Shown here in pieces: positions 1 to 64,000 of a DNA stretch of 64,000 nt. A model generated the notes under the pieces. It had not been told where the DNA came from and did not search any database. It saw only the letters and a program-made list of their open reading frames with translations. How positions within the stretch are numbered: position 1 is the stretch's first letter; the number at the start of each line of letters is the position of its first letter. The position numbers and the translations under genes were made by a program. Origin of the DNA: a bacterium (GTDB lineage: Bacteria; Electryoneota; RPQS01; DYHQ01). The stretch spans positions 150,748-214,747 of the forward strand of contig JAUXGA010000003.1 in the NCBI GenBank assembly GCA_030622545.1, read 5' to 3'.

Positions 1-1477
1 TCTGGATACCTACTGTCGCGCTGAGTCCCGCGTCGTGTCCGGCATTGCCGGTGGAGACATCCTTATACTGGAATATCATGTCTCCATTCTCATGGAAGAT
101 GACCTCAAACTCCAGCGACGCATCTCCGCCTCCACTGGCAAATTGACATTTGTACCACTGAACAACTGTGTAGCGGTCGGGAGTTACTCCGAAGGTCTGG
201 TAATAGATATTCCCGACGCCAAGTATCGCATCTATGTCATCCCAATAGACCGCAACTAACGCAGGCATACTCGAATAGCCGGGGATGTGGTAGGTACTAT
301 TGAATGGATTGCTCTGGGGATACCAGGTGTTGTCCAGATTCAGGAGGAATTGCCCATTGGTTCCCAATTCGAAGATGTCGCGGTTAATACCATAGAAAGG
401 AAAGTCAAATCCCATCGGATAGCGTTCGGCCACATCGTCGCCGTATATTGTGGTCGTTCCCGTACCGCTGATATCAATCCAGTTATACACTGGACCGCCG
501 GTTGTGTCGCTGTCAATCCAGATATAACCGAAGTTATCCGGGCCGCCGGTGTGATAGTGCCGGTTCACCGTGATGGGTTTGTCTAACTGGTCGTTTGTCG
601 GCTGAACATCCCCATCTAAGAAAGTCCGGGCTTCCACAGTCATGGCTCCGATTGCCCCCGGTATCCACGCGCTGAAGAGCACGGTATCCGTTTGGCCGGG
701 GTCAATCGTCTCGGCGTAATAAGTGCAATCACTATAGACAATCGTTCGCGCTTCACCATCATCAACTCGGCAACGCACCCAGAAACCACTCTGAGCGGTC
801 GTACCGAAGTTATAGATGGCTACTTCGGGCAAGTAGGTGGAATCAATCCAACTGGTTTCCGGAGGAACAATTATCTCCGTAACCCCAACATCGGCTGTCC
901 CCGCTGTCGTGTAAGAAAAGACAATATCATCCAACACCCATGCGTCCGCGTAGCCATCGGCAGATGTATGAACAAACGCCAGATAGATGGTGTAACCGGA
1001 GTAATCAGGCAGAGGACTGAGATTCACCGCTGTCCAATCTGTTGGTCCAACGCCGGCATAGGTATAAATCGTATCCGTGAAACTGGCTGGGGAAGTGTCC
1101 GTCTTTGATACCAGCACGTATTCCGGACCATCATTGGAACTGGCCCACTGGAACCGGTGGTAGAAATCCAACACGCAATTGCTGTTGGCGGGAATTACCA
1201 GCGGCCCGGTGACCAGCCATTCTTCCATCGCAAAACCGCCTGCTCCATCCTGAGAAAAGGCGCAGTTGCTGCCTGTATGAGGGTTTGATGTACTCTGCAT
1301 CCAGGTTTCGCCGTCTGTCTCGTCTCCGAGGTTTTTGATATGCCAGCCGGTTGGCGGAAAGCTTCCCTCGAATCCCTCGTTGAGAAGAACGGTCTGAGAA
1401 AAAGCCGGTAGTGACAAAGCAATGAGAATCAAACACGCAGTAAATCCTGCCAATCGAAAGAAATTCCGAAAAAACAT
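1..1477 (-). CDS. Secreted adhesin-like protein with choice-of-anchor J domain (3' end outside window)
   Basis: The frame is open from an ATG at 1477 to the window edge (492 codons, no stop), so the C-terminus is missing. GGAGGT sits just upstream of the ATG. The product begins with a signal peptide (MFFRNFFRLAGF..., cleavage likely after PAFSQ). Next comes a region of about 150 residues starting LLNEGFEGSFPPTGW and ending WVLDDIVF, typical of cleaved-adhesin/choice-of-anchor J beta-sandwich modules. A CARDB-like stretch follows (DVGVTEIIVPPETSW), then a nidogen-like segment (MGFDFPFYG, ALVAVYWDDID). These folds are usual in cell-surface or secreted proteins. A sorting domain like those of the other secreted proteins here may lie beyond the edge, but it cannot be seen. 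The specific function is unknown. Confidence 0.85.
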   Translation of the reverse strand, partial: MFFRNFFRLAGFTACLILIALSLPAFSQTVLLNEGFEGSFPPTGWHIKNLGDETDGETWMQSTSNPHTGSNCAFSQDGAGGFAMEEWLVTGPLVIPANSNCVLDFYHRFQWASSNDGPEYVLVSKTDTSPASFTDTIYTYAGVGPTDWTAVNLSPLPDYSGYTIYLAFVHTSADGYADAWVLDDIVFSYTTAGTADVGVTEIIVPPETSWIDSTYLPEVAIYNFGTTAQSGFWVRCRVDDGEARTIVYSDCTYYAETIDPGQTDTVLFSAWIPGAIGAMTVEARTFLDGDVQPTNDQLDKPITVNRHYHTGGPDNFGYIWIDSDTTGGPVYNWIDISGTGTTTIYGDDVAERYPMGFDFPFYGINRDIFELGTNGQFLLNLDNTWYPQSNPFNSTYHIPGYSSMPALVAVYWDDIDAILGVGNIYYQTFGVTPDRYTVVQWYKCQFASGGGDASLEFEVIFHENGDMIFQYKDVSTGNAGHDAGLSATVGIQ

Positions 1478-1601
1478 AATACCTCCATTGAAACCTAAAA
1501 AGCATCACTCGTTAGTAGTTAATCCATTTTATATCAAGTGCTTAGAGAAAAGCCTGTAAAATTCCATCGTCGTAGTACTCTATTGCGACAATAGGAAATA
1601 T

Positions 1602-1630
1602 AATATACTAAGCATCCTCATGATTGTCAA
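1602..1630 (-). promoter_or_regulatory. Predicted promoter of the secreted adhesin-like gene
   Basis: Minus strand: TTGACA (1625-1630), 17-bp spacer, TATATT (1602-1607). It gives a leader of about 118 nt before the ATG at 1477. It matches the same -35/-10 pattern seen upstream of several other genes here. Confidence 0.65.
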
Positions 1631-1717
1631 TATTCTTCCTAATGAAAAACAAAAAATCCAAAGCATGTATGCCTCGGATTATCAGCCTGTTAGGTTGAAT
1701 CGAAATCTTAGAAAACG

Positions 1718-2078
1718 TCAAGGAGAGGCATTATTCCAGTAATGCCAGAAAGTTTCCCTTATAATAGAGGCAAAATCTTCGTGGTAAATCATCATCGTCG
1801 TCAAGGAACCATCTTTCAACGGGTCAGGAAAGTTAAACATAACCGTATCGCTATCAAAAACAAGCAATTTCAACGGAAGTCGTTCAAGGAAGCGAACTTG
1901 CACTCCGGCCTTTTGTATCTTTTGTAAGATAGCATGTTTGCGCTTACTGCCTGGGGACACCGGAAGCGATGGCCAGCTCGGAAGCTCGAGATGTTCCTCG
2001 CTCAAGAAGTTTCACATAGACTTTCGCTTCTGATTTGCTCAAGCCAGCTTGATTGAGCAGGTCAAGAGGTTTTTCCAT
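1718..2078 (-). pseudogene. Decayed TrmB-family transcriptional regulator (middle deleted, frameshifted)
   Basis: An ATG at 2078 opens a 44-codon frame (MEKPLDLLNQAGLSKSEAKV..., stop at 1944-1946) that reads like the N-terminal winged helix of TrmB-family regulators. Overlapping it in another frame, down to the TGA at 1718, is a segment with ILQKIQKAGVQVRFLERLPL, LLVFDSDTVMFNFPDP and a C-terminal FASIIRETFWHYW, which resembles the end of the TrmB ligand-sensing domain. Family members are around 250 residues; here only about 120 codons remain in two frames. An internal deletion with loss of frame explains both pieces. Whether the HTH fragment is still made is unknown. Confidence 0.6.
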
Positions 2079-2233
2079 AGGTGAAATCCAATTGATTGAC
2101 GAATGGTTTTATGATTAGACGAACAGATTTGGCAGGATATTGTTTTGCGAGTTCATTCATTTCAATATAGCAAATAATTCGAGACTTACAAAAAGAACCT
2201 CTGCAAACTAAAAATTCAGCCCTTTGTGCGGAT

Positions 2234-2262
2234 AAAAAAAGGGGTCGGCGATTGCCGACCCC
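2234..2262 (-). terminator. Rho-independent terminator of the secreted PPC protein
   Basis: Perfect 9-bp inverted repeat GGGGTCGGC/GCCGACCCC (2241-2249 and 2254-2262). On the minus strand it is followed by a run of seven T (2234-2240). It lies 28 bp beyond the stop of the gene ending at 2291. Confidence 0.9.
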
Positions 2263-2290
2263 TTGGGAGATACCATGATTATGGAAATGC

Positions 2291-4039
2291 TTATTTCAGC
2301 AAGAGCATCTTCCGGTTAGCGCTGAAATCATTCACTTGCAGGCGATACATGTACACGCCTGACGGCAAACCATTCGCTACAAATGCTATACTGTAATGGC
2401 CAGCTTGCATGTCCTTCTCGACAAGCGTCGCGATTTCCTGACCCATGATGTTATAGACCTTCAGCGTCACGAAGCCGGCTTCCATCAACGAATAGGATAT
2501 GTTCGTCTGTGGATTGAACGGATTCGGGAAGTTCTGGTCAAGCGCATATTCCATAGGCATCGGAGCTTCCGGAGATGCTTCCGTTGTACCGGTGTCGCCA
2601 TATTCATTGACCGTTCCATTGACATCACGCGACAGCAGGCGATATGTATAAGCTGTACCATTAATGACAGCGCGATCAATGTGCGAGTAATTCATGGCGG
2701 TTTGGCTGTTGCCGGCGCCGTCAACTTGTGCGATAGTCGTCCAGTCATTCGTTAGAGTGCGGCGCTGGAGTTCAAAGTAATCGTTGTTCTGCTCGCTGGC
2801 GGTCGTCCAGTTCAGGGTCACTCTGCGGTCACCGGCGATCGCTTCAAACGAGCTGAGTTCCACCGGCAAATGCTTATCACTGACAATCAGAATCGTGATG
2901 TTACCGCAGTCCATGCCGCAGGGTGAGTCGTAGTACGAAGTTGAGATATAATACGTACCCTCACCAAGAGGCAGGTCTTCGATCAATTCGTGGTTGGATA
3001 AATTGAAGTCCCTCGTCGCCACACAGCTTCCGAGTGGGTCTTCGCAATCCGTGAACACCATCATCTGAACATCATCATCGCCTATAATACCCAGTGTGTC
3101 AAGGACGGCATCTTCACCCAGCGTAATCTGGTAAATCACACTCGGACCGGAAGAAAAGCAGAAAACTCCGCCGCAGAAAGCCGCCCATACGCACGGAACC
3201 GTGTTCTCCGCACAGCATGTGTTGGCGGTGTTCGTATAGCGAAGCACGCCGGGAACGATTATCGGATTCTCGCAGTAATCAATGATTTCTTCGCAGCAGT
3301 CTTCACATTCGACACAGTGAAGAGCCAGAATGTAGGGACCGCTGGAGCTTGACCAACCCTTGACAGAGATGTAATAGGTGCCGGGGGACAGGCAATCCGT
3401 CTCGAGATGACTGTCAAGGCCTTCACCACCGTCGTCGTCGAAGTAAATCTCTTCGCACTGACCATTATGTACGCGCACCTGCGGATCCAATCCCTGACCG
3501 AAAGGCCAATAGCCGGGGGTGTCATTGCCGAATACATTGATAACCAGCTCGTAACAGACTCCCTCAGGAATAATGAACTCATAATAATCCCAGTCACGGG
3601 GAGGGCAGCCCTCAGGAATGACTTCTCCACAAAGGGTATCATCACAGGCAACCGTGCAGTTGGGATCCGGCGGACAGGCGTCATTACCATCTTCAAAATC
3701 ACGGTCATCATACGGACATGGCTCCGGCTGCGGACAATCGACGTAAGCACAGACACTACCTCCGCCCATATGAATGCCGCCCTCCAGATCACATTCGGCT
3801 GGGGTCAGCCCATCAAGGCAACTGCCATCAGCGAGGCAGCACGCTCCATGACAGCGTGTGGGTTGGGGTTGAGGGTCAATGGTGCTTTGAATCGTAACGC
3901 CGCCTTCTGAGGCTGCCGTCTTTTCGATTGTCGTGGGGTTGACATTTTTTTTCCCGATGGTGTCTGCGGCTGCCAACGCATAGCAACACAACAGCATCGT
4001 GGCGATAATCAAGCCACTGAGTAATAAAGTTTTTCTCAT
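2291..4039 (-). CDS. Secreted Cys-rich PPC-like protein with C-terminal type-A sorting domain
   Basis: 582 residues; GGAGG lies upstream of the ATG at 4039. A signal peptide (MRKTLLLSGLIIATMLLCCY) is followed by a Cys-rich segment (CHGACCLADGSC) and a PPC-like beta domain (DTLCGEVIPEG, DDDGGEGLDSHLETDCLSPG, TYYISVKGW). A second beta domain contains a second TYYIS motif. A fibronectin-like stretch (ELSSFEAIAGDRRVTLNWTT) leads into the C-terminal sorting domain with NFPNPFNPQTNISYSL and GLPSGVYMYRLQV. Such endings direct FCB-group proteins to export and cell-surface attachment. The signal peptide and the PPC-like module closely resemble those of the 1935-residue protein at 56.3-62.1 kb, so the two are paralogous in part. 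No catalytic motif is visible. It has its own terminator. Confidence 0.85.
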   Translation of the reverse strand: MRKTLLLSGLIIATMLLCCYALAAADTIGKKNVNPTTIEKTAASEGGVTIQSTIDPQPQPTRCHGACCLADGSCLDGLTPAECDLEGGIHMGGGSVCAYVDCPQPEPCPYDDRDFEDGNDACPPDPNCTVACDDTLCGEVIPEGCPPRDWDYYEFIIPEGVCYELVINVFGNDTPGYWPFGQGLDPQVRVHNGQCEEIYFDDDGGEGLDSHLETDCLSPGTYYISVKGWSSSSGPYILALHCVECEDCCEEIIDYCENPIIVPGVLRYTNTANTCCAENTVPCVWAAFCGGVFCFSSGPSVIYQITLGEDAVLDTLGIIGDDDVQMMVFTDCEDPLGSCVATRDFNLSNHELIEDLPLGEGTYYISTSYYDSPCGMDCGNITILIVSDKHLPVELSSFEAIAGDRRVTLNWTTASEQNNDYFELQRRTLTNDWTTIAQVDGAGNSQTAMNYSHIDRAVINGTAYTYRLLSRDVNGTVNEYGDTGTTEASPEAPMPMEYALDQNFPNPFNPQTNISYSLMEAGFVTLKVYNIMGQEIATLVEKDMQAGHYSIAFVANGLPSGVYMYRLQVNDFSANRKMLLLK

Positions 4040-4499
4040 CTTTCAAATTCCTCCGAAACGTTAAACATACCTTCTCTACTAATTTTTTAGATTTGTGATT
4101 AAGATGCTTCCTTATCGGATCTGGAAACAGATGAGCCTGTCACATATATAGTTTGGGGGCTCTTAAAATTTCCATAATAAATATAAGAAATCTACTTCGT
4201 AAACACAAGTAAATAATGAACTTAAAGTGATTTTTAGCATGATGTAACATCTCTATTTCCTGGGTGAGGAAGGATGGTTTAAATAAACCAACTTCCCGTG
4301 CGGGTTTACCCGCAGGATTTCTATTCGACATGAAAGAATTGGGCGAGAGAAAAGGCAAGTTTCTTAGGGTCAGGAGCTTAAGTGCCCCGTATTTAGTGGT
4401 GGATGCCTCTCGATAAATGGAGAATCCAGTGGGGCAGTTGAATTGGTTCGATAACAAAAAGAAATCCGGAAAACCTTCGAGAATCCGGAAGAGTTGCGG
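4040..4499. other. Intergenic region without a recognisable gene
   Basis: Apparent reading frames here show no recognisable motif. A short palindrome GCGGGT-TT-ACCCGC lies near 4300. The only other signal is the promoter at its right end. Confidence 0.5.
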
Positions 4500-4528
4500 T
4501 TGACATTGGCCGGTACAAGTTCTATATT
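4500..4528 (+). promoter_or_regulatory. Predicted promoter of the membrane protein gene at 4565
   Basis: TTGACA (4500-4505), 17-bp spacer, TATATT (4523-4528), giving a leader of about 30 nt before the TTG start at 4565. Confidence 0.75.
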
Positions 4529-4564
4529 TGCAAATCGCTTCTGATAAAGATTAAGGAAGACATT

Positions 4565-5404
4565 TTGAATACGAAACAGAAAACGACGGGGAAGCAGAAG
4601 ATTCAATCCTTGGCGCTGTGGATACTATCTCTGGTGATTACGTTATCAATAGCAGTCTATCAACGAACCACCGGCCCGACCTATCCCATCAGCGGAGAGG
4701 CGCAACTAAGCGACGTGCCGGTCAGCTATGTTTTCCTGCGCACTCACGGTGGAGAAGGAGGGGCTCTGGTGGAGGTAGGTGTGGAGGATGCAGACGTGGA
4801 AGGCACGCTCGTCTGGCGGCGCTATCCGACGAATGAACGCTGGACTGAAATTCCGATGCGCCGCGAATCGGGTCAGCTTGTCAGCGAGTTGCCTCACCAG
4901 CCGCCGGCAGGTAAAGTGGAGTACTACGTGAATCTGAGGAAGGGAGATGCGAAGCTGATGCTGCCGCCGGATAGAGCGGTGGTGTTGCGATACAAAGGAG
5001 CGGTTCCGGCAGGTGTTTTAGTGCCTCATATCCTGCTGATGTTTGCGGCGATGCTTTTTGCGGCAAGGGCTGGTTTGGAAGCGCTGACGAAGCGCGCCAA
5101 CACGAGGTTTTATGTCGCGGGAGCGACGGGATTGACGCTCATTGGCGGGATGATTTTAGGACCGATTGTACAGAATTATGCGTTCGGAGCTTTTTGGACG
5201 GGAGTGCCTTTCGGATGGGACTTGACGGATAACAAAACGCTGATAGCTATGATAGGCTGGGGCATCGCTTTTATTGCGACGCGCCGTAATCCACCGGCGC
5301 GAGTGTGGGTATTGGGAGCGTCACTTTTGATGTTCGCAATCTATTTGATTCCTCATAGTACGCTCGGTTCCGAACTCGATTATTCAACCCTCTCAGAGCC
5401 ATGA
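4565..5404 (+). CDS. Conserved integral membrane protein of unknown function
   Basis: 279 residues from a TTG start with AAGGA a few bases upstream. One transmembrane helix near residues 14-30 is followed by an extracytoplasmic beta-rich domain of about 110 residues (SYVFLRTHGGEGGALVEVGV, WRRYPTNERWTEIPM). Four or five hydrophobic helices from about residue 150 to the end follow. No catalytic motif is recognised. It stands alone between its own promoter and a gene-poor stretch. The pattern 'helix, small beta domain, multi-helix block' suggests a membrane-anchored sensor or scaffold, but that is only inference. Confidence 0.8.
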   Translation: MNTKQKTTGKQKIQSLALWILSLVITLSIAVYQRTTGPTYPISGEAQLSDVPVSYVFLRTHGGEGGALVEVGVEDADVEGTLVWRRYPTNERWTEIPMRRESGQLVSELPHQPPAGKVEYYVNLRKGDAKLMLPPDRAVVLRYKGAVPAGVLVPHILLMFAAMLFAARAGLEALTKRANTRFYVAGATGLTLIGGMILGPIVQNYAFGAFWTGVPFGWDLTDNKTLIAMIGWGIAFIATRRNPPARVWVLGASLLMFAIYLIPHSTLGSELDYSTLSEP

Positions 5405-5707
5405 TACCGCACTCCTTCGCCGTTGTGGCTCTCCAGAGCCGCAATGGCAATAAAAGCGCACGGCCGTGCGGCACTACCGATAGAATTTCTGCATGGGATT
5501 CGGAAGTTCCACTATTTCATTTGCCAGAGAATCCGAGCTATTGCAATAGATATAGAGACTCCCTCCGAGCGTATTCCCCGTGAAAAAACCTATTCCATGT
5601 TGATGAATCGGTGTGGAATCTCTTGGCTGGCATTTCTGCCTCCTTTTAGGAATGAAGCCTTTTTCCATTTACAGAATATATCGACAATTGCATAAAGAGT
5701 CAAGCAA
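5405..5707. other. Intergenic region without a recognisable gene
   Basis: Short reading frames here have no recognisable motif and overlap on both strands. A 12-bp palindrome GCACGGCCGTGC lies near 5458-5469. Nothing else is visible. Confidence 0.45.
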
Positions 5708-6583
5708 ATGAAAACGTTTTTAGATTGCATCCCGTGTTTTTTTTATCAAGCGTTAAACGCCGTACGCATGGTGACAAGTGACGAGGAAATTCAAGAACGC
5801 GTCCTGCGTGAGGTTCTTCGGTTGGTCAGCGCGATGGATTTGACTCAGTCTCCCCCTGAGATGGGGCAGAAGATTCACAGGTTAATCCGAGAAGTTAGTG
5901 GAAATCCTGATCCTTATGCGGAGGTCAAGCAACGGTTTAATCGGCTCGCGCTTGCGTCTTATCCGGAAATGCAATCGAAAGTGCGCGCATCTCAAGAGCC
6001 TTTCGAGACAGCGGTTCGTTTGGCTATTGCGGGCAATGTTATCGATTTCGGTGTGAATCCCGGACTCAAAGAGGAAGTCGTTAGGCAGTCTATTCACAGT
6101 GCTCTCGAAGCTCCGCTGAATTGGGATGCGCTGAAAAGTTTACAGGCCGCCATCGCACAGTCCGAGAGTATTTTATACGTGGGCGATAACGCGGGCGAAA
6201 TCGTTTTCGACCGGCTCCTGATTGAGCAGATAGGCCGACAGAAAGTTACGTTCGTTGTCAGGGGCAGCCCTGTGATAAATGATGCGACAATGGAAGATGC
6301 GAGAATGACAGGAATGACGGATCTTGTTGAAGTCATTGATAATGGTTCGGACGCGCCGGGAACAATCCTTGAAGATTGCAGCGCGGAGTTTCGTCAGCGT
6401 TTCAAGATGGCGGATATGATAATCACCAAAGGACAGGGGAATTATGAAACACTGAGTCAAGTAAACAGGAAAGTCTTTTTTCTATTCAAGGCGAAGTGTC
6501 CTGTCATTGCCGAGGATGTCGGCTGTGAAACGGGCAGCTACATAATCGAGGTCGGCGGTTTTGGAGGGGAGAAATTAAGATGA
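5708..6583 (+). CDS. DUF89/ARMT1-type metal-dependent phosphatase
   Basis: 291 residues. The prokaryotic DUF89 pattern is clear: an N-terminal DCIPCFFYQAL with paired Cys, then YVGDNAGEIVFDRLLIEQIG, FVVRGSPVINDATMEDA, a NGSDAPGT segment, DMIITKGQGNYETLS and FLFKAKCPVIA. The Asp/Asn residues in these motifs bind a divalent metal in this family, and related enzymes dephosphorylate damaged or excess phospho-metabolites. The true substrate here is unknown. Length is normal for the short bacterial branch. The gene is monocistronic and followed by a bidirectional terminator. Confidence 0.9.
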   Translation: MKTFLDCIPCFFYQALNAVRMVTSDEEIQERVLREVLRLVSAMDLTQSPPEMGQKIHRLIREVSGNPDPYAEVKQRFNRLALASYPEMQSKVRASQEPFETAVRLAIAGNVIDFGVNPGLKEEVVRQSIHSALEAPLNWDALKSLQAAIAQSESILYVGDNAGEIVFDRLLIEQIGRQKVTFVVRGSPVINDATMEDARMTGMTDLVEVIDNGSDAPGTILEDCSAEFRQRFKMADMIITKGQGNYETLSQVNRKVFFLFKAKCPVIAEDVGCETGSYIIEVGGFGGEKLR

Positions 6584-6636
6584 CAAAGAGCATCACCTTG
6601 GCGAGTCAGTAATAAGACATCTTCAGAGAGTTCAAT

Positions 6637-6670
6637 AAAAAAGGAAACCTAAAGAGATTTCCTTTTTTTT
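6637..6670 (+). terminator. Bidirectional terminator between convergent genes
   Basis: A-run and GGAAA (6637-6647) pair with TTTCC and a T-run (6658-6670). The hairpin is flanked by A and T tracts, so it can stop transcription from both the DUF89 gene (plus) and the FAD oxidase block (minus). Confidence 0.8.
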
Positions 6671-6690
6671 ATTACTTATGTTTATCCGTT

Positions 6691-8025
6691 TCAACTTAGA
6701 GCTTTTTCAGCCGGGAAGATGGCGTCGGGGTCTAACTGTTCCTTCAGTTTATCTCGGACTTTCCATCCCGTCGGTGATGAGCCTCGGCGCAAAGCCACTC
6801 GCCGCAGCACCCCCTCTGCCGCTTTGCCCGCCGGGCCGCCGCCTAACTGCGCAGAATATTCCTGCAGCTTTTCGAGTACTTCACCGGCTCGCCTGCGCAG
6901 ACGTGGTTCATCTTCAGGCAGGAGAAGCCAGATATGCAGATGTCCGACTTCGACAGTTCCCCACAGCGCAATCGGCAGGTTGGCTTCATGGGATAACGCT
7001 CGCGCATCGGCTTCGAAATCGGGAAACGCGCGGGCGGGCAAAACGACCTGGCCGTGCAGACGCGCGGGGAAGAGCTGCGTTGCCAACGGTTCGAGCGAGA
7101 AGAGTTTTTTCCAGAGTTCATCGACTTCAGCGGTACCTTCAAAGAGGTTAGCATCCAAATCCGACGGCAGTGTTTCAGGAACTTTCGTGCTCCATTCACA
7201 AACCACCGCTGCTTTTGCTTTTTCCGGCGCCAGAGTCGCGGTTCCTCGCCGCAGGATTTCCAGAGAACCTTCATCCAATAGAAGAACAATATCCGGCGCC
7301 GGCGACATCAATCCCACTTGAGATAAGACCGTCGTGACATCTTTGGCATTTCCCAAAAGTATCACACTGGCCGCTCGATAGTCCGGCAGCGGTTCCAGCA
7401 GTAAATCCACTTTAGTCAGCACGCCCAACTCGCCTCGGGAGCCGAAAAGAAACGCCATCATGTCAGCGGAATTACCGCCGGATGACAAGGAACCGGTGCG
7501 ATGAATTTCTCCCGTTCCGTCAACCCATTCGATGCCCGCCAGATGCGACAACACTCCGCCATGATGCCATGTTCGGATTCCTTCCCATCCGGATGCGATG
7601 AGAGCGCCGATGCTCGTGGCTTTGGGAGATGGAAAGAGAGGCGACCAGCGCACATGATACTTCAGAAAATCCGGCTGCAGCGCTTCGATAGACGTTCCCG
7701 CCGCAACCTGCAGGCGAGTGTTGTTGTCCTGAAATCGCGGAGACGACACAAGCTGCGCGGTCGAGAGCAGCATTTTGCCGCCCAAATCATTGGCGCGTCT
7801 TGGAGACAAACCCGAGCAAATTTCGACGGGCATCTTTTTCTCTGACGCGTAACGCAGGCATGCTTGAACTCCGGAAACGGTCGCTGGTTCCACCACCAAT
7901 GCCGGTAACTGCTTTCGCGTCACCTGTCCTTCCAACAATTCCAGAATCTTGTCGCGATTTGTATGCAGGGAACCTTGATCAATGGCTTTGCGCAGCCGCG
8001 CGTACTTATCAAAGAGAGGTATCAT
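6691..8025 (-). CDS. FAD-linked oxidase / FAD-binding oxidoreductase (GlcD-like)
   Basis: About 444 residues from the ATG at 8025, 5 bp after the FmdB stop. A TTG at 8064 would add 13 Lys-rich residues and overlap FmdB, so the ATG is preferred. The N-terminal half is a PCMH-type FAD domain: LPALVVEPATVSGVQACLRY, a conserved segment VEICSGLSPRR, PSPKATSIGALIASGWEG and LFGSRGELGVLTKVDLLLEP. The C-terminal half is a divergent substrate-binding domain ending FPAEKALS. The family oxidises 2-hydroxy acids such as glycolate or lactate. No partner Fe-S subunit is adjacent, so donor and acceptor remain open. It is the last gene of a minus-strand run. Confidence 0.85.
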   Translation of the reverse strand: MIPLFDKYARLRKAIDQGSLHTNRDKILELLEGQVTRKQLPALVVEPATVSGVQACLRYASEKKMPVEICSGLSPRRANDLGGKMLLSTAQLVSSPRFQDNNTRLQVAAGTSIEALQPDFLKYHVRWSPLFPSPKATSIGALIASGWEGIRTWHHGGVLSHLAGIEWVDGTGEIHRTGSLSSGGNSADMMAFLFGSRGELGVLTKVDLLLEPLPDYRAASVILLGNAKDVTTVLSQVGLMSPAPDIVLLLDEGSLEILRRGTATLAPEKAKAAVVCEWSTKVPETLPSDLDANLFEGTAEVDELWKKLFSLEPLATQLFPARLHGQVVLPARAFPDFEADARALSHEANLPIALWGTVEVGHLHIWLLLPEDEPRLRRRAGEVLEKLQEYSAQLGGGPAGKAAEGVLRRVALRRGSSPTGWKVRDKLKEQLDPDAIFPAEKALS

Positions 8026-8029
8026 TTTT

Positions 8030-8290
8030 TTAGCCGTCTTTTGTTCTTTTTTTTGGAGTTTCAAGTTTTTTCACGTCTTTCGGGCGGAGCGAATGCGAGG
8101 ATTCGCTTTTGCGTTTGTAATCTGTTTCATAGAAACCGGAACCTTTGAAAATAAGGCCGGTTCCACCTGAAATCAGCCGTTCGATTCGACCGCCGCATTC
8201 CGGACAGACCTTCAGCGGCTCATCCCGCATGGACTGAAAAGCTTCAAATTGATGGCCGCAACTCACACAGCGATAATCATACGTCGGCAT
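8030..8290 (-). CDS. FmdB-family zinc ribbon protein
   Basis: 86 residues from the ATG at 8290 (AGGA 8 bases upstream; a TTG at 8296 is the alternative). The start MPTYDYRCVSCGHQFE and the pair CVSC/CPEC form the zinc ribbon of FmdB-type regulators. A highly basic tail rich in Lys/Arg/Ser follows. It lies 5 bp upstream of the FAD oxidase, probably in one transcript. The role is not established; members are often called putative regulatory proteins. Confidence 0.85.
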   Translation of the reverse strand: MPTYDYRCVSCGHQFEAFQSMRDEPLKVCPECGGRIERLISGGTGLIFKGSGFYETDYKRKSESSHSLRPKDVKKLETPKKRTKDG

Positions 8291-8350
8291 GGGCAATGTC
8301 CTGATTGATTTATGTGTATCTATCTTCGCGGATAGATGACGGTCTTTGAT

Positions 8351-8869
8351 TTAAAAATCATCCTGCCAGAGAACGATTTGGAATCGGTCGTCGGTTGGTT
8401 TGTTCACGATGAAATGCGCGAAGCCGATGAGTGGCGTCAGTTCATCCAACAGCAGTTGAAACCGGATGTGAAATTCCACAAGCGAATCGGGTGTGGCGAT
8501 GTCTTCAATGCCGGGAGGCGCTTCGCCCCAAATCAGATTGATATGGCGAAAGCTTCGGAACATTCTCGCCGTGGCGCGCAGGTCGGTTTCCCGGTACCAG
8601 CTTTCCGTCCGATTCAAATCGTAATCGAAATACTGAAATTGAAAATTCTCGCCTAAACATTCGGCGTATTGCAGTGAATCCCCGAGTTCATAGGCGGTTT
8701 TGAAATTTTCTAGTAGTCCGCCGATAGTCGAAGCGTCGTTCCAGAGCGACCCGGTCGGTCCGCGCAGTTCCGGTGCGAAAGGATTGATGCATCCTGCCGC
8801 GAGAAGCACGATGATGCCCAAAACGCAGAGGCGTCGTTTTATCTGACCAGTGCTTTCAGATCGCTCCAC
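8351..8869 (-). CDS. Small NTF2-like lipoprotein (second of a pair)
   Basis: 172 residues from a GTG at 8869, chosen because AAGGAGAA lies just upstream and the resulting N-terminus (KRRLCVLGIIVLLAAGC) is a good lipoprotein signal with lipobox LAAGC. An ATG at 8902 would give an unlikely Arg-rich leader. The mature part reads like an NTF2/SnoaL-type fold (LLENFKTAYELGDSLQYAEC...FQIVLWQDDF). It overlaps the upstream lipoprotein gene by 31 bp, so the two are likely translated together. Function unknown. Confidence 0.75.
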   Translation of the reverse strand: MERSESTGQIKRRLCVLGIIVLLAAGCINPFAPELRGPTGSLWNDASTIGGLLENFKTAYELGDSLQYAECLGENFQFQYFDYDLNRTESWYRETDLRATARMFRSFRHINLIWGEAPPGIEDIATPDSLVEFHIRFQLLLDELTPLIGFAHFIVNKPTDDRFQIVLWQDDF

Positions 8870-9429
8870 GTGGGTTCTCCTTCTGTGCGGCGATCCACCC
8901 ATCGCCGAATCACCCAGTATCCTTCCGACTCGATCACAAGATGAAATTCAACGGTTCCCGACATCTGGTGCGCCACTCCCGGAACGGTTACTCCAGCAAG
9001 GAGGGTGTATTTTTCCTGCAGAAATGCGCTGTCCGGCCATTCGGTTTGTTCGATGTTTTCGAAAACGACCGCTAAAATCGAATCGCTGGGCAGAACGCCG
9101 CCGGAAAGCAATTGGGTGATATGGCGAGTTTCTTCGGTGAGGTTCCAACCCGCGAGTTCCGGATAGTTACTCAGGGTGACTGCGTCGGCAATAAACGAGA
9201 AGCTGTCCGAACTTATCGACCGCAGATAGTCCACATCATTTCGCTCGGCGAGGGCGAGGGTGATATTCCGCAGGACATCGCGGGGAACGCGGGGAATGTC
9301 CCACGAAGAACGCCCGGCGTCGGGAGCTTGCGCTTCGCGTGTCGAGAAGAGGTCACAACCGCTTAGCAGGAACACAACGACCGCTGTCAGCATAAACCGC
9401 CAGATGGCACGTCGCGGGTTCGCTACCAT
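8839..9429 (-). CDS. Small NTF2-like lipoprotein (first of a pair)
   Basis: About 196 residues from the ATG at 9429, which overlaps the stop of the antiporter gene (ATGGTAG); an ATG at 9450 is possible. Signal with lipobox LLSGC (AVVVFLLSGCDLF). The mature part has a pattern like its neighbour: VLRNITLALAERNDVDYLRS at the start and GYWVIRRWVDRR near the end, typical of NTF2-like domains. Two tandem NTF2-like lipoproteins suggest a duplicated periplasmic pair. No function can be assigned. Confidence 0.75.
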   Translation of the reverse strand: MVANPRRAIWRFMLTAVVVFLLSGCDLFSTREAQAPDAGRSSWDIPRVPRDVLRNITLALAERNDVDYLRSISSDSFSFIADAVTLSNYPELAGWNLTEETRHITQLLSGGVLPSDSILAVVFENIEQTEWPDSAFLQEKYTLLAGVTVPGVAHQMSGTVEFHLVIESEGYWVIRRWVDRRTEGEPTWSDLKALVR

Positions 9430-10733
9430 ATGGAAAAGAAAATCAGCCATAACAATACTAAGATCGGAAGCAGAAACGGCAAGGTAAATTTAAACACATA
9501 GCCCAAGAAGCTGGGAACTTTGACGCCCGCGTGTTCGGCGATGGATTTGACCATGAAATTCGGTCCGTTGCCGATATAGGTCGCCGCTCCGAAAAAGACG
9601 GCGGCCAGAGAAATCGCCTCGAGGAAATGTCCGTGCTGAGAAAGGAAAATCTGCATGTGCGCCGGATTATCAACGCTCAGATGGAACGTTCCAAAGGCGG
9701 CGGTCAGGAAATTCAGATAGGTGGGAGCATTGTCCAAAGCACCGGATAAAATGCCGCATCCCCAATAAAAACTTCCCGGGTCAGTCAATCCGATTTTCGA
9801 AGCGTTGACTTCCAACCAGTCCAACGCGGGGACCATCGTCGCGAAAATCCCGATAAAAAGCACGGCGACTTCGATGATGGGATGAAACGTGAAGGAGTTC
9901 TTTCCATGCAGGATTTTCGAGGTTGACATGTACGAACCCCACGCCGCCGCGACCATAATCACTTCCCGAAGAAACGGCGGCTTTTGAATGAAAACCGCGC
10001 CGAGAATCATGGCCAGAAAGAAGAGATTCTTCAAACCTTCGACGCGTGTGACATCGTCGCGTTCGGCTTCAGCACGTGCGGCGGGCGAGGCTTTCAGGTA
10101 ATTGTGCCGGTCGATGAAATAGAAGAGTGTCAGCAGCAAAACAATCCCGACGAGCCATTTGAGCCATAGGTGCTGGAAGACCCAGAAGAAAGGAACGCCC
10201 TTGAGGTATCCTAAGAACAGCGGCGGGTCACCAATTGGCGTCAGCGCTCCCCCGCAATTCGCGACAATGAAAATAAAGAAAACGATATGGTAAGGCGTAA
10301 AACGCCATTTGTTCATTCGGATGTAGGGGCGGATGAGCAGCATCGCCGCGCCCGTCGTACCGAAGATATTGGCAATGACAGCGCCGATGCCCAGCAGAAT
10401 CGTGTTCTGGCGCGGGTTCGCTTCACCTTTGAACGTGATATGAATACCGCCGGAGACAACAAAGAGCGAACCGATGAGACAAATAAACGAAAGATACTCG
10501 ATGCCGGTGTGAAGCATCCGCGGCAGGTTGTCCAATCCCCAGTAATAATAGCCGATAACCGCCGCGGCCAGAGGAAAAGGAATTACATAATAGTAGCGCT
10601 GCCACCATTTTTCGGCCAGGAGCGGCATCAGCGCAATCGCTCCGAGGAGGACCAAAAAGGGCAGTATCCACAGGGGATTCGGAGGAATAATCTCTATCGA
10701 ATGACCCGCTGTAAGCAGCGGCAGAACACTCAT
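9423..10733 (-). CDS. NhaD-type sodium:proton antiporter / ion transporter superfamily protein
   Basis: 436 residues with about 12 hydrophobic segments. Diagnostic stretches are NCGGALTPIGDPPLFLGYLK in the middle and GILSGALDNAPTYLNFL near residue 340, the two repeated re-entrant motifs of the NhaD/CitMHS part of the IT superfamily. The Asp in both is expected to take part in Na+/H+ exchange. It acts in the inner membrane in pH and Na+ homeostasis. It lies 17 bp after the M6 protease gene and overlaps the following lipoprotein gene. The substrate is inferred from family resemblance only. Confidence 0.85.
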   Translation of the reverse strand: MSVLPLLTAGHSIEIIPPNPLWILPFLVLLGAIALMPLLAEKWWQRYYYVIPFPLAAAVIGYYYWGLDNLPRMLHTGIEYLSFICLIGSLFVVSGGIHITFKGEANPRQNTILLGIGAVIANIFGTTGAAMLLIRPYIRMNKWRFTPYHIVFFIFIVANCGGALTPIGDPPLFLGYLKGVPFFWVFQHLWLKWLVGIVLLLTLFYFIDRHNYLKASPAARAEAERDDVTRVEGLKNLFFLAMILGAVFIQKPPFLREVIMVAAAWGSYMSTSKILHGKNSFTFHPIIEVAVLFIGIFATMVPALDWLEVNASKIGLTDPGSFYWGCGILSGALDNAPTYLNFLTAAFGTFHLSVDNPAHMQIFLSQHGHFLEAISLAAVFFGAATYIGNGPNFMVKSIAEHAGVKVPSFLGYVFKFTLPFLLPILVLLWLIFFSIW

Positions 10734-10750
10734 CTATGGTAACTCGCTGA

Positions 10751-13267
10751 TTACTTCAGATAAACAAGTTTCATCATATCCCGGCACTCACCCTGACGGA
10801 GCTGCACAAAATACAAACCGGAGCCTGTTGTTGGCACCCATGATACTTGATAAACTCCCTGTGTCGTTGCTTCGGTTTCGAGCCGGTCAACTTCTCGTCC
10901 CAAGACATCGAAGATGCGCACATCCGTCGCGCCGGGACGGTCCAGAGCGAAGCGGATTTCCGCCACCGAGTTGAACGGATTCGGATAGACCGATACGAGT
11001 CCAAATTGGTGAGGAATCCCCGTTCGCCCATCAGCGCTTGCACTGGGGTGAATAATGAAATCAGCATCGGACATATCCACAACGGTCGAATCGAGGCGCG
11101 ACTGGATTCGGATGCGGCAGGTGTGCGACCATGGACCGGTTACATTCCAAGGGTGCATACCGTCATTTTGTGTCATGGTCAAGACGGTTTCCCATGGCCC
11201 GCTTTCACCGTTTCTTGACAGATAAATGCTTACATGCGTATCCAAGAATTCCGAAGACCATTTCAAGGTATCGGTTTCTCCTTCCGTCCATTCTTCTCCA
11301 CCGTTGGGTGAAATCAATGTAATCGTCGGCTCTATCAGATAGAAATTCGCATCGCTTTCGTCAAAGACATCCGGATTTTCGTCCGCAACGATTTTCACGC
11401 GGCAGGAATCCGATGGAGGTCCGGGCATCCTGATATAGCGAGCGCCGGTGTTTGCAATACTTGAATCAAGCATTTCCCAATCGCCGTCGGGATAACTTCT
11501 GTTCAGATAGAGAGATATCAAACCCGTGTAGCCGTACGAATCCCACATGATTTGATAGGGCGTGTTTTGAGCGATGGAATCGCCGCCGTTCGGGCTTAGG
11601 AGTGTTAAGACCGTTTCGCCGATAACAAAGGTGTTATCGCTAACATCCGTTAACGTGTCTTCTCCGAAAATCTCGGCTTTTAACAGCGCCAGCGTCGTTG
11701 TCGGACCGGTGACAGTCCATGTCGTCTCCGCGCCCGTCAAAGTAAAAAGCTCCGTCCATGTATCGCCGCCGTCACGCGTCAGCGAAATCACAGCAGGCTC
11801 GGTGGTCACGTACCGCTCAATTTCAATCGTCGCTGTTAAATCAATCGGCCAGATTTCTCCACCGTTCGGATTCTGGACAATGACGTAAGGTTGCGGCGCC
11901 AGCGATAAATCGAACGTCATGATGGAATCTACATCGGAAATGTTATTCACTAAGACATCCGTCGGTGCAAAAGTGTAATCCATTGAATTAGGCAATGATG
12001 TACTGGAAAACGTGCGGTTGTCCCAGTAGCCGGGGAAAGGATCGCCGCCGTCGCCGGAATTAAAATCCCGTTCTAAATCCCATTCTCCATCGGCTTGTTC
12101 GAGCGCCACTTTAAAATGCCCTGTGCTTGTATGACCGGGATACCATTCGTGCCGATTGGTGCTCACGTTGTCGTCAATATGCCAGATGAACAGGCCTGTG
12201 ATGCCGTGCATTCCGATGCTATAGCCGTACGAACTACGATTTTCAATCAAGAAATACTCATTGCCCGTGCCGACTCCCCCACGCCACACGCGGTAAATCA
12301 CCGGCGAAACTTCGCTGATGGGAATTTCGATGTTGGTTGCGTCTTCCGAAAGCACCGTCGCTGTGGCAAAACCGACGGCCGTTTTACACCACGCATCCAT
12401 GTGCGCCGGACGGCTGCCCAGCGTTCCGTTCCACGAGCCTCCCGCCATTAAGCTGTAATCTCCAACGCCTTCGGACGAATAATCCGTGTCGTATAGATCC
12501 GGCAATCCAATCTGGTGACCGAATTCGTGTGCATAGACGCCGCAGGTCATATCGCCGGGCGAACGCCAGTATTCCGGCTCCATGGAGTAGCCCGATACAT
12601 AGACTCCGTCCAATAATCTTGGCGAAATCCCCCAGGCGTGGGACCAGATGTCATGGTCGCTACCGGTAAATTCGGCTCCCGGCCCGGTATGAACCACCAT
12701 CAAACCATCGACATATAGATCGCCATCGTTGTCGTACACAGAAAAATCTACATACGGATCCACAAGATCCACAAGGTCCTCCACCAACCTTCGGACATTG
12801 CGGGGGTAGTCCCCGAAGCCGTTTCGTCCGTCCACATAATAGGCATACGTTTGCGGCATGTCTGTCCAGCCGATTTCGGACGGAGTCTGACCTGAGATAA
12901 CGTGGAACTCCCCATAGGAAATTTCATGGTAATAATGTCGCATATCGCCCATCTGATTTCCGAAAATGAGCGAATCGAAATAAGACGCATCTGTTTGATA
13001 GTTATGATCGCTGAACGTTGCCAGTAAAATCAACACTCTCATCTCGGTATCATCAAGTCGCCCGGATGCGCCGAATTTGCCCGAAAGGTTGAACGCTTGC
13101 GGAGCATCGACGCCGCGCGCTAAAAGCTCAGCTCGATTCGCCATCGCATACGGTATCGTCACGTCATATGCCCGTACCTTCATCAGGAGGTCTGGGTGTG
13201 GCGGCATCGCCATCGCCGCAGCGGAAAATAAGAAAACTATCCCTAAGAAAATTCGCAGCCGTTTCAT
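10751..13267 (-). CDS. M6-family secreted metalloprotease with C-terminal sorting domain
   Basis: 838 residues; AAGGAG lies upstream of the ATG at 13267. A signal peptide ends near AAAMA. The catalytic domain carries the zinc motif HEFGHQIGLPDLYD (His247 and His251, with Glu248 catalytic) preceded by an M6-type Asp/Gly region (DNDGDLYVDGLMVVHTGPG). After about residue 450 come repeated Ig-like modules with the recurring NPNGGE/SPNGG motif, three or more copies. The end has YPNPFNSVAEIRFAL and GLYFVQLRQGE, a type-A sorting domain. M6 peptidases (immune inhibitor A type) degrade extracellular proteins, fitting a nutrient-scavenging or surface role. Confidence 0.92.
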   Translation of the reverse strand: MKRLRIFLGIVFLFSAAAMAMPPHPDLLMKVRAYDVTIPYAMANRAELLARGVDAPQAFNLSGKFGASGRLDDTEMRVLILLATFSDHNYQTDASYFDSLIFGNQMGDMRHYYHEISYGEFHVISGQTPSEIGWTDMPQTYAYYVDGRNGFGDYPRNVRRLVEDLVDLVDPYVDFSVYDNDGDLYVDGLMVVHTGPGAEFTGSDHDIWSHAWGISPRLLDGVYVSGYSMEPEYWRSPGDMTCGVYAHEFGHQIGLPDLYDTDYSSEGVGDYSLMAGGSWNGTLGSRPAHMDAWCKTAVGFATATVLSEDATNIEIPISEVSPVIYRVWRGGVGTGNEYFLIENRSSYGYSIGMHGITGLFIWHIDDNVSTNRHEWYPGHTSTGHFKVALEQADGEWDLERDFNSGDGGDPFPGYWDNRTFSSTSLPNSMDYTFAPTDVLVNNISDVDSIMTFDLSLAPQPYVIVQNPNGGEIWPIDLTATIEIERYVTTEPAVISLTRDGGDTWTELFTLTGAETTWTVTGPTTTLALLKAEIFGEDTLTDVSDNTFVIGETVLTLLSPNGGDSIAQNTPYQIMWDSYGYTGLISLYLNRSYPDGDWEMLDSSIANTGARYIRMPGPPSDSCRVKIVADENPDVFDESDANFYLIEPTITLISPNGGEEWTEGETDTLKWSSEFLDTHVSIYLSRNGESGPWETVLTMTQNDGMHPWNVTGPWSHTCRIRIQSRLDSTVVDMSDADFIIHPSASADGRTGIPHQFGLVSVYPNPFNSVAEIRFALDRPGATDVRIFDVLGREVDRLETEATTQGVYQVSWVPTTGSGLYFVQLRQGECRDMMKLVYLK

Positions 13268-13324
13268 GTCAATTCTCCTTTTGTTGCTGAATCTCAGCTT
13301 CCAAGTACTCTATGAAAATCATTT

Positions 13325-14449
13325 CTATTGCTTGCATTGAACAGCAATCGCTTTCGCCATTTCAATCGTCGTGTTGGTGCCGCCCATGTCGTAGGTGCGC
13401 ACTTTGCTCTCTTTGATGATAGCGGCGACGGCTTTTTCCAGACGGTTCGCTTTGTCCATCTCACCGAGCCATTCGAGCATGAGCTTTGTCGCCAAAATCG
13501 CTGCAATCGGATTCACCTTGTACATGCCGGTATATTTCGGCGCGCTGCCGTGCGTGGGTTCGAACACGGCGTAGTTGTCACCGATATTTCCTGCGCTGGC
13601 AAATCCCAAGCCGCCCACAAGCTGCGCTGACAAATCCGACAAAATATCCCCGAACATGTTTTCCGCGACGATGCAGTCATAATCGAACGGATTTTTCACC
13701 AGCCACATGCACTGCGCGTCGATATTCGTCTCCCACATGGGAATATCGGAAAATTCTTTTTTGTGAATTTCGCGCGCGGTGCGAATCATCAGGCCGCCGG
13801 TTTCGCGCAGGACATTCGGTTTATCGCAAATCGTCACGCTTTTTCGGTGGTGCTTCTTCGCGAACATGAACGCCTGACGCACAATACTCGCGCATCCCTG
13901 CCGCGACATAATGCGGGTTGAGATGGCTAAATTTTCAAGACCGAATTTCTCGAACCTCTTGGCTTTCGGATGCGTGCAGAGCGCGTCAAAAACATTGCGC
14001 GGCACCGGATGGAATTCCACACCCGAATAAAGCCCTTCGGTGTTTTCGCGGAAGATGACAACGTCAATACCTTCCTTGTAGTTCAGCGGATTTCCCGGAT
14101 ATGCTTTGCACGGTCGCATGTTCGTGTGCAGGTTCAACTCCTGCCGCAGTCGCACGATGGGCGAGAAATAGACAAAACCCTTGCCGCGTAAATCCGGGTC
14201 AAGCTCGGCGTCGGCTTCCTGTTTCGGTTTGGATGTAATCGCGCCGAAGAGAGCGCATTCCGTATCTTTCAGAAGCTTCAGCGTGCGGTCGGGCAGCGCG
14301 TTGCCTTCCGTGCACCAGTACTTCCAACCGATTTCTCCTTCGCGGTATTCCGCAGAAAACTCCAGCGCGTCCAGGCAATATCGGACCGCTTCCAAAACTT
14401 CCACCCCGACCCCGTCTCCCGGCAGCCAGGCTATAACGTGCTTAGGCAT
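13325..14449 (-). CDS. Isocitrate/isopropylmalate dehydrogenase family protein
   Basis: 374 residues, normal length. The N-terminus has the nucleotide/substrate region WLPGDGVGVEVLEA. The middle has DVVIFRENTEGLYSG, which corresponds to the NTEG segment of NAD-dependent isocitrate dehydrogenases. The metal-binding Asp region is DYDCIVAENMFGDILSDLSA, and AVFEPTHGSAPKYTG is the cofactor loop. The family oxidatively decarboxylates 2R,3S-hydroxy acids. No leuB, leuC/D or other lysine/leucine genes are adjacent, so isocitrate is the more likely substrate, but homoisocitrate or isopropylmalate are not excluded. Confidence 0.88.
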   Translation of the reverse strand: MPKHVIAWLPGDGVGVEVLEAVRYCLDALEFSAEYREGEIGWKYWCTEGNALPDRTLKLLKDTECALFGAITSKPKQEADAELDPDLRGKGFVYFSPIVRLRQELNLHTNMRPCKAYPGNPLNYKEGIDVVIFRENTEGLYSGVEFHPVPRNVFDALCTHPKAKRFEKFGLENLAISTRIMSRQGCASIVRQAFMFAKKHHRKSVTICDKPNVLRETGGLMIRTAREIHKKEFSDIPMWETNIDAQCMWLVKNPFDYDCIVAENMFGDILSDLSAQLVGGLGFASAGNIGDNYAVFEPTHGSAPKYTGMYKVNPIAAILATKLMLEWLGEMDKANRLEKAVAAIIKESKVRTYDMGGTNTTIEMAKAIAVQCKQ

Positions 14450-14481
14450 GATATTTCTTCTTATTAAAATTCTTCGTGGTG

Positions 14482-15807
14482 CTATGCTAAACCTTTTTCG
14501 GAAAGAACCTCCATAGCTATACGAACGTCCTCTGTGTGCTTTAAGAATTCCTCTAATTGTTTTGTAAGACTTCGGAATCCTTTGATATTTTCGCAGTTCT
14601 TTACCAGATCATTCACTATTAAGTTTTGGTCTGAATCACTGGATAGCATCATATTCTGATTAATCCTCGTTCTGATTACTTCTATGAGATTTGGATTTTC
14701 GCGTATTGCTGAGAATATCTCAGGGACGAAATGCTTATATGCCAACAGTGTTGCAACGAGTATATAACTACGTTCCCATGAAAGCCTGTCTTTATATTTG
14801 TCTTTCTCCTGGAATACATCAAGGCAGAAATAGGTGAAATCAGAAATGAATCTATTCCAGCGCCTTGGATTTGGATGAAAACTGCTGAGAATTTCGTAAA
14901 TCACATTTATAGATAAGTGAGATATACTTCCGAAATCAATAGACCTAGCGATTTCGAGGATTTTGGCTGAGAGGTATTTTGACCAATATTCATTTTCGGG
15001 AATTGGCAGACTAATTTCAAAGGTAAATAACTTCTCTAACCAATTGCCAGGTGCTTTATCATAGTGTTTGATACTATTGATAGCGGCTTCAGCTCTATTC
15101 TTATCTATGGCAAGGACGAAAGCACAGTTGTCTGATGTTAGATAATTCTTAATTCCGGTGAGTAAGCCGGTGACATTCTCTGGAAAACAGCGGTCAATAT
15201 CATCAATGAGGATTACAATTCTACACCCTGGATTTGTTTCTTTATTCTTTGCAATTATCCTCTCAATTGCTTCATTGAATCCGTCTTTCAAAGCTTTGAC
15301 ACTTTTATATGCATTTTCAGTTGAAGCAACGACATTCTCATTTGGCGATAGTTCTTGAATACCTACGTTGATTGCTTGATTTGCTACGCTAGCCAGTGGT
15401 AGCATCCCAGATAAGAAGCCCGCAATCGAAAATGCTGATTTACCTATAAGAGATGCTGCATTCAAAAAGTTCTTTTTCAATTCCTTGTCCGCTGCGTCAC
15501 CACATTCTTCAAGCATCTTTTGCGCGAGAGCATAAATAACGTTTCCCGTCGCTTCGTATTCCCATAGGTCAAACCATATGGGAATATGCCCATTTTCTCT
15601 TAGTTTTTGTTCTAAAAGTCGGAGAAAAGTTGTTTTACCAACGCCCCATTCACCCGTTATTGCGATAGTGCAGGGAAACTGCGCTCCTTCCAAGACTCTT
15701 GATACACTTGTGACGAGTTCATCTCGTCCAAGCAAATCTTCAACGTGCTCCGGCTCGCTAGTTGGTAGCGTTATGAATGGCTTTTCTTTATCTTTGATTT
15801 CTTCCAT
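14482..15807 (-). CDS. KAP-family P-loop NTPase
   Basis: 441 residues. Walker A is GEWGVGKTTFLR and Walker B is IVILIDDIDRC. Between them is a hydrophobic insert (SAFSIAGFLSGMLPLASVA), the membrane-spanning insertion that marks many KAP NTPases. Downstream motifs include NCAFVLAIDKNRAEAAI and NPRRWNRFISDF. KAP proteins sit at the inner face of the membrane, and many are carried on mobile or phage-defence loci. The gene is clearly more AT-rich than the flanking dehydrogenase and rsmD genes, which supports horizontal arrival. No partner gene is present beside it. Role unknown. Confidence 0.88.
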   Translation of the reverse strand: MEEIKDKEKPFITLPTSEPEHVEDLLGRDELVTSVSRVLEGAQFPCTIAITGEWGVGKTTFLRLLEQKLRENGHIPIWFDLWEYEATGNVIYALAQKMLEECGDAADKELKKNFLNAASLIGKSAFSIAGFLSGMLPLASVANQAINVGIQELSPNENVVASTENAYKSVKALKDGFNEAIERIIAKNKETNPGCRIVILIDDIDRCFPENVTGLLTGIKNYLTSDNCAFVLAIDKNRAEAAINSIKHYDKAPGNWLEKLFTFEISLPIPENEYWSKYLSAKILEIARSIDFGSISHLSINVIYEILSSFHPNPRRWNRFISDFTYFCLDVFQEKDKYKDRLSWERSYILVATLLAYKHFVPEIFSAIRENPNLIEVIRTRINQNMMLSSDSDQNLIVNDLVKNCENIKGFRSLTKQLEEFLKHTEDVRIAMEVLSEKGLA

Positions 15808-15881
15808 CTCTATCCTACCCCAATGCTAATCTCTTTCGGAAGAGGACGACGGCGATTATTCTATGCGATGCAGTGAATTCG

Positions 15882-16421
15882 TCAGTTGTGATCAAAAATT
15901 GAAATTGTTGTTTCGCCGAAGACGCGGGAGCGTCGCAGCGATAAACCATCCATGTCCGGCGGCGCTTCTCGCTTGGAATGCTCGAAGACCAGCACGCCGC
16001 CCGGCGCTAAAATCTCCGCGCTTAGAATCGCGCTGATCACCTTCTTCATCGAGAACAAATCGTAGGGTGGATCGGCGAAGATAATATCGTAGGTGCGGCC
16101 TTCTTTCGAGACGCGATTCAAAAAATGGAAAACATCTTCGCGAAAGACAATCGCGCGTTCTTCGAGGTGATACTGCGTCAGCGCTTTTTGAATGCGGCGC
16201 TCGGCTTCGCGCGATGTATCGGCAAAGACTGCTAACGTTGCGCCTCGTTTCAGCGCAACAACTCCGAATGCGCCGGTTCCGGCGAAGAGGTCGAGTACGG
16301 TGCGGCCTTCAATCTCGCCGTGCAGGATATCGAAAATCGATTCGAGCGCGCGGGCGGCCGTCGGGCGAAATCCCTGTCCTTTGTTGCGGCGTCCCGTTCC
16401 CGATGATATGCGCTGAACCAT
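15882..16421 (-). CDS. rsmD: 16S rRNA (guanine(966)-N(2))-methyltransferase RsmD
   Basis: 179 residues, normal for RsmD. The N-terminus has the RsmD hallmark GQGFRPTAARALESIFDIL. The SAM site is VLDLFAGTGAFGVVALKRGA, and the catalytic N6/N2-MTase motif is DIIFADPPYD. The enzyme methylates G966 of 16S rRNA during 30S assembly using SAM. It begins 1 bp after the ComEA-like gene and probably belongs to the hrcA-grpE-dnaJ transcript. Confidence 0.93.
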   Translation of the reverse strand: MVQRISSGTGRRNKGQGFRPTAARALESIFDILHGEIEGRTVLDLFAGTGAFGVVALKRGATLAVFADTSREAERRIQKALTQYHLEERAIVFREDVFHFLNRVSKEGRTYDIIFADPPYDLFSMKKVISAILSAEILAPGGVLVFEHSKREAPPDMDGLSLRRSRVFGETTISIFDHN

Positions 16422-16422
16422 T

Positions 16423-16875
16423 TTATTTTACCGTATAGAGTTGCGTCGAATCACTCTTCGCAATCGAGGAGCTTGTATCAACAGTTACGCGGTCGCGCAT
16501 TGCTTCAAGACGCTTCGGCCCGATTCCGTATACATCATCCAATGCTTCAACGGATTTGTATGGCCCGTGCTTTTCGCGATAGTCGATGATGCGTTGCGAG
16601 AGTACCGACCCGATTCCCGAAAGGCTTTGCAATTCAGCGCGGGTGGCGGTGTTGATATTAATCGGCCGATTGGAAATTTCTTCCGCGAGTTCCGCGACCT
16701 GATGCGCGCGCGCGCGGAAATCAGCCGCCGCTGCGCTGTCGGGGAAGAGTTGGCTTTGAAGCGCTTCCGGAACCGCGCGCTGAGACTGAAAAAATCGAAT
16801 CGCCGTGCCAAGTAGAAAGGCGACGGCGAGGAGCAGGATTGCTGTTCGCTGGGAAAATGACAGACGCCAGATCAT
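16423..16875 (-). CDS. ComEA-like helix-hairpin-helix membrane protein
   Basis: 150 residues: one N-terminal transmembrane helix ([19 protein letters not shown]), a linker, then paired HhH motifs ([18 protein letters not shown] and [20 protein letters not shown]). ComEA-type proteins bind double-stranded DNA outside the inner membrane during natural uptake. The HhH pair is also found in unrelated DNA-binding proteins, so a competence role is only likely if comEC and pili exist elsewhere. Its start overlaps the dnaJ stop by 4 bp. Confidence 0.85.
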
Positions 16876-18017
16876 GCGCTAAAGGCGTCCTTTACTTTGC
16901 TAAAGAAACTTTTTTGATTTGCTTTCGGCTTCAGATTTTCACTTTGCTTAAGCTCCTCGAAAAGGCGACGTTCTTCCGGCGTCAGCTTTTCGGGAACGTA
17001 GAGTCGTATTTCGACGAGCTGATCTCCGGTGCCGTATCCCTTCAGGTGTTTCAATCCTCGACCGCGCATACGCAGGATACGCCCGTGAGGTGTGCCCGGC
17101 TCGATGTGCAGGCGCGCTTTGCCGGTAAGCGTTGGCACCTCGACATCATCGCCCAAAACGATTTGCGGAATCGAAAGGGTCAGAACGTAGAGAATATCAT
17201 CGCCCCGGCGCGTGAAATGAGGATGTTCTTTCTCTTCAACGACCACGATAAGGTCACCGGGATGGCCGCTGTAGGGTCCGGCATTTCCCTTGCCGCGCAT
17301 TTGTATATAATTTCCCGCGGCAACGCCCGCAGGGATGTCAACACTCACGAACGATTCCCCGCGCACGCGACCTTCACCGCGGCACGCCGGACAGGGTTCG
17401 CTGACGACCGTGCCCTGTCCCCGGCATTGCGGGCACGTCGTGATGTTGACGAACTGTCCCAAGATAGATCGACTGACTTGCCGCACTTGTCCGCTGCCCC
17501 GGCAGGTTGAACACGTCATGCGACTCGTGCCGCGTTTGGCGCCGCTTCCGCTGCATTCTTCGCACGGCTTGTAATGGCGTACTTTGATTTTTTTGGTTAC
17601 GCCGGTGAAAATTTCTTCCAACGTCAGTTTAAGATTAATCTGCAGGTCACCGCCGCGTGTGCGAGTCGGGCCACGGGACTCGCCGCGCATCCCCCCGAAG
17701 AAATCGCCGAAGGCACCGCCCTCCATGAACTGGCGCAGCGCATCGGAAAGGTCGAACTCGAAGTTCCCGTAACCTCCCTGCGAAGCGCCGGGCGATGTGG
17801 CGGCATGGCCGAACCGGTCATAGCGGGCGCGTTTATCCGGATTGTTCAGAACCGCATAAGCTTCGCCGATTTCCTTGAACTTCTCTTCGGCGCTCTTGTC
17901 GCCTTTGTTGCGGTCGGGATGATACTGCATCGCCAGCTTGCGGTAGGCTTTCTTGATGTCATCCTCACCGGCGTTTCGTTCCACACCTAATACTTCATAG
18001 TAATCGTGTTTTGTCAT
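16872..18017 (-). CDS. dnaJ: Chaperone DnaJ
   Basis: 381 residues. J domain at residues 1-70 with the HPD motif ([10 protein letters not shown]), a Gly/Phe-rich stretch ([13 protein letters not shown]), and four zinc-binding repeats near residues 150-215 ([32 protein letters not shown]). The usual C-terminal substrate-binding region follows. It stimulates DnaK ATPase and delivers unfolded protein. dnaK is not in the window. It overlaps grpE and the ComEA-like gene by 4 bp each. Confidence 0.97.
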
Positions 18018-18628
18018 GAGGTCTCTTTTTCATCGTCGGGATTCGTTTCGGATTCCGGTTCTTTGCTGACCACGACTCGAGCATGGCGAATAATTCTGCC
18101 GTTCATCTTGTAGCCGGACTGCACGACGGAAGCCACATGGTCGGGAGGAATATCCGCTGTCTCGATTGTCAGTACCGCATCATGTTCGTCATGGTTGAAG
18201 GGCTGGCCTTCTGCATCGATTTTTTCGACAGTTAGCGACGCAAAGACCGCAGACAACTTATCACGAATCAGTCGCACGCCTTCGCTCAGGTTTTTTGTGT
18301 CGTTCAATTCTTGTGTTGAAAGCAGACGATCAAAATCATCTAAAATCGGCAGGAAATCCAACACCATGGACTGCCGAATAGCGCGAGTGAGATTCTCCAT
18401 ATCCTGACGCGTGCGCTTGCGGAAATTCTCCAATTCAGCGGCTTTGCGCAGAAATTTATCGCGCCACTCGTCCACTTCCTTGCGCAGGGTTTCTTCGAGA
18501 GTGGCTTCCGCCGTTGCTTCTTCTTCCGAAGGAGCTTCTCCGCCTTCGGCTTGCGGGTCGTCTATACCGGAAGGCATTTTCTCGCGCTCGGTATCTTGCA
18601 GATTTTCTTCAGGGTGTTTGGGCTTCAT
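18014..18628 (-). CDS. grpE: Nucleotide exchange factor GrpE
   Basis: 204 residues. An acidic N-terminal stretch is followed by the long coiled coil ([33 protein letters not shown]) and a beta domain containing [20 protein letters not shown] and [17 protein letters not shown], which is the GrpE signature. It releases ADP from DnaK. It is translated after hrcA and overlaps dnaJ by 4 bp. Confidence 0.96.
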
Positions 18629-18653
18629 ACAATAAATTCAGTTCTTTTATTTC

Positions 18654-19697
18654 TTACGAATCTTTTTTCAGATGTTTGGCAATCGTTTTCGCGGTGTAGT
18701 TCACCAGCGACACCAGCCTCGGATAATTCATTCGCGTCGGCCCGATGACGCCCAACGTGCCGTGGACACCGGATGCTTCATACGCGGATGTCAAAACGGA
18801 AAGCGTCTTGGCGCGTTTGTCTGGATTTTCACCGCCAATCGTCACACGCACCTTGTCTTCTTCGCTTGGCGACGGCGTCAGGAGATGGACGATAATGTCT
18901 TTGTCTTCGACCAGCTCAATAATACTCCGCAATTTCTTCACATCGGCGAATTCCGGCTGGGAAATCACCTGCGCCGTCGGGCCGATGCGGATTTCCTGCG
19001 GGCCGGAAAAGGTGAAGAGTTTTTCAGCGGTATCGATAAAAAAACGCACTAACTCGGTATGTCCCTCGGGCAAGTCTCCCACACGCGTGGCGATTTCTGT
19101 TTTAACTTGTTCCAGCGTCAATCCGGCCAACCGCGCATTGAGCGCGCCGGAAATCTCGCGCACCTGTTCCTCAACAAGCGGCTGCGAAATCTCGACCATA
19201 ATCGTCTTGACAAGCCCCATGCGAACGGTGATAATCACAAACGCGCGCCCTTCCGCCACGCGGACAATATCGATGCGTTCGAGGATACCTTCATCCAGAG
19301 ACGGCGCTAAAATCACGCCCAGGAGTTTGGATATCTGCGAAAGCACGCGAGCCGTCACGATAAGAATATCGTTGATTTCGCCGGACGTCTCTTCGAATTC
19401 CTGCTCGATGCTTTCTTTCTCGCGCTCTGTCAGGCTCGTGCTTTCCATTAAATCGTTTACATAGAGGCGGTAACCGAGATCCGTCGGCACGCGCCCGGCG
19501 GACGTGTGCGGATGCGACAGCAGACCCATTTCTTCGAGGTCTGCCATCACGTTGCGAATCGTCGCCGGAGAGAGATTCAGTTTGTAGTGGCGCGACAGAT
19601 GACGCGAGCCGATTGGCGTAGCTTTCAGGATGAAATGCTGGATAATCAGCCGCAGGACTCGTTCTTCACGTTCTGTCAGGGAAATTGTTCTGGTCAT
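18654..19697 (-). CDS. hrcA: Heat-inducible transcription repressor HrcA
   Basis: 347 residues. N-terminal winged helix: ISLTEREERVLRLIIQHFIL, PIGSRHLSRHY, LSPATIRNVMADLEEMGLL. Central GAF-like domain and a C-terminal segment GVIGPTRMNYPRLVSLVNYT, all as in HrcA. It normally represses groE/dnaK operons at CIRCE (TTAGCACTC-N9-GAGTGCTAA). No CIRCE is visible upstream. The predicted -10 box (19706-19711) lies so close to the ATG that the mRNA would start only a few bases before it, and no ribosome-binding site is seen. It heads the hrcA-grpE-dnaJ operon. Confidence 0.95.
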   Translation of the reverse strand: MTRTISLTEREERVLRLIIQHFILKATPIGSRHLSRHYKLNLSPATIRNVMADLEEMGLLSHPHTSAGRVPTDLGYRLYVNDLMESTSLTEREKESIEQEFEETSGEINDILIVTARVLSQISKLLGVILAPSLDEGILERIDIVRVAEGRAFVIITVRMGLVKTIMVEISQPLVEEQVREISGALNARLAGLTLEQVKTEIATRVGDLPEGHTELVRFFIDTAEKLFTFSGPQEIRIGPTAQVISQPEFADVKKLRSIIELVEDKDIIVHLLTPSPSEEDKVRVTIGGENPDKRAKTLSVLTSAYEASGVHGTLGVIGPTRMNYPRLVSLVNYTAKTIAKHLKKDS

Positions 19698-19713
19698 AAC
19701 TTTGAAATATAAT
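19685..19713 (+). promoter_or_regulatory. Predicted plus-strand promoter overlapping the hrcA promoter
   Basis: TTGTTC (19685-19690), 17-bp spacer, TATAAT (19708-19713). Its -10 box shares bases with the minus-strand hrcA -10 box. A plus-strand terminator follows about 70 bp downstream with no protein gene between. Confidence 0.5.
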
Positions 19714-19734
19714 GATTTTATTGAAAATTGTCAA
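19706..19734 (-). promoter_or_regulatory. Predicted hrcA operon promoter (near-leaderless)
   Basis: Minus strand: TTGACA (19729-19734), 17-bp spacer, TATATT (19706-19711). The expected start point is about 19699, only 1-3 nt before the hrcA ATG at 19697. Confidence 0.75.
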
Positions 19735-19808
19735 GAAAACATACCTTCGGGTAGTGGGCTAATTTGAAAGTCAAAGAGGAATGCCTCCTTTTTAAGGGGG
19801 CATTTTTT
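19720..19808 (+). ncRNA. Candidate small RNA divergent from hrcA
   Basis: A stretch of about 89 nt between the plus-strand promoter (19685-19713) and the terminator (19780-19808). It holds no credible reading frame. It can form a UUCG-capped hairpin TACC-TTCG-GGTA near 19742-19753 and a second small hairpin TTTGA-AAG-TCAAA near 19763-19775 before the terminator. No known RNA family is recognised. Start and expression are inferred. Confidence 0.35.
19780..19808 (+). terminator. Rho-independent terminator (plus strand, no protein gene upstream)
   Basis: AATGCCTCC (19780-19788) pairs with GGGGGCATT (19796-19804) with one wobble pair, followed by T to 19808. Confidence 0.75.
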
Positions 19809-19934
19809 CGTATTATGTCAATAATTGACACTATGTTTTTGCACATTACTGTATTTAATGAAGATAACGAAAATGTTGTAAACCATTGTTTTTTAATCTA
19901 TCTACGAAATCCAAAGCAGATTCTTCAATTTTCA

Positions 19935-19964
19935 TTTGCATTTCGCGAAAATGTTTTGTATATT
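19935..19964 (+). promoter_or_regulatory. Predicted promoter of the small gene at 19990
   Basis: TTTGCA (19935-19940), 18-bp spacer, TATATT (19959-19964), giving a leader of about 19 nt that contains the GAGGAA ribosome site. Confidence 0.6.
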
Positions 19965-19989
19965 AGCCGTTGGAGAAAGCGAGGAAATC

Positions 19990-20358
19990 ATGGTTAAAGT
20001 TATTTCGTTGGAAGAAATTAACAGTAAAATAGCGGAATTAGAAGAATCAATTAGTGCTCTAAAAAAGACGCGTGACCTCATGTTCAAAGATTCTCCTGAC
20101 GAATCATCCGCCCAACTTATGAAATCAAATGGATTTACTGCTGACGATTTTCTTCTCCAGTACTTTGCATATTCCAGAGATCTAACACTCAAGCAAGCCG
20201 TAGATTACCTGAAGAAGCAACAAGAGGATAAGATTTTTAAATCCAAAGCTCGTAATATGGGCTGGGTCGCCGAACCTGCCTTAAAGAGACTTGTAGAGAC
20301 TGGTAAGATTCAGCGTATTGGTGGAAAAGAAGAAAATCCAATTTACAGATTGATATAA
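19990..20358 (+). CDS. Small hypothetical protein with N-terminal coiled coil and winged-helix-like C-terminus
   Basis: 122 residues from the ATG at 19990, which has GAGGAAATC upstream; a longer start at 19936 lacks support and would lie on the promoter. Residues 1-40 form a heptad-like coil (EEINSKIAELEESISALKKT). The C-terminal 60 residues (FTADDFLLQYFAYSRDLTLK, ARNMGWVAEPALKRLVETGK, ENPIYRLI) read like a small winged helix with a beta wing at the end. It may bind nucleic acid, but no family is recognised. AT-rich and located in an island of small elements between hrcA and ftsX. Confidence 0.7.
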   Translation: MVKVISLEEINSKIAELEESISALKKTRDLMFKDSPDESSAQLMKSNGFTADDFLLQYFAYSRDLTLKQAVDYLKKQQEDKIFKSKARNMGWVAEPALKRLVETGKIQRIGGKEENPIYRLI

Positions 20359-20364
20359 AGGAAA

Positions 20365-20398
20365 GGGTGACTCCGTCTCGCAAACGTGTGAGTCACCC
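20365..20398 (+). other. Strong hairpin between small gene and tRNA-like gene
   Basis: Perfect 9-bp stem GGGTGACTC (20365-20373) / GAGTCACCC (20390-20398) with a 16-nt loop. There is no T-run behind it, so it is not a standard terminator; an RNA processing or stabilising element before the tRNA-like gene is possible. Confidence 0.5.
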
Positions 20399-20416
20399 AA
20401 AAACACTCTTAATCGT

Positions 20417-20484
20417 GGGCCGGTGCCGGGGTGCTGCTTGGACTTAAAATCCGAAGCAAGCGGGTTCAAATCCCGCCCGGTCCA
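20417..20484 (+). tRNA. Minimal tRNA-like gene with UAA anticodon (Leu UUA-type, atypical)
   Basis: Acceptor GGGCCGG (20417-20423) pairs with CCGGTCC (20477-20483) with one G-U; U8 is present. Anticodon stem TTGGA/TCCGA with loop CTTAAAA gives anticodon TAA (20445-20447), reading UUA. The T arm is canonical: GCGGG-TTCAAAT-CCCGC. The variable region is only 5 nt, although bacterial Leu tRNAs have a long variable arm, and the D arm is reduced to about 12 nt with at most 2 bp of stem. CCA is not encoded. The acceptor helix could extend outward by two pairs (GT/AC). It may be a degenerate tRNA-Leu or an unusual functional tRNA. Confidence 0.5.
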
Positions 20485-20613
20485 CAATTTGAGGTGTTTT
20501 AATATAATGAAAAAAATCGGCTTTGTCAAGAAAAATCAGCAAACTAAGGAAAATCAAGAAGTTACTGCCATTGTGAGGAATAAAAGCCCACCAATGTATT
20601 ATTATTTATAGAC

Positions 20614-20685
20614 ATAAAAAAGCTCTGCCGCTAGCTGTCACTACCGACGGAGCTAACCCCACGCGGAGCAGCCCGCGCGAAGCTC
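20614..20685 (-). ncRNA. Candidate stand-alone small RNA with its own promoter and terminator
   Basis: On the minus strand a well-spaced promoter (20692-20720) is followed by about 72 nt ending in a hairpin and T-run. Structure: a GC-rich hairpin CGCGG-GCTGCT-CCGCG, then the terminator stem (20645-20654 with 20621-20630; 9 of 10 positions pair) followed by T (complement of 20615-20620). No credible peptide is encoded, and the next gene downstream runs in the opposite direction. No known RNA family is recognised. Confidence 0.5.
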
Positions 20686-20691
20686 AAATGC

Positions 20692-20720
20692 AATATAGGG
20701 CTCTCCACATCAAAAGTCAA
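20692..20720 (-). promoter_or_regulatory. Predicted promoter of the minus-strand small RNA
   Basis: Minus strand: TTGACT (20715-20720), 17-bp spacer, TATATT (20692-20697), matching the pattern of the protein-gene promoters in the window. Confidence 0.65.
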
Positions 20721-20832
20721 GAAATGCGCGTCATACCCGCGATGTTAGTGGGAATCACCAATCGTATAGGAATTATCCAAGACCTACTCGCATATGTTGC
20801 GCGATGGATAACAAGCTTTAAAGGAGAATTCG

Positions 20833-21120
20833 ATGCCTTTCCCTCAACAAACGCCTCGTGTATTCACGAGGACAAACATTGAGAACATCACACCCGGACA
20901 AATTGGCGTGTATGGTCTCTTCAAAAACGATACATGTGTTTACATCGGCAAGGGTGACATAAGAGATCGGTTGCTAGCACATTACAACGGCGATAATCCC
21001 TGTATCACGAAAGCACAACCTACTCACTACGTTGACGGAGTAACAAAGGACGATCCCTCAGAACTGGAGAAATCCTTGATTCTGGAGTGTCGGCCAATCT
21101 GCAACAAGCGGGTAGGTTAG
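20833..21120 (+). CDS. Stand-alone GIY-YIG domain protein
   Basis: 95 residues; AAAGGAG lies 6 bases upstream of the ATG. The GIY-YIG core reads GQIGVYGLFKNDTCVYIGKG followed by DIRDRLLAHYNG (catalytic Arg position), and a late Glu in ECRPICNKRVG. The domain cuts DNA in homing endonucleases, UvrC and repair nucleases; here it stands alone with no DNA-binding module. The first element is degenerate (G-VYG for GIY). It lies in the small-element island and has its own terminator, so a role in mobility or defence is possible but unproven. Confidence 0.75.
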   Translation: MPFPQQTPRVFTRTNIENITPGQIGVYGLFKNDTCVYIGKGDIRDRLLAHYNGDNPCITKAQPTHYVDGVTKDDPSELEKSLILECRPICNKRVG

Positions 21121-21179
21121 CACACTTCGACATGTACCTAATCGGGTTAAAGGTTTACCTTTAAACCTGTTTCAATCTA

Positions 21180-21216
21180 GGACGACCGTGATATTTTCGC
21201 GGTCGTCCTTATTTTC
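21180..21216 (+). terminator. Rho-independent terminator of the GIY-YIG gene
   Basis: GGACGACCG (21180-21188) pairs with CGGTCGTCC (21200-21208), followed by TTATTTT. Confidence 0.85.
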
Positions 21217-21235
21217 ATAAAGCGTTATAATTTCT

Positions 21236-22093
21236 TTAGTTTCGGGTAAATTTGACCTTGCTCGAAACCGCATAGCCCACGAAAAGCGTCAACACGATTC
21301 CGGCGAGGAGAAGCAGTGGATAAAATCCGGTTGGAAGGCTTATTTGGTCAAGAAAAACAATAGTATAAACGTAATGAAGCACCCACACCCCGAAAACACT
21401 AAAGACCCCCGCAATCGTCCCGACGGTCACAGCTTGGACGAGGGCAATGGTGCGCAAACCTGCAGGCGTCATTCCCAAAAGCAGCAATAGACGCCATTCC
21501 TCTCGCCTCCCTGAGAACTGCGCCCGGAGCACGAGCCAGATTAAAACGAGGGACACGAGCAGAATAATCACAACTCCGATTAACGCACCGCCGCGCAGCC
21601 GGGCGATAAATATATCCAGACGCTCCCAGAGTTCGCGCGGGTAGATGATGTCCGCGACTCCTTCCCAGCGAGCTGCTTTGGCAATCAGGCTGTCGATGTT
21701 CGGGTGTGAGATATCTTCAAATTGAATCTGTAGTGTCGGAGGAAAAGGATTTCCGCCGAAGATGTCCTGCAAATCATCTCCGACTTCGGAGCTGTGGTAA
21801 CGCAGCAGACTGTCCGGTGAGATGTAGGTTACTTCGGCAACCCCCGGCCATCGCTTAATCACGGTTGTTATTTGCGCCCGCCGCTTGTCCGTCACATCAT
21901 TCTGAAGTTCCACGGTGGCGTTGAGATTTTCAAGCAGGTTTTGGCGAACGTCCTGCAGCGTGAGAAGCGTTCCGAAAACGGCGGCGCAGAGTCCGAGTGA
22001 AAAGGTCAGAAGCGCGATGGCGAGTACCGATAATCCGGGGCGGGAACGCAGCGTTTGCCATCCTTGAGAAACATGAAAACGCAGTCGTTTCAT
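21236..22093 (-). CDS. ftsX: FtsX-type cell division ABC transporter permease
   Basis: 285 residues from the ATG at 22093, which overlaps the ftsE stop by 4 bp (ATGA). One N-terminal helix (SVLAIALLTFSLGLCAAVFG), a large periplasmic loop of about 120 residues (ITTVIKRWPGVAEVTYISPD), then three C-terminal helices (ALIGVVIILLVSLVLIWLVL, a middle one, PLLLLAGIVLTLFVGYAV). This is the FtsX topology. FtsEX couples ATP hydrolysis in the cytoplasm to activation of peptidoglycan hydrolases at the septum. The M23 protein at 38 kb is a possible partner, but they are not linked. Confidence 0.88.
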   Translation of the reverse strand: MKRLRFHVSQGWQTLRSRPGLSVLAIALLTFSLGLCAAVFGTLLTLQDVRQNLLENLNATVELQNDVTDKRRAQITTVIKRWPGVAEVTYISPDSLLRYHSSEVGDDLQDIFGGNPFPPTLQIQFEDISHPNIDSLIAKAARWEGVADIIYPRELWERLDIFIARLRGGALIGVVIILLVSLVLIWLVLRAQFSGRREEWRLLLLLGMTPAGLRTIALVQAVTVGTIAGVFSVFGVWVLHYVYTIVFLDQISLPTGFYPLLLLAGIVLTLFVGYAVSSKVKFTRN

Positions 22094-22767
22094 GGGGCGA
22101 GTCGTCCCCCGCGAATAGAAATCCGGCGAGCTTCCGAAGGCCACGCGTGACGTTGGTTTGTCATGACAAGCACGGTCGTTCCCCGGCGATGGGCGCGAAG
22201 AATCAGGTCGGTTATTCCGGATGCCGATTGTGTATCCAGATGAGCGAACGGCTCGTCAGCGATGAGCAGTTGCGGATTCCGAATGAGCGCTCGCGCGATT
22301 TGCAGCCGCGCTTTCTCTCCCCCTGAAAGCTCCGCCGGTTTTCGCCGCGCTTGCCGCGCCAGACCGACTTCCACAAGCATCTTCAGCGCGCGCATCTTTC
22401 GCTCGCGTCGCGTGAAGTTATCAATCGCCAGCGGCACAGCGGCATTGCCGATGACGGATTCTCTCGCAAGAAAACATTCTTCTTGAAAAACCAAGCCCAG
22501 ATATCGCCGCAACTCAGGAAGGGAAGATTCTGACGAGTTTCCCAGTGAAAATCCCGCTATCACAGCCCGACCTGTTTGCACCGGCAGTTCCCCGGAAAGC
22601 AGTCGCACCAGTGTTGTTTTACCGGCGCCGGACGGCCCTTCGATGACGACAAGTTCGCCCTTAAGAACGCGGAGGTCAATATCGGATAACCCTGCGTCTT
22701 TCGTGTAATGATAGCTGACCGCACGAAGGTCAACAATTGCCGGAGAGATGTTCGTTTTATGGTTCAT
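22090..22767 (-). CDS. ftsE: FtsE-type cell division ABC transporter ATP-binding protein
   Basis: 225 residues from the ATG at 22767; upstream open frame runs into palindromic repeat DNA and is not coding. Walker A GPSGAGKTTL, Q-loop VFQEECFLARESV, signature LSGGEKARLQIARALIRNPQ, Walker B LLIADEPFAHLD and a C-terminal H-loop region (TTVLVMTNQRH, where the usual His follows). Length and the linked ftsX point to FtsE. It powers FtsX during division. A clear ribosome site is not visible. Confidence 0.85.
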   Translation of the reverse strand: MNHKTNISPAIVDLRAVSYHYTKDAGLSDIDLRVLKGELVVIEGPSGAGKTTLVRLLSGELPVQTGRAVIAGFSLGNSSESSLPELRRYLGLVFQEECFLARESVIGNAAVPLAIDNFTRRERKMRALKMLVEVGLARQARRKPAELSGGEKARLQIARALIRNPQLLIADEPFAHLDTQSASGITDLILRAHRRGTTVLVMTNQRHAWPSEARRISIRGGRLAP

Positions 22768-22796
22768 GGTTAAATCGGTTGCCTGTAAATAATTTG

Positions 22797-22935
22797 GTAG
22801 CGCCGGACGGCAGTCCGCTTGGGTCGGCTGCAAGCAGCCAACACCGCAGGGAAAAGCAGGTTTTAAACGGACAAGGCAGGCCTTGTCCCTACGACTACAC
22901 CTCGCCGCGGCTTGGGCGTCCCGCGTGCCCGGAAC
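22797..22935 (+). repeat. Palindrome cluster including dispersed repeat A
   Basis: The left part holds GCCGGACGGCAGTCCG and GGCTGCAAGCAGCC palindromes. The right part (22866-22935) is repeat A: GGACAAGGCAGGCCTTGTCC, then CGCCGCGGC and TCCCGCGTGCCCGGAA. The same block recurs almost base for base at 33783-33845, and its right half at 26029-26056 and (inverted) 40217-40246. Non-coding. Confidence 0.8.
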
Positions 22936-23035
22936 AGAGAACATTGTATAAGTAATTTACAAAAGAAAGTTCTATCGGTCAAGCATGGGCGAAGAACAAG
23001 GAGAGTTAAAGCAATTATGAATAAAACCGATTCCC

Positions 23036-23064
23036 TTGACTCCTTAGTGAATTTTGTGTACTTT
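23036..23064 (+). promoter_or_regulatory. Predicted promoter of the polyprenyl synthase-PTS operon
   Basis: TTGACT (23036-23041), 17-bp spacer, TACTTT (23059-23064), giving a leader of about 90 nt that contains an inverted repeat CCCGGCT/AGCCGGG. Confidence 0.5.
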
Positions 23065-23159
23065 ATGATAGCCTGATCCCGGCTCGATTGCCGTCTTAAG
23101 GAGTTTTTTCAGCCGGGGTTTTCCATATTTAGAATTCGATAACAACTTGGGTTTTCACG

Positions 23160-24248
23160 GTGTCTAAAAGGCTTTTAGCAGAAATCGAAAAACGCGCAAA
23201 ACTCATTCAGGATTATGTTCTGTCTGATGAATATGTCACCCGATTTAATCCGGAGGATATGCGCGATGCCGTGACCGCCTATTTTCGTTCGGGCGGCAAG
23301 CGTTTGCGTCCCGCGGTGCTTCTTTTCGCCTGCGGAGCCGTGGGAGGAGACGAATCGAAAGCTCTCTGCGCGGCGGCGGCGGTGGAGATTTTTCACACAT
23401 GGACACTGGTTCACGATGATATTATCGACCGGGATGCTCTTCGCCGCGGTCAGCCGACCGTCCACGAATATTTCTCTCAGAAAGCGCTTGCGTGGGAACA
23501 ATTTCGAGGCGACAGCGCCGACGCCCGCCATTACGGTGTCTCGGTGGCGGTTTTAGCCGGAGATGTTCAGCATGGTTGGGGCATCAGCCTCATGACGGAA
23601 CTCACCACACGCTACGAAATCGACTCCACCGTCACGCTGGCGTTGATAGATAATCTTGATACGTTCGTGCTGACGACTCTCGTCGATGGAGAACTGCTCG
23701 ATATTCAGCAATCCCGGATGGAAATCGAAGACCTCACCGAAGCCGACATCGAGGAAATGCAGTGGAAAAAGACGGGAGCGCTCTATGAATTTTGCGGCAG
23801 GGCGGGAGCGGCGATTGGTTTGAACACCGCCGACTTTTCCCATCCTTTTATCGAAGCTATCTCCAAATTCACCAGCGCTTGCGGAACAGCGTTTCAACTT
23901 CAGGACGATATTTTAGGCATCTTAGGAGATGAAAAACTCCTCGGCAAGCCCGTCGGTTCAGACATCCGCGAGGGAAAACGGACTTTGATTGTACGCAGCG
24001 CTTATCGGAAAGCGTCTCCTGTGCAGCGCGAGCTGATTAACCGCGTGTTGGGTAATGAGAAAGCTGCCGCCGGAGACGTGCGTGAAATCACCGAGTTGCT
24101 GGTAAGCCTCGGGGGAGTCGATATGGCGAAACAGCGGGCGAAGGCTCATCTTAAGGAAGCACTGTATTATCTTAAAAAGATACCCGAATCTTCTTATCGG
24201 GATTTACTGGCGGATTGGGCCAAGCTAATGACGGAGCGCGAATTCTGA
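23160..24248 (+). CDS. Polyprenyl (farnesyl/geranylgeranyl-type) diphosphate synthase
   Basis: 362 residues from a GTG start. First Asp-rich motif DDIIDRD (in FHTWTLVHDDIIDRDALRRG), second LQDDILGILGDEKLLGKPVG, with GGKRLRPAVLL upstream: the standard trans-isoprenyl diphosphate synthase set. It condenses isopentenyl diphosphate units onto an allylic primer to supply quinone or carrier lipid precursors. An insert after the first motif (about residues 100-125) makes it slightly longer than usual. Its stop overlaps the start of the PTS IIC gene (TGATG), so it is probably co-transcribed with the PTS genes, an unusual neighbour. Confidence 0.92.
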   Translation: MSKRLLAEIEKRAKLIQDYVLSDEYVTRFNPEDMRDAVTAYFRSGGKRLRPAVLLFACGAVGGDESKALCAAAAVEIFHTWTLVHDDIIDRDALRRGQPTVHEYFSQKALAWEQFRGDSADARHYGVSVAVLAGDVQHGWGISLMTELTTRYEIDSTVTLALIDNLDTFVLTTLVDGELLDIQQSRMEIEDLTEADIEEMQWKKTGALYEFCGRAGAAIGLNTADFSHPFIEAISKFTSACGTAFQLQDDILGILGDEKLLGKPVGSDIREGKRTLIVRSAYRKASPVQRELINRVLGNEKAAAGDVREITELLVSLGGVDMAKQRAKAHLKEALYYLKKIPESSYRDLLADWAKLMTEREF

Positions 24249-24958
24249 TGGCGGGCTGGGTGGCTTTATTCGGAGCGATTGTCTATCTTGACACCACAGC
24301 GGCGTTCCAGTTCATGCTTTGCCAACCGCTTATCGCGTGCCCCATCTTCGGAATGATTGTCGGGCGACCGGAAATCGGAATCTTCTTCGGCCTGATCTTC
24401 CAATTGCTCTGGCTGCGAGCGTTGCCGGTCGGAGCAGCTCGTTTCCCCGAAGGTAATCTCGGTGCTGTCGTAGCCACAGCTTTGGCGGCGACGATTCCGC
24501 CCGGCTTAGATGGACAAGCTTCGTGGCTGATTCTGACGTTGGCCGCTCTTGCCGGACTGCTGACCGCCGGAATCGGTCGGCACCTGACGCCTACCGTGCG
24601 ATACCTGCTGAAATTCTTTGCTGAATCCTATGAGAAAGCTCTGCTGAACGGCAAGCGCGCGCGTGGAGGATTTGTGTTTCTGGCGGCAATTGCGGTGAAT
24701 GTCACTGCCGGAGCTCTGTTCACTCTCGCGCTTTACTTTCTGTCGTTCAAAGCGATGAGCGGTCTCTTGGACGTGTCGTCGCAGGTGCCGCTGGCTTCCG
24801 GATTAGCGGCTCAAACCGATGCTCTTTGGAATGGTCTTTTCCCCGCGCTGATTGGTGCCGGAGTGGGAGTAGTGTTTGCCAGATTTGCGCGTCGCCGCAT
24901 GATGGGATGGACTGTGGGCGGTTTCGCGGTTGCGATGGGAGTGCTGCTGTGGCTTTAA
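24248..24958 (+). CDS. PTS mannose-family EIIC membrane component
   Basis: 236 residues from the ATG at 24248 that overlaps the previous stop. About six to eight hydrophobic segments. The region IACPIFGMIVGRPEIGIFFG with FQLLWLRALPVGAARFPEGN is characteristic of the EIIC of the mannose/fructose/sorbose family. It forms the sugar channel together with EIID, encoded next. No EIIA or EIIB gene is present in the window, so the substrate and even transport activity are uncertain. Confidence 0.88.
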   Translation: MAGWVALFGAIVYLDTTAAFQFMLCQPLIACPIFGMIVGRPEIGIFFGLIFQLLWLRALPVGAARFPEGNLGAVVATALAATIPPGLDGQASWLILTLAALAGLLTAGIGRHLTPTVRYLLKFFAESYEKALLNGKRARGGFVFLAAIAVNVTAGALFTLALYFLSFKAMSGLLDVSSQVPLASGLAAQTDALWNGLFPALIGAGVGVVFARFARRRMMGWTVGGFAVAMGVLLWL

Positions 24959-25728
24959 AACATCTAAGTATCACTTCTGCCCTGCGGCTTGTGTGGCGCA
25001 GTTTTTTTGTGCAGGTTTTATGGAACTACAAGACCATGCAGGGAGCAGGATTTCTCTTTGCGGTATTCCCGTTCCTGCGCCGCATCAGCGATAATCCCGA
25101 CGAACACTCGCAGCTTGTGCGTCGCTCAAGCGGATTTATGAATACACATCCCGCTCTCAGCTCTTTTGCTATGGGAGCGATGCTGCGCCGGATGGCGGAT
25201 GAAAAAGAGTTTGCTCAGGAAGAATGGCAAAACTGGCGGGAGAGCCTTTGCGGGCCTCTGGGAATCACCGGAGATGCGCTGGTCTGGGACGGGCTGAAAC
25301 CACTCGTCTTTATGATGGCTTTCGCCCTATGGTTTTTTGTCGGCGTGCCCGCAGCGATTCTGCTTTTATCTCTGGTGATATTCCTGCTCTACAATGGACC
25401 GCTTTTTATCTTTCGCCTCTGGGGAGCGCGCCAAGGATGGCAGCGCGGCAAAGATATTCTGCGAGCTATTGAGCTTCCTTTTTTCATTCAATCAAGGAAA
25501 TGGATGGAACGCGTTGGAGCGTCGCTTGCGGGTCTTTGTGTCATCGTGGGTTTTGTTTTCGCAAGTGATTTTCAGCTTGTTTCCATCGTGCAATTCGGAA
25601 TCGGTTTTTTGATTTTGTGGCTGTCTGTTCGGGCGAATTGGCCGCTGATCAGTTCTTTGGTTATCACTGTGGCTTTGGTCCCGTTGAGCGCTTGGCTCAT
25701 TCGTCTTCTCATATCGGGAGGTCTCTAA
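24949..25728 (+). CDS. PTS mannose-family EIID membrane component
   Basis: 259 residues from a GTG at 24949, supported by GGGAG 7 bases upstream; it overlaps the IIC gene by 10 bp. EIID hallmarks: LRLVWRSFFVQVLWNYKTMQ, GAGFLFAVFPFLRRI, FMNTHPALSSFAMGAMLRRM and hydrophobic C-terminal helices. It pairs with EIIC in the membrane. Longer upstream in-frame starts lie inside IIC and are unlikely. Confidence 0.88.
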   Translation: MALKHLSITSALRLVWRSFFVQVLWNYKTMQGAGFLFAVFPFLRRISDNPDEHSQLVRRSSGFMNTHPALSSFAMGAMLRRMADEKEFAQEEWQNWRESLCGPLGITGDALVWDGLKPLVFMMAFALWFFVGVPAAILLLSLVIFLLYNGPLFIFRLWGARQGWQRGKDILRAIELPFFIQSRKWMERVGASLAGLCVIVGFVFASDFQLVSIVQFGIGFLILWLSVRANWPLISSLVITVALVPLSAWLIRLLISGGL

Positions 25729-25740
25729 AAAGAAGCTTAC

Positions 25741-26007
25741 ATGGTTGCACAACAAGTTACGTTGAAAAATAAACTCGGGCTCCACGCGAGGCCGGCGGCA
25801 CATTTTGTTCGTCTTGCGGCACAATTTGAATCAAATGTATTTCTCATTAAGGATGATGTTCGCATCAATGCCAAGAGTATTATGGGTGTGATGATGCTTG
25901 CGGCGGAACACGGCGCGACCCTGACCATCGAATGCGAAGGGGAAGACGAGCAGGAACTCTTGGCGAAGCTGGTCCAGCTTGTCGAGGATAAATTTTATGA
26001 AGAGTAA
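25741..26007 (+). CDS. ptsH: Phosphocarrier protein HPr
   Basis: 88 residues. His15 in KLGLHARPAAHFV is the residue phosphorylated by enzyme I; Ser46 in NAKSIMGVMML is the HPr kinase site. Both are intact, so Ser46 regulation is possible, but no hprK is in the window. It passes phosphate from enzyme I to EIIA. It lies between EIID and ptsI in the same direction. Confidence 0.95.
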   Translation: MVAQQVTLKNKLGLHARPAAHFVRLAAQFESNVFLIKDDVRINAKSIMGVMMLAAEHGATLTIECEGEDEQELLAKLVQLVEDKFYEE

Positions 26008-26028
26008 TTGAAAAGTGATTCTACAAAT

Positions 26029-26056
26029 GCCGCGGCATGCGTCTCGCGTGCCCGGC
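26029..26056 (+). repeat. Partial copy of dispersed repeat A
   Basis: GCCGCGGCATGCGTCTCGCG followed by TGCCCGGC matches the right half of repeat A at 33783-33845. It lies in the 145-bp gap between ptsH and ptsI. Two further palindromes (GGGTCTGGAGACCC and CCGCGACC..GGTCGCGG) follow in the same gap. Confidence 0.65.
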
Positions 26057-26152
26057 TTAATAAGTATGCCATTGCGGGTCTGGAGACCCACAACGGCGTA
26101 GATTTACTACCCGCGACCTCCGGTCGCGGATGAATTGACATAACAAAATAAT

Positions 26153-27967
26153 ATGCCAACACAAAAAACAGAGAAAAAAAGCACTCCCGCGCGCCGCAAA
26201 GCGAAAGAGACCACGTTCAGGGGAATTCCGGCGTCTCCGGGAATCGCCATCGGGCGCGTTCACTTCCTGCGAGCGGATTCAAGCGAAGTCATGCCCCGTA
26301 AAATCGCTCCTTACGAAGTCGAGCCCGAAATCAAGCGTTTGGAGCGAGCGATTAAACAGACGCGAGCGGCAATGACCGAGTCGCGCGAGCGCGCCATCGA
26401 GATGGCGGGAGAAACAGTCGGCAGGATTTTCGACGCGCATCTGCTTATCCTTGAAGATGAGGAATTCCAAAAGGAAGTTCGTAGCCGAATTCTTCGGGAA
26501 CAGTTCGGAACAGAATTCATCGTTTATGACACGATGGAACGCACCATTGAACTCATGGAGAAACAAAAAGGAGAGTTGTTCCGCGAACGAGCGGCGGATG
26601 TCCGCGATGTGCGAGCGCAGCTTTTGCGATTTCTCCAAGGGAATGAAAAATCTGCTCCGAAAGGCCCGGATGAACCGTCTGTGTTAGTCGCTCCCGGATT
26701 GTCTCCAACGAACACGCTGCATATTGATAAAGAACGAATTCATGGTATTGCCATCGATTTGGGCGGCGCGACATCGCACACAGCCATTTTAGCGCGTTCA
26801 CTGGAAATCCCCGCCGTCGTCGGTTTAGGCAACTTCAGCACGAGAGCGAAAGAAGGACAAACAATTATCCTGAATGGAAATTCGGGCAAAGTGCTGTTAG
26901 CTCCGACAACAGCTTCTTTGAAAGAATACCGCGCCAAACGCAAACGCTATCAGAAATTCCAGTCCGAGTTGGCTGGATTGTGCGAACTTCCTTCCGAGAC
27001 AAGAGACGGACACGCCGTCGAGCTGCATGGGAATATTGAGCTGCCGCACGAAGTCGAAAGTGTGCTGTCGCATGGAGGGTCCGGTGTGGGTCTTTTTCGT
27101 AGCGAGTATCTTTTCCTGACGCGCGGCACATCACCAGACGAAGAGGAGCAGTTCGAAGCCTACAAGAAAGCTGCCGATGCTCTCTGGCCTCGTCCCATCA
27201 CGATTCGCACGTTCGACCTCGGTGGAGACAAGCTGCACCCCGGGCTTCACGCGCAAGCCGAGCGTAATCCGTTTTTGGGCTGGAGAGCGATTCGGGTATC
27301 GCTTTCTCATCCGGATTTATTCCGCACGCAGCTGCGCGCCATCCTTCGAGCGTCTGTGAAGAAGAATGTGCGAATCATGTTTCCGCTGATTGCGAGTCTT
27401 TGGGAAGTTCGAAAAGTCAAGCAGGCTCTTAAAAACGTCATGAAAGAGTTGCGGCGGGAAGGAATTCCGTTCGACGAAGAGATTCCGGTTGGCATTATGA
27501 TTGAGGTTCCGTCGGCGGTAATTATAGCCGATGTGCTTGCTCCGGAAGTTGACTTCTTTTCTATCGGTACGAATGATTTAATCATGTACACTCTGGCGGT
27601 GGACCGGGGCAACGAAATGGTGTCGGATTACTATCGCGCTCATCATCCGGCAGTGCTGCGGCTTATTCGAGACACGGTTCAGCGCGGTCATGACGCCGGA
27701 ATTCCGGTCGGAATATGCGGAGAAATCGCGGCGGACCCGCTATCGACCGTGCTTTTGATTGGGTTGGGCTTGGATGAACTCTCCGTTTCACCGGGTGAAA
27801 TTCCCGAGATTAAGAAAATTATTCGCTCCATCAGTTCCGCAGACTGTAAAACCGTCGCTCAAAAGGCTCTTGAACTTTCGACTGCCGCCGATGTGAGTCG
27901 CCTGCTCGAAAAGGAAATGAAAGTTCGCTTCGCAGACCTGCCGATTTGGTTCACCTCAGAACGATAA
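26153..27967 (+). CDS. ptsI: PTS enzyme I (phosphoenolpyruvate-protein phosphotransferase)
   Basis: 604 residues. The phospho-histidine is His209 in DLGGATSHTAILARSLEIPA. The PEP-binding TIM-barrel carries FRSEYLFLTRG, TIRTFDLGGDK, FFSIGTNDLIMYTLAVDRGN and PVGICGEIAADPL with the catalytic Cys. A basic N-terminal extension of about 20 residues precedes the usual start. It transfers phosphate from PEP to HPr. It ends 16 bp before the isomerase gene. Confidence 0.96.
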   Translation: MPTQKTEKKSTPARRKAKETTFRGIPASPGIAIGRVHFLRADSSEVMPRKIAPYEVEPEIKRLERAIKQTRAAMTESRERAIEMAGETVGRIFDAHLLILEDEEFQKEVRSRILREQFGTEFIVYDTMERTIELMEKQKGELFRERAADVRDVRAQLLRFLQGNEKSAPKGPDEPSVLVAPGLSPTNTLHIDKERIHGIAIDLGGATSHTAILARSLEIPAVVGLGNFSTRAKEGQTIILNGNSGKVLLAPTTASLKEYRAKRKRYQKFQSELAGLCELPSETRDGHAVELHGNIELPHEVESVLSHGGSGVGLFRSEYLFLTRGTSPDEEEQFEAYKKAADALWPRPITIRTFDLGGDKLHPGLHAQAERNPFLGWRAIRVSLSHPDLFRTQLRAILRASVKKNVRIMFPLIASLWEVRKVKQALKNVMKELRREGIPFDEEIPVGIMIEVPSAVIIADVLAPEVDFFSIGTNDLIMYTLAVDRGNEMVSDYYRAHHPAVLRLIRDTVQRGHDAGIPVGICGEIAADPLSTVLLIGLGLDELSVSPGEIPEIKKIIRSISSADCKTVAQKALELSTAADVSRLLEKEMKVRFADLPIWFTSER

Positions 27968-27983
27968 AACACACGAATTCTCT

Positions 27984-29036
27984 ATGAAACCACAATTATC
28001 ACCATCGCGTATCGCATCGCTTGATCCGGGCGATATGTTAGGCAAAACCCTCGAACTGCCGAAACAAATCGAACGCGGATTTTTGCTCGGAAGCGATTTT
28101 GCACGGCAAGCAAAGCTGTCGATGCCGCCAGAGCTCGACTGGTACGGGCTCGGCGGCTCCGCGATTGTCGGAGATTTGGTTCAAGGTCTGCAGCTTTCGC
28201 CAAACCCGGTTTACGTTCGACGGCAACCGAGCGGCACGCTCTCGCGCCCGCGAGTCGTTTACAGCTATTCAGGCAACACGGCGGAAGCGCTCTCGGCTTT
28301 TGATGAAGGAATAAAAGCGGACAAAATTTGGGCGACGGCAAGCAGCGGCGGGGAATTAGCCGCCAAAGCTAAAGACGCGAATATTCCTCATTTAATGTTG
28401 CCGACAGGCTATCCACCGCGAGCGGCGGTGGGATTTGGTATCGGAGCTTTTATGGCGCTTTTTGCGGAATTATTTCACCAAAAGGTGCCTTGGTCTGCTC
28501 GAGAAAACGATATTCTGACGGAAGACGCCAATCGCTATGAAATCCTTGATTCCCAGAAAAATCCAGCACTCCATCTGGCCGAAAATCTGGTGGATCGCAC
28601 GCCGATACTTTATGCTGTTGACCCTTTTCTCGGGCCTTCTCTGGTGAGCAAGGCAGCGGCTCAATTTGCCGAGAACGCCAAGATATGGGCTCGCGGCGCC
28701 GTGCTGCCGGAATTGGCTCATAACGAAGTGGAAGCGTTCCCCGCGCTGGCTGGTCTGTTGCCGCCGCCGCATATTCTTTTTTTAGGGGAATGGCCATTTC
28801 CTGATTTTCCAAACCCTTGCGCACCAATAGAGGCTTTGCTTTCGGAGTATCGGATTGAATTTGAACACATAGAGTTCCGAGCTTCAAATACATCTCCAAC
28901 GTCGCGAGTCTTGGCGGGATTGAGGACAATGCTGCTTTTAGACGCGGCATCCGTTTATCTGGCGCTGATACTTGCCCGAGACCCAACGGCCATACCGACG
29001 ATTACGAAACTGAAGAGTATGCAAGAAAAGACTTGA
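27984..29036 (+). CDS. Bifunctional phosphoglucose/phosphomannose isomerase (SIS domain)
   Basis: 350 residues. Sugar-phosphate-binding motifs GLGGSAIVGDLVQGL and VYSYSGNTAEALSAFDEG, then LPTGYPPRAAVGFGIGAFMA and HNEVEAFPALAG with the catalytic Glu: the PGI/PMI family first known from Archaea and common in uncultured bacteria. It interconverts glucose-6-P, mannose-6-P and fructose-6-P. Its place between PTS genes and a sugar nucleotidyltransferase fits feeding of sugar phosphate into sugar-nucleotide synthesis. Confidence 0.9.
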   Translation: MKPQLSPSRIASLDPGDMLGKTLELPKQIERGFLLGSDFARQAKLSMPPELDWYGLGGSAIVGDLVQGLQLSPNPVYVRRQPSGTLSRPRVVYSYSGNTAEALSAFDEGIKADKIWATASSGGELAAKAKDANIPHLMLPTGYPPRAAVGFGIGAFMALFAELFHQKVPWSARENDILTEDANRYEILDSQKNPALHLAENLVDRTPILYAVDPFLGPSLVSKAAAQFAENAKIWARGAVLPELAHNEVEAFPALAGLLPPPHILFLGEWPFPDFPNPCAPIEALLSEYRIEFEHIEFRASNTSPTSRVLAGLRTMLLLDAASVYLALILARDPTAIPTITKLKSMQEKT

Positions 29037-29061
29037 ATTTTAGAAAAATAATCGGTATTAT
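29033..29061 (+). promoter_or_regulatory. Predicted promoter of the sugar nucleotidyltransferase gene
   Basis: TTGAAT (29033-29038), 17-bp spacer, TATTAT (29056-29061), in the gap after the isomerase stop. Confidence 0.5.
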
Positions 29062-29106
29062 GGTAAACTTGACTCGAAATCCGTTTAGGAAGGCATAGTA
29101 ACCACT

Positions 29107-30096
29107 TTGAAAACAATTATCCCTGTAGCGGGCGCTGGCACTCGGCTCCGTCCCCATACCTACACCGTCCCGAAAGTTCTGCTCAATGTCGCCGGGAAGC
29201 CTATCTTAGGGCATCTCCTCGATCATCTGCAGGAAGCCGGGGTTGAATCCGTAACGATAGTGGTCGGACCGATGGGCGACCTCATCGAGAAGTACGTCCG
29301 CGATAACTATGAGCTTGAGGCGACCTTTATCACACAGTTGGAGGCTCGTGGACTCGGACATGCGGTATCACTGGCTTTGACCGAAGATGACGAAGATATC
29401 CTGATTGTTTTGGGGGATACGCTTTTCGATTTCGACTTGAAATCTGTTTTGAATACATCCACCACGTCCGCTATCGGTGTTGCGAAAGTGGAAGACCCTC
29501 GGCGATTTGGGGTGGTGGAAGTGGAGGACAGTCGTGTCACGCGCTTAGTGGAGAAGCCCGAAAATCCAAAATCCAATCTGGTCATTATCGGCGTTTACCT
29601 GATTCGCAACGCGGCCGGACTCCGGCGGGCTATCAAGATGCTTTTTGACCGGAACCTCACCACACGAGGTGAATTTCAACTGACGGACGCGCTGCAATTG
29701 ATGCTTGAAGAAGGTGAGCCTATCGGCGTTTTTCCGATTGATGGTTGGCATGATTGCGGAAAAGTGGAAACGCTTTTGGAAACGAATCGCTTTCTTTTGG
29801 ATCAGGATCCCGACTGTCGCACTCCGGTTCCGCGGGAAAAGACAGTTCTGATACCTCCGGTTTATATTCACCCAAGTGCGAAGATTGAAAACGCCGTTAT
29901 CGGACCCTATGCAACCATCGCTGAAGGCGCTGTTGTTACCGATGCGATGGTGCGCAACAGCATTGTCGGTCAGGGCGCTGAGGTTCGGGCGGCTCTCGTC
30001 GAAGGATCGCTGGTCGGAAACAACGCGGGAATCGTCGGCCAGTTCAAACAATTTAATGTGGGTGATTCAAGCGAAATCCTTTCAAGTTCAGCCTGA
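29107..30096 (+). CDS. Sugar-phosphate nucleotidyltransferase with left-handed beta-helix tail
   Basis: 329 residues from a TTG start. The N-terminus (IIPVAGAGTRLRPHT, VPKVLLNVAGKP) is the nucleotide-binding signature of glucose-1-phosphate thymidylyl/uridylyltransferases. ILIVLGDTLFDFDL holds the metal Asp, and the motifs VEKPENPKSNLVIIGVYL and DGWHDCGKVETLLETNR follow. Residues from about 255 carry hexapeptide-like repeats (VYIHPSAKIENAVIGPYATI). It activates a sugar phosphate to an NDP-sugar for cell-surface glycans. The nucleotide and sugar cannot be told from sequence. Confidence 0.9.
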   Translation: MKTIIPVAGAGTRLRPHTYTVPKVLLNVAGKPILGHLLDHLQEAGVESVTIVVGPMGDLIEKYVRDNYELEATFITQLEARGLGHAVSLALTEDDEDILIVLGDTLFDFDLKSVLNTSTTSAIGVAKVEDPRRFGVVEVEDSRVTRLVEKPENPKSNLVIIGVYLIRNAAGLRRAIKMLFDRNLTTRGEFQLTDALQLMLEEGEPIGVFPIDGWHDCGKVETLLETNRFLLDQDPDCRTPVPREKTVLIPPVYIHPSAKIENAVIGPYATIAEGAVVTDAMVRNSIVGQGAEVRAALVEGSLVGNNAGIVGQFKQFNVGDSSEILSSSA

Positions 30097-30160
30097 TTTT
30101 CTCAAGGCAATTCGCCGCCTTAGCCATTGTCTCAGGGTTTCAACGAGTTTGGAGGTAGTC

Positions 30161-31162
30161 ATGAGACTTACGATTTCTCTTCTCACGCTTCTAACGCTTG
30201 TTTCGGCATGTTTCGGAGCGGGGCCTTATGCTGTGTTGCCTTTGACGCCGGTCGGAGTGGATTCTGTGACCGCGCGTGTTGCTTCCGGATTGCTGCTCTC
30301 TGAAATGCGCGCACAGGGACTTTCGGTGATGGACAAGCGAGAGCTGGGCGCGACGGAATCACCACTGCAAGCCGCCAATCGCCTTCAGGGCAGCGGTGCG
30401 GAATTCGCTGTCTATGGTACGTTGTCGAGGTTAGGCGCTAAGCTCCTCGTTGAAGTAAATGTCGTGAAAGTCGCCACCGCCGAAGTCGCTTTTACAGACC
30501 GGCTAAGCTCGGAAACGACGGAAGACTTGGATGTTGTGATTCGCCGGTTGGCGAGAGGTATTGCCACCGGACAGAAAGCAGGCGCGACAGCGACAGTGGA
30601 AAATATTACCGCAACCGAAACCCGCACTCCACGCCGGAGAGCATCGTTTTCGTCTATGGGTATGCGAGCGGGCTATATGTGGCCGATGGGAGGTTCGTGG
30701 GGCGGTGTGTCGAAAATGGTCGTTACTGATTTCGTCTATCACTACGAAACCAATAAATGGGAACTGGAAGTGATTCCGTTTTTGGGATTTCGCTTTAGCG
30801 GAGATGAAGGCGACGGCAACAGCGCCTTTGATTGGACGATCTTTGATTTCAGCTTTCACTATTTCCTCTCGCCGACGGATGTCTCGCCTTATCTGGGCGG
30901 AGGACTGGGATTTCACAGTGTCCATGCCGAAGAGACTGTTCAGGGTGACTGGGGACCCGAGAGAGTTCAAGACGATGCGACCGGTTTTGCTTTTAACGCT
31001 GGTGGCGGCATCATGTTCTTCCGAACCTATGACTTCCGTTTGACGGCGGATTTGCGCTACCAATACGTAGCGCATACGTTCAAAGGGTTGGAAAACGACC
31101 AGACACAGAGCGTCATGTTTACTATTGGCTTTGCCTACGCCCGTGGACGCCATCGCTGGTAA
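30161..31162 (+). CDS. Exported outer-membrane beta-barrel protein
   Basis: 333 residues from the ATG at 30161 with GGAGGT upstream; longer in-frame starts lie inside the previous gene. Signal peptide MRLTISLLTLLTLVSACFGA. Residues 25-150 look like a periplasmic domain (AVLPLTPVGVDSVTARVASG, AEFAVYGTLSRLGAKLLVEV), similar to CsgG/FlgO-type name-binding domains. The remainder is an 8-stranded-like barrel with alternating aromatic strands (SPYLGGGLGFHSVH, FRLTADLRYQYVAHTF). No specific role is recognised. Confidence 0.8.
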   Translation: MRLTISLLTLLTLVSACFGAGPYAVLPLTPVGVDSVTARVASGLLLSEMRAQGLSVMDKRELGATESPLQAANRLQGSGAEFAVYGTLSRLGAKLLVEVNVVKVATAEVAFTDRLSSETTEDLDVVIRRLARGIATGQKAGATATVENITATETRTPRRRASFSSMGMRAGYMWPMGGSWGGVSKMVVTDFVYHYETNKWELEVIPFLGFRFSGDEGDGNSAFDWTIFDFSFHYFLSPTDVSPYLGGGLGFHSVHAEETVQGDWGPERVQDDATGFAFNAGGGIMFFRTYDFRLTADLRYQYVAHTFKGLENDQTQSVMFTIGFAYARGRHRW

Positions 31163-31243
31163 TGGTTTTTTATTGTTCGTTAGAAGAGCTTCAAGTTTTA
31201 AATAAATTTCTCGATATAGAATTCAAGAAGGAACGAAAACAAA

Positions 31244-33681
<2,438 letters not shown>

Positions 33682-33711
33682 AATAGCCTTGTCGCATTTC
33701 AAAACGTGAAT

Positions 33712-33750
33712 CAAAAGCCGTCAAGTTTTTTCAAGGCCTGACGGCTTTTG
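33712..33750 (+). terminator. Terminator hairpin after ahcY
   Basis: Perfect 12-bp inverted repeat CAAAAGCCGTCA (33712-33723) / TGACGGCTTTTG (33739-33750). The A and T tracts lie inside the stem, so it may act in both directions. Confidence 0.75.
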
Positions 33751-33782
33751 AATTTGAGCGTATCCAAAGCCACACAACAACA

Positions 33783-33845
33783 AACGGACAAGGCAGGCCT
33801 TGTCCCTACGACTCGCCGCGGCATGTGTCCCGCGTGCCCGGAATA
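33783..33845 (+). repeat. Dispersed repeat A (full copy)
   Basis: GGACAAGGCAGGCCTTGTCC, a short linker, then CGCCGCGGCATGTGTCCCGC and GTGCCCGGAA. It lies directly before the radical SAM gene. It matches 22866-22935 apart from a small insertion and a few substitutions. The two self-complementary blocks can fold into consecutive hairpins. Confidence 0.8.
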
Positions 33846-33853
33846 GAAACAAC

Positions 33854-34879
33854 ATGAAACCATCACCTAAAATAAACATCCGCCATCTTGCCCACCTGAG
33901 TTTGTCAGCTCTCTCGCTTGGGTTATCTACTCTTATGCGCAGGCCGGTCGTCTGGGGTCTGCCGACAAATGTCATGATTGAACCGACCAATCGGTGCAAT
34001 TTGCGATGTCCGCTGTGTCCTTCAGGCGCTGGGACAATGACCCGCCCTCACGGAGATATGACGTTGTTTGACTTCAAGAAAATCGTTCAGCGACTGGGAC
34101 CGCAAGTTCGGCGGCTTTATCTCTGGAATCAGGGCGAACCGCTTCTGAATAAAGCGCTGCCGGAGATGATTCGGTTTGCACATAAACGCGGCATTTATAC
34201 GGTGACCAGCACCAATGGAATTCTCCTCGACAGGGAAAATATTTCCAGTGCGCTGATTCAAGCCGGGCTTGATGATTTGATTATTTCCATTGATGGATTA
34301 ACACCGGAGACTTATCGGATTTACCGCGTGGGAGGAGAGCTGCCGCAAGTCATCTCCGGCATGAAAACGTTGCGCCGTTTGCGTGACGAACAAGGAGTAC
34401 GGAGTCCGAGGATTATTCTGCAATGGCTGCCGATGAAGCATAATGAACAGGAGCTGCCGGATGTCGAAACGCGAGCCGCCGAATGGGGAGCGGATGCTGT
34501 CGAAATCAAAACGACACAGATTTACTCCGAAGAAGATGCGGAGAAATTTCTGCCTAAAGACACGCGTCTGTCGCGCTATCAACGACGGGAGAAAGGTTGG
34601 GAGGTTCGACGCCGATACCAGCATTGCAGACGTTTATGGTTTTCATGTCAGATTGATTGGGATGGCACGGTGGTGCCCTGCTGTTTTGACAAGGACGAAG
34701 AATTCGTCATGGGTAATCTTCATAAAGCTTCGTTGTCTGAAATCTGGCGCGGCAAAAAATACCAGCAACTGCGACGCCTCTTGCTCACCCAAGGTCGCGT
34801 TCCGGAAATGTGCTGTAACTGTACAGAAGGCCTTATAACTTTCTATGTATCACGTTTTAGAATTCCAACAAAAAGGTAG
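33854..34879 (+). CDS. Radical SAM/SPASM domain protein
   Basis: 341 residues from the ATG at 33854; an upstream in-frame start would lie within repeat A. The radical SAM cluster motif is CNLRCPLC (in EPTNRCNLRCPLCPSG). The C-terminal SPASM-like region has CQIDWDGTVVPCCFDKDEEF and CCNC, ligands for auxiliary Fe-S clusters. LYLWNQGEPLLNKALPEMIR matches the SPASM-associated core. Such proteins modify peptides, proteins or small molecules by radical chemistry. No precursor peptide gene is seen nearby. Confidence 0.9.
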   Translation: MKPSPKINIRHLAHLSLSALSLGLSTLMRRPVVWGLPTNVMIEPTNRCNLRCPLCPSGAGTMTRPHGDMTLFDFKKIVQRLGPQVRRLYLWNQGEPLLNKALPEMIRFAHKRGIYTVTSTNGILLDRENISSALIQAGLDDLIISIDGLTPETYRIYRVGGELPQVISGMKTLRRLRDEQGVRSPRIILQWLPMKHNEQELPDVETRAAEWGADAVEIKTTQIYSEEDAEKFLPKDTRLSRYQRREKGWEVRRRYQHCRRLWFSCQIDWDGTVVPCCFDKDEEFVMGNLHKASLSEIWRGKKYQQLRRLLLTQGRVPEMCCNCTEGLITFYVSRFRIPTKR

Positions 34880-34960
34880 AGGTGGAGGCATAGGTCTTGC
34901 AATCTATAAAGTGCTAAGTTGCAAAAAATGCACATTTACCTGAAAAACAACATATTTTAA

Positions 34961-36616
34961 ATGACGTCTCAACTTGAACAAAGCATAAAAACGAATGGTG
35001 AAACCGAGTCCTGGTCACGACTTGCCGCTCTGTTGGAGACTTCCCATGAAATCGCCGGCAAACTCGAACTCGACGACCTTTTGGAGGCGGTGGCTTTCCG
35101 CGCTCAGGATTTGGTGCGTTCGGATGGTGTAACTCTCTACCTGCTGGAAGGCGACATCCTGCAGCCATTTATCTCCCGCGAAGAATACTCCGATGAAATT
35201 CTCGACACGCCGTTGAAATTGGGAGAAGGTATCAGCGGCGGAGTGGCGTTGCGAGGGGAAGCGGAGCTTGTAAACCGGGTTGATTTAACCGGCCGGGGTT
35301 TTCAAATTCCGGGCACGCCCATTGAACCGGAATCACTTCTTTGTGCTCCTCTGAAACATAAAGATGAGGTCATCGGAGTCCTGACCCTGAATCGATTGGG
35401 GGAATGGGAATTTACACCGGCCGATTTTGAATTCATCAAAGGGCTGGCGTCTTTGGCCGCTGCGGCAATTCATAGTGCGCGACTCTACGAACGTCTGGCA
35501 AATTCCGAACGCAATTATCGAACACTGTTTAACAGTATCGGAGAAGCAATCTTCGTTCACAACCGCGATACGTTCCAGATTCTGGACATCAGTGAATCCG
35601 CCGTGCACCGCTATGGCTATACGCGCGAAGAACTTCTTAAAATGACCATTATCGATTTGCATCCACTCGAAGATCGGGAGAATGCCGAGAATCGCGTTCA
35701 GGAAGGAATTAAAGAGCATTCGACACACTATGATAATGTCCGTCATCAAACCAAAGATGGAGTGGTCCTTGAAGTGAACATTTCCGCTGTGGATATTGAA
35801 TTCATGAACAAACCGGCTCGTCTGGCGCTGGCGGTGGATGTCACAGAGCAGCAGCGAGTACACCGAGAACTTGAGCAAGCCCATAAGCTTGAATCGGTTG
35901 GATTGCTTGCCAGTGGCATCGCCCACAATCTGAATGGCCCCTTGACTGGAATTCAGGGGTTCACCGAGCTTCTCCGCGCAACCCATCCTGAATTAAACGA
36001 ATTGGATGTTATCCTCAAACAGACGAATAAAATTAAAGATATTATTCGAACGCTGATGATTCGAGCGCGCCATCAGGAAGAAGTGGACGCTCGGTATATT
36101 CAAGTCAACGAATTGCTGCGAACTGAATTGGCTTTTCTGGAAGCGGATCTCTTTTTCAAACATGAAATCGAGAAGGTTTATGATTTTGACTCCGATTTAC
36201 CGGAAATCTGGGGAGTGTACGGCGATTTTTCTCAGGCGCTACTGAATATTATCAACAACGCGATTGATGCCATGTACGAGACGCCGCAGAAAGTGCTGAA
36301 AATACGCACCCGTCATGATGATGGCTGTGTCATGATTGAGATTGAAGACAGCGGCACCGGTATGACGGAAAAGGTTAGAGAGCGAATTTTCGAACCCTTC
36401 TTTACGACAAAGCCTTCGATGGACAGCGAAGAGTCGGAAGGGCGGAGCGGCACAGGACTGGGACTTTCGGGCAGCCGGCAGCTTTTAGCTCGATATGATG
36501 GCAAAATAGAAGTACAATCTCAGCCGGGAAGAGGCTCGACATTCCGCGTGCTTATTCCATCTGCTGACAAGGTTCGGGACGGCCGTCCACGAGACAAAGA
36601 ACACACCGTGGCTTGA
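34961..36616 (+). CDS. GAF-PAS sensor histidine kinase
   Basis: 551 residues, no transmembrane helix, so cytoplasmic. GAF domain about residues 25-175 (LDDLLEAVAFRAQDLVRSDG), PAS about 185-300 (NYRTLFNSIGEAIFVHNRDT, HRYGYTREELL). The dimerisation box has His322 in LASGIAHNLNGPLTGIQGF. The ATPase domain carries the N box NIINNAIDAMYE, G1 IEDSGTGM, F box FEPFFTTK and G2 GTGLGLSGSRQLL. No response regulator gene is adjacent, so the partner is unknown. It lies upstream of the sigma factor gene. Confidence 0.93.
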   Translation: MTSQLEQSIKTNGETESWSRLAALLETSHEIAGKLELDDLLEAVAFRAQDLVRSDGVTLYLLEGDILQPFISREEYSDEILDTPLKLGEGISGGVALRGEAELVNRVDLTGRGFQIPGTPIEPESLLCAPLKHKDEVIGVLTLNRLGEWEFTPADFEFIKGLASLAAAAIHSARLYERLANSERNYRTLFNSIGEAIFVHNRDTFQILDISESAVHRYGYTREELLKMTIIDLHPLEDRENAENRVQEGIKEHSTHYDNVRHQTKDGVVLEVNISAVDIEFMNKPARLALAVDVTEQQRVHRELEQAHKLESVGLLASGIAHNLNGPLTGIQGFTELLRATHPELNELDVILKQTNKIKDIIRTLMIRARHQEEVDARYIQVNELLRTELAFLEADLFFKHEIEKVYDFDSDLPEIWGVYGDFSQALLNIINNAIDAMYETPQKVLKIRTRHDDGCVMIEIEDSGTGMTEKVRERIFEPFFTTKPSMDSEESEGRSGTGLGLSGSRQLLARYDGKIEVQSQPGRGSTFRVLIPSADKVRDGRPRDKEHTVA

Positions 36617-36762
36617 ATTCCCTATGAATCCCGGACAAGAACCTTCGAGGGAGGAAAGAAAGCACGGAATCGCATAAAACGGGAACTTATTTACATTAGA
36701 TTGAGTAAAATAAGTTTGCTGAAAAAGGTTATTGAAGGTCGAATTCAATCTTTGGAGTTCCC

Positions 36763-37620
36763 GTGACCAAGATTTCAAAAAAGGTGAATATCCGGGCTAA
36801 TCAGTCCCTTGAGAAGTATCTTCAGGAGATAGGCGAGGTTGATCTTTTAATCCCTGAAGAGGAAGTACGGTTGGCCAAGAAAATCCGCCGTGGAGACCAG
36901 AAGTCCCTTGAGAAGCTGACCAAAGCAAATCTCAGATTCGTCGTGTCGGTCGCGAAACAATATCAAAATCAAGGACTTTCACTCGGCGACTTGATTAACG
37001 AAGGGAACTTGGGTCTGATTAAGGCCGCGAAACGATTTGATGAGACGCGCGGCTATAAATTCATCAGCTATGCGGTCTGGTGGATTCGCCAGAGTATCCT
37101 GCAGGCGTTAGCAGAGCAGTCCCGCGTGGTGCGACTTCCTCTCAACCGTGTCGGAGCCTTGAACAAAATCGGGAAGATGTACTCGAATCTCGAGCAGGAG
37201 TTCGAACGGGAACCGACCCCAGAGGAAATCGCGGAAGTCCTGGACATCTCCCCGTTTGAAGTGACCGATACGATGAAGATGTCCGGTCGCCATCTTTCGA
37301 TGGATGCTCCGTTCAGCCAAGGGGAAGACAACCGACTCTTAGATATTATTCACAACAACTCTCAGCCGCCTCCGGACCAGACGCTTTTAAAGGAGTCACT
37401 CTCCCAGGAAGTTGACCGCGCACTGGCGACGTTATCTGGGCGCGAGGCGGAAGTCGTTCGTCTTTATTTCGGATTGAACCGCGAACATCCCCTGACACTG
37501 GAAGAAATCGGCGAGCGTTTCGCCCTTACCCGCGAGCGAGTCCGCCAGATTAAAGAAAAAGCCCTGCGTCGTTTGCGCCACACCTCCCGTTCCAAGGCTC
37601 TTCGAAGCTACCTTGGATAG
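36763..37620 (+). CDS. rpoD: Primary RNA polymerase sigma factor (RpoD/SigA, short FCB-type)
   Basis: 285 residues from a GTG start. Region 1.2 ([20 protein letters not shown]), 2.1-2.4 ([40 protein letters not shown]), region 3 ([20 protein letters not shown]) and 4.2 ([20 protein letters not shown]) are all present. Region 1.1 and its acidic insert are missing, as in the primary sigma factors of Bacteroidota and relatives. It directs general transcription and fits the TTGACA/TATATT promoters seen here. Confidence 0.93.
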
Positions 37621-37988
37621 ATTTAAAATCGTCTGTATCGCTTGAGGTATGAGCTGAGAAGCAGGCAAAATACTCAGCAAATCGCCGGAAAAGCTCATAT
37701 CTATGACATATTCCCACCTTGATTTTATATACCCTGCGTTATCAAACGCCTTTTCGGATGAGAGACAAAAGACATCTCGAAATCGCCGTATTTTTTGAAA
37801 TTAGAGCTTGACTTTCTCGCAAAACTTCCGTATAATTACGCCAAATCTGGAACGTCCTTTTTAGATATACCGGATGTTGTGGCGGGAATAAATCACCTGT
37901 GTTCTGGTTTGTGACGAAAGACACTTGAACAGGTGGCGCCTGCACGGTTTTATCGTTTTATTTAGTATAATCACGTTTTTGGCGTTGA
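37621..37988. other. Regulatory intergenic region upstream of the M23 peptidase
   Basis: No credible gene. It contains the promoter at 37808-37836 and a leader of about 145 nt with an inverted repeat CACCTGTGTTC / GAACAGGTG around 37896-37935. An inverted repeat TATGAGCT/AGCTCATA lies near the sigma factor end. Confidence 0.5.
37808..37836 (+). promoter_or_regulatory. Predicted promoter of the M23 peptidase gene
   Basis: TTGACT (37808-37813), 17-bp spacer, TATAAT (37831-37836). Confidence 0.7.
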
Positions 37989-38906
37989 ATGCTGTCGAAA
38001 AACTTCAAACTCATCTACCTCTCCGAAGACCTCACGAAAAAGACTGAGTTATCTCTGACGCGCACCAAAGTAGCTGTCTTTGGGGCGCTTCTTATTTTCT
38101 CATGTTTTTTCGTAAGTCTGGCGATAAGCTTCTCGGTTTCTCATGTTATCAGTGCCCGGAAGATATCGGCTTTGATGTCTGAGAAAATGGAGCTGGAATG
38201 GCAGCTTGAAGACCTGAACGGACACCTGAATCAGGTGGAAAGTAATCTGGCAGGTTTAGCTCAGACCGACGATTTTCTTCGCCTGTTAGCGGATCTGCCT
38301 GCGATTGATCAGGACGTACGCGGAGTGGGCGTTGGTGGAGGAGTCGAAGATTTCTCGATAACCTCTTCTTCTCCGGAAGTGCAATCCACTCGATGGACCT
38401 TGGAGAAAATCGAGCGGGAAATTCAGCTTCAAATCGAGAGCTTCGAAGAAATCAGCGCAAAATTCACGGCGGACCAGGATATTCTGGATCACACTCCCAG
38501 TCTGCGGCCTGTCGAGGGCGGCTACATCAGCTCAGGATTTGGTTATCGGCGGGATCCTTTCACACGTCGGACGACCATGCATTCAGGTGTGGACATCCCT
38601 CAGAAGCGGGGAACGCCGGTGATTTCCACGGCGGAAGGTCAAATAACATATGCCGGTCGGTATTACAGCTATGGCAAATTAGTGATGATAGACCACGGCT
38701 ACGATTACCAAACCGTGTATGGTCATTTGCATACGATAGATGTCAAAGTCGGTGAATATGTCCACCGAGGGCAGCAGATCGGCACCGTTGGGGCGACAGG
38801 TCGTTCAACCGGCTCACATCTGCACTATGAGGTACGAGTCGCCGGGACTTCTGTTGATCCATTGGATTATTTCTTTGATGATTTGGCGGTTCTGCCGGGT
38901 CAATAG
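37989..38906 (+). CDS. M23-family peptidoglycan endopeptidase with coiled coil
   Basis: 305 residues. One N-terminal transmembrane helix (VAVFGALLIFSCFFVSLAIS), then a coiled-coil region (ISALMSEKMELEWQLEDLNG, and another around residues 135-155). The C-terminal LytM/M23 domain has zinc ligands in HSGVDIP and HLHYEVR, with YGHLHTIDVKVGEYVHRGQQ between. All catalytic residues look present. It likely cuts peptide crosslinks in peptidoglycan from the periplasmic side. The coiled coil is like that of FtsEX-regulated hydrolases, but the ftsEX genes are 15 kb away. Confidence 0.92.
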   Translation: MLSKNFKLIYLSEDLTKKTELSLTRTKVAVFGALLIFSCFFVSLAISFSVSHVISARKISALMSEKMELEWQLEDLNGHLNQVESNLAGLAQTDDFLRLLADLPAIDQDVRGVGVGGGVEDFSITSSSPEVQSTRWTLEKIEREIQLQIESFEEISAKFTADQDILDHTPSLRPVEGGYISSGFGYRRDPFTRRTTMHSGVDIPQKRGTPVISTAEGQITYAGRYYSYGKLVMIDHGYDYQTVYGHLHTIDVKVGEYVHRGQQIGTVGATGRSTGSHLHYEVRVAGTSVDPLDYFFDDLAVLPGQ

Positions 38907-38930
38907 AGCCGCTTCTTCTGTTTGAATTTC

Positions 38931-38958
38931 AATCCGCCGTTGCAGGCGGATTTTTTTT
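38931..38958 (+). terminator. Rho-independent terminator of the M23 gene
   Basis: AATCCGCC (38931-38938) pairs with GGCGGATT (38945-38952), followed by T to 38958. Confidence 0.88.
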
Positions 38959-39106
38959 GCCCGTTCCTTGCGTATCCGGTACAGTATTGTTTCCACGAGT
39001 TCGGGCAGACAGAGCCAGCCCGTAGGTGAGGTAGGGGATTAATTATAAATCCTAAAGGCTGGTCTGCCTGCCTTTCCTTCTGATAAATGAGCATGGTTTT
39101 GTTGCG

Positions 39107-40141
39107 GTGTATATCTCCGAGAAAGGCACGGAAGATATTTTACCGGAAGAAATCATTTCCGACAAAGTTCGCTGTGCGGCGACGCGCAAATTTAACGAAG
39201 CGGCTGAGACAATTCAAAAAGCCACCGAATTTCGAAAAGTAAAGCCTGATGAACTGCGTGTGATTATCAGTCGAGGGGCGGAGTTTCGCAATGTCGTAAA
39301 GATGGATGATGTCTTTGACCAAGTGTCATCAATGTTAAACGAAGTCATTGAATCCAGCGCGACAATGCCAAACGCCCTTCAAATAAAATCCAAAAAATCC
39401 TACAGTCGTGAACATGCGCTTGATACGTCGCTGGTTTCAATTCTAATCGGCAGGCGCTTGCTCCTCAGCCGCCGCGAGCTTCAGGAGCTTGCAACCGGTT
39501 CCTTCCTCCACGATATCGGGAAGCTGGCGCTTCCTCATCTCATGGATCGTTCGCCTGAAACCTACAGCGAAGAAGAGGCGCTTCAACTGCGGGAACATCC
39601 GGTTTACAGCAACTTGCTCATGCGGAACAGCACGGATCGCTTTTTCATGGCGCAAACCGCCGTTCTCTATCATCATGAGCGGCAGGATGGATTGGGATAC
39701 CCTCTGGGCGTTAAAGGAAGCGGCCGGAAACACCGTTTTGGTTCGGTGTATCCCACGCAAACCATTTATCCTTTGGCGGAAATCGTTGCTGTCGCCGATT
39801 CCTATGATAATCACATTTCCGGTCGAAACAATGGTGGGGCCAAATCTCCCGAAGAAGCGATATCGGCTGTCGTGAGCGAGGCTGGTATTGCGTTTAATCA
39901 TCGAGTCGTCAAAGCGCTGGCGGATGTTATTTTGGTTTTCCCGACCGGGTCTGTCGTACGAATCATGGATTCGTCTCTTCCGAAAATCCGCGGCTATGAA
40001 GCTGTCGTTATGAGTCCCAACTCCAATGACTATCACCGCCCGGTGGTTGTTCTTCTGAAAGACAGTCTGGGTCGGAAAGTTACTCCGAAGATGGTTGACC
40101 TTTCGACGGAAACATTTGTCCGCCTCGAACTCAAGCTTTGA
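39107..40141 (+). CDS. HD-GYP domain protein (probable c-di-GMP phosphodiesterase)
   Basis: 344 residues from a GTG; the first residues (YISEKGTEDILPEE) resemble the middle of a longer N-terminal domain in relatives, so the start is uncertain. HD-GYP motifs: His of REHALDTSLV, FLHDIGKLALP (HD pair), REHPVYSNLL, and HHERQDGLGYP (the GYP motif). Later IVAVADSYD completes the metal site. The family hydrolyses cyclic di-GMP. No receiver domain is attached. A pair of imperfect inverted repeats lies just upstream (39012-39077). Confidence 0.9.
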   Translation: MYISEKGTEDILPEEIISDKVRCAATRKFNEAAETIQKATEFRKVKPDELRVIISRGAEFRNVVKMDDVFDQVSSMLNEVIESSATMPNALQIKSKKSYSREHALDTSLVSILIGRRLLLSRRELQELATGSFLHDIGKLALPHLMDRSPETYSEEEALQLREHPVYSNLLMRNSTDRFFMAQTAVLYHHERQDGLGYPLGVKGSGRKHRFGSVYPTQTIYPLAEIVAVADSYDNHISGRNNGGAKSPEEAISAVVSEAGIAFNHRVVKALADVILVFPTGSVVRIMDSSLPKIRGYEAVVMSPNSNDYHRPVVVLLKDSLGRKVTPKMVDLSTETFVRLELKL

Positions 40142-40144
40142 TTC

Positions 40145-40173
40145 TTTGCATTCCCCTTGAAGTTTCGTATATT
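40145..40173 (+). promoter_or_regulatory. Predicted promoter of the glycosyltransferase gene
   Basis: TTTGCA (40145-40150), 17-bp spacer, TATATT (40168-40173). The leader of about 185 nt would contain repeat A (partial) and repeat B. Confidence 0.5.
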
Positions 40174-40216
40174 AATAGGCGGTAGCGCTGCTTCTCAACG
40201 AGCCGGCGTTACTGCA

Positions 40217-40246
40217 TTCCGGGCACACGGGACGCATACCGCGGCG
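40217..40246 (-). repeat. Partial copy of dispersed repeat A, inverted
   Basis: The reverse complement reads CGCCGCGGTATGCGTCCCGT then GTGCCCGGAA, matching the right half of repeat A at 33783-33845. Confidence 0.65.
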
Positions 40247-40254
40247 GATAACAC

Positions 40255-40325
40255 GCCGAGCCGGGTTCAGCGCAGGTTTCCGTCTGCCAAACGATGAACT
40301 TAGCGCGCGTAACCCGGCCGGAATT
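40255..40325 (+). repeat. Dispersed palindromic repeat B, copy 1
   Basis: About 71 bp starting GCCGAGCCGGGTTCAGC and ending GCGTAACCCGGCCGGAAT. The ends are inverted (CCGGGTT...AACCCGG). The same ends with a similar 35-40 bp interior occur at 43678-43747 (inverted) and 47558-47627. Confidence 0.8.
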
Positions 40326-40363
40326 GAACAAGCTTTCATTTTACCCATCACGATTAGAAATCC

Positions 40364-41518
40364 ATGTACATCAGATATATTGCCCTTCAAGATCTTTCGC
40401 AGCAAGAGGCTTTCAGTGTGCAGATGGTTCAAATGTGCCGAGCTTTTGCTCGATTGGGGCATCGCGTCGAACTCTGCGGCCCTGCAGGGCAAACAATGTC
40501 ACATGACGAGCGCTTTGAAGCTATCAAACGTCTCTATGGCGATGATCTTCCATTTCCTATTCGCTTTTTCCCCAGCCGCACGGTTTTTAATCGTCTTCAA
40601 ATGCTCGGCGGATTGCGGGGCGCACTTCAGACCATGAAGGATGAGGAACCTGACCTCGTTTATTGTCGGGGAGCGTGGGAAGTTCTGCCGTTGGCGCGGC
40701 GGTATCCCTCCATTATTTTTGAAGCTCACAGCGTTAAACAGCATAATGAATTTAAAACGATTGACCGACTTCTTCGACATCGGATTGTCAAGGCGGCGAA
40801 CCTGCCGGGATTGCGTCTCTTCGTGCCGATTTCCCAAGCTTTGGGAAATGTCTGGATGAAATTCGGCGTCCCGGAAGAAAAAATCCATGTGGCGCATGAC
40901 GCGGTTGATCTATCTCTTTTCGAGCCCGCTATGAGTATCAAGGAAGCTCGCGCGCATTTAGGGATTCAAGAAGAGCACCCGGTGATTCTCTATGCGGGTT
41001 CCCTGTACGAAGATAGAGGGCTTGAGCTGTTATTGGGAGCCGCTAAGGCTTTTCCGGATTATCGTTTCTGGATTTTAGGCGGAAGAGAAGACGACATCGC
41101 GCGTTCCAAAGAAGCCGCGCATCACCAGCAAGTGAAGAATGTTGACTTCTTCGGGTTCGTTCCCCATCCTCAGGTGCCCGCCTATCTCTATGCCGCCGAC
41201 GTGCTACTTATGTTGTGGACATGGAAAGTCCCCACGATTGCCACATGCTCGCCGATGAAGATGTTCGAATATATGGCGGCACAGCGCACGATTGTCGGCC
41301 CGGCTTTTCCGACAGTCGTGGAAGTGCTTGAAGATGGGCGCGACGCGATTCTCTTTGAACCGGACAATCTGAACGCCATGATTGCAGCGCTGAAAAAGGG
41401 AATCGAGGAGTCAGCGCTCGGAGAAATGGCCCAGACCGCCTACCGGAAAGTTGCCGCAGACTACACATGGGAACATCGCTGCAAGGGTATCCTGAGAGCA
41501 TTGGCCGACAAGAAATAA
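40364..41518 (+). CDS. Family 4 glycosyltransferase
   Basis: 384 residues. N-terminal acceptor domain (YIALQDLSQQEAFSVQMVQM, LARRYPSIIFEAHSV). The C-terminal GT-B donor site includes VILYAGSLYEDRGLELLLGA, VKNVDFFGFVPHPQVPAYLY and SPMKMFEYMAAQRTIV, where the Glu of MFEYMAA contacts the nucleotide sugar. It transfers sugar to a lipid or glycan acceptor in cell-surface synthesis. It stands apart from other glycan genes; donor and acceptor are unknown. Confidence 0.9.
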   Translation: MYIRYIALQDLSQQEAFSVQMVQMCRAFARLGHRVELCGPAGQTMSHDERFEAIKRLYGDDLPFPIRFFPSRTVFNRLQMLGGLRGALQTMKDEEPDLVYCRGAWEVLPLARRYPSIIFEAHSVKQHNEFKTIDRLLRHRIVKAANLPGLRLFVPISQALGNVWMKFGVPEEKIHVAHDAVDLSLFEPAMSIKEARAHLGIQEEHPVILYAGSLYEDRGLELLLGAAKAFPDYRFWILGGREDDIARSKEAAHHQQVKNVDFFGFVPHPQVPAYLYAADVLLMLWTWKVPTIATCSPMKMFEYMAAQRTIVGPAFPTVVEVLEDGRDAILFEPDNLNAMIAALKKGIEESALGEMAQTAYRKVAADYTWEHRCKGILRALADKK

Positions 41519-41636
41519 CGGGAGCGGACATTCTTGTGATTTTTATTACGAGGAGTGCAACTTCTTTCCTTCTTAACCACTCTTATTTTTCAAAGCCGTT
41601 CTTATCAACAATTAGAAGTATTTTTCTGGAAAATCA

Positions 41637-42893
41637 ATGAAAATCAAGAAACGCTATTGGATTCCCACTCTCATCATCATTATTATTATTGTTGTGGGAG
41701 TCATTATCAAGCAGAGCCAAGGCGAGAAAAAACTGCCGGTAACCACTGAAGAAGTGACCCGACAGTCCCTCGTTGCCACGGTTTCAGCTTCCGGCAAAGT
41801 AGAACCGGTTGTTCAGGTGAAAGTTTCATCCCAGATACCGGCGCGCATCACGAAACTTGCCGTACGCGAGGGGGAACGGGTGACTAAGGGGCAGTTCCTA
41901 ATAGAGCTGGACAAAGAGAGATATTCAGCCGTGCTCGAACAAACTCAATCAGGCAGGCGTGCAGCACAAGCTCAGCTTGAAAAAGCACAGGCGGATTTCA
42001 GGCGGGCTGGAGAACTCGTAGCGCGGGGTATGATTTCAGAAGCAGAGCTGGACGCCGCTCGCGCTCAGTCTCGGTTGATGGAAGCTGAACTTGATCAAAT
42101 GATTGCCCGTGAAAAGCAGGTCCGCGATGACCTGTCGAAAACGGTTCTATCTGCTCCGATGTCCGGGACGGTTAGCCGGTTGAATAAAGAAGAAGGGGAA
42201 ATGACCCTCGGATCAACTTTTCAGGAAGATGTTATCCTGATTGTCGCAGACCTCTCCCGCATGCAAATCAAAGCGGAAGTGGACGAGAACGATATCGTGG
42301 GAGTCAAGTTGGGGGATACGACCCGCTGTGAAATCGACGCGTTTCCCGATACTGTTTTCGTTGGCACGGTCGCCGAAATTGCTCAATCTGCGGAAGTCAG
42401 CGGCTACGGAACACAGGAAGAAGCGACGAATTTCGACGTGGACGTTATGATACTCGACAGCATTTCCGCGCTGCGGCCGGGTATGTCCGCTACGGTGGAT
42501 ATTGAAATTGATCGCCGCGACAGCGTGCTGGCGGTACCGCTGCAGTCCGTTGCTTTGCGTGACCGCAAAGAAGGGAAACCCGTCGAGATTAAAGAGAAAC
42601 CACAACGCAAATCCTCACGCCAGCGCGCCGAAGAAGTTCGCAGCGGTACAGCGGTTGACACCGGAAAAATTCTTCGTAGAGAAGATTTAGTCGAGGGCGT
42701 CTATGTCATGTGTAACGATTCGGCGATTTGGGTGCCGGTTCGAACCGGAATTTCATCGAATACGCACATCGAAATTCTCTCCGGTCTTGAAGGTGGCGAG
42801 AAGATTGTCACCGGTCCCTATAAAGCTCTTGCCAAAGACCTGACGCACGGCACACAGATTACCATCAAAGAAGATAAGAAAAAGAAGAAATAG
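41637..42893 (+). CDS. MacA-like periplasmic adaptor of an ABC efflux system
   Basis: 418 residues. N-terminal membrane anchor with an Ile/Val-rich helix ([17 protein letters not shown]), then the first lipoyl half ([20 protein letters not shown]), a helical hairpin (residues about 95-160, Glu/Ala-rich), the second half ([19 protein letters not shown]) and the beta-barrel ([20 protein letters not shown]). A basic tail KEDKKKKK ends it. It bridges the inner membrane pump to an outer membrane channel. The ATPase and two FtsX-like permeases follow, as in MacAB systems. No TolC gene is in the window. Confidence 0.9.
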
Positions 42894-42900
42894 GTCAGAA

Positions 42901-43632
42901 TTGAAAATGCAGAACAGCCACCTAATCGAGCTGAGCGACATCTCGAAAATCTACAAGGTGGGCACGATTGAAGTGCCGGCTATCCGAAATATTTCCCTGA
43001 CGATAGAGCCAAATGAATACGTCGCGATTATGGGGCCTTCCGGTTCCGGAAAATCGACTTTGATGAATCTTATCGGCTGTCTGGATACGCCGACAAGCGG
43101 GTCTTACACGTTAGCGGGGGAGGATGTTTCCCGGCTCTCGGATAATCAGTTGGCGGAGATTCGCAATCGTCGTATTGGTTTCGTCTTTCAGACTTTTAAT
43201 CTTCTTCCGCGCGCGACAGGGCTGCACAATGTCGAATTGCCGCTCGTCTATGCGGGCAAGCCTGTGGGCGTTCGGCGGCAGAAAGCGCGGGAAGTGTTAG
43301 CAGCGGTGGGGCTCGGCGACCGTGGTCACCACCGACCGAATGAATTGTCAGGCGGAGAGCGCCAGCGCGTCGCCATCGCACGGGCGTTGGTTAACAATCC
43401 ATCGCTTATTCTCGCCGATGAACCAACAGGGAATCTTGACAGTACCACCGGTGAAGAAATCATGGCTCTCTTCGACGAGATTCACCGCCAGGGAAACACG
43501 ATTATCCTTGTCACCCATGAGGAATACATCGCTCGGAAAGCAAAACGTATTATCCGACTCTTGGATGGTCTGGTTGCGAACGATGAGTTCGTTACAGAAG
43601 ACGGTAAACAGTTTCTTCACGCTCAAGAATAG
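42901..43632 (+). CDS. ABC transporter ATP-binding protein (MacB/LolD type)
   Basis: 243 residues from a TTG (an ATG two codons later is possible). Walker [19 protein letters not shown]-loop [19 protein letters not shown], signature [20 protein letters not shown], Walker [17 protein letters not shown] and H-loop [15 protein letters not shown]. Closest pattern is the ATPase part of MacB/LolD. It lies 7 bp after the adaptor gene. The two downstream permease genes lack their own ATPase and likely share this one. Confidence 0.93.
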
Positions 43633-43677
43633 AACATACTGCTTGCAGGAAGGATGAAAGGAGAGGATGGTTCTTAG

Positions 43678-43747
43678 ATTCCGGTCGGGTTACGCGCGTT
43701 GGTTGTGTCGTTTGGCCTACGGGAATCTGCGCTGAACCCGACTCGGC
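43678..43747 (-). repeat. Dispersed palindromic repeat B, copy 2 (inverted)
   Basis: The reverse complement starts GCCGAGTCGGGTTCAGCGCA and ends GCGCGTAACCCGACCGGAAT. It shares most positions with copy 1 (40255-40325). It sits inside the ABC cluster, between the ATPase and permease genes. Confidence 0.8.
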
Positions 43748-43756
43748 GGAATTGTC

Positions 43757-44977
43757 ATGATACGTCGCTTGGTTGAAATATTCGAAGGACTGCGTATTGC
43801 CGGGACGGCGTTGCGAGCGAATAAAGTGCGCGCTGTTCTCACGACGCTGGGTATCGTCATCGGTGTGACGACGGTTATCTTAATCACCTGCATCATTCTT
43901 GGGTTAAACAAGTCCGTCTCGGGGCAATTCGCTTTTTTGGGCAGCAACACGATTTATGTGAGCAAATTCGATTGGTGGGGTTCCAACTGGCGTGAAATGA
44001 TGCGCCGTCCCGATATTACCATCGACCATGTACGTCGGGTAGAAGAAGAGAGCGAACTGGCTATTGCTGTTTCTCCTTATGCGGAAACCCGGCGTATGGT
44101 CAGCTATCGCGAGCATAAGTTGAAGCGCCTGGATGTCGCCGGCACGAATGAGAATTACATTCACACGAATCCGACTCGGCCTGAAATCGGGCGGTTCTTC
44201 ACGGCAGTTGACGTTCAGCGCAACCGCCATGTCTGCGTTCTCGGTAGTGAAGTCTCGCGGAAGCTTTTCCCGGACCAGAGTCCAATCGGTCGTCGCATAA
44301 AAATCGGAGGAATTCCCTTTCAGGTTATCGGCGTACAGGAAAAGATCGGAAAGCTCTTCGGCCAATCTATGGATGAATATGTCATGGTTCCGATTGGAAC
44401 GTTTATGAAAGAATTCGGCGCCCGTCACTGGATGAACATTGTCGTCAAAGCCGATGATGCGCGCAATATCGAAGAGCTCGAATATGAAATTCGCGGCATC
44501 CTTCGCAAAGCACGCCATCTGGGACCACTCGACCCCGATGATTTCGGTGTGAACCGTCAGTCGTCGATTATGAATGCCTATTTGAAGATTATGAACGGGG
44601 TTTACATTGGAGGATTTCTTATCGCGGCCATCTCTCTTCTCGTCGGCGGTATCGGTATCATGAATATCCTGCTCGTTTCCGTGACCGAACGGACTCAGGA
44701 GGTCGGACTGCGCAAAGCGTTGGGAGCCAAACGCTGGATGATTGGCTGGCAATTCCTGACTGAATCCGCTGTTCTTTGTTCGGTCGGCGGGCTTATCGGA
44801 GTTTTCTTCGGCTATCTCGGTTCGAAAGCCGTCAACAATTTCCTGCCGACGACGATGCCTCTCTGGGTGGTGGTTTTTGGCGTTGTGTTCGCGGCTGTAG
44901 TGGGCGTTTTCTTTGGAATGTATCCGGCGGTGAAAGCGGCGCGCCTTCATCCCATCGAAGCCTTGCGTTACGAATAA
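43757..44977 (+). CDS. MacB-like ABC transporter permease (FtsX-like), first copy
   Basis: 406 residues. One N-terminal helix (AVLTTLGIVIGVTTVILITC), a MacB-type periplasmic core of about 220 residues, then three C-terminal helices (GGFLIAAISLLVGGIGIMNI, a middle helix, VVFGVVFAAVVGVFFGMYPA) ending ARLHPIEALRYE, the MacB/FtsX family tail. VSVTERTQEVGLRKALGAKR is the conserved cytoplasmic loop. The pump moves substrates from the periplasmic side outward in this class. Confidence 0.92.
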   Translation: MIRRLVEIFEGLRIAGTALRANKVRAVLTTLGIVIGVTTVILITCIILGLNKSVSGQFAFLGSNTIYVSKFDWWGSNWREMMRRPDITIDHVRRVEEESELAIAVSPYAETRRMVSYREHKLKRLDVAGTNENYIHTNPTRPEIGRFFTAVDVQRNRHVCVLGSEVSRKLFPDQSPIGRRIKIGGIPFQVIGVQEKIGKLFGQSMDEYVMVPIGTFMKEFGARHWMNIVVKADDARNIEELEYEIRGILRKARHLGPLDPDDFGVNRQSSIMNAYLKIMNGVYIGGFLIAAISLLVGGIGIMNILLVSVTERTQEVGLRKALGAKRWMIGWQFLTESAVLCSVGGLIGVFFGYLGSKAVNNFLPTTMPLWVVVFGVVFAAVVGVFFGMYPAVKAARLHPIEALRYE

Positions 44978-45011
44978 TCGTTGAGTGCGAAGAAATAATA
45001 AAGGTACTGAT

Positions 45012-46079
45012 TTGGCATCATCTTCAACAGACTTTCAAACTCTGTACTTCCGAACGCTGGTGATCCTTGCCGCTTTGGCAACGGCGGCGGCTGTCTATTA
45101 TCTCCGGCACATTATTTTCTTAGGATTTCTTGCACTGCTCGTCGCGATTTTCTTCACCTATTTGTCAGGGCCTTTGGAACGGAAGCTGCGTCTGCCCCGA
45201 TGGCTGGCGGTCATAACGGTTCTTGTGGGGCTCGCCATTGTTTTTGGTATTATTGGATTTTTGTTAATCAGTCCCTTTGCCAATCAGATGGCGACGCTGA
45301 TCGAAAAACTGCCGACTATCTTTGACAATGTTCGGTTGCAGCTCACGATTTGGCTGCAGGAACTCGGCGATTGGGCGCCGCAAATCAATCCGGAAAAACT
45401 GGCACAGGAAGCGGCGAAGTATGCCGGAGATGTTGCCGCAAGGATAATCAAAGTCCTTTCCGGCGGTTTTTCTCTGCTAACCGATGTCGTGGCAGTTATT
45501 GTGATGGGAACCTTTCTCGCTATCGAACGGCGCCGGGCTTTTCGAGCGTTCAGTCACCTCTTTCGCAATAGGACACCGGAAGAGATGCGCGAACTGGCGG
45601 CGCGCGGCCTTCAGTTACTTCAAGGTTGGATGCTTGGACAATTGACCGCGATGGTTTTCCTTGGTATCTTCACGACCGTTGCGTTCTGGATAGCGGGCAT
45701 AGATTATTTTCTCATATTCGGAAGTATGGCGGCTCTGTTCAGCGTCGTGCCATATTTAGGGCCGTTTCTTTCCATGTTGGGTCCGCTCGTTTGGGCGATT
45801 TTTTTGGATCCGTCGAAAATCATTTGGGTTCTTGTTATATGGGCGGGGGCGCAGGCGTTAGAAGGAAACCTCATTACGCCGCTCATCATGCATCGCTATG
45901 TTCAGCTTTCACCTTTAGCGGTGATTGTCGGGATTCTGGTGATGGGAACCCTGTTTGGATTTTTGGGTATTGTTGTCGCTGTGCCGCTGACAGCTATCAC
46001 GTTCCTTTTCTTGGGTGAAGTGTTCCCGTGGTGGAAAGGAAAAACGGCACCGGCGGTGCTTGAGTCAGAAGAAGAGTAA
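45012..46079 (+). CDS. AI-2E family transporter
   Basis: About 355 residues from a TTG at 45012 that has AAAGG 7 bases upstream (a GTG at 44985 would add nine residues). Eight or so hydrophobic segments; family hallmarks include FFTYLSGPLERKLRLPRWLA, QLTAMVFLGIFTTVAFWIAG, VPYLGPFLSMLGPLVWAIFL and LEGNLITPLIMHRYVQLSPL. The family includes TqsA and Na+/H+ antiporter-like members, and substrates vary. It is inserted between the two MacB-like permease genes, an odd position, and may not take part in the pump. Confidence 0.88.
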   Translation: MASSSTDFQTLYFRTLVILAALATAAAVYYLRHIIFLGFLALLVAIFFTYLSGPLERKLRLPRWLAVITVLVGLAIVFGIIGFLLISPFANQMATLIEKLPTIFDNVRLQLTIWLQELGDWAPQINPEKLAQEAAKYAGDVAARIIKVLSGGFSLLTDVVAVIVMGTFLAIERRRAFRAFSHLFRNRTPEEMRELAARGLQLLQGWMLGQLTAMVFLGIFTTVAFWIAGIDYFLIFGSMAALFSVVPYLGPFLSMLGPLVWAIFLDPSKIIWVLVIWAGAQALEGNLITPLIMHRYVQLSPLAVIVGILVMGTLFGFLGIVVAVPLTAITFLFLGEVFPWWKGKTAPAVLESEEE

Positions 46080-46083
46080 ACCT

Positions 46084-47322
46084 ATGTGGACATCGCTGAC
46101 ATCAACGTTTGAAGCTCTGCGAATGGCGCTCGAGGCGATTTGGGCGCACAAGATGCGAGCTTCGCTGACACTTTTAGGCGTTATCATCGGTGTCTCGACG
46201 ATTATCGCTTCGATGACGGTCATCGCCGGGATTCGGTCTATCATCGATGACCAGATGGAGAATGCGCTTTCCGCCAATGTCTTTCAGGTTCAGCGCTATG
46301 ACAATGTCGGTTTTCAATTCGGGCCCCGAAAACGACAGCGGCGACCCAAAATGGTACCCGAATTGGCGGATGCCGTTCGAGAGCGTTGCCCATCGGTTCG
46401 AGCGGTGGGAGTTGAATGCTGGAAAGGGGGAATGATGGTACGGCGCGGAGGGCTCGAAAGTGATCCGACAATTCAAGTGGCGGGAGGAACGCCGGAATTT
46501 GCGATAAATAACGGACTCTATGTCGCTCGGGGACGCTTTCTGACGAATCAGGATGTCCTGTCAGGTCGGAACGTGATTGTCATTGGCGACGATGTCGTGG
46601 GAAGTCTTTTCAGTGCGATGGATCCGATTGGAGAGTACGTGCGTATCGGCCCGCATCGCTTTGAAGTTATCGGAACGTTTGAAAAGCGCGGCGAAGCCTT
46701 AGGCGAATCGCTTGACAGATACTGCTGCATTCCACTGGAGGCCTTCTTTCGGATTTATGGAGAGAGATCCATCTACCTGACAGTGCAGGCCTGGTCTTTG
46801 AACGACTTTGAACAGGCTCAGGAAGAAGTGATTGAAGTCATGCGCGTGGAACGAGGTTTGAAACCCGGCGAGCCGAATGATTTTGCTATCTGGACTCCGG
46901 CGACCTTGCAGGAATCTTTCCGCGGATTTTCGCAGGCCACCACCTTCGCCGCTTTCGGAATCTGCATGATCAGTTTATTGGTCGCCGGAATCGGCATCAT
47001 GAATATCATGCTTGTTTCGGTGACGGAACGGACGCGCGAAATCGGCGTAAGGAAAGCGCTGGGAGGGACGCGCAGAGGAATCCTGTGGCAGTTCGTTATC
47101 GAGGCGATTATGCTTTCGGAAGTGGGTGGAGGGATTGGAATAATCTTGGGCTTCTTGCTGGCGATTCTGGTCAATCACTTTTTGAATTTTCCCACGCCCG
47201 TGCCGATCTGGTCGGTGCTGTTGTCGGTGATTTTCTGTTCCGTCGTGGGTTTGGTTTTCGGAATCTGGCCTGCTGTGAAAGCATCCCGCCTGCACCCTAT
47301 CGAAGCTTTGCATTACGAATAG
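46084..47322 (+). CDS. MacB-like ABC transporter permease (FtsX-like), second copy
   Basis: 412 residues from the ATG at 46084, 4 bp after the preceding stop; a longer frame starts inside that gene. Same layout as the permease at 43757: ASLTLLGVIIGVSTIIASMT, periplasmic core, SVTERTREIGVRKALGGTRR, C-terminal helices and ASRLHPIEALHYE. The two are paralogues and may form a heterodimer served by the single ATPase. A terminator follows. Confidence 0.92.
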   Translation: MWTSLTSTFEALRMALEAIWAHKMRASLTLLGVIIGVSTIIASMTVIAGIRSIIDDQMENALSANVFQVQRYDNVGFQFGPRKRQRRPKMVPELADAVRERCPSVRAVGVECWKGGMMVRRGGLESDPTIQVAGGTPEFAINNGLYVARGRFLTNQDVLSGRNVIVIGDDVVGSLFSAMDPIGEYVRIGPHRFEVIGTFEKRGEALGESLDRYCCIPLEAFFRIYGERSIYLTVQAWSLNDFEQAQEEVIEVMRVERGLKPGEPNDFAIWTPATLQESFRGFSQATTFAAFGICMISLLVAGIGIMNIMLVSVTERTREIGVRKALGGTRRGILWQFVIEAIMLSEVGGGIGIILGFLLAILVNHFLNFPTPVPIWSVLLSVIFCSVVGLVFGIWPAVKASRLHPIEALHYE

Positions 47323-47341
47323 GATGGGAATTACTCTGTAG

Positions 47342-47375
47342 GAGTCTGCGAGTACGATGTTTGCAGGCTCTTTTT
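47342..47375 (+). terminator. Rho-independent terminator of the ABC cluster
   Basis: GAGTCTGC (47342-47349) pairs with GCAGGCTC (47363-47370; one G-U), followed by TTTTT. Confidence 0.75.
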
Positions 47376-47435
47376 GTGTTTACGGTGTGAACATATGTTC
47401 AGTGAAGTCATCTTTGATATCCGAACATGAGACAT

Positions 47436-47594
47436 TGAAGTGCACCCCTTGGACTGGACAGATATTGAAAAAAATTAGTACATTAATGTCGGGGCAATTT
47501 ACTGGAGGATCCGATGGCACGACAACGACGGTATTTCTGTGAACAGTTCAAGCTTCCGCCGAGCCGGGTTCAGCACTGTTTACTTTACATCTAA
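47436..47594 (+). mobile_element. Left-end remnant of an insertion sequence (probably IS3-type), with truncated transposase start
   Basis: TGAAGTGCACCCCTTGGACT at 47436 resembles the terminal repeat of IS3-family elements. It is followed by a leader and, with GGAGG before it, an ATG at 47514 opening MARQRRYFCEQFKL, which looks like the basic N-terminus of a transposase orfA. After about 14 codons the frame enters dispersed repeat B (from 47558) and stops at 47592-47594. No right end or transposase core is visible. The family call rests on the end motif only. Confidence 0.45.
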
Positions 47595-47627
47595 CGACGA
47601 ACTTATCGTGCGTAACCCGGCCGGAAC
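47558..47627 (+). repeat. Dispersed palindromic repeat B, copy 3
   Basis: Starts GCCGAGCCGGGTTCAGC and ends GTGCGTAACCCGGCCGGAAC. The interior is more diverged than in the other two copies. It interrupts the transposase remnant. Confidence 0.75.
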
Positions 47628-47734
47628 TTTATGTTTTTGAGGTATACTCTAACATGAGTGAGCGAATGCCCCTAATTTGTATCTTTTCCCGTAGATGAGA
47701 CTAAAAGCTGATAGGAGACATTAGGATTTCAGTA

Positions 47735-48940
47735 TTGAGATTGACAGATAAACCGCTCCGTTGGTCGGTCGTGTTTGTCTTGCTTTTTGTGATGGCTTGC
47801 GCGGCATTCGCAGTTGGTTTGGTGAGTACGAAGGCATCCACCACTGAATATACGAATGCTGATGTCGTACTGTTGGTGACGTACGTGCTGTTGGCGTTGG
47901 TTTTTTCTTTTCTCTGTTCCGTAGCGGAAGCGGTTATTTTGAGCATCACGCCTTCGTATATTGCAGGACTGCGAGAGAAGCAGCCGAAGCTTGCGTCCAT
48001 GTTGAAACAGTTAAAGCAGGACAATATTGACCGGTCGCTTGCGGCTATCCTGACGTTGAACACCATCGCGCATACGATCGGAGCAATCGGCGCTGGTGCC
48101 AAGGCGACGGTCGTCTTTGGCAGCAGTTGGTTTGGTTTATTTTCGGCGGTCATGACGTTGATGATTTTGTTCCTTTCCGAAATCATTCCCAAAACGCTGG
48201 GCGCTGTCTTCTGGCGACGGCTTGCGAAGGTAACGGCGATCTTTGTGCGCAGTCTAATAATGGTTCTTTATCCATTGATCTGGCTTTCGGAAAGGTTGAC
48301 AAGACTAATCGCTCGTCAAAAGAACGCGCACGTATTCAGCCGCAAGGAGTTCATCGCGCTGGCGGGCATCGGCAAACAGGCCGGGCAAATCGACGAGCAC
48401 GAATTCCGGATTGTCCGCAACCTCTTCCGGTTCGGGTCGCTAAAAGCCAAAGATATTATGACGCCGCGCACGGTGATCGTGGCGCTCCGACAGGATATGA
48501 CAGTGACGGAAGCGCTCGACGATAAGTCACACTCTTCATTCTCGCGCCTGCCGCTGTACCGAACTGATCTTGACGATATAACCGGCTTTGTCTTGAAGGA
48601 TGACATGCTGCTGTCAAAAGCGCAAAATCGAGGCGACGTCAAACTCGAGACATTGAAACGGGACATCAGGACTGTTGCATGGGAGATGCCCTTATCAAGT
48701 CTGTTGGAATTCCTGCTCGATAAACGTCAGCAAATCGCGCTGGTCGTTGACGAGCACGGAGGAACGACAGGGCTGGTGACACTTGAAGACGTGGTGGAGA
48801 CACTGTTGGGTATGGAAATTATAGACGAGATGGACAAGGTCGAAGATATGCAGGCGCTGGCGAGGCAACAATGGACGAAACGCGCCAAAGCACTCGGTCT
48901 GAAAGTTGATACCTCGAAAAAGGAACAGGATGATTCTTGA
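47735..48940 (+). CDS. CNNM/CorC-type transporter (DUF21 and CBS domains)
   Basis: 401 residues from a TTG with AGGA 8 bases upstream. DUF21 membrane domain (residues about 10-190: LCSVAEAVILSITPSYIAGL, LTLNTIAHTIGAIGAGAKAT, LFLSEIIPKTLGAVFWRRLA) followed by tandem CBS domains (LKAKDIMTPRTVIVAL, VDEHGGTTGLVTLEDVVETL). The C-terminal CorC_HlyC domain is absent or reduced to a short tail. The family exports Mg2+ or Co2+ or senses adenine nucleotide. The neighbours give no clue to the metal. Confidence 0.9.
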   Translation: MRLTDKPLRWSVVFVLLFVMACAAFAVGLVSTKASTTEYTNADVVLLVTYVLLALVFSFLCSVAEAVILSITPSYIAGLREKQPKLASMLKQLKQDNIDRSLAAILTLNTIAHTIGAIGAGAKATVVFGSSWFGLFSAVMTLMILFLSEIIPKTLGAVFWRRLAKVTAIFVRSLIMVLYPLIWLSERLTRLIARQKNAHVFSRKEFIALAGIGKQAGQIDEHEFRIVRNLFRFGSLKAKDIMTPRTVIVALRQDMTVTEALDDKSHSSFSRLPLYRTDLDDITGFVLKDDMLLSKAQNRGDVKLETLKRDIRTVAWEMPLSSLLEFLLDKRQQIALVVDEHGGTTGLVTLEDVVETLLGMEIIDEMDKVEDMQALARQQWTKRAKALGLKVDTSKKEQDDS

Positions 48941-49000
48941 GTTGTCAGACGATATTGTAACCGCAGTCAATGTCCAATATTTGTGCTCCTAATCTACATA

Positions 49001-49018
49001 CTTATCTTCATACTAATC
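49001..49018 (+). repeat. Left direct repeat flanking the HEPN-like gene
   Basis: CTTATCTTCATACTAATC; matches 49966-49983 (CTTATCTTCATGCTAATC) at 17 of 18 positions. Confidence 0.6.
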
Positions 49019-49043
49019 GTGGTGCTTCTATTAATCACGTCGG

Positions 49044-49832
49044 ATGGAAAATATGATTCTAGATAAATCCAATCACGGCCAGCCACATCCAGAAGATTGG
49101 ATCGGCGAAACATATATGATATTTGTAAATGAGATGAGGGATATGGCCGCTCTAAACGGACTTCTTACCAAAATTCTGAGCAAAGCGGTTACCCATCAAA
49201 ATGTTGATGGCAATCTTCGACTCGCCATCAATCCAGAGTATTCTGAATTAATAGTCGACGAATCGATTAAAGGATTCGTGTTCAACGAAGCGTTAAGCCA
49301 AATGAGTTTCGTCACAATGATGCTTCTGTCGAAGTTGTGGTCTGATCTAGAGTATTTTGTTCTCCGTTTTGTGGGAAATTGGCTCTTTCACAACCAACAG
49401 ATTTTGATGCTCCCAATTTATGAGAATATGAAGGTCAGTTTTCGTGGCAGGAGAATTCCAATTCGTAACCTCCCGACACCCATAGATCAGGATGATTGTG
49501 TAACTGTAGTCGAATCTATGAATAGCACCTATCGCTTTAAATCGATGCACGGAGGTGAACGCTTGGTGAAACTTGCCAGTATCACAGGCCTTCTCATCGA
49601 ATGTCCATCTGAACTGCATGATCTACTTGTAGAGCTTGAGCAACTTCGTCATGCGATTATCCACAGGAATAGATTCGCCGACCATCGCCTCGAAGACATT
49701 AGTCGCGCTTATACTGACAATCCTGATCTGTTACTACATTCTGAGCGTTTTCCCATACTCTTTCAAGCTGCAGCGGATTTCGCGATACTTCTTCGCAAGT
49801 GTGTTTACACACAGTTTCCTCAACAGAAATGA
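49044..49832 (+). CDS. Hypothetical protein with HEPN-like Rx4H motif
   Basis: 262 residues, mostly helical by composition. The motif LRHAIIHRNRF near residue 210 has the Arg-x4-His spacing of HEPN domain ribonucleases, and a helix rich in Leu/Glu precedes it (ELHDLLVELEQ). No transmembrane helix or signal peptide. HEPN proteins are common in toxin-antitoxin, abortive infection and CRISPR-linked systems, but no MNT nucleotidyltransferase or other partner is adjacent. The gene lies between short direct repeats. The HEPN call rests on a short motif and could be chance. Confidence 0.6.
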   Translation: MENMILDKSNHGQPHPEDWIGETYMIFVNEMRDMAALNGLLTKILSKAVTHQNVDGNLRLAINPEYSELIVDESIKGFVFNEALSQMSFVTMMLLSKLWSDLEYFVLRFVGNWLFHNQQILMLPIYENMKVSFRGRRIPIRNLPTPIDQDDCVTVVESMNSTYRFKSMHGGERLVKLASITGLLIECPSELHDLLVELEQLRHAIIHRNRFADHRLEDISRAYTDNPDLLLHSERFPILFQAAADFAILLRKCVYTQFPQQK

Positions 49833-49965
49833 GCTTATTGCGTGTAGCAGAGTGTCATCATGGGATTAATAGTTACTTTCAGAGACTCGATATCTGATTG
49901 GGCTTCAATGCCCAAAGCATCTATAGTCTGAGTTTCATATGATATCAAGAATGAGCATCTGCATT

Positions 49966-49983
49966 CTTATCTTCATGCTAATC
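49966..49983 (+). repeat. Right direct repeat flanking the HEPN-like gene
   Basis: CTTATCTTCATGCTAATC, 17 of 18 identical to 49001-49018. It lies just before the Smr gene. Confidence 0.6.
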
Positions 49984-50005
49984 AGTGGGGGTGTTTGGAT
50001 TTTTT

Positions 50006-50308
50006 ATGGATGATGATTTGACGAATGAATCTGAGCCGATAGAATTTCCCATTGATGGTATTCTGGATTTGCACACGTTCCGTCCCAAGGATGTGAAAGA
50101 GCTTGTGCCGGAGTATATCGACGCGTGCCTAAAACGCAGGATATTTCAAATCCGAATCATTCATGGGAAGGGAATAGGTGCGCTCAGGAAAACCGTTCAC
50201 TCGATTTTGGAAAAACATCCGGATGTCATCTCGTTCGGAACACCATCCGACGCCGGCAGTTGGGGTGCGACGGTTGTTCAATTGAAGCGTACGAGGGCTG
50301 AAGAATAA
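50006..50308 (+). CDS. Stand-alone Smr domain protein
   Basis: 100 residues from the ATG at 50006 (a GTG at 49985 is possible). Smr hallmarks: ILDLHTFRPKDVKELVPEYI (the LDLH motif) and FQIRIIHGKGIGALRKTV (the HGKG motif), ending SDAGSWGATVVQL. The domain is an endonuclease/nicking fold also found at the C-terminus of MutS2. Stand-alone forms act on RNA or DNA. Acidic residues before the domain form a short tail. Confidence 0.9.
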   Translation: MDDDLTNESEPIEFPIDGILDLHTFRPKDVKELVPEYIDACLKRRIFQIRIIHGKGIGALRKTVHSILEKHPDVISFGTPSDAGSWGATVVQLKRTRAEE

Positions 50309-50632
50309 AGGAGTCGAAATCCATGTATTGATTGGGTTGTCAGAAAGATGAAGCAACAATTAATAATGCTGGTTAAGGTTGAAATTTGGCATGGCAAGAA
50401 TTCAGAGTGATTAACAAGCTGAATAGTCGACAAAACAGACCCTATAACTTCTTATTATACAGCAAAAAGATAGAAGAGCACTTGATTTTCTACTACATAT
50501 ATTGTATATTTGGAAATTGTAATTTTGCCTTTCAGGATTTGCTTTGAGTAGTTCTCCCTTTTTCTCAGTACTCAGGAGAAAGAGGATGTGCTCGTTTAAG
50601 GAATAGCTTCAAATTACGAAAGAAGAATTGAT
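50309..50632. other. Intergenic region upstream of the cytochrome cluster
   Basis: No credible gene. AT-rich, with the promoter at 50482-50510 and a leader of about 115 nt before the first cytochrome gene. Confidence 0.5.
50482..50510 (+). promoter_or_regulatory. Predicted promoter of the cytochrome/rhodanese cluster
   Basis: TTGATT (50482-50487), 17-bp spacer, TATATT (50505-50510). Confidence 0.6.
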
Positions 50633-50854
50633 ATGATGTTGTCGCGCAAAGAAATCAAATTCATTTTCATCTTTTTGGTCGTCGGACTACTTGTATGGAG
50701 CTGCTCCGAGAAAGAAGATACAACACCTGTTGGTACTGAACCGATTGATGATCTGGCAGCCGACTGTATTGGCTGTCATACGAATGAAGACCTCTTGATA
50801 GAAACCGCACTTCCCGATGAAGAACCCCCGGGGGATCCATCGGGCGAAGGTTGA
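50633..50854 (+). CDS. Multihaem c-type cytochrome lipoprotein, 5' part before an in-frame TGA
   Basis: 73 residues: lipoprotein signal (FIFIFLVVGLLVWSCSEKED, lipobox VWSC), an acidic linker and one haem site CIGCH at about residue 44. It ends at TGA (50852-50854) inside a Gly-rich linker (DPSGEG-stop-GGSVPP). The same frame continues without a shift into the nine-haem segment that follows, so this is very likely the start of one gene now read as two. A codon GGA changed to TGA, read-through, or recoding would all fit. Alone it would be a tiny monohaem lipoprotein. Confidence 0.75.
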   Translation: MMLSRKEIKFIFIFLVVGLLVWSCSEKEDTTPVGTEPIDDLAADCIGCHTNEDLLIETALPDEEPPGDPSGEG

Positions 50855-50865
50855 GGTGGTTCGGT

Positions 50866-50880
50866 CCCTCCGTTGGAGGG
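50866..50880 (+). other. Hairpin 12 nt after the in-frame TGA
   Basis: CCCTCC (50866-50871), loop GTT, GGAGGG (50875-50880): a perfect 6-bp stem. The loop begins 17 nt after the TGA and starts with G. It may be a coincidence, a translational element, or a bacterial SECIS-like stem. Confidence 0.35.
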
Positions 50881-50896
50881 TTGGGAAAAGGTTTTA

Positions 50897-51979
50897 ATGA
50901 CAGGCAGCGGTTTGGAGGCGTATTTGGCTGGCCCACATGCGTTTGATTGCCGCTCCTGCCACAGTGGACAAGAAGGTATTCTGCTCAAAGAAGATGCACA
51001 CGTCGGTCTGGTCGCTGATCCGTCATGGGGCGATGACAATCAGTGCGCCTTATGTCATGGCAACATCGCGGAACATTTTGCCACCAGTTTGCATGCGACG
51101 CTCCGCGGTGAACATGCGCTCTTTGAGAAAAGGACCGGTTTTTCTCTTGAATCACATCCTGAAATTCACGAGGAATATGACAACGAATGCAATAAATGCC
51201 ATGCGACATGTGGGTCGTGCCATATCAGCCGTCCGGATGCTGTGGGTGGCGGATTTATTCAGAGCCATCGAATCAAACGTACGCCGGATTTGAAGAATCA
51301 GTGTACAGCGTGCCACGGCAGTCGCGTCGGAGATGAATATACGGGAGCGAATGAAGGATACAGTGCAGATGTTCATTACGTGCCTCATGCAATGAACTGC
51401 CGGGAGTGCCACACTGGCGCTGAAATGCACGGTGATGGAAATCTTTACGAACATCGCTATGAAGTCGAGAATGCTCCCGCCTGCCGCGATTGTCATGACA
51501 TCGGATCGCAGGACAATGTCTACCATGAACAGCATGGTGACAACCATCAATGTCAGGTCTGTCATTCGCAGGAGTATAAGAACTGCAATGCCTGCCATGT
51601 CGGCGGCGACGGACTTGCGGAACCTTCATGGCTAGCGTTCAAAATCGGACGCAATCCCCTTTCCGATAACCGACCTGCGGATTTTGTAGTTCTGAGGCAT
51701 ATTCCGATTGTGGAGGATACCTACAGCGATTGGGAAGGAACGATGACTCCGCTCTATGCAGAGGAACCGACGTGGAAATATGCGACGCCGCACAATATCA
51801 GGCGCTGGACAGCCCGCACGGACACCAGTGGAGGATTATCCTGCTCAGCCGTCTGCCATAACACTCCGGCAGATACATCCGGCTTCTTCCTGCGGCAAGT
51901 GGATTTAAATCTTCTTCCCGTCGCAGAACAGGAAGCGAATCAGCATCTGATTGTGCCGGATGGACCCCCTCCATGGTAA
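50897..51979 (+). CDS. Multihaem c-type cytochrome, 3' part after the in-frame TGA
   Basis: About 360 residues from the ATG at 50897 (AAAAGG 5 bases upstream), in the same frame as the 50633 gene; the frame is open from 50855. Nine CxxCH sites (CRSCH, CALCH, CNKCH, CGSCH, CTACH, CRECH, CRDCH, CQVCH, CNACH) and one CX3CH (CSAVCH). Many extra His residues could be distal ligands. On its own it has no signal peptide and could not be matured in the periplasm, so it needs the 5' part. Joined, the protein has 10 CxxCH sites plus the CX3CH. It probably carries electrons at the outer membrane. Confidence 0.8.
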   Translation: MTGSGLEAYLAGPHAFDCRSCHSGQEGILLKEDAHVGLVADPSWGDDNQCALCHGNIAEHFATSLHATLRGEHALFEKRTGFSLESHPEIHEEYDNECNKCHATCGSCHISRPDAVGGGFIQSHRIKRTPDLKNQCTACHGSRVGDEYTGANEGYSADVHYVPHAMNCRECHTGAEMHGDGNLYEHRYEVENAPACRDCHDIGSQDNVYHEQHGDNHQCQVCHSQEYKNCNACHVGGDGLAEPSWLAFKIGRNPLSDNRPADFVVLRHIPIVEDTYSDWEGTMTPLYAEEPTWKYATPHNIRRWTARTDTSGGLSCSAVCHNTPADTSGFFLRQVDLNLLPVAEQEANQHLIVPDGPPPW

Positions 51980-52035
51980 ACAGATTTATCGAAATTGAAA
52001 TAATTCCATAAATAATCTAACACAGGAGAAAAACC

Positions 52036-53016
52036 ATGAAATCACTTTTTCGCTTAACAGCTTTAGCTGTCCTCGTCTTAAGCTTAACCTTCTTTATTGG
52101 TTGTTCGAGTGATGACGACGATAATCCAATCACCCCCACAGCCAATATTTTTGCGGATGTTGCTCAGATCGGTGATGACTATCTGACAGCGGGGACGAAG
52201 AATATCGTAGCCGCTGATGTTTTCCCTGATTTGGGAACCGGCGATCTTTTTCTTATCGATTTCCGCAGTGCCACCGACTTCGAGAATTTAGGTCATATCG
52301 ATGGTGCTGTGAACTGGAGCATTGGAAGTCTGCCGGATAATGCTGATCAGATTCCCGCGGGTGCGAAAGTCATCTGCGTCTGCTACACCGGTCAAACGGC
52401 CAGCTTCGCATCCTGTTATCTGAATATGATGGGCTACGACGCTTACAATCTGAAGTGGGGTATGTGCGGCTGGACAAGCGATGTGGCTGTGAACCTGAAC
52501 AAGTGGGGTGGACTTGTTCCCGGAGGTCAGACGACTGAGACAGATGCTCATACTCTAACGACAGAGTATGATTTGCCGACGATTGAAGGCACCGACGCAG
52601 AAGACGAAGTTCATAATCGCTGCAATGACTTCTTTGATGCAGGCGTTACATATATCTTGGCAGCTGATCTCTATGCCAACCTTAATGACGGCGATACCGG
52701 CAATGATCCGTATATTGTAAATTATGGCTGGCCGCAGGCCAGTTACGACGCTGGGCATGTTCCAGGCTCCTATCTGTTCGGCGGCGGCACGCTCGGACCG
52801 GATGAGAATCTGAAGTATCTACCCACGGATCAGGATATTGTTGTCTGGTGCTACACCGGTCAGACATCGGCTCAGGTTTGCACCTACTTGAATATGCTCG
52901 GATACGATGCGTATTCGCTGAAGTTCGGGATGAATTCGATTGATCCCAGTCTGTGCGGAACATCCGTCTATTCTCCTCCCGGCACGGATTATCCTGTCGT
53001 TACTGGCCCGGCGTAA
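52036..53016 (+). CDS. Tandem rhodanese-domain lipoprotein
   Basis: 326 residues; AGGAG lies upstream of the ATG. Lipoprotein signal (LSLTFFIGCSSDDDD). Two rhodanese domains: the first with active-site loop VICVCYTGQTASFASCYLNM, the second with IVVWCYTGQTSAQVCTYLNM. Both keep the catalytic Cys (CYTGQT), which carries persulfide sulfur. The two halves resemble each other (MGYDAYNLKWGM / LGYDAYSLKFGM), so they arose by duplication. Lipid anchoring puts it in the periplasm or at the surface, beside multihaem cytochromes, suggesting sulfur handling coupled to electron transfer. Confidence 0.92.
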   Translation: MKSLFRLTALAVLVLSLTFFIGCSSDDDDNPITPTANIFADVAQIGDDYLTAGTKNIVAADVFPDLGTGDLFLIDFRSATDFENLGHIDGAVNWSIGSLPDNADQIPAGAKVICVCYTGQTASFASCYLNMMGYDAYNLKWGMCGWTSDVAVNLNKWGGLVPGGQTTETDAHTLTTEYDLPTIEGTDAEDEVHNRCNDFFDAGVTYILAADLYANLNDGDTGNDPYIVNYGWPQASYDAGHVPGSYLFGGGTLGPDENLKYLPTDQDIVVWCYTGQTSAQVCTYLNMLGYDAYSLKFGMNSIDPSLCGTSVYSPPGTDYPVVTGPA

Positions 53017-53065
53017 GCCTTAGGTATGCAACGATTTCCAATTCCTTTAACCCTTTAGAAATCGT

Positions 53066-53102
53066 GGGGCTTGGGTAACGCTTGCCCAAGCCCCCTTATT
53101 GT
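53066..53102 (+). terminator. Terminator hairpin after the rhodanese gene
   Basis: Perfect 10-bp stem GGGGCTTGGG (53066-53075) / CCCAAGCCCC (53085-53094), followed by a weak T-rich tail (TTATTGTT). It may only attenuate transcription into the beta-barrel gene. Confidence 0.7.
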
Positions 53103-53130
53103 TCAAAAACATCTCAAGAGAGACCTGCCT

Positions 53131-54375
53131 ATGATTACGGCCTCTTGGAAAACAGAATCGACTCGGCGATTCCCTTTGTTGCTTCTCCTTTTTCTGCTGT
53201 TTGGATTGTGTACTTCCGCTTCGGCAGCCGTTGTTTCAGGGCGAGCTTCTGTCTGGAGCTATGCGCGTGAAGATACGGTCAATCATGTCGTGGTGGTTCC
53301 GCAGCTTTCGGCGACGATCCATCAGCTTGGCAGGGAAGGCCTGAGTTTCCAGACGACGCTCCGCGGATTTTACGATTTTCGCGACGGTGAATCCAGTGAT
53401 GAACAGGTGCGCATTCAGAGAGCGGTGTTCATCTATGCTCCTCGAAAATCGCGCTGGGAAGTTCGCGCGGGACAGCAGTGGCTTACGGAGGGTGTCGGTC
53501 GCGGAAGCATCGCCGGGTTGTGGGCTCGCTATAAAGCAAGTTCTAAACTATCCCTGACAGCGTACGGTGGGCCGCGATTGTCGCGCTCGATTTCGCTGGT
53601 GACAGGAAACGAAGATAACGGGATTGCCGCCGGAGTTCACGCCCGAACGAAAATTGGGCGCCATCGTCTGGGACTATCGTACACCTATACCGGCAAAGAG
53701 GGCGATATTCTTTATCACGGTATCGGGGTGGATGGTGTCGGTAAATTCCATTCGAAGCTGAACCTGCGCGCCCGGCTCCACATGAATCTGGAGCAAAGCA
53801 CGATTGAGACGGCTCAACTTGTCGCCGCGTGGAAGGCTCATCAGAAAGTCGATGTGACGGCTGAACTGCGTCGCCAGACACCGCGAATTTTCGAGGATTC
53901 GTATTTCATTCGCTTCCTCGAATATGCTTCGACGGATTTCGTACGCGCTGCCATGCGATGGACATTCTACAAAACTCTCTACATGAAACCCGGCGCTTCC
54001 GTACTCTTCGCTGACGATGAACTGCTCTATAAGGTGCGGTTAGCTTTCGGTGTCCCCATTGTCGAGTTTGGTTTCACACACTGGCTGTCTGTTTCCGAAG
54101 GTGCGATGGACGGTTTTTATGGTCAGGCGCAGTATCGAATCGGACGATGCGGACAGGTGTTCGGCGGTTTCGATTTTTCGGAAGGTTCCAATTCCAACGT
54201 GCGCGAGGATGTCAACTCGCATGCGACGTATTTAGGAGCGCGCTACAATATCACGAACGCCATTAACGTTTCAGGTCGAGTGGAACACATTGAAGATTTT
54301 GAGCGCAGTGAAGATATCCGCGGATTGTTTTCCCTCTCCGCGCGGTTTTCGACTCTGCACGGGAGCGGACGATGA
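53131..54375 (+). CDS. Outer-membrane beta-barrel (porin-like) of a porin-cytochrome cluster
   Basis: 414 residues from the ATG at 53131; a longer frame would run through the terminator hairpin. Signal peptide (FPLLLLLFLLFGLCTSASAA), then amphipathic strands throughout with charged turns (VVSGRASVWSYARED, HRLGLSYTYTGKEGD, YGQAQYRIGRCGQVFGGFDF) and a C-terminal strand GLFSLSARFSTLHGSGR. This is the pattern of an outer membrane barrel of 16-20 strands. Its stop overlaps the 12-haem cytochrome start by 4 bp, so the two are translated together. In porin-cytochrome systems the barrel holds a periplasmic and an external cytochrome. Confidence 0.82.
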   Translation: MITASWKTESTRRFPLLLLLFLLFGLCTSASAAVVSGRASVWSYAREDTVNHVVVVPQLSATIHQLGREGLSFQTTLRGFYDFRDGESSDEQVRIQRAVFIYAPRKSRWEVRAGQQWLTEGVGRGSIAGLWARYKASSKLSLTAYGGPRLSRSISLVTGNEDNGIAAGVHARTKIGRHRLGLSYTYTGKEGDILYHGIGVDGVGKFHSKLNLRARLHMNLEQSTIETAQLVAAWKAHQKVDVTAELRRQTPRIFEDSYFIRFLEYASTDFVRAAMRWTFYKTLYMKPGASVLFADDELLYKVRLAFGVPIVEFGFTHWLSVSEGAMDGFYGQAQYRIGRCGQVFGGFDFSEGSNSNVREDVNSHATYLGARYNITNAINVSGRVEHIEDFERSEDIRGLFSLSARFSTLHGSGR

Positions 54376-55304
54376 GACGAAAATACACTTCTCCAATCAT
54401 CCGGCTCGCGCTGGGAATCTGCATCGCCGGAATCTTTCTGGTCGGGATGTTCGCCCAAGCGTCACGCTCCCAAGAGACGACATCGGCGGCCGCTCGCGGT
54501 CTAAACTTTCCACATGAATTTCATCGTGTGGACGTCGAGCTTGAGTGTGCGGCCTGTCATGCTGCCAAGGCGAGCACGACCGGCCGGGATGACCTGTTGC
54601 CCGGCCATGACCAGTGCAGCGACTGCCACGGAATGGATGAACCGGATGAGTGCTCGAGCTGTCACTTGTCTGACGAACCAGAACTCAGTCCGAGAATACA
54701 AAAGTTCTCTCCGAAGTTTAGTCATGAATATCATTCGGTGGAAGGAAAACTCGCCTGTAACGCTTGTCACACTGAGCTTGATGATTTTCTGCCGCCGGAG
54801 CAGGTGGGGCATCTGCCGGATATGGCGCAGTGCATGACTTGTCATGAACAAAGCCATGTTTCAAACGCCTGCGCGGAATGTCACCTGTCGACGGATGATT
54901 TGGAGCCCGCTGATCATAAACTGAATTGGATGAACCTACACGGCAGCATCGCTTCGGCGTCTCAGGATGAGTGTGCGCTTTGTCACAGCGTAGCGGAAGA
55001 TTGTCAGGCTTGCCATAACGGCGACGAAGTTTCCATGCCGCATCCCAACAACTATGTTTCTACGCATGGTTTTGACGCGCACCTTTCCGATATGACCTGT
55101 GGTGTTTGTCATGACCAGCGGGATTATTGTAATGAATGCCACCGTTCGCTGAATATTCTGCCCGCGGATCACTTCCGTGGGGGATGGGTTACCGCTTCGG
55201 GCGGTGTTCATAGTGAAGAGGCCAAGTTTGATCTGGAAAGTTGCATGTCCTGTCATGAAGCTCCGGAGCAAGAACCCGTTTGCGCTCTATGTCACGGGGA
55301 ATAA
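54372..55304 (+). CDS. Twelve-haem c-type cytochrome, probably periplasmic
   Basis: 310 residues. N-terminal signal sequence (LALGICIAGIFLVGMFAQAS) without lipobox. Twelve CxxCH sites: CAACH, CSDCH, CSSCH, CNACH, CMTCH, CAECH, CALCH, CQACH, CGVCH, CNECH, CMSCH, CALCH. Many separate His residues (HEFHR, HEYHS) could give bis-His ligation. The haem density, about one per 26 residues, is typical of electron wires. The 4-bp overlap with the barrel gene suggests it docks on the periplasmic face of the barrel. Confidence 0.93.
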   Translation: MRRKYTSPIIRLALGICIAGIFLVGMFAQASRSQETTSAAARGLNFPHEFHRVDVELECAACHAAKASTTGRDDLLPGHDQCSDCHGMDEPDECSSCHLSDEPELSPRIQKFSPKFSHEYHSVEGKLACNACHTELDDFLPPEQVGHLPDMAQCMTCHEQSHVSNACAECHLSTDDLEPADHKLNWMNLHGSIASASQDECALCHSVAEDCQACHNGDEVSMPHPNNYVSTHGFDAHLSDMTCGVCHDQRDYCNECHRSLNILPADHFRGGWVTASGGVHSEEAKFDLESCMSCHEAPEQEPVCALCHGE

Positions 55305-55309
55305 GCATC

Positions 55310-56230
55310 ATGTTTGAAAAGAATAGATTTCTAATTTTACTCTTTGGGATACTCATCGCGGCGATAGCGCTGACATCGTGCAGTGAATACCGGACTCCCA
55401 ATGGTTATCAAGCTCATCCTGATGGCTGGCTGGCTCCGTCCAGCGATGCTTTTCACGGGCAGGGAGCGCTGAGCACTCATGGGCAGGGGTGTGCTTCGTG
55501 TCACGGTGAGGATTATCAGGGCGGCGAAGAAGGACAGAGCTGTTACGATTGCCATGTCTATCCGCATCCATCTGTTACCGCCGGGCAAGCGAGTGCTCAT
55601 CAGGCGATAATAGCTTCTCACGATTGGGACCTGAGCGCATGCAGCGGCTGTCATGGAGCCGATTACACCGGCGGACGGACAGGCGTTAGCTGCAAAGAGT
55701 GCCATATCGGGCCGAATGGTCCCGAGGATTGCACAACCTGTCACTGGCTGCCGCCGGTCACCGATGCCGGTCTGCCCTATGGGATGACTTCCGGAGCGGC
55801 GGGAGCGCATTCGGCGCATATGTCGATAGGCTACGCCTGCACCGAATGCCATCTTGAGGTGACTGATATTTCTCATGCGGATGCTTTGCCGGCTGAAGTC
55901 GATTTCTCCGAAGCGCTTATCGCGGATCTTTCACCTCATGAACCGATTTACCTGAGCAGCGGCCCCGCCGAAAACGGCAACGGTTCCTGCGGTTCACTAT
56001 ATTGCCATTCCGATGCTCGCGGCGGCTCACCGAATTGGCCGGTAAGCTGGCACGGCGACCCAATGGCTTGCGGCGATTGCCACAGCATTCCTCCTCCCGC
56101 GCCGCCGGTGATGGGCGCTCAGTGTCACGTCTGCCACGGGAATGTAAATCCGAATTCAAACTACGACTATCCCGATTCCATTCGGTTTCTCCAGCCCGAA
56201 TTGCATGTCAACGGAGAGGTTGACTTCTAA
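55310..56230 (+). CDS. Multihaem cytochrome lipoprotein with CX4CH motif
   Basis: 306 residues from the ATG at 55310, 5 bp after the previous stop. Lipoprotein signal (LILLFGILIAAIALTSC; lipobox ALTSC). Eight CxxCH sites (CASCH, CYDCH, CSGCH, CKECH, CTTCH, CTECH, CGDCH, CHVCH) and one CX4CH (CGSLYCH, codons at 55988-56008). The CX4CH plus following CxxCH is the arrangement known from Geobacter outer-surface cytochromes. It is likely anchored in the outer membrane, facing out or docking on the barrel, as the terminal electron donor. Confidence 0.92.
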   Translation: MFEKNRFLILLFGILIAAIALTSCSEYRTPNGYQAHPDGWLAPSSDAFHGQGALSTHGQGCASCHGEDYQGGEEGQSCYDCHVYPHPSVTAGQASAHQAIIASHDWDLSACSGCHGADYTGGRTGVSCKECHIGPNGPEDCTTCHWLPPVTDAGLPYGMTSGAAGAHSAHMSIGYACTECHLEVTDISHADALPAEVDFSEALIADLSPHEPIYLSSGPAENGNGSCGSLYCHSDARGGSPNWPVSWHGDPMACGDCHSIPPPAPPVMGAQCHVCHGNVNPNSNYDYPDSIRFLQPELHVNGEVDF

Positions 56231-56254
56231 AGAAATCGCTTGATATAGAACGAT

Positions 56255-56295
56255 AAAAAAACCCTTCGAGACGTGCTAGTCTCGAAGGGTTTTTG
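56255..56295 (+). terminator. Bidirectional terminator between cytochrome cluster and giant repeat gene
   Basis: 12-bp stem ACCCTTCGAGAC (56261-56272) / GTCTCGAAGGGT (56279-56290), with A tract on the left and T tract on the right. It serves the plus-strand cluster and the minus-strand gene ending at 56327. Confidence 0.9.
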
Positions 56296-56326
56296 TTTTA
56301 CGCGTTAGAAGTTATGGCAAGTCGTT

Positions 56327-59300
56327 CTACGGTGTCGCTGAATAAACCCGATAGTATTTCTTAATGCCCAGAGTGACCACGCCGTCGTCCGTCCAAGTTG
56401 TGGTTGGCGCCACTACAGTTGCTTCGAACGTTTCAAACGTTCTGTCGTGTAATGTTAATGTGTCAGTGTAACTGTAGACGTTGTACTGCGGAGCTCCCGT
56501 TGAACCCCAGCGGAGAATGACATCATCTCCGGAACGTATTGCCGTCAGATCGAGAACCGGCTCCGGACTGATGACCTGCAGAGAACATGCGCCGCAGGCT
56601 GTGCCGTAGAGCGACGTCGAGATGTAGTAGGTGCCCAGTGGCAGATCAACCAGCGTGATGATTTCATCATCTCCGCTGTAGGTGTTATCCGCCGAACCCA
56701 CACAGGTGGATGTGTCACCGCAAACCGTCGTAACAATGATCTGATTGTCACCGTCACCTGAAGCGATGAATGTCCAGCTCCGAACTTCCGTCGGCGTGAA
56801 TTCGTAGATAACATCGTTGCCCGACGTGAAGCACGTTGGATCACCGCAAGAATCCGCGTACACGCACGGTATTGTATCCGTCGCGCAGCATGAATTCTCC
56901 CAGTGCGTGTAGTTCAGTCCCGGAGGGATGACAATCGGATTAGCGCAGTAATCGACAATATCACAGCACTCGGTCGCTATCGTGTAGGTCGCGTAGCCGA
57001 CATCGGTTTGATAGATATCGATATACAGATTCCACGGCGTCGCGCCTTCGTTGGTAAGTATCCAGCCGCTTGTGTTGCCGCTGCCGAGGGTACCGCATGT
57101 ATCATCGAGGAGATTATTTGCGACATAAGCCGTCGGAGATTGATCACACAACTCACCATCGTAGACAGTCAGAAGCATGATGGTCATCGCCGGAACTACG
57201 ATAGGATAAACATCGTGAGTGGTGTCCGGACAGATTTTACCGCAAACCGTATCGAAGCACGCAATCGTGTGCGGATCCACTTCAGTGGGACAAACATCAT
57301 TGGGTTCGGTTTCTTCAGGCGTACAGCAATTTGTCCAGAGCGAACACGGTATGCACCACGTGATGTCAAGCTGGTATGGGTGACCAACTGTGGACGAGCT
57401 GTACTCTTCGACATCCAAGTATACAATCTGTCCCTGTGAAAGCTCGACACAGAAAATCTCTGAGAGGGCACTGACGGGGGATTCACAACCGTCGTCATCG
57501 TAACCGAGTTCAATCCCACGACAGCAGCCGGTTTGCAGATACAACTTGCTGTCGAATGTGGAATCCGGATCAGTACCGCAAAGGCTGAAGGTGTACTCAC
57601 CATCCTCGGTGATCTCAATTTCATACATGTGATCCTCGCCAGTGCCGTTCGCGCAGTCATCGCCCGCACCTTCAAGAGTTGGTGCATTAAAAGTATAGCC
57701 CATGTTATCTATCTGAATCACATAATCCACGGGACATGGCGGGCATGCACCACAACCGACAGTCAATATATATGGACCGGTGCCGGTGTCATAGGCTTCT
57801 TGAACCATGATAAAGTAGGTTCCCGGATCCAGACACACCTCAATGCGGCTGTCATAGCTGGTAGGTCCGGGAGGTCCGTAGTTGTTGTCGTTGAAGGCCA
57901 TCTGACTCACACAATCACTCGCGTACAGATAAACCTCCGGATTGAGACCCAATTCATACGGCCACATACCCGGTGTGTCGTCGGCGAAGACATCAACGGT
58001 GCACATTTGAGCCGAGTCGGTTATGGCAAGCTCATACCAATCGTGATCACCAACAATGTCAATTCTACCGCAGAGCGTATCTTCGCAAGCTACGGCTTGC
58101 GCCGTCGTGCAGGTGTCATTGGGCTCAACGTCAAGACTCGGGTACGGACACGGCGGACAGCAACTGATATCAAGCTGGTATTGATGACTGACGGTTGATG
58201 AATAGGCCTCTTCAACACTTAGGTATACCGTATCGTCCTGTGAAAGCGAGACACATCGAATCTCGGAAAGACCAGAGTATACACCGCAACCGTCGTCATC
58301 GTAAGCCAATTCAGTTCCACGACAGCACGAGGTCTGTAGATATAGTTCGCTGTCGAACGAGGAATCCACATCGGTGCTGCAAAGCGAGAAGTTATAAAGA
58401 GCATCTTCGAGTATTGCTATCTCATACACATGATCCTCACCAGCGGTGTTCGGGCAATCGTCGCCTGCACCTTCCAGAGTTGGCGCAACGAAGCTGTAGC
58501 CCTGGCAATCCACCTGAATAGCGTAATCCACCGGGCAGACACATTGACTGCAAGTAACAGCCAAGACATAAGGGCCGGTGTTGGTATCGTAACAGTGCTG
58601 GACCATGATATAGTAGGTTCCCGGATCCAGACACCATTCCACAATGCGGCTGTCAAGGCCTTCACCGCCGTCATCATTGCTGGCGATTACGGTTGCGCAA
58701 TCGCTTGCATACAGCCAAACTTCCGGATCAAGACCAAGTCCGTACGGCCACATATAGGGCGTATCATCGGCGAAGACATCAATGGTGCATGTAACCGCTG
58801 AATCGGCTATGACAAGCTCATACCAGTCGTTATCGCCTACGATATCGATTTCGCCGCACAGCGTATCGCCGCAAGCGACGGGTTGTGACGTCGTACAGTC
58901 ATCGTTGGGCTCGATGTCACGGTCAGCGTATGGACAATCTGGCAACACGTCGCAGGTCAGCCAAGCCACATATTCCGAGGTGTCTCCACAAAGAACACCT
59001 TCGAATTCCTCAGGCGCGATCAGGATCCAGTAGGTACCTGCAGCAACGACGTCGGAGATACAAACGGTATCACACTTATTACCGGAATTAGACACGAGCG
59101 TTACAGCGTCATCACAGGAATCCGGCGATGTACCGGCCTGAACAATCCAAAGGGTAAAATCGAATTCCGCAACGGCGCACCAATAGAGCCATGTCCAATC
59201 ATCTGTAAGCGTGATTTCGTACCAGTCTGTGTCGCGGTAATTCAACGTATCGACTCCATCGACAAACTCGAACGTCCCGCTCTTACCGCAGACAGTGTCG

Positions 59301-62134
59301 TCGCAGGCGATGGATTGGAAGACATAAGGCGTGGAATTACATCCGCCGTTGTACTGGTCGTCGTAGTTAAAGCCGCAATCCGGTTCGCCTTCATAGAAAC
59401 AGGCATCGAGAGTGCCTGCACACGGACACGTAATCACGCATATATCTGGACATGCGCCACAGGTAATCGCTAAAACATACGGGCCGGTGTTGGTATCGCT
59501 ATAATGCTGAACCATAATATAGTAGGTTCCCGGTTCCAGACATTCTATCCCAAGCCGGCTGTCAAGTCCTTCGCCGCCGTCATCATCGTTGCCAAGCTCG
59601 GTTACGCAGTCGCTCGCATACAGCCAAACCTCCGGATCAAGACCTGTTCCGTATGGCCACATACCGGGTGTATCATCAGCGAAGACGTCAATGGTACATG
59701 CGACGGCTGTATCGGGTATAACAAGTTCATACCAGTCGTTATCACCCACAGGTTCGATCTCACCGCATAGGGTATCTCCACACAAGACACCCTCTGCCGT
59801 CGTACAGTCATCGTTGGGTTCAGTGTCACGATTCTCGTACGGGCAGGGAATACATCCGGTGGTTATAGTTAAATCGAAATCCGGAATGCAGGGAGTTGTT
59901 GTATAGGAATCTATGATGATGTAGTACGTGCCCGCTGGGAGAACAACATTATTCATCCCGTGCGGTGCGGCATTATAATTGGTGGAGGTGGCAATACAGG
60001 TCCCTGGATTCGGTGGACATGTACTGTCAATAAGTATGCCTGAATAGGTTGTAGTTTTCGGATCAAGTAGAATATTGACACACGTATCCTGCGTAACGGT
60101 GATTTCGTAGAGAATATCTTCTCCGGCGTCGTAAGTGCCAAGGCATGTCGCGTCGAAATCATTGCCCAAACCGCAGTTCGTCTGGCTCAAATCACTGTAA
60201 GGCAATGCCGCCGGAAGCGTGACCGTTACATCTGGTGGAATGCACGGATTTACCCACGCGCTGATGGCCAGGTCAAATGAAGGAATGCAATCGGGAGTTG
60301 GGTATGTATCGATCATGATGTAATAGGTACCCGGTGCGAGGATCACATAGTCCAATCCATGTGGGGAAGCACCGGAATTGGTGGAAAAAGCCATACACGG
60401 GTCACCCGGAGGACAAACATCGTCGATTAAGATACCCGTCCAAGTGGTGGTGCCCGGATCAAGGTCGATGTTAACGGTACACTGTGCTGTGACGGTGACT
60501 TCATAGAGAATATCTTCGCCGCCATCATAGCCGTCAAGACAGGTCATGTCGAAGTCATCCTCCAGGCCACAGTTCGTTTGATCTATATCACTGTAGGGCA
60601 GCGCTGCAGGCAGAGTAACCGATACATCCGGAACACACGGATCGACAAATGTGCACGTGGTGATGGTCAGGTCAAATGAAGGAACACAATCAGGTGTCGG
60701 ATTGGTATCGATCATGATATAATAGGTACCCGGCGCGAGGATCATACAGTCCAGCCCATGCGGGGCAGCACTGTAATTGGTAGAAAAAGCCATGCACGGA
60801 TCCCCCGGAGGGCAAACATCGTCGATTAAGATACCGGTATAGGTTGTGGTGCCCGGATCAAGGTTGATCTCAACGGTACACTGCTCCGTGACAGTGACTT
60901 CATAAAGAATGTCTTCACCGTCGTCGTAAGTGCCAAGGCATGTCGCGCTGAAGTCGTCCTCCAACCCACAATTCGTCTGGGCTGCGTCGGTGTAGGGCAG
61001 CGCCGCTGGCAAAGTAACCGATACATCCGGAATACACGGATCGACGTATGTGCATGTGTTAATGGTCAGGTCAAACGCAGGAATGCAATCGGGAGTCGAC
61101 CAGGTATCAATCATGATGTAGTAGGTGCCCGGATCAAGAATCATGCAGTCCAATCCGTGCGCGCCGCCGCTGTAGCCGCGGGTTGAAAAAGCCATGCACG
61201 GATCAGCCGGCGGACACTCATCGTCGATACAGATACCGGTATAGGTGGTGGTGCCCGGATCAAGCCCGATTTCTACCGTACACGTTGCCGTAACAGTCAA
61301 CTGATAAATAATGTCTTCTCCACTGTCGTAGTAGTCGAGGCAGGTATCCTCATAATCGTCGAGTCGGCCGCAATTCGTCTGAGCCGCGTCGGTGTAAGGT
61401 AACGCCGCTGGCAGCGTAACCACGATGGGATCCGTACAATCATCGCCGGTCGCATCAAGGTGACCTCGTGTCCGCGGTGTCGTGCCGCCGCGCAATGCGT
61501 TCAATTCATTCCAGAGGTCACTGTAGTCCAAGCCCTGCTCCTTGAGTTCATCAATTCTCGGACCGATGGCTTCGATACGCTCCCTCTTCGCATGTTCATC
61601 TCCTGCGGCTATCCGCTGTGCAAGTTCATTATCTATAGCCATTTTCTGCGCAAGCTCTTCCTCCATAGTGGGCTGATGTGCACGTTGTTCTTCTATGGCA
61701 ATCGTCCGCGCATGTTCAGCAGCAGCCAGTATCTTTTCGCTCTCTTTTTGGGCTAACTTGGCCGCCTCTTTTATAGCAGGTATAGCAGGCTTGGCAACGC
61801 GGGCCGGGCCTAAGGCCGATGTTGAGGGCCAGTCGATGACAGGTTCCGGAATTTTGGCCGGTTCCTCCTCAAACTTGCCTGCTCTTTTCTCCACAGGAGC
61901 TTCTTTTACTGCAGGTGCTTCCTTCTCCACGAGAGCTTTTTTCTCTGCAGGAGTTGTCTTAACGATAGTGGCTTCTTCCGGTTGCGCGGGCTGCGCGATA
62001 GGTTGTGCCGTTCGTAGCCCCAACCGGATTAGCGTGCTGTCGACATCTTCTTTCACATTGTCGGCCAGCAGCACGTAACAGCCGAGCAAGATGATGGCTA
62101 TGAACAAGCCCGTAAACAAAAACCCCTTTTTCAT
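56327..62134 (-). CDS. Giant secreted repeat protein (tandem Cys-rich and PPC-like modules)
   Basis: 1935 residues; GAGGTGAAG lies upstream of the ATG. The signal sequence (MKKGFLFTGLFIAIILLGCY) resembles that of the 582-residue protein at 2.3-4.0 kb. Residues about 50-215 form a charged Glu/Lys/Ala-rich stalk. Residues about 231-765 hold four tandem modules of about 134 residues, each with VTLPAALPY, GEDILYEVTVT, DPGTTTYTGI and PGTYYIMIDT. Then come three PPC-like modules (DNDWYELVI, DDGGEGLDSR, PGTYYIMVQ) mixed with other Cys-rich modules, and a fibronectin-like end. There is no NPFNP sorting domain. Probably a cell-surface or matrix protein; LLGC could also be a lipobox. Confidence 0.85.
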   Translation of the reverse strand: MKKGFLFTGLFIAIILLGCYVLLADNVKEDVDSTLIRLGLRTAQPIAQPAQPEEATIVKTTPAEKKALVEKEAPAVKEAPVEKRAGKFEEEPAKIPEPVIDWPSTSALGPARVAKPAIPAIKEAAKLAQKESEKILAAAEHARTIAIEEQRAHQPTMEEELAQKMAIDNELAQRIAAGDEHAKRERIEAIGPRIDELKEQGLDYSDLWNELNALRGGTTPRTRGHLDATGDDCTDPIVVTLPAALPYTDAAQTNCGRLDDYEDTCLDYYDSGEDIIYQLTVTATCTVEIGLDPGTTTYTGICIDDECPPADPCMAFSTRGYSGGAHGLDCMILDPGTYYIMIDTWSTPDCIPAFDLTINTCTYVDPCIPDVSVTLPAALPYTDAAQTNCGLEDDFSATCLGTYDDGEDILYEVTVTEQCTVEINLDPGTTTYTGILIDDVCPPGDPCMAFSTNYSAAPHGLDCMILAPGTYYIMIDTNPTPDCVPSFDLTITTCTFVDPCVPDVSVTLPAALPYSDIDQTNCGLEDDFDMTCLDGYDGGEDILYEVTVTAQCTVNIDLDPGTTTWTGILIDDVCPPGDPCMAFSTNSGASPHGLDYVILAPGTYYIMIDTYPTPDCIPSFDLAISAWVNPCIPPDVTVTLPAALPYSDLSQTNCGLGNDFDATCLGTYDAGEDILYEITVTQDTCVNILLDPKTTTYSGILIDSTCPPNPGTCIATSTNYNAAPHGMNNVVLPAGTYYIIIDSYTTTPCIPDFDLTITTGCIPCPYENRDTEPNDDCTTAEGVLCGDTLCGEIEPVGDNDWYELVIPDTAVACTIDVFADDTPGMWPYGTGLDPEVWLYASDCVTELGNDDDGGEGLDSRLGIECLEPGTYYIMVQHYSDTNTGPYVLAITCGACPDICVITCPCAGTLDACFYEGEPDCGFNYDDQYNGGCNSTPYVFQSIACDDTVCGKSGTFEFVDGVDTLNYRDTDWYEITLTDDWTWLYWCAVAEFDFTLWIVQAGTSPDSCDDAVTLVSNSGNKCDTVCISDVVAAGTYWILIAPEEFEGVLCGDTSEYVAWLTCDVLPDCPYADRDIEPNDDCTTSQPVACGDTLCGEIDIVGDNDWYELVIADSAVTCTIDVFADDTPYMWPYGLGLDPEVWLYASDCATVIASNDDGGEGLDSRIVEWCLDPGTYYIMVQHCYDTNTGPYVLAVTCSQCVCPVDYAIQVDCQGYSFVAPTLEGAGDDCPNTAGEDHVYEIAILEDALYNFSLCSTDVDSSFDSELYLQTSCCRGTELAYDDDGCGVYSGLSEIRCVSLSQDDTVYLSVEEAYSSTVSHQYQLDISCCPPCPYPSLDVEPNDTCTTAQAVACEDTLCGRIDIVGDHDWYELAITDSAQMCTVDVFADDTPGMWPYELGLNPEVYLYASDCVSQMAFNDNNYGPPGPTSYDSRIEVCLDPGTYFIMVQEAYDTGTGPYILTVGCGACPPCPVDYVIQIDNMGYTFNAPTLEGAGDDCANGTGEDHMYEIEITEDGEYTFSLCGTDPDSTFDSKLYLQTGCCRGIELGYDDDGCESPVSALSEIFCVELSQGQIVYLDVEEYSSSTVGHPYQLDITWCIPCSLWTNCCTPEETEPNDVCPTEVDPHTIACFDTVCGKICPDTTHDVYPIVVPAMTIMLLTVYDGELCDQSPTAYVANNLLDDTCGTLGSGNTSGWILTNEGATPWNLYIDIYQTDVGYATYTIATECCDIVDYCANPIVIPPGLNYTHWENSCCATDTIPCVYADSCGDPTCFTSGNDVIYEFTPTEVRSWTFIASGDGDNQIIVTTVCGDTSTCVGSADNTYSGDDEIITLVDLPLGTYYISTSLYGTACGACSLQVISPEPVLDLTAIRSGDDVILRWGSTGAPQYNVYSYTDTLTLHDRTFETFEATVVAPTTTWTDDGVVTLGIKKYYRVYSATP
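59840..61444 (-). repeat. Four tandem ~400-bp coding repeats in the giant protein gene
   Basis: Four units of about 134 codons, marked by recurring VTLPAALPY near 61415, 61010, 60610 and 60210. They are similar enough at DNA level to recombine, so copy number may vary. They encode the first module block of the protein. Confidence 0.8.
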
Positions 62135-62229
62135 GCTTCACCTCAAATTTTTGATTGCAAGCGGATATTTTCACAAACCTTAGCTTTGAAGTTATAGACC
62201 CCGAAACCTGATTTCCTCACATTATAATA

Positions 62230-62257
62230 AATATAATCCGAAATCTCAGAATGTCAA
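62230..62257 (-). promoter_or_regulatory. Predicted promoter of the giant repeat protein gene
   Basis: Minus strand: TTGACA (62252-62257), 16-bp spacer, TATATT (62230-62235), leader about 90 nt. Confidence 0.65.
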
Positions 62258-62796
62258 TAGGAGTGACAAAATAAAACGAAATTCTTTAAAATTACTTTCT
62301 CAATTTCTTAAACTTTATTTAAACAATGTTTTAGAATGAGAAGAGCTCTTAAAACTAACATTATTTCTTCGACGACGATGGAAATCAAGTCCATTTTAAA
62401 GAGGTTTCCTCATGCCGCGGCTCTCTGCGATTCCTCGAAGGAGGTGAAATCAGAGAAAATTCGGTGAAAGCGTGCTGAAAGACATAATGAACTTCGAGCC
62501 AATAAGTGGTGCACGAACCATGCCAAATTGCGCACAATGCATTGATATTATTGAAAAATCATTCTTTGTCTTGGGAATTATCTTGAGGTTCAATCCAGAT
62601 GGGTGTCTTAATATTTTCTAAGAGCCGGTTTCTCCGGAAAACACACATGCAGTCGCGTTTTTTTTAGTGGTGTACAACTCTTCTCTATTGCTTTTATGAA
62701 CGAATCGTTTTAAATTGTATTAATCCAACCTGTGAATTTTCCAATACTAAGCAGGGAAGCATTCTTGGATAGATCTTGAAATAAACAGCGAGAATT
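62258..62796. other. Intergenic region without a recognisable gene
   Basis: AT-rich. A frame of 43 codons near 62489-62620 (with CAQC) has no clear ribosome site and no recognised family. A short GCCGCGGC block near 62414 echoes repeat A but is too short to call. Confidence 0.4.
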
Positions 62797-63708
62797 ATGA
62801 CCAAGTATGCGACGATTGATGTCGGATCTAATTCGATCCTGCTTCATATTGCCGAGAAAGATGAGCGGGGTCATTGGCAACCTGTTATGGATAAGGTTGA
62901 AATGACGCGTCTGGGCGAAGAGCTTCAAGCGACCGGGTCACTGAAGCCTGAAGCCATGGACCGAACCGCCCGTGCACTGAAAGGCTTCATGGCGCTGGTA
63001 AAAGAGCAAGGCGTCGCTCAAGTTGCGGTTGTGGGAACCATGTGCCTGCGTGTGGCGAAAAATGCCGGAGATTTCCTGCAGAAGGTCAAAGATGAATGCG
63101 GCTTGACCATTGAAGTCATTCCGGGAGAAGAAGAAGCGCGACTTTCCTATCTGGCGGTAAAATCCGGTATCGGCCTTTCCGAAGGCAGACTCGTTATCTT
63201 CGACGTCGGGGGTGGGAGCACTGAATTCGTCTTTGCGAAAGGAGAGTACATTGAGCGCAAGTTCAGCATCAACATCGGAGCCGCCGGACTGACGGAAAAG
63301 TACCTGATTTCGAATCCGGTGATTAAGGAGGAACTGGCGACGATGCTGAACGTTGTTCAAGCAACTTTCGCGGATTTTGAATTTGACGGGAAACCGGATA
63401 CATTGATTGGTGTCGGAGGAACGATGACCAATATTGGAGCAGTGATGCATCAACTCGCCGTCTATAAGCCGGATGTCATTCAAGGGTTTGTCTTATCCCT
63501 CACGGAAGTCGAGCGCCAGTTGGAACTCTATCGCTCAAAGACCATTGAAGAGAGGAAAGCCATCGTTGGACTTCAACCCAAGAGGGCAGATGTGATTCTG
63601 GCAGGTGTCGGTATTATCTACACCATCTTGAAAAAGTTCGGCGTGAATTCGGCGACGATTAGCGACAGGGGAATCCGCCACGGCTTAATAGTGGACAGAT
63701 TCGAATAG
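62797..63708 (+). CDS. Ppx/GppA family phosphatase
   Basis: 303 residues. ASKHA-fold motifs: ATIDVGSNSILLHIAEKDE (phosphate 1), VIPGEEEARLSYLAVKSGI (catalytic Glu region), IFDVGGGSTEFVFAKGEYIE (phosphate 2) and LIGVGGTMTNIGAVMHQL. It ends DRGIRHGLIVDRF as in the short Ppx/GppA group of about 300 residues. The family hydrolyses polyphosphate or pppGpp. Without the C-terminal HD domain it matches the short exopolyphosphatase-like type. The exact substrate is open. Confidence 0.93.
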   Translation: MTKYATIDVGSNSILLHIAEKDERGHWQPVMDKVEMTRLGEELQATGSLKPEAMDRTARALKGFMALVKEQGVAQVAVVGTMCLRVAKNAGDFLQKVKDECGLTIEVIPGEEEARLSYLAVKSGIGLSEGRLVIFDVGGGSTEFVFAKGEYIERKFSINIGAAGLTEKYLISNPVIKEELATMLNVVQATFADFEFDGKPDTLIGVGGTMTNIGAVMHQLAVYKPDVIQGFVLSLTEVERQLELYRSKTIEERKAIVGLQPKRADVILAGVGIIYTILKKFGVNSATISDRGIRHGLIVDRFE

Positions 63709-63735
63709 AAGGGATTTCCCTTTGGAAGATGGTTA

Positions 63736-63764
63736 TTGTGAAATGCTTTAAAATATATTATATT
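63736..63764 (+). promoter_or_regulatory. Predicted promoter of the gene at 63791
   Basis: TTGTGA (63736-63741), 17-bp spacer, TATATT (63759-63764). Confidence 0.5.
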
Positions 63765-63790
63765 GTAAGGATAAACGAAAAAGGAGAATT

Positions 63791-64000
63791 TTGCGCAAAT
63801 CTTACCTAAAAAATATAATTGGAGTTTTCCTCTGTCTTGTTTTATTGGTCGGCGCGAGCGCGGCACAGCAACAAGTTGCGATTGATTCGGCATCGGTAAC
63901 CCTTATCAGACCGCAGACTCGTGCAGGGCAGGATGCTTCCGGCGATGGTCAATTTGCGCGCGCGGGAGCTTTCCTTGATCGTCCTTTGGTCGTTCGCGTG
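63791..64000 (+). CDS. Exported protein, N-terminal fragment (3' end outside window)
   Basis: 70 codons from a TTG with AAGGAG just upstream (short 4-nt spacing), open to the window edge. Signal peptide (NIIGVFLCLVLLVGASAAQQ). The mature start is IDSASVTLIRPQTRAGQDAS and the visible end is FLDRPLVVRV, which may begin an Ig-like or adhesin repeat. Too short to name. Confidence 0.7.
   Translation, partial: MRKSYLKNIIGVFLCLVLLVGASAAQQQVAIDSASVTLIRPQTRAGQDASGDGQFARAGAFLDRPLVVRV

Follow-up and report, generated by a model that had tools for sequence, protein, structure and literature searches.

The locus studied here raises the question of what a lipoprotein with rhodanese domains does among genes for multihaem cytochromes and an outer-membrane barrel. 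The open reading frames of the window, which is the whole 64,000-nucleotide stretch of DNA analysed, from a bacterium of the phylum Electryoneota, were re-examined. Five genes, all on the + strand, were found to span positions 50636-56230 (Table 1), and this same-direction set was present as an earlier sequence-only reading had described it. Gene comparison indicates that the cluster is two conserved modules joined together. Module A (50636-53016) is a pair of lipoproteins of the outer membrane or, presumably, the cell surface, comprising a selenocysteine (Sec) cytochrome and a tandem rhodanese. Module B (53131-56230) is a predicted porin-cytochrome conduit. The best overall explanation appears to be sulfane-sulfur reduction by the pair with electrons supplied via the conduit (probability about 0.55), sulfane sulfur being the presumed substrate and reduction the presumed direction.

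Table 1. Features of the five-gene cluster, in window coordinates.
Feature	Position	Strand	Remarks
Sec-containing multihaem cytochrome lipoprotein	50636..51979	+	447 aa read through TGA; 10 CxxCH + CX3CH
In-frame UGA, predicted selenocysteine codon	50852..50854	+	residue 73, GEG-U-GG; TGA in 10/10 phylum orthologues
bSECIS-like apical hairpin CCCUCC-GUU-GGAGGG	50866..50880	+	loop begins 18 nt past UGA
Tandem-rhodanese lipoprotein	52036..53016	+	326 aa; lipobox GC-SSDDDD; PF00581 x2
Rhodanese active-site loop 1, CYTGQT	52381..52398	+	counted across loci
Rhodanese active-site loop 2, CYTGQT	52849..52866	+	counted across loci
13-bp GC-rich hairpin in rhodanese/barrel gap; possible terminator or attenuator	53066..53094	+	pattern scan only
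Predicted 22-strand outer-membrane beta-barrel	53131..54375	+	414 aa, signal peptide; AlphaFold2 + PDB fold matches
12-haem c-type cytochrome, probable conduit subunit	54372..55304	+	12 CxxCH; adjoins barrel in related genomes
Multihaem lipoprotein, probable outer-surface cytochrome	55310..56230	+	8 CxxCH + CX4CH
Terminator-like hairpin between cluster and convergent gene 56327-62134	56257..56294	.	pattern scan

The internal TGA is almost certainly a selenocysteine codon

The first gene had been read as a decahaem gene split by TGA, the sole interruption of its frame. The same TGA (GEG-U-GG) was found in 10/10 copies from the phylum, and among 80 loci outside it, spread over approximately 10 phyla, the codon at this site was TGA in 64, TGC or TGT (Cys) in 13 and another in 3. 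Two Sec/Cys changes were placed on the cytochrome tree, and two near-identical copies (L088 and L119) carried Arg instead of Sec or Cys.

Stem length at the bSECIS place was compared with synonymous shuffles. The 68 UGA genes showed a mean stem of 6.9 bp versus 3.38 ± 0.15 bp in the shuffles (n = 300; largest shuffle mean, 3.78 bp). Compensatory changes at covarying pairs were observed among the UGA genes, and 96% of the SECIS-like hairpins had G at loop positions 1 and 2. This position-specific test is the informative one; folding energy of the whole region against synonymous shuffles gave a weak signal that was not significant alone (mean z -0.78 for UGA and -0.28 for Cys genes, p = 0.16). 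Moreover, the genome carries tRNA-Sec, SelA, SelB and a UGA-containing SelD, and a SelB match exceeding the cut-off was found in 25/27 sampled genomes with TGA vs 1/13 with Cys (Fisher p = 2e-7). The features by which bacterial selenoproteins are recognized, namely a conserved UGA exchanged with Cys in homologues, a bSECIS hairpin just 3' of the UGA and the SelA/SelB/SelD/tRNA-Sec set, were thus found together, and the sequence evidence makes it nearly certain that the cytochrome gene encodes a selenoprotein.

Mechanical ORF callers do break the gene at the TGA, as would be expected of a nonsense mutation, a sequencing error, or the end of a short lipoprotein followed by the start of a second protein. 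However, the TGA is conserved over approximately 10 phyla with Cys elsewhere at the same place, it is accompanied by the hairpin and the full Sec machinery, and the downstream half has no signal peptide although haem attachment requires export, leaving such readings a negligible probability. A pseudogene or sequencing error in particular was ruled out by the conservation. The TGA is therefore best taken as a sense codon, so that "split" was wrong and the gene is intact.

The Sec-cytochrome represents an apparently undescribed family

The Sec-cytochrome is a lipoprotein (lipid Cys C23) whose single selenocysteine would lie in a flexible glycine-rich segment between haems 1 and 2; its CX3CH at residue 403 is conserved. 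Translation could instead begin at an ATG at 50633. Because no curated family model gave a full-length match, the 10-CxxCH protein with conserved CX3CH appears to represent an undescribed multihaem selenoprotein family. NCBIfam 20 does not contain it, nor was it found in the searched text of a 2026 list of prokaryotic selenoproteins (PMC13188914). Membership in ExtKL (NF040886), ExtM and TIGR04315 was considered and ruled out by the curated models. A PDB fold search with the Sec-cytochrome model found no relative among solved structures; the best hit, 1sp3, had E 0.48 and TM 0.27.

In one species-level genome collection, 387 stretches encode family members. A widespread multihaem selenoprotein family appears to have been overlooked, as its genes are truncated by gene callers at the UGA. 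Ignavibacteria have Cys orthologues (Stygiobacter electus strain 09-Me is one such carrier), which offer study material that does not need Sec insertion.

The tandem rhodanese is a near-strict partner of the Sec-cytochrome

The two intact rhodanese domains described for the second gene were borne out by two PF00581 stretches (4e-20), each holding CYTGQT with the active-site Cys. The Sec-cytochrome adjoined a lipoprotein with at least two rhodanese domains in 10/10 genomes of the phylum and at 76/80 loci elsewhere. These 76 neighbours shared the strand of the cytochrome gene and lay at most 335 bp from it, on either side, and 61 of them showed two loop matches. The suggested tie between rhodanese and cytochrome is therefore upheld, and the counter-case named for it, that the two genes never occur together in related genomes, fails on the same counts.

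Two of the four exceptions were contig ends. The others, L088 and L119, were the only loci with full flanks that had no rhodanese and were also those with Arg at the Sec site; as they belong to one lineage, they represent one event. At one locus (L146), cytochrome and rhodanese were fused in one reading frame, and a few standalone rhodanese relatives occurred without the Sec-cytochrome (G010, G026, G001). Since the conduit stands beside the pair at only 20/80 loci, this gene distribution indicates that the strict partner of the rhodanese is the Sec-cytochrome and not the conduit, and module A is very probably one functional unit.

Genes for a Tat 4Fe-4S protein together with NrfD or cytochrome b561, a candidate electron supply, adjoined the pair at several Chloroflexi and KSB1 loci. 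A PAS/sigma-54 activator gene neighboured 22 loci, for which reason a sigma-54 promoter was suspected upstream; none was found in the window or in the 22 loci.

Module B is a predicted porin-cytochrome conduit

The 414-residue outer-membrane barrel was modelled alone with AlphaFold2, giving 22 strands at a mean pLDDT of 90.3, and its PDB fold matches were porin and usher barrels. Judged by these predicted strands and the pLDDT of 90, its size would suit a conduit barrel. Its sequence gave only noise against PDB and nothing above noise against known conduit barrels. The next gene overlaps it by 4 bp, and all 12 CxxCH motifs attributed to its product were counted, far above chance (maximum 2 in 5000 shuffles). 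The final cytochrome lipoprotein also had its described 8 CxxCH plus CX4CH. Multihaem cytochrome genes for both the inner and the outer partner were conserved as neighbours of the barrel gene; the barrel and 12-haem gene pair recurs in related genomes, and the third-position lipoprotein differs among them. These results agree with the earlier view of the three genes as a porin-cytochrome layout and indicate that the module is conserved.

Modules A and B are linked recurrently

Module A lay beside module B in the window and at the 20/80 loci, in both gene orders and in several phyla. Most A loci had no B in the flanking stretch examined; besides the 20, a further 27 A loci are cut off within 3.5 kb. 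The hairpin at 53066-53094 may split genes 1-2 and 3-5 into two transcripts, a weak indication because shuffled sequence yields about as many terminator-like sites in such scans. The hairpin and the many A loci without B imply that A need not work through B.

It is somewhat unlikely that the modules are neighbours by chance, B being a general-purpose conduit for Fe(III)/Mn(IV), with A independent of it. The separating hairpin, the split of A and B over separate contigs in G030, G033 and G017, and the occurrence of B without detected A in several order-level genomes would fit such independence, but the recurrent adjacency in both orders across several phyla, together with the loci that end within 3.5 kb, argues against it.

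Proposed reaction of the pair

In the sulfane-sulfur mechanism, the rhodanese cysteines would draw sulfane sulfur from elemental sulfur, thiosulfate or polysulfide and hold it as persulfide, the cytochrome selenol would accept the sulfur from this persulfide, and electrons of the haem chain would free the selenol-bound sulfur as sulfide. The electrons would originate in the quinone pool and, in cells with an outer membrane, be carried to the pair by module B. A sulfur role for the rhodanese is compatible with the data. Rhodanese domains can also bind other substrates, such as selenium and arsenate. Sulfane-sulfur chemistry at the selenol has about an even chance of being correct and, given such chemistry, reduction is somewhat favoured over oxidation.

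The same parts could function both ways: the Sec-cytochrome may receive electrons from sulfide or sulfane sulfur, which module B would then pass on to partners, metals or electrodes. No dsrA is present in the genome, and sulfide oxidation genes have been reported for other members of the phylum (PMC10439189). On the other hand, the 4Fe-4S and NrfD or cytochrome b561 modules beside the Chloroflexi and KSB1 pairs are of a kind that feeds Psr-type reductases, and we consider the oxidising direction improbable. NrfD modules can run backwards too. The near-strict rhodanese pairing offers a testable idea, that sulfur compounds are coupled to surface haem electron chains, for the uncultured phyla KSB1, Electryoneota, Krumholzibacteriota, Calditrichota and Chloroflexi.

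Comparison with known systems

Like OmbB-OmaB-OmcB and MtrABC, module B keeps a conserved gene order of barrel, multihaem partner directly 3' and multihaem lipoprotein, whereas its barrel has no sequence match above noise and 22 predicted strands in 414 aa.

A rhodanese in a porin and cytochrome set had been called unusual, yet Geobacter extHIJKL provides a precedent (PMC6148476, PMC5877670). In G. sulfurreducens, extHIJKL(MNOPQS) likewise holds a rhodanese lipoprotein, an outer-membrane porin, multihaem cytochromes and a UGA-Sec cytochrome (ExtKL) in one cluster. This is the nearest layout precedent, but the proteins are not orthologues. ExtKL, compared here through NCBIfam model NF040886 only, is described as 5-haem, and the present cluster differs further in having no ExtO/ExtP (Rieske, cytochrome b) genes and in its nearly strict pair spread over approximately 10 phyla.

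For the Geobacter layout, a link with the reduction of selenite and tellurite has been reported (PMC5877670). A similar extracytoplasmic role, with the rhodanese binding Se as perselenide, would draw on the shared parts and on a weak local ExtM-model match in 46/68 family members. However, no curated ext model matched above cut-off: NF040886 was unmatched in the genome and had 0 hits above cut-off in 39 phylum genomes, the two individually listed ExtM matches scored 33-34 bits, where the cut-off is 800, and the ExtH match had E 0.045. Moreover, selenium is seldom abundant enough to account for such a spread over phyla, and this role is unlikely.

Dethiobacter Otr/SirA-like octahaem cytochromes occur with rhodanese genes and sulfur reduction has been proposed for them (PMC10376724), so that there too a multihaem cytochrome adjoins rhodanese-domain proteins. 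Sec forms are reported for TIGR04315, the octahaem tetrathionate reductase family (PMC13188914); only 2/68 present family members matched this model (best 1e-6), and the window Sec-cytochrome gave no match at E 1.

The polysulfide reductase operon of Desulfurivibrio encodes a secreted three-rhodanese lipoprotein (PMC12142623). As in the present pair, a secreted multi-rhodanese lipoprotein is encoded there, beside a respiratory sulfur reductase, and NrfD/4Fe-4S partners, known from Psr systems, lie near some present-family members. The catalytic partner in Desulfurivibrio is the molybdenum enzyme PsrA, whereas here it would be the Sec multihaem cytochrome. We tentatively propose, at somewhat less than even odds, that the pair acts as a respiratory sulfane-sulfur reductase without molybdenum, in which the selenol takes sulfur directly from the partner rhodanese, doing the job of PsrA/PhsA extracytoplasmically with conduit electrons where an outer membrane is present.

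The TGA-interrupted cytochrome gene encodes a selenoprotein

All five genes of the cluster were present in the layout that the sequence-only reading had described, in a genome of 2.66 Mb and 96% completeness. The first cytochrome gene, which had been taken as broken by a TGA, is however a selenoprotein gene, and this was the surprise of the analysis. When the phylum, Electryoneota (AABM5-125-24), was searched with the cytochrome half downstream of the TGA, nine other genomes were recovered, and in 9/9 the frame opened exactly after a TGA. All ten read-through proteins are lipoproteins in which a first CxxCH is followed by GEG-U-GG or a near variant and then by nine more CxxCH, and nearly all of them also carry CX3CH. 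A scan of GTDB species genomes gave 387 encoding stretches, and the best 80 were retained. The codon at the selenocysteine (Sec) site of these 80 was TGA in 64, Cys in 13, Arg in two near-identical copies (L088 and L119) and Trp in one copy at a contig end (L152). A tree built from the downstream part of the cytochrome showed two origins of Cys, one within an Ignavibacteria/Bacteroidetes clade and the other in the pair L092/L098. The window's genome has a second cytochrome gene with 8 CxxCH and no UGA; its product shares 33% identity with a portion of the Sec-cytochrome.

The genome also encodes tRNA-Sec (Rfam and ARAGORN), SelB (376 bits), SelA (527 bits) and SelD (365 bits). SelD has its own in-frame UGA (motif CAG-U) and is itself a selenoprotein. 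SelB scored above the cut-off in 25 of 27 sampled TGA genomes versus 1 of 13 Cys genomes; the two TGA exceptions may be incomplete assemblies.

Hairpins with a loop start 16-22 nt after the UGA were compared with synonymous shuffles. The mean stem was 6.9 bp in 68 UGA genes versus 3.38 ± 0.15 in 300 shuffles (largest 3.78), and stems of at least 5 bp occurred in 84% of UGA genes versus 17% expected. Two registers were found, with loops GUU/GGU and GGA, and two-sided changes were seen at stem pairs 15-23, 13-25 and 12-26. Total folding energy of the region was not a strong discriminator. Cys genes showed a smaller excess (4.5 versus 2.9 in their own shuffles), as expected of a relic of Sec ancestry.

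Locations of features in the window and in retrieved loci
Location	Strand	Feature
50866-50880		CCCUCC-GUU-GGAGGG hairpin after UGA of Sec-cytochrome
53066-53094		GC-rich 13-bp hairpin between rhodanese and barrel genes
56327-62134	-	secreted 1935-aa protein
G000:C16:47057-47554 (L072)		second cytochrome, window's genome
L179:2950-4060 (G000:C12)		SelD, window's genome
L146:3-2039		rhodanese and Sec-cytochrome in one frame
L088:4898-6214		cytochrome copy with Arg at Sec site
L119:8470-9786		cytochrome copy with Arg at Sec site
L082:8009-9337		example of a locus with PAS/sigma-54 activator gene near the pair
L067:5362-19400		conduit cluster, other phylum genome
L068:1168-17198		conduit cluster, other phylum genome

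The rhodanese is the partner of the Sec-cytochrome

The suspected rhodanese-cytochrome link proved stronger than guessed, and it is the Sec-cytochrome with which the rhodanese is really paired. The two genes adjoin in 10/10 phylum genomes, and 76 of the best 80 among the 387 stretches have a rhodanese gene in the same orientation and no more than 335 bp away (64 downstream, 12 upstream). The other four comprise two loci cut at a contig edge (L116, L152) and two with full flanks, which are the Arg copies. This joint absence of rhodanese and Sec/Cys matches the prediction from coupled function, although it represents one evolutionary event. Where the rhodanese is missing, the Arg copies have a 9-haem gene downstream. 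An Ardenticatenales contig (L146) carries rhodanese, CxxCH, UGA and cytochrome within a single frame, an apparent fusion. Three phylum genomes have cytochrome-free relatives of the rhodanese, indicating that the dependence is mainly one way.

Two active-site loop matches were found in 61 of the 76 rhodanese partners, and three or four in some. A C-S-D-D-D-D start after the lipid cysteine is common among these lipoproteins and resembles SDDDD, the surface export signal of Bacteroides fragilis (PMC5080379); by this analogy, the Electryoneota rhodanese may be displayed on the cell surface.

Conduit and electron supply

The barrel model had 22 strands and a mean pLDDT of 90, with fold matches to porins and ushers. 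In related genomes whose contig covered the spot, the barrel gene was followed by the 12-haem gene. The third-position lipoproteins vary between genomes, as described for Geobacter conduits (PMC6148476). The barrel adjoined the Sec-cytochrome/rhodanese pair in 20 of the 80 loci, following the pair in 17 (including the two rhodanese-less Arg copies) and preceding it in 3. Pair and conduit occur together in phylum genomes G020 and G021, and on separate contigs in G030, G033 and G017. Other phylum genomes (L067, L068) have large cytochromes of 17 and 19 haems in conduit clusters adjoining the pair. In the window, the cluster may be transcribed in two parts, divided at the hairpin downstream of the rhodanese gene. 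The gene convergent with the cluster encodes a protein made up of long repeat units resembling DCTDPIVVTLPAALPYTDAAQTNCG.

In a number of loci from Chloroflexi and KSB1, the neighbouring genes encode a 4Fe-4S protein with a Tat signal (Fer4_11) together with NrfD or cytochrome b561. These neighbours suggest that the Sec-cytochrome would receive electrons from the quinone pool, with the conduit as a possible outer-membrane extension of the route. They also provide the chief argument for reduction rather than oxidation, which is not a decisive one. A search of the window's genome did not find dsrA.

A PAS/sigma-54 activator gene was located near the pair in 22 of the 80 loci. The sequence 5′ of the cytochrome showed no sigma-54 promoter in any of these 22; one was found in 4 of 54 other loci, versus 0.2% expected.

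Comparison with known systems

In the part of a 2026 selenoprotein inventory covered by text search, the cytochrome/CXXCH-type entries were ExtKL, GSU2204 and TIGR04315, and the present family was absent (PMC13188914); a preprint or automated prediction set could contain it. Psr-type (polysulfide reductase) enzymes likewise have a quinone-linked module, comparable to the 4Fe-4S and NrfD/b561 genes of the Chloroflexi and KSB1 loci. Geobacter extHIJKL consists of the same kinds of components, a selenoprotein cytochrome included, and has been linked to the reduction of selenite and tellurite and, in part, of metals (PMC5877670, PMC6148476). None of the curated ext models was matched above its cut-off by the cluster or its relatives, indicating that the cluster and ext are either analogous in function or related only very distantly.
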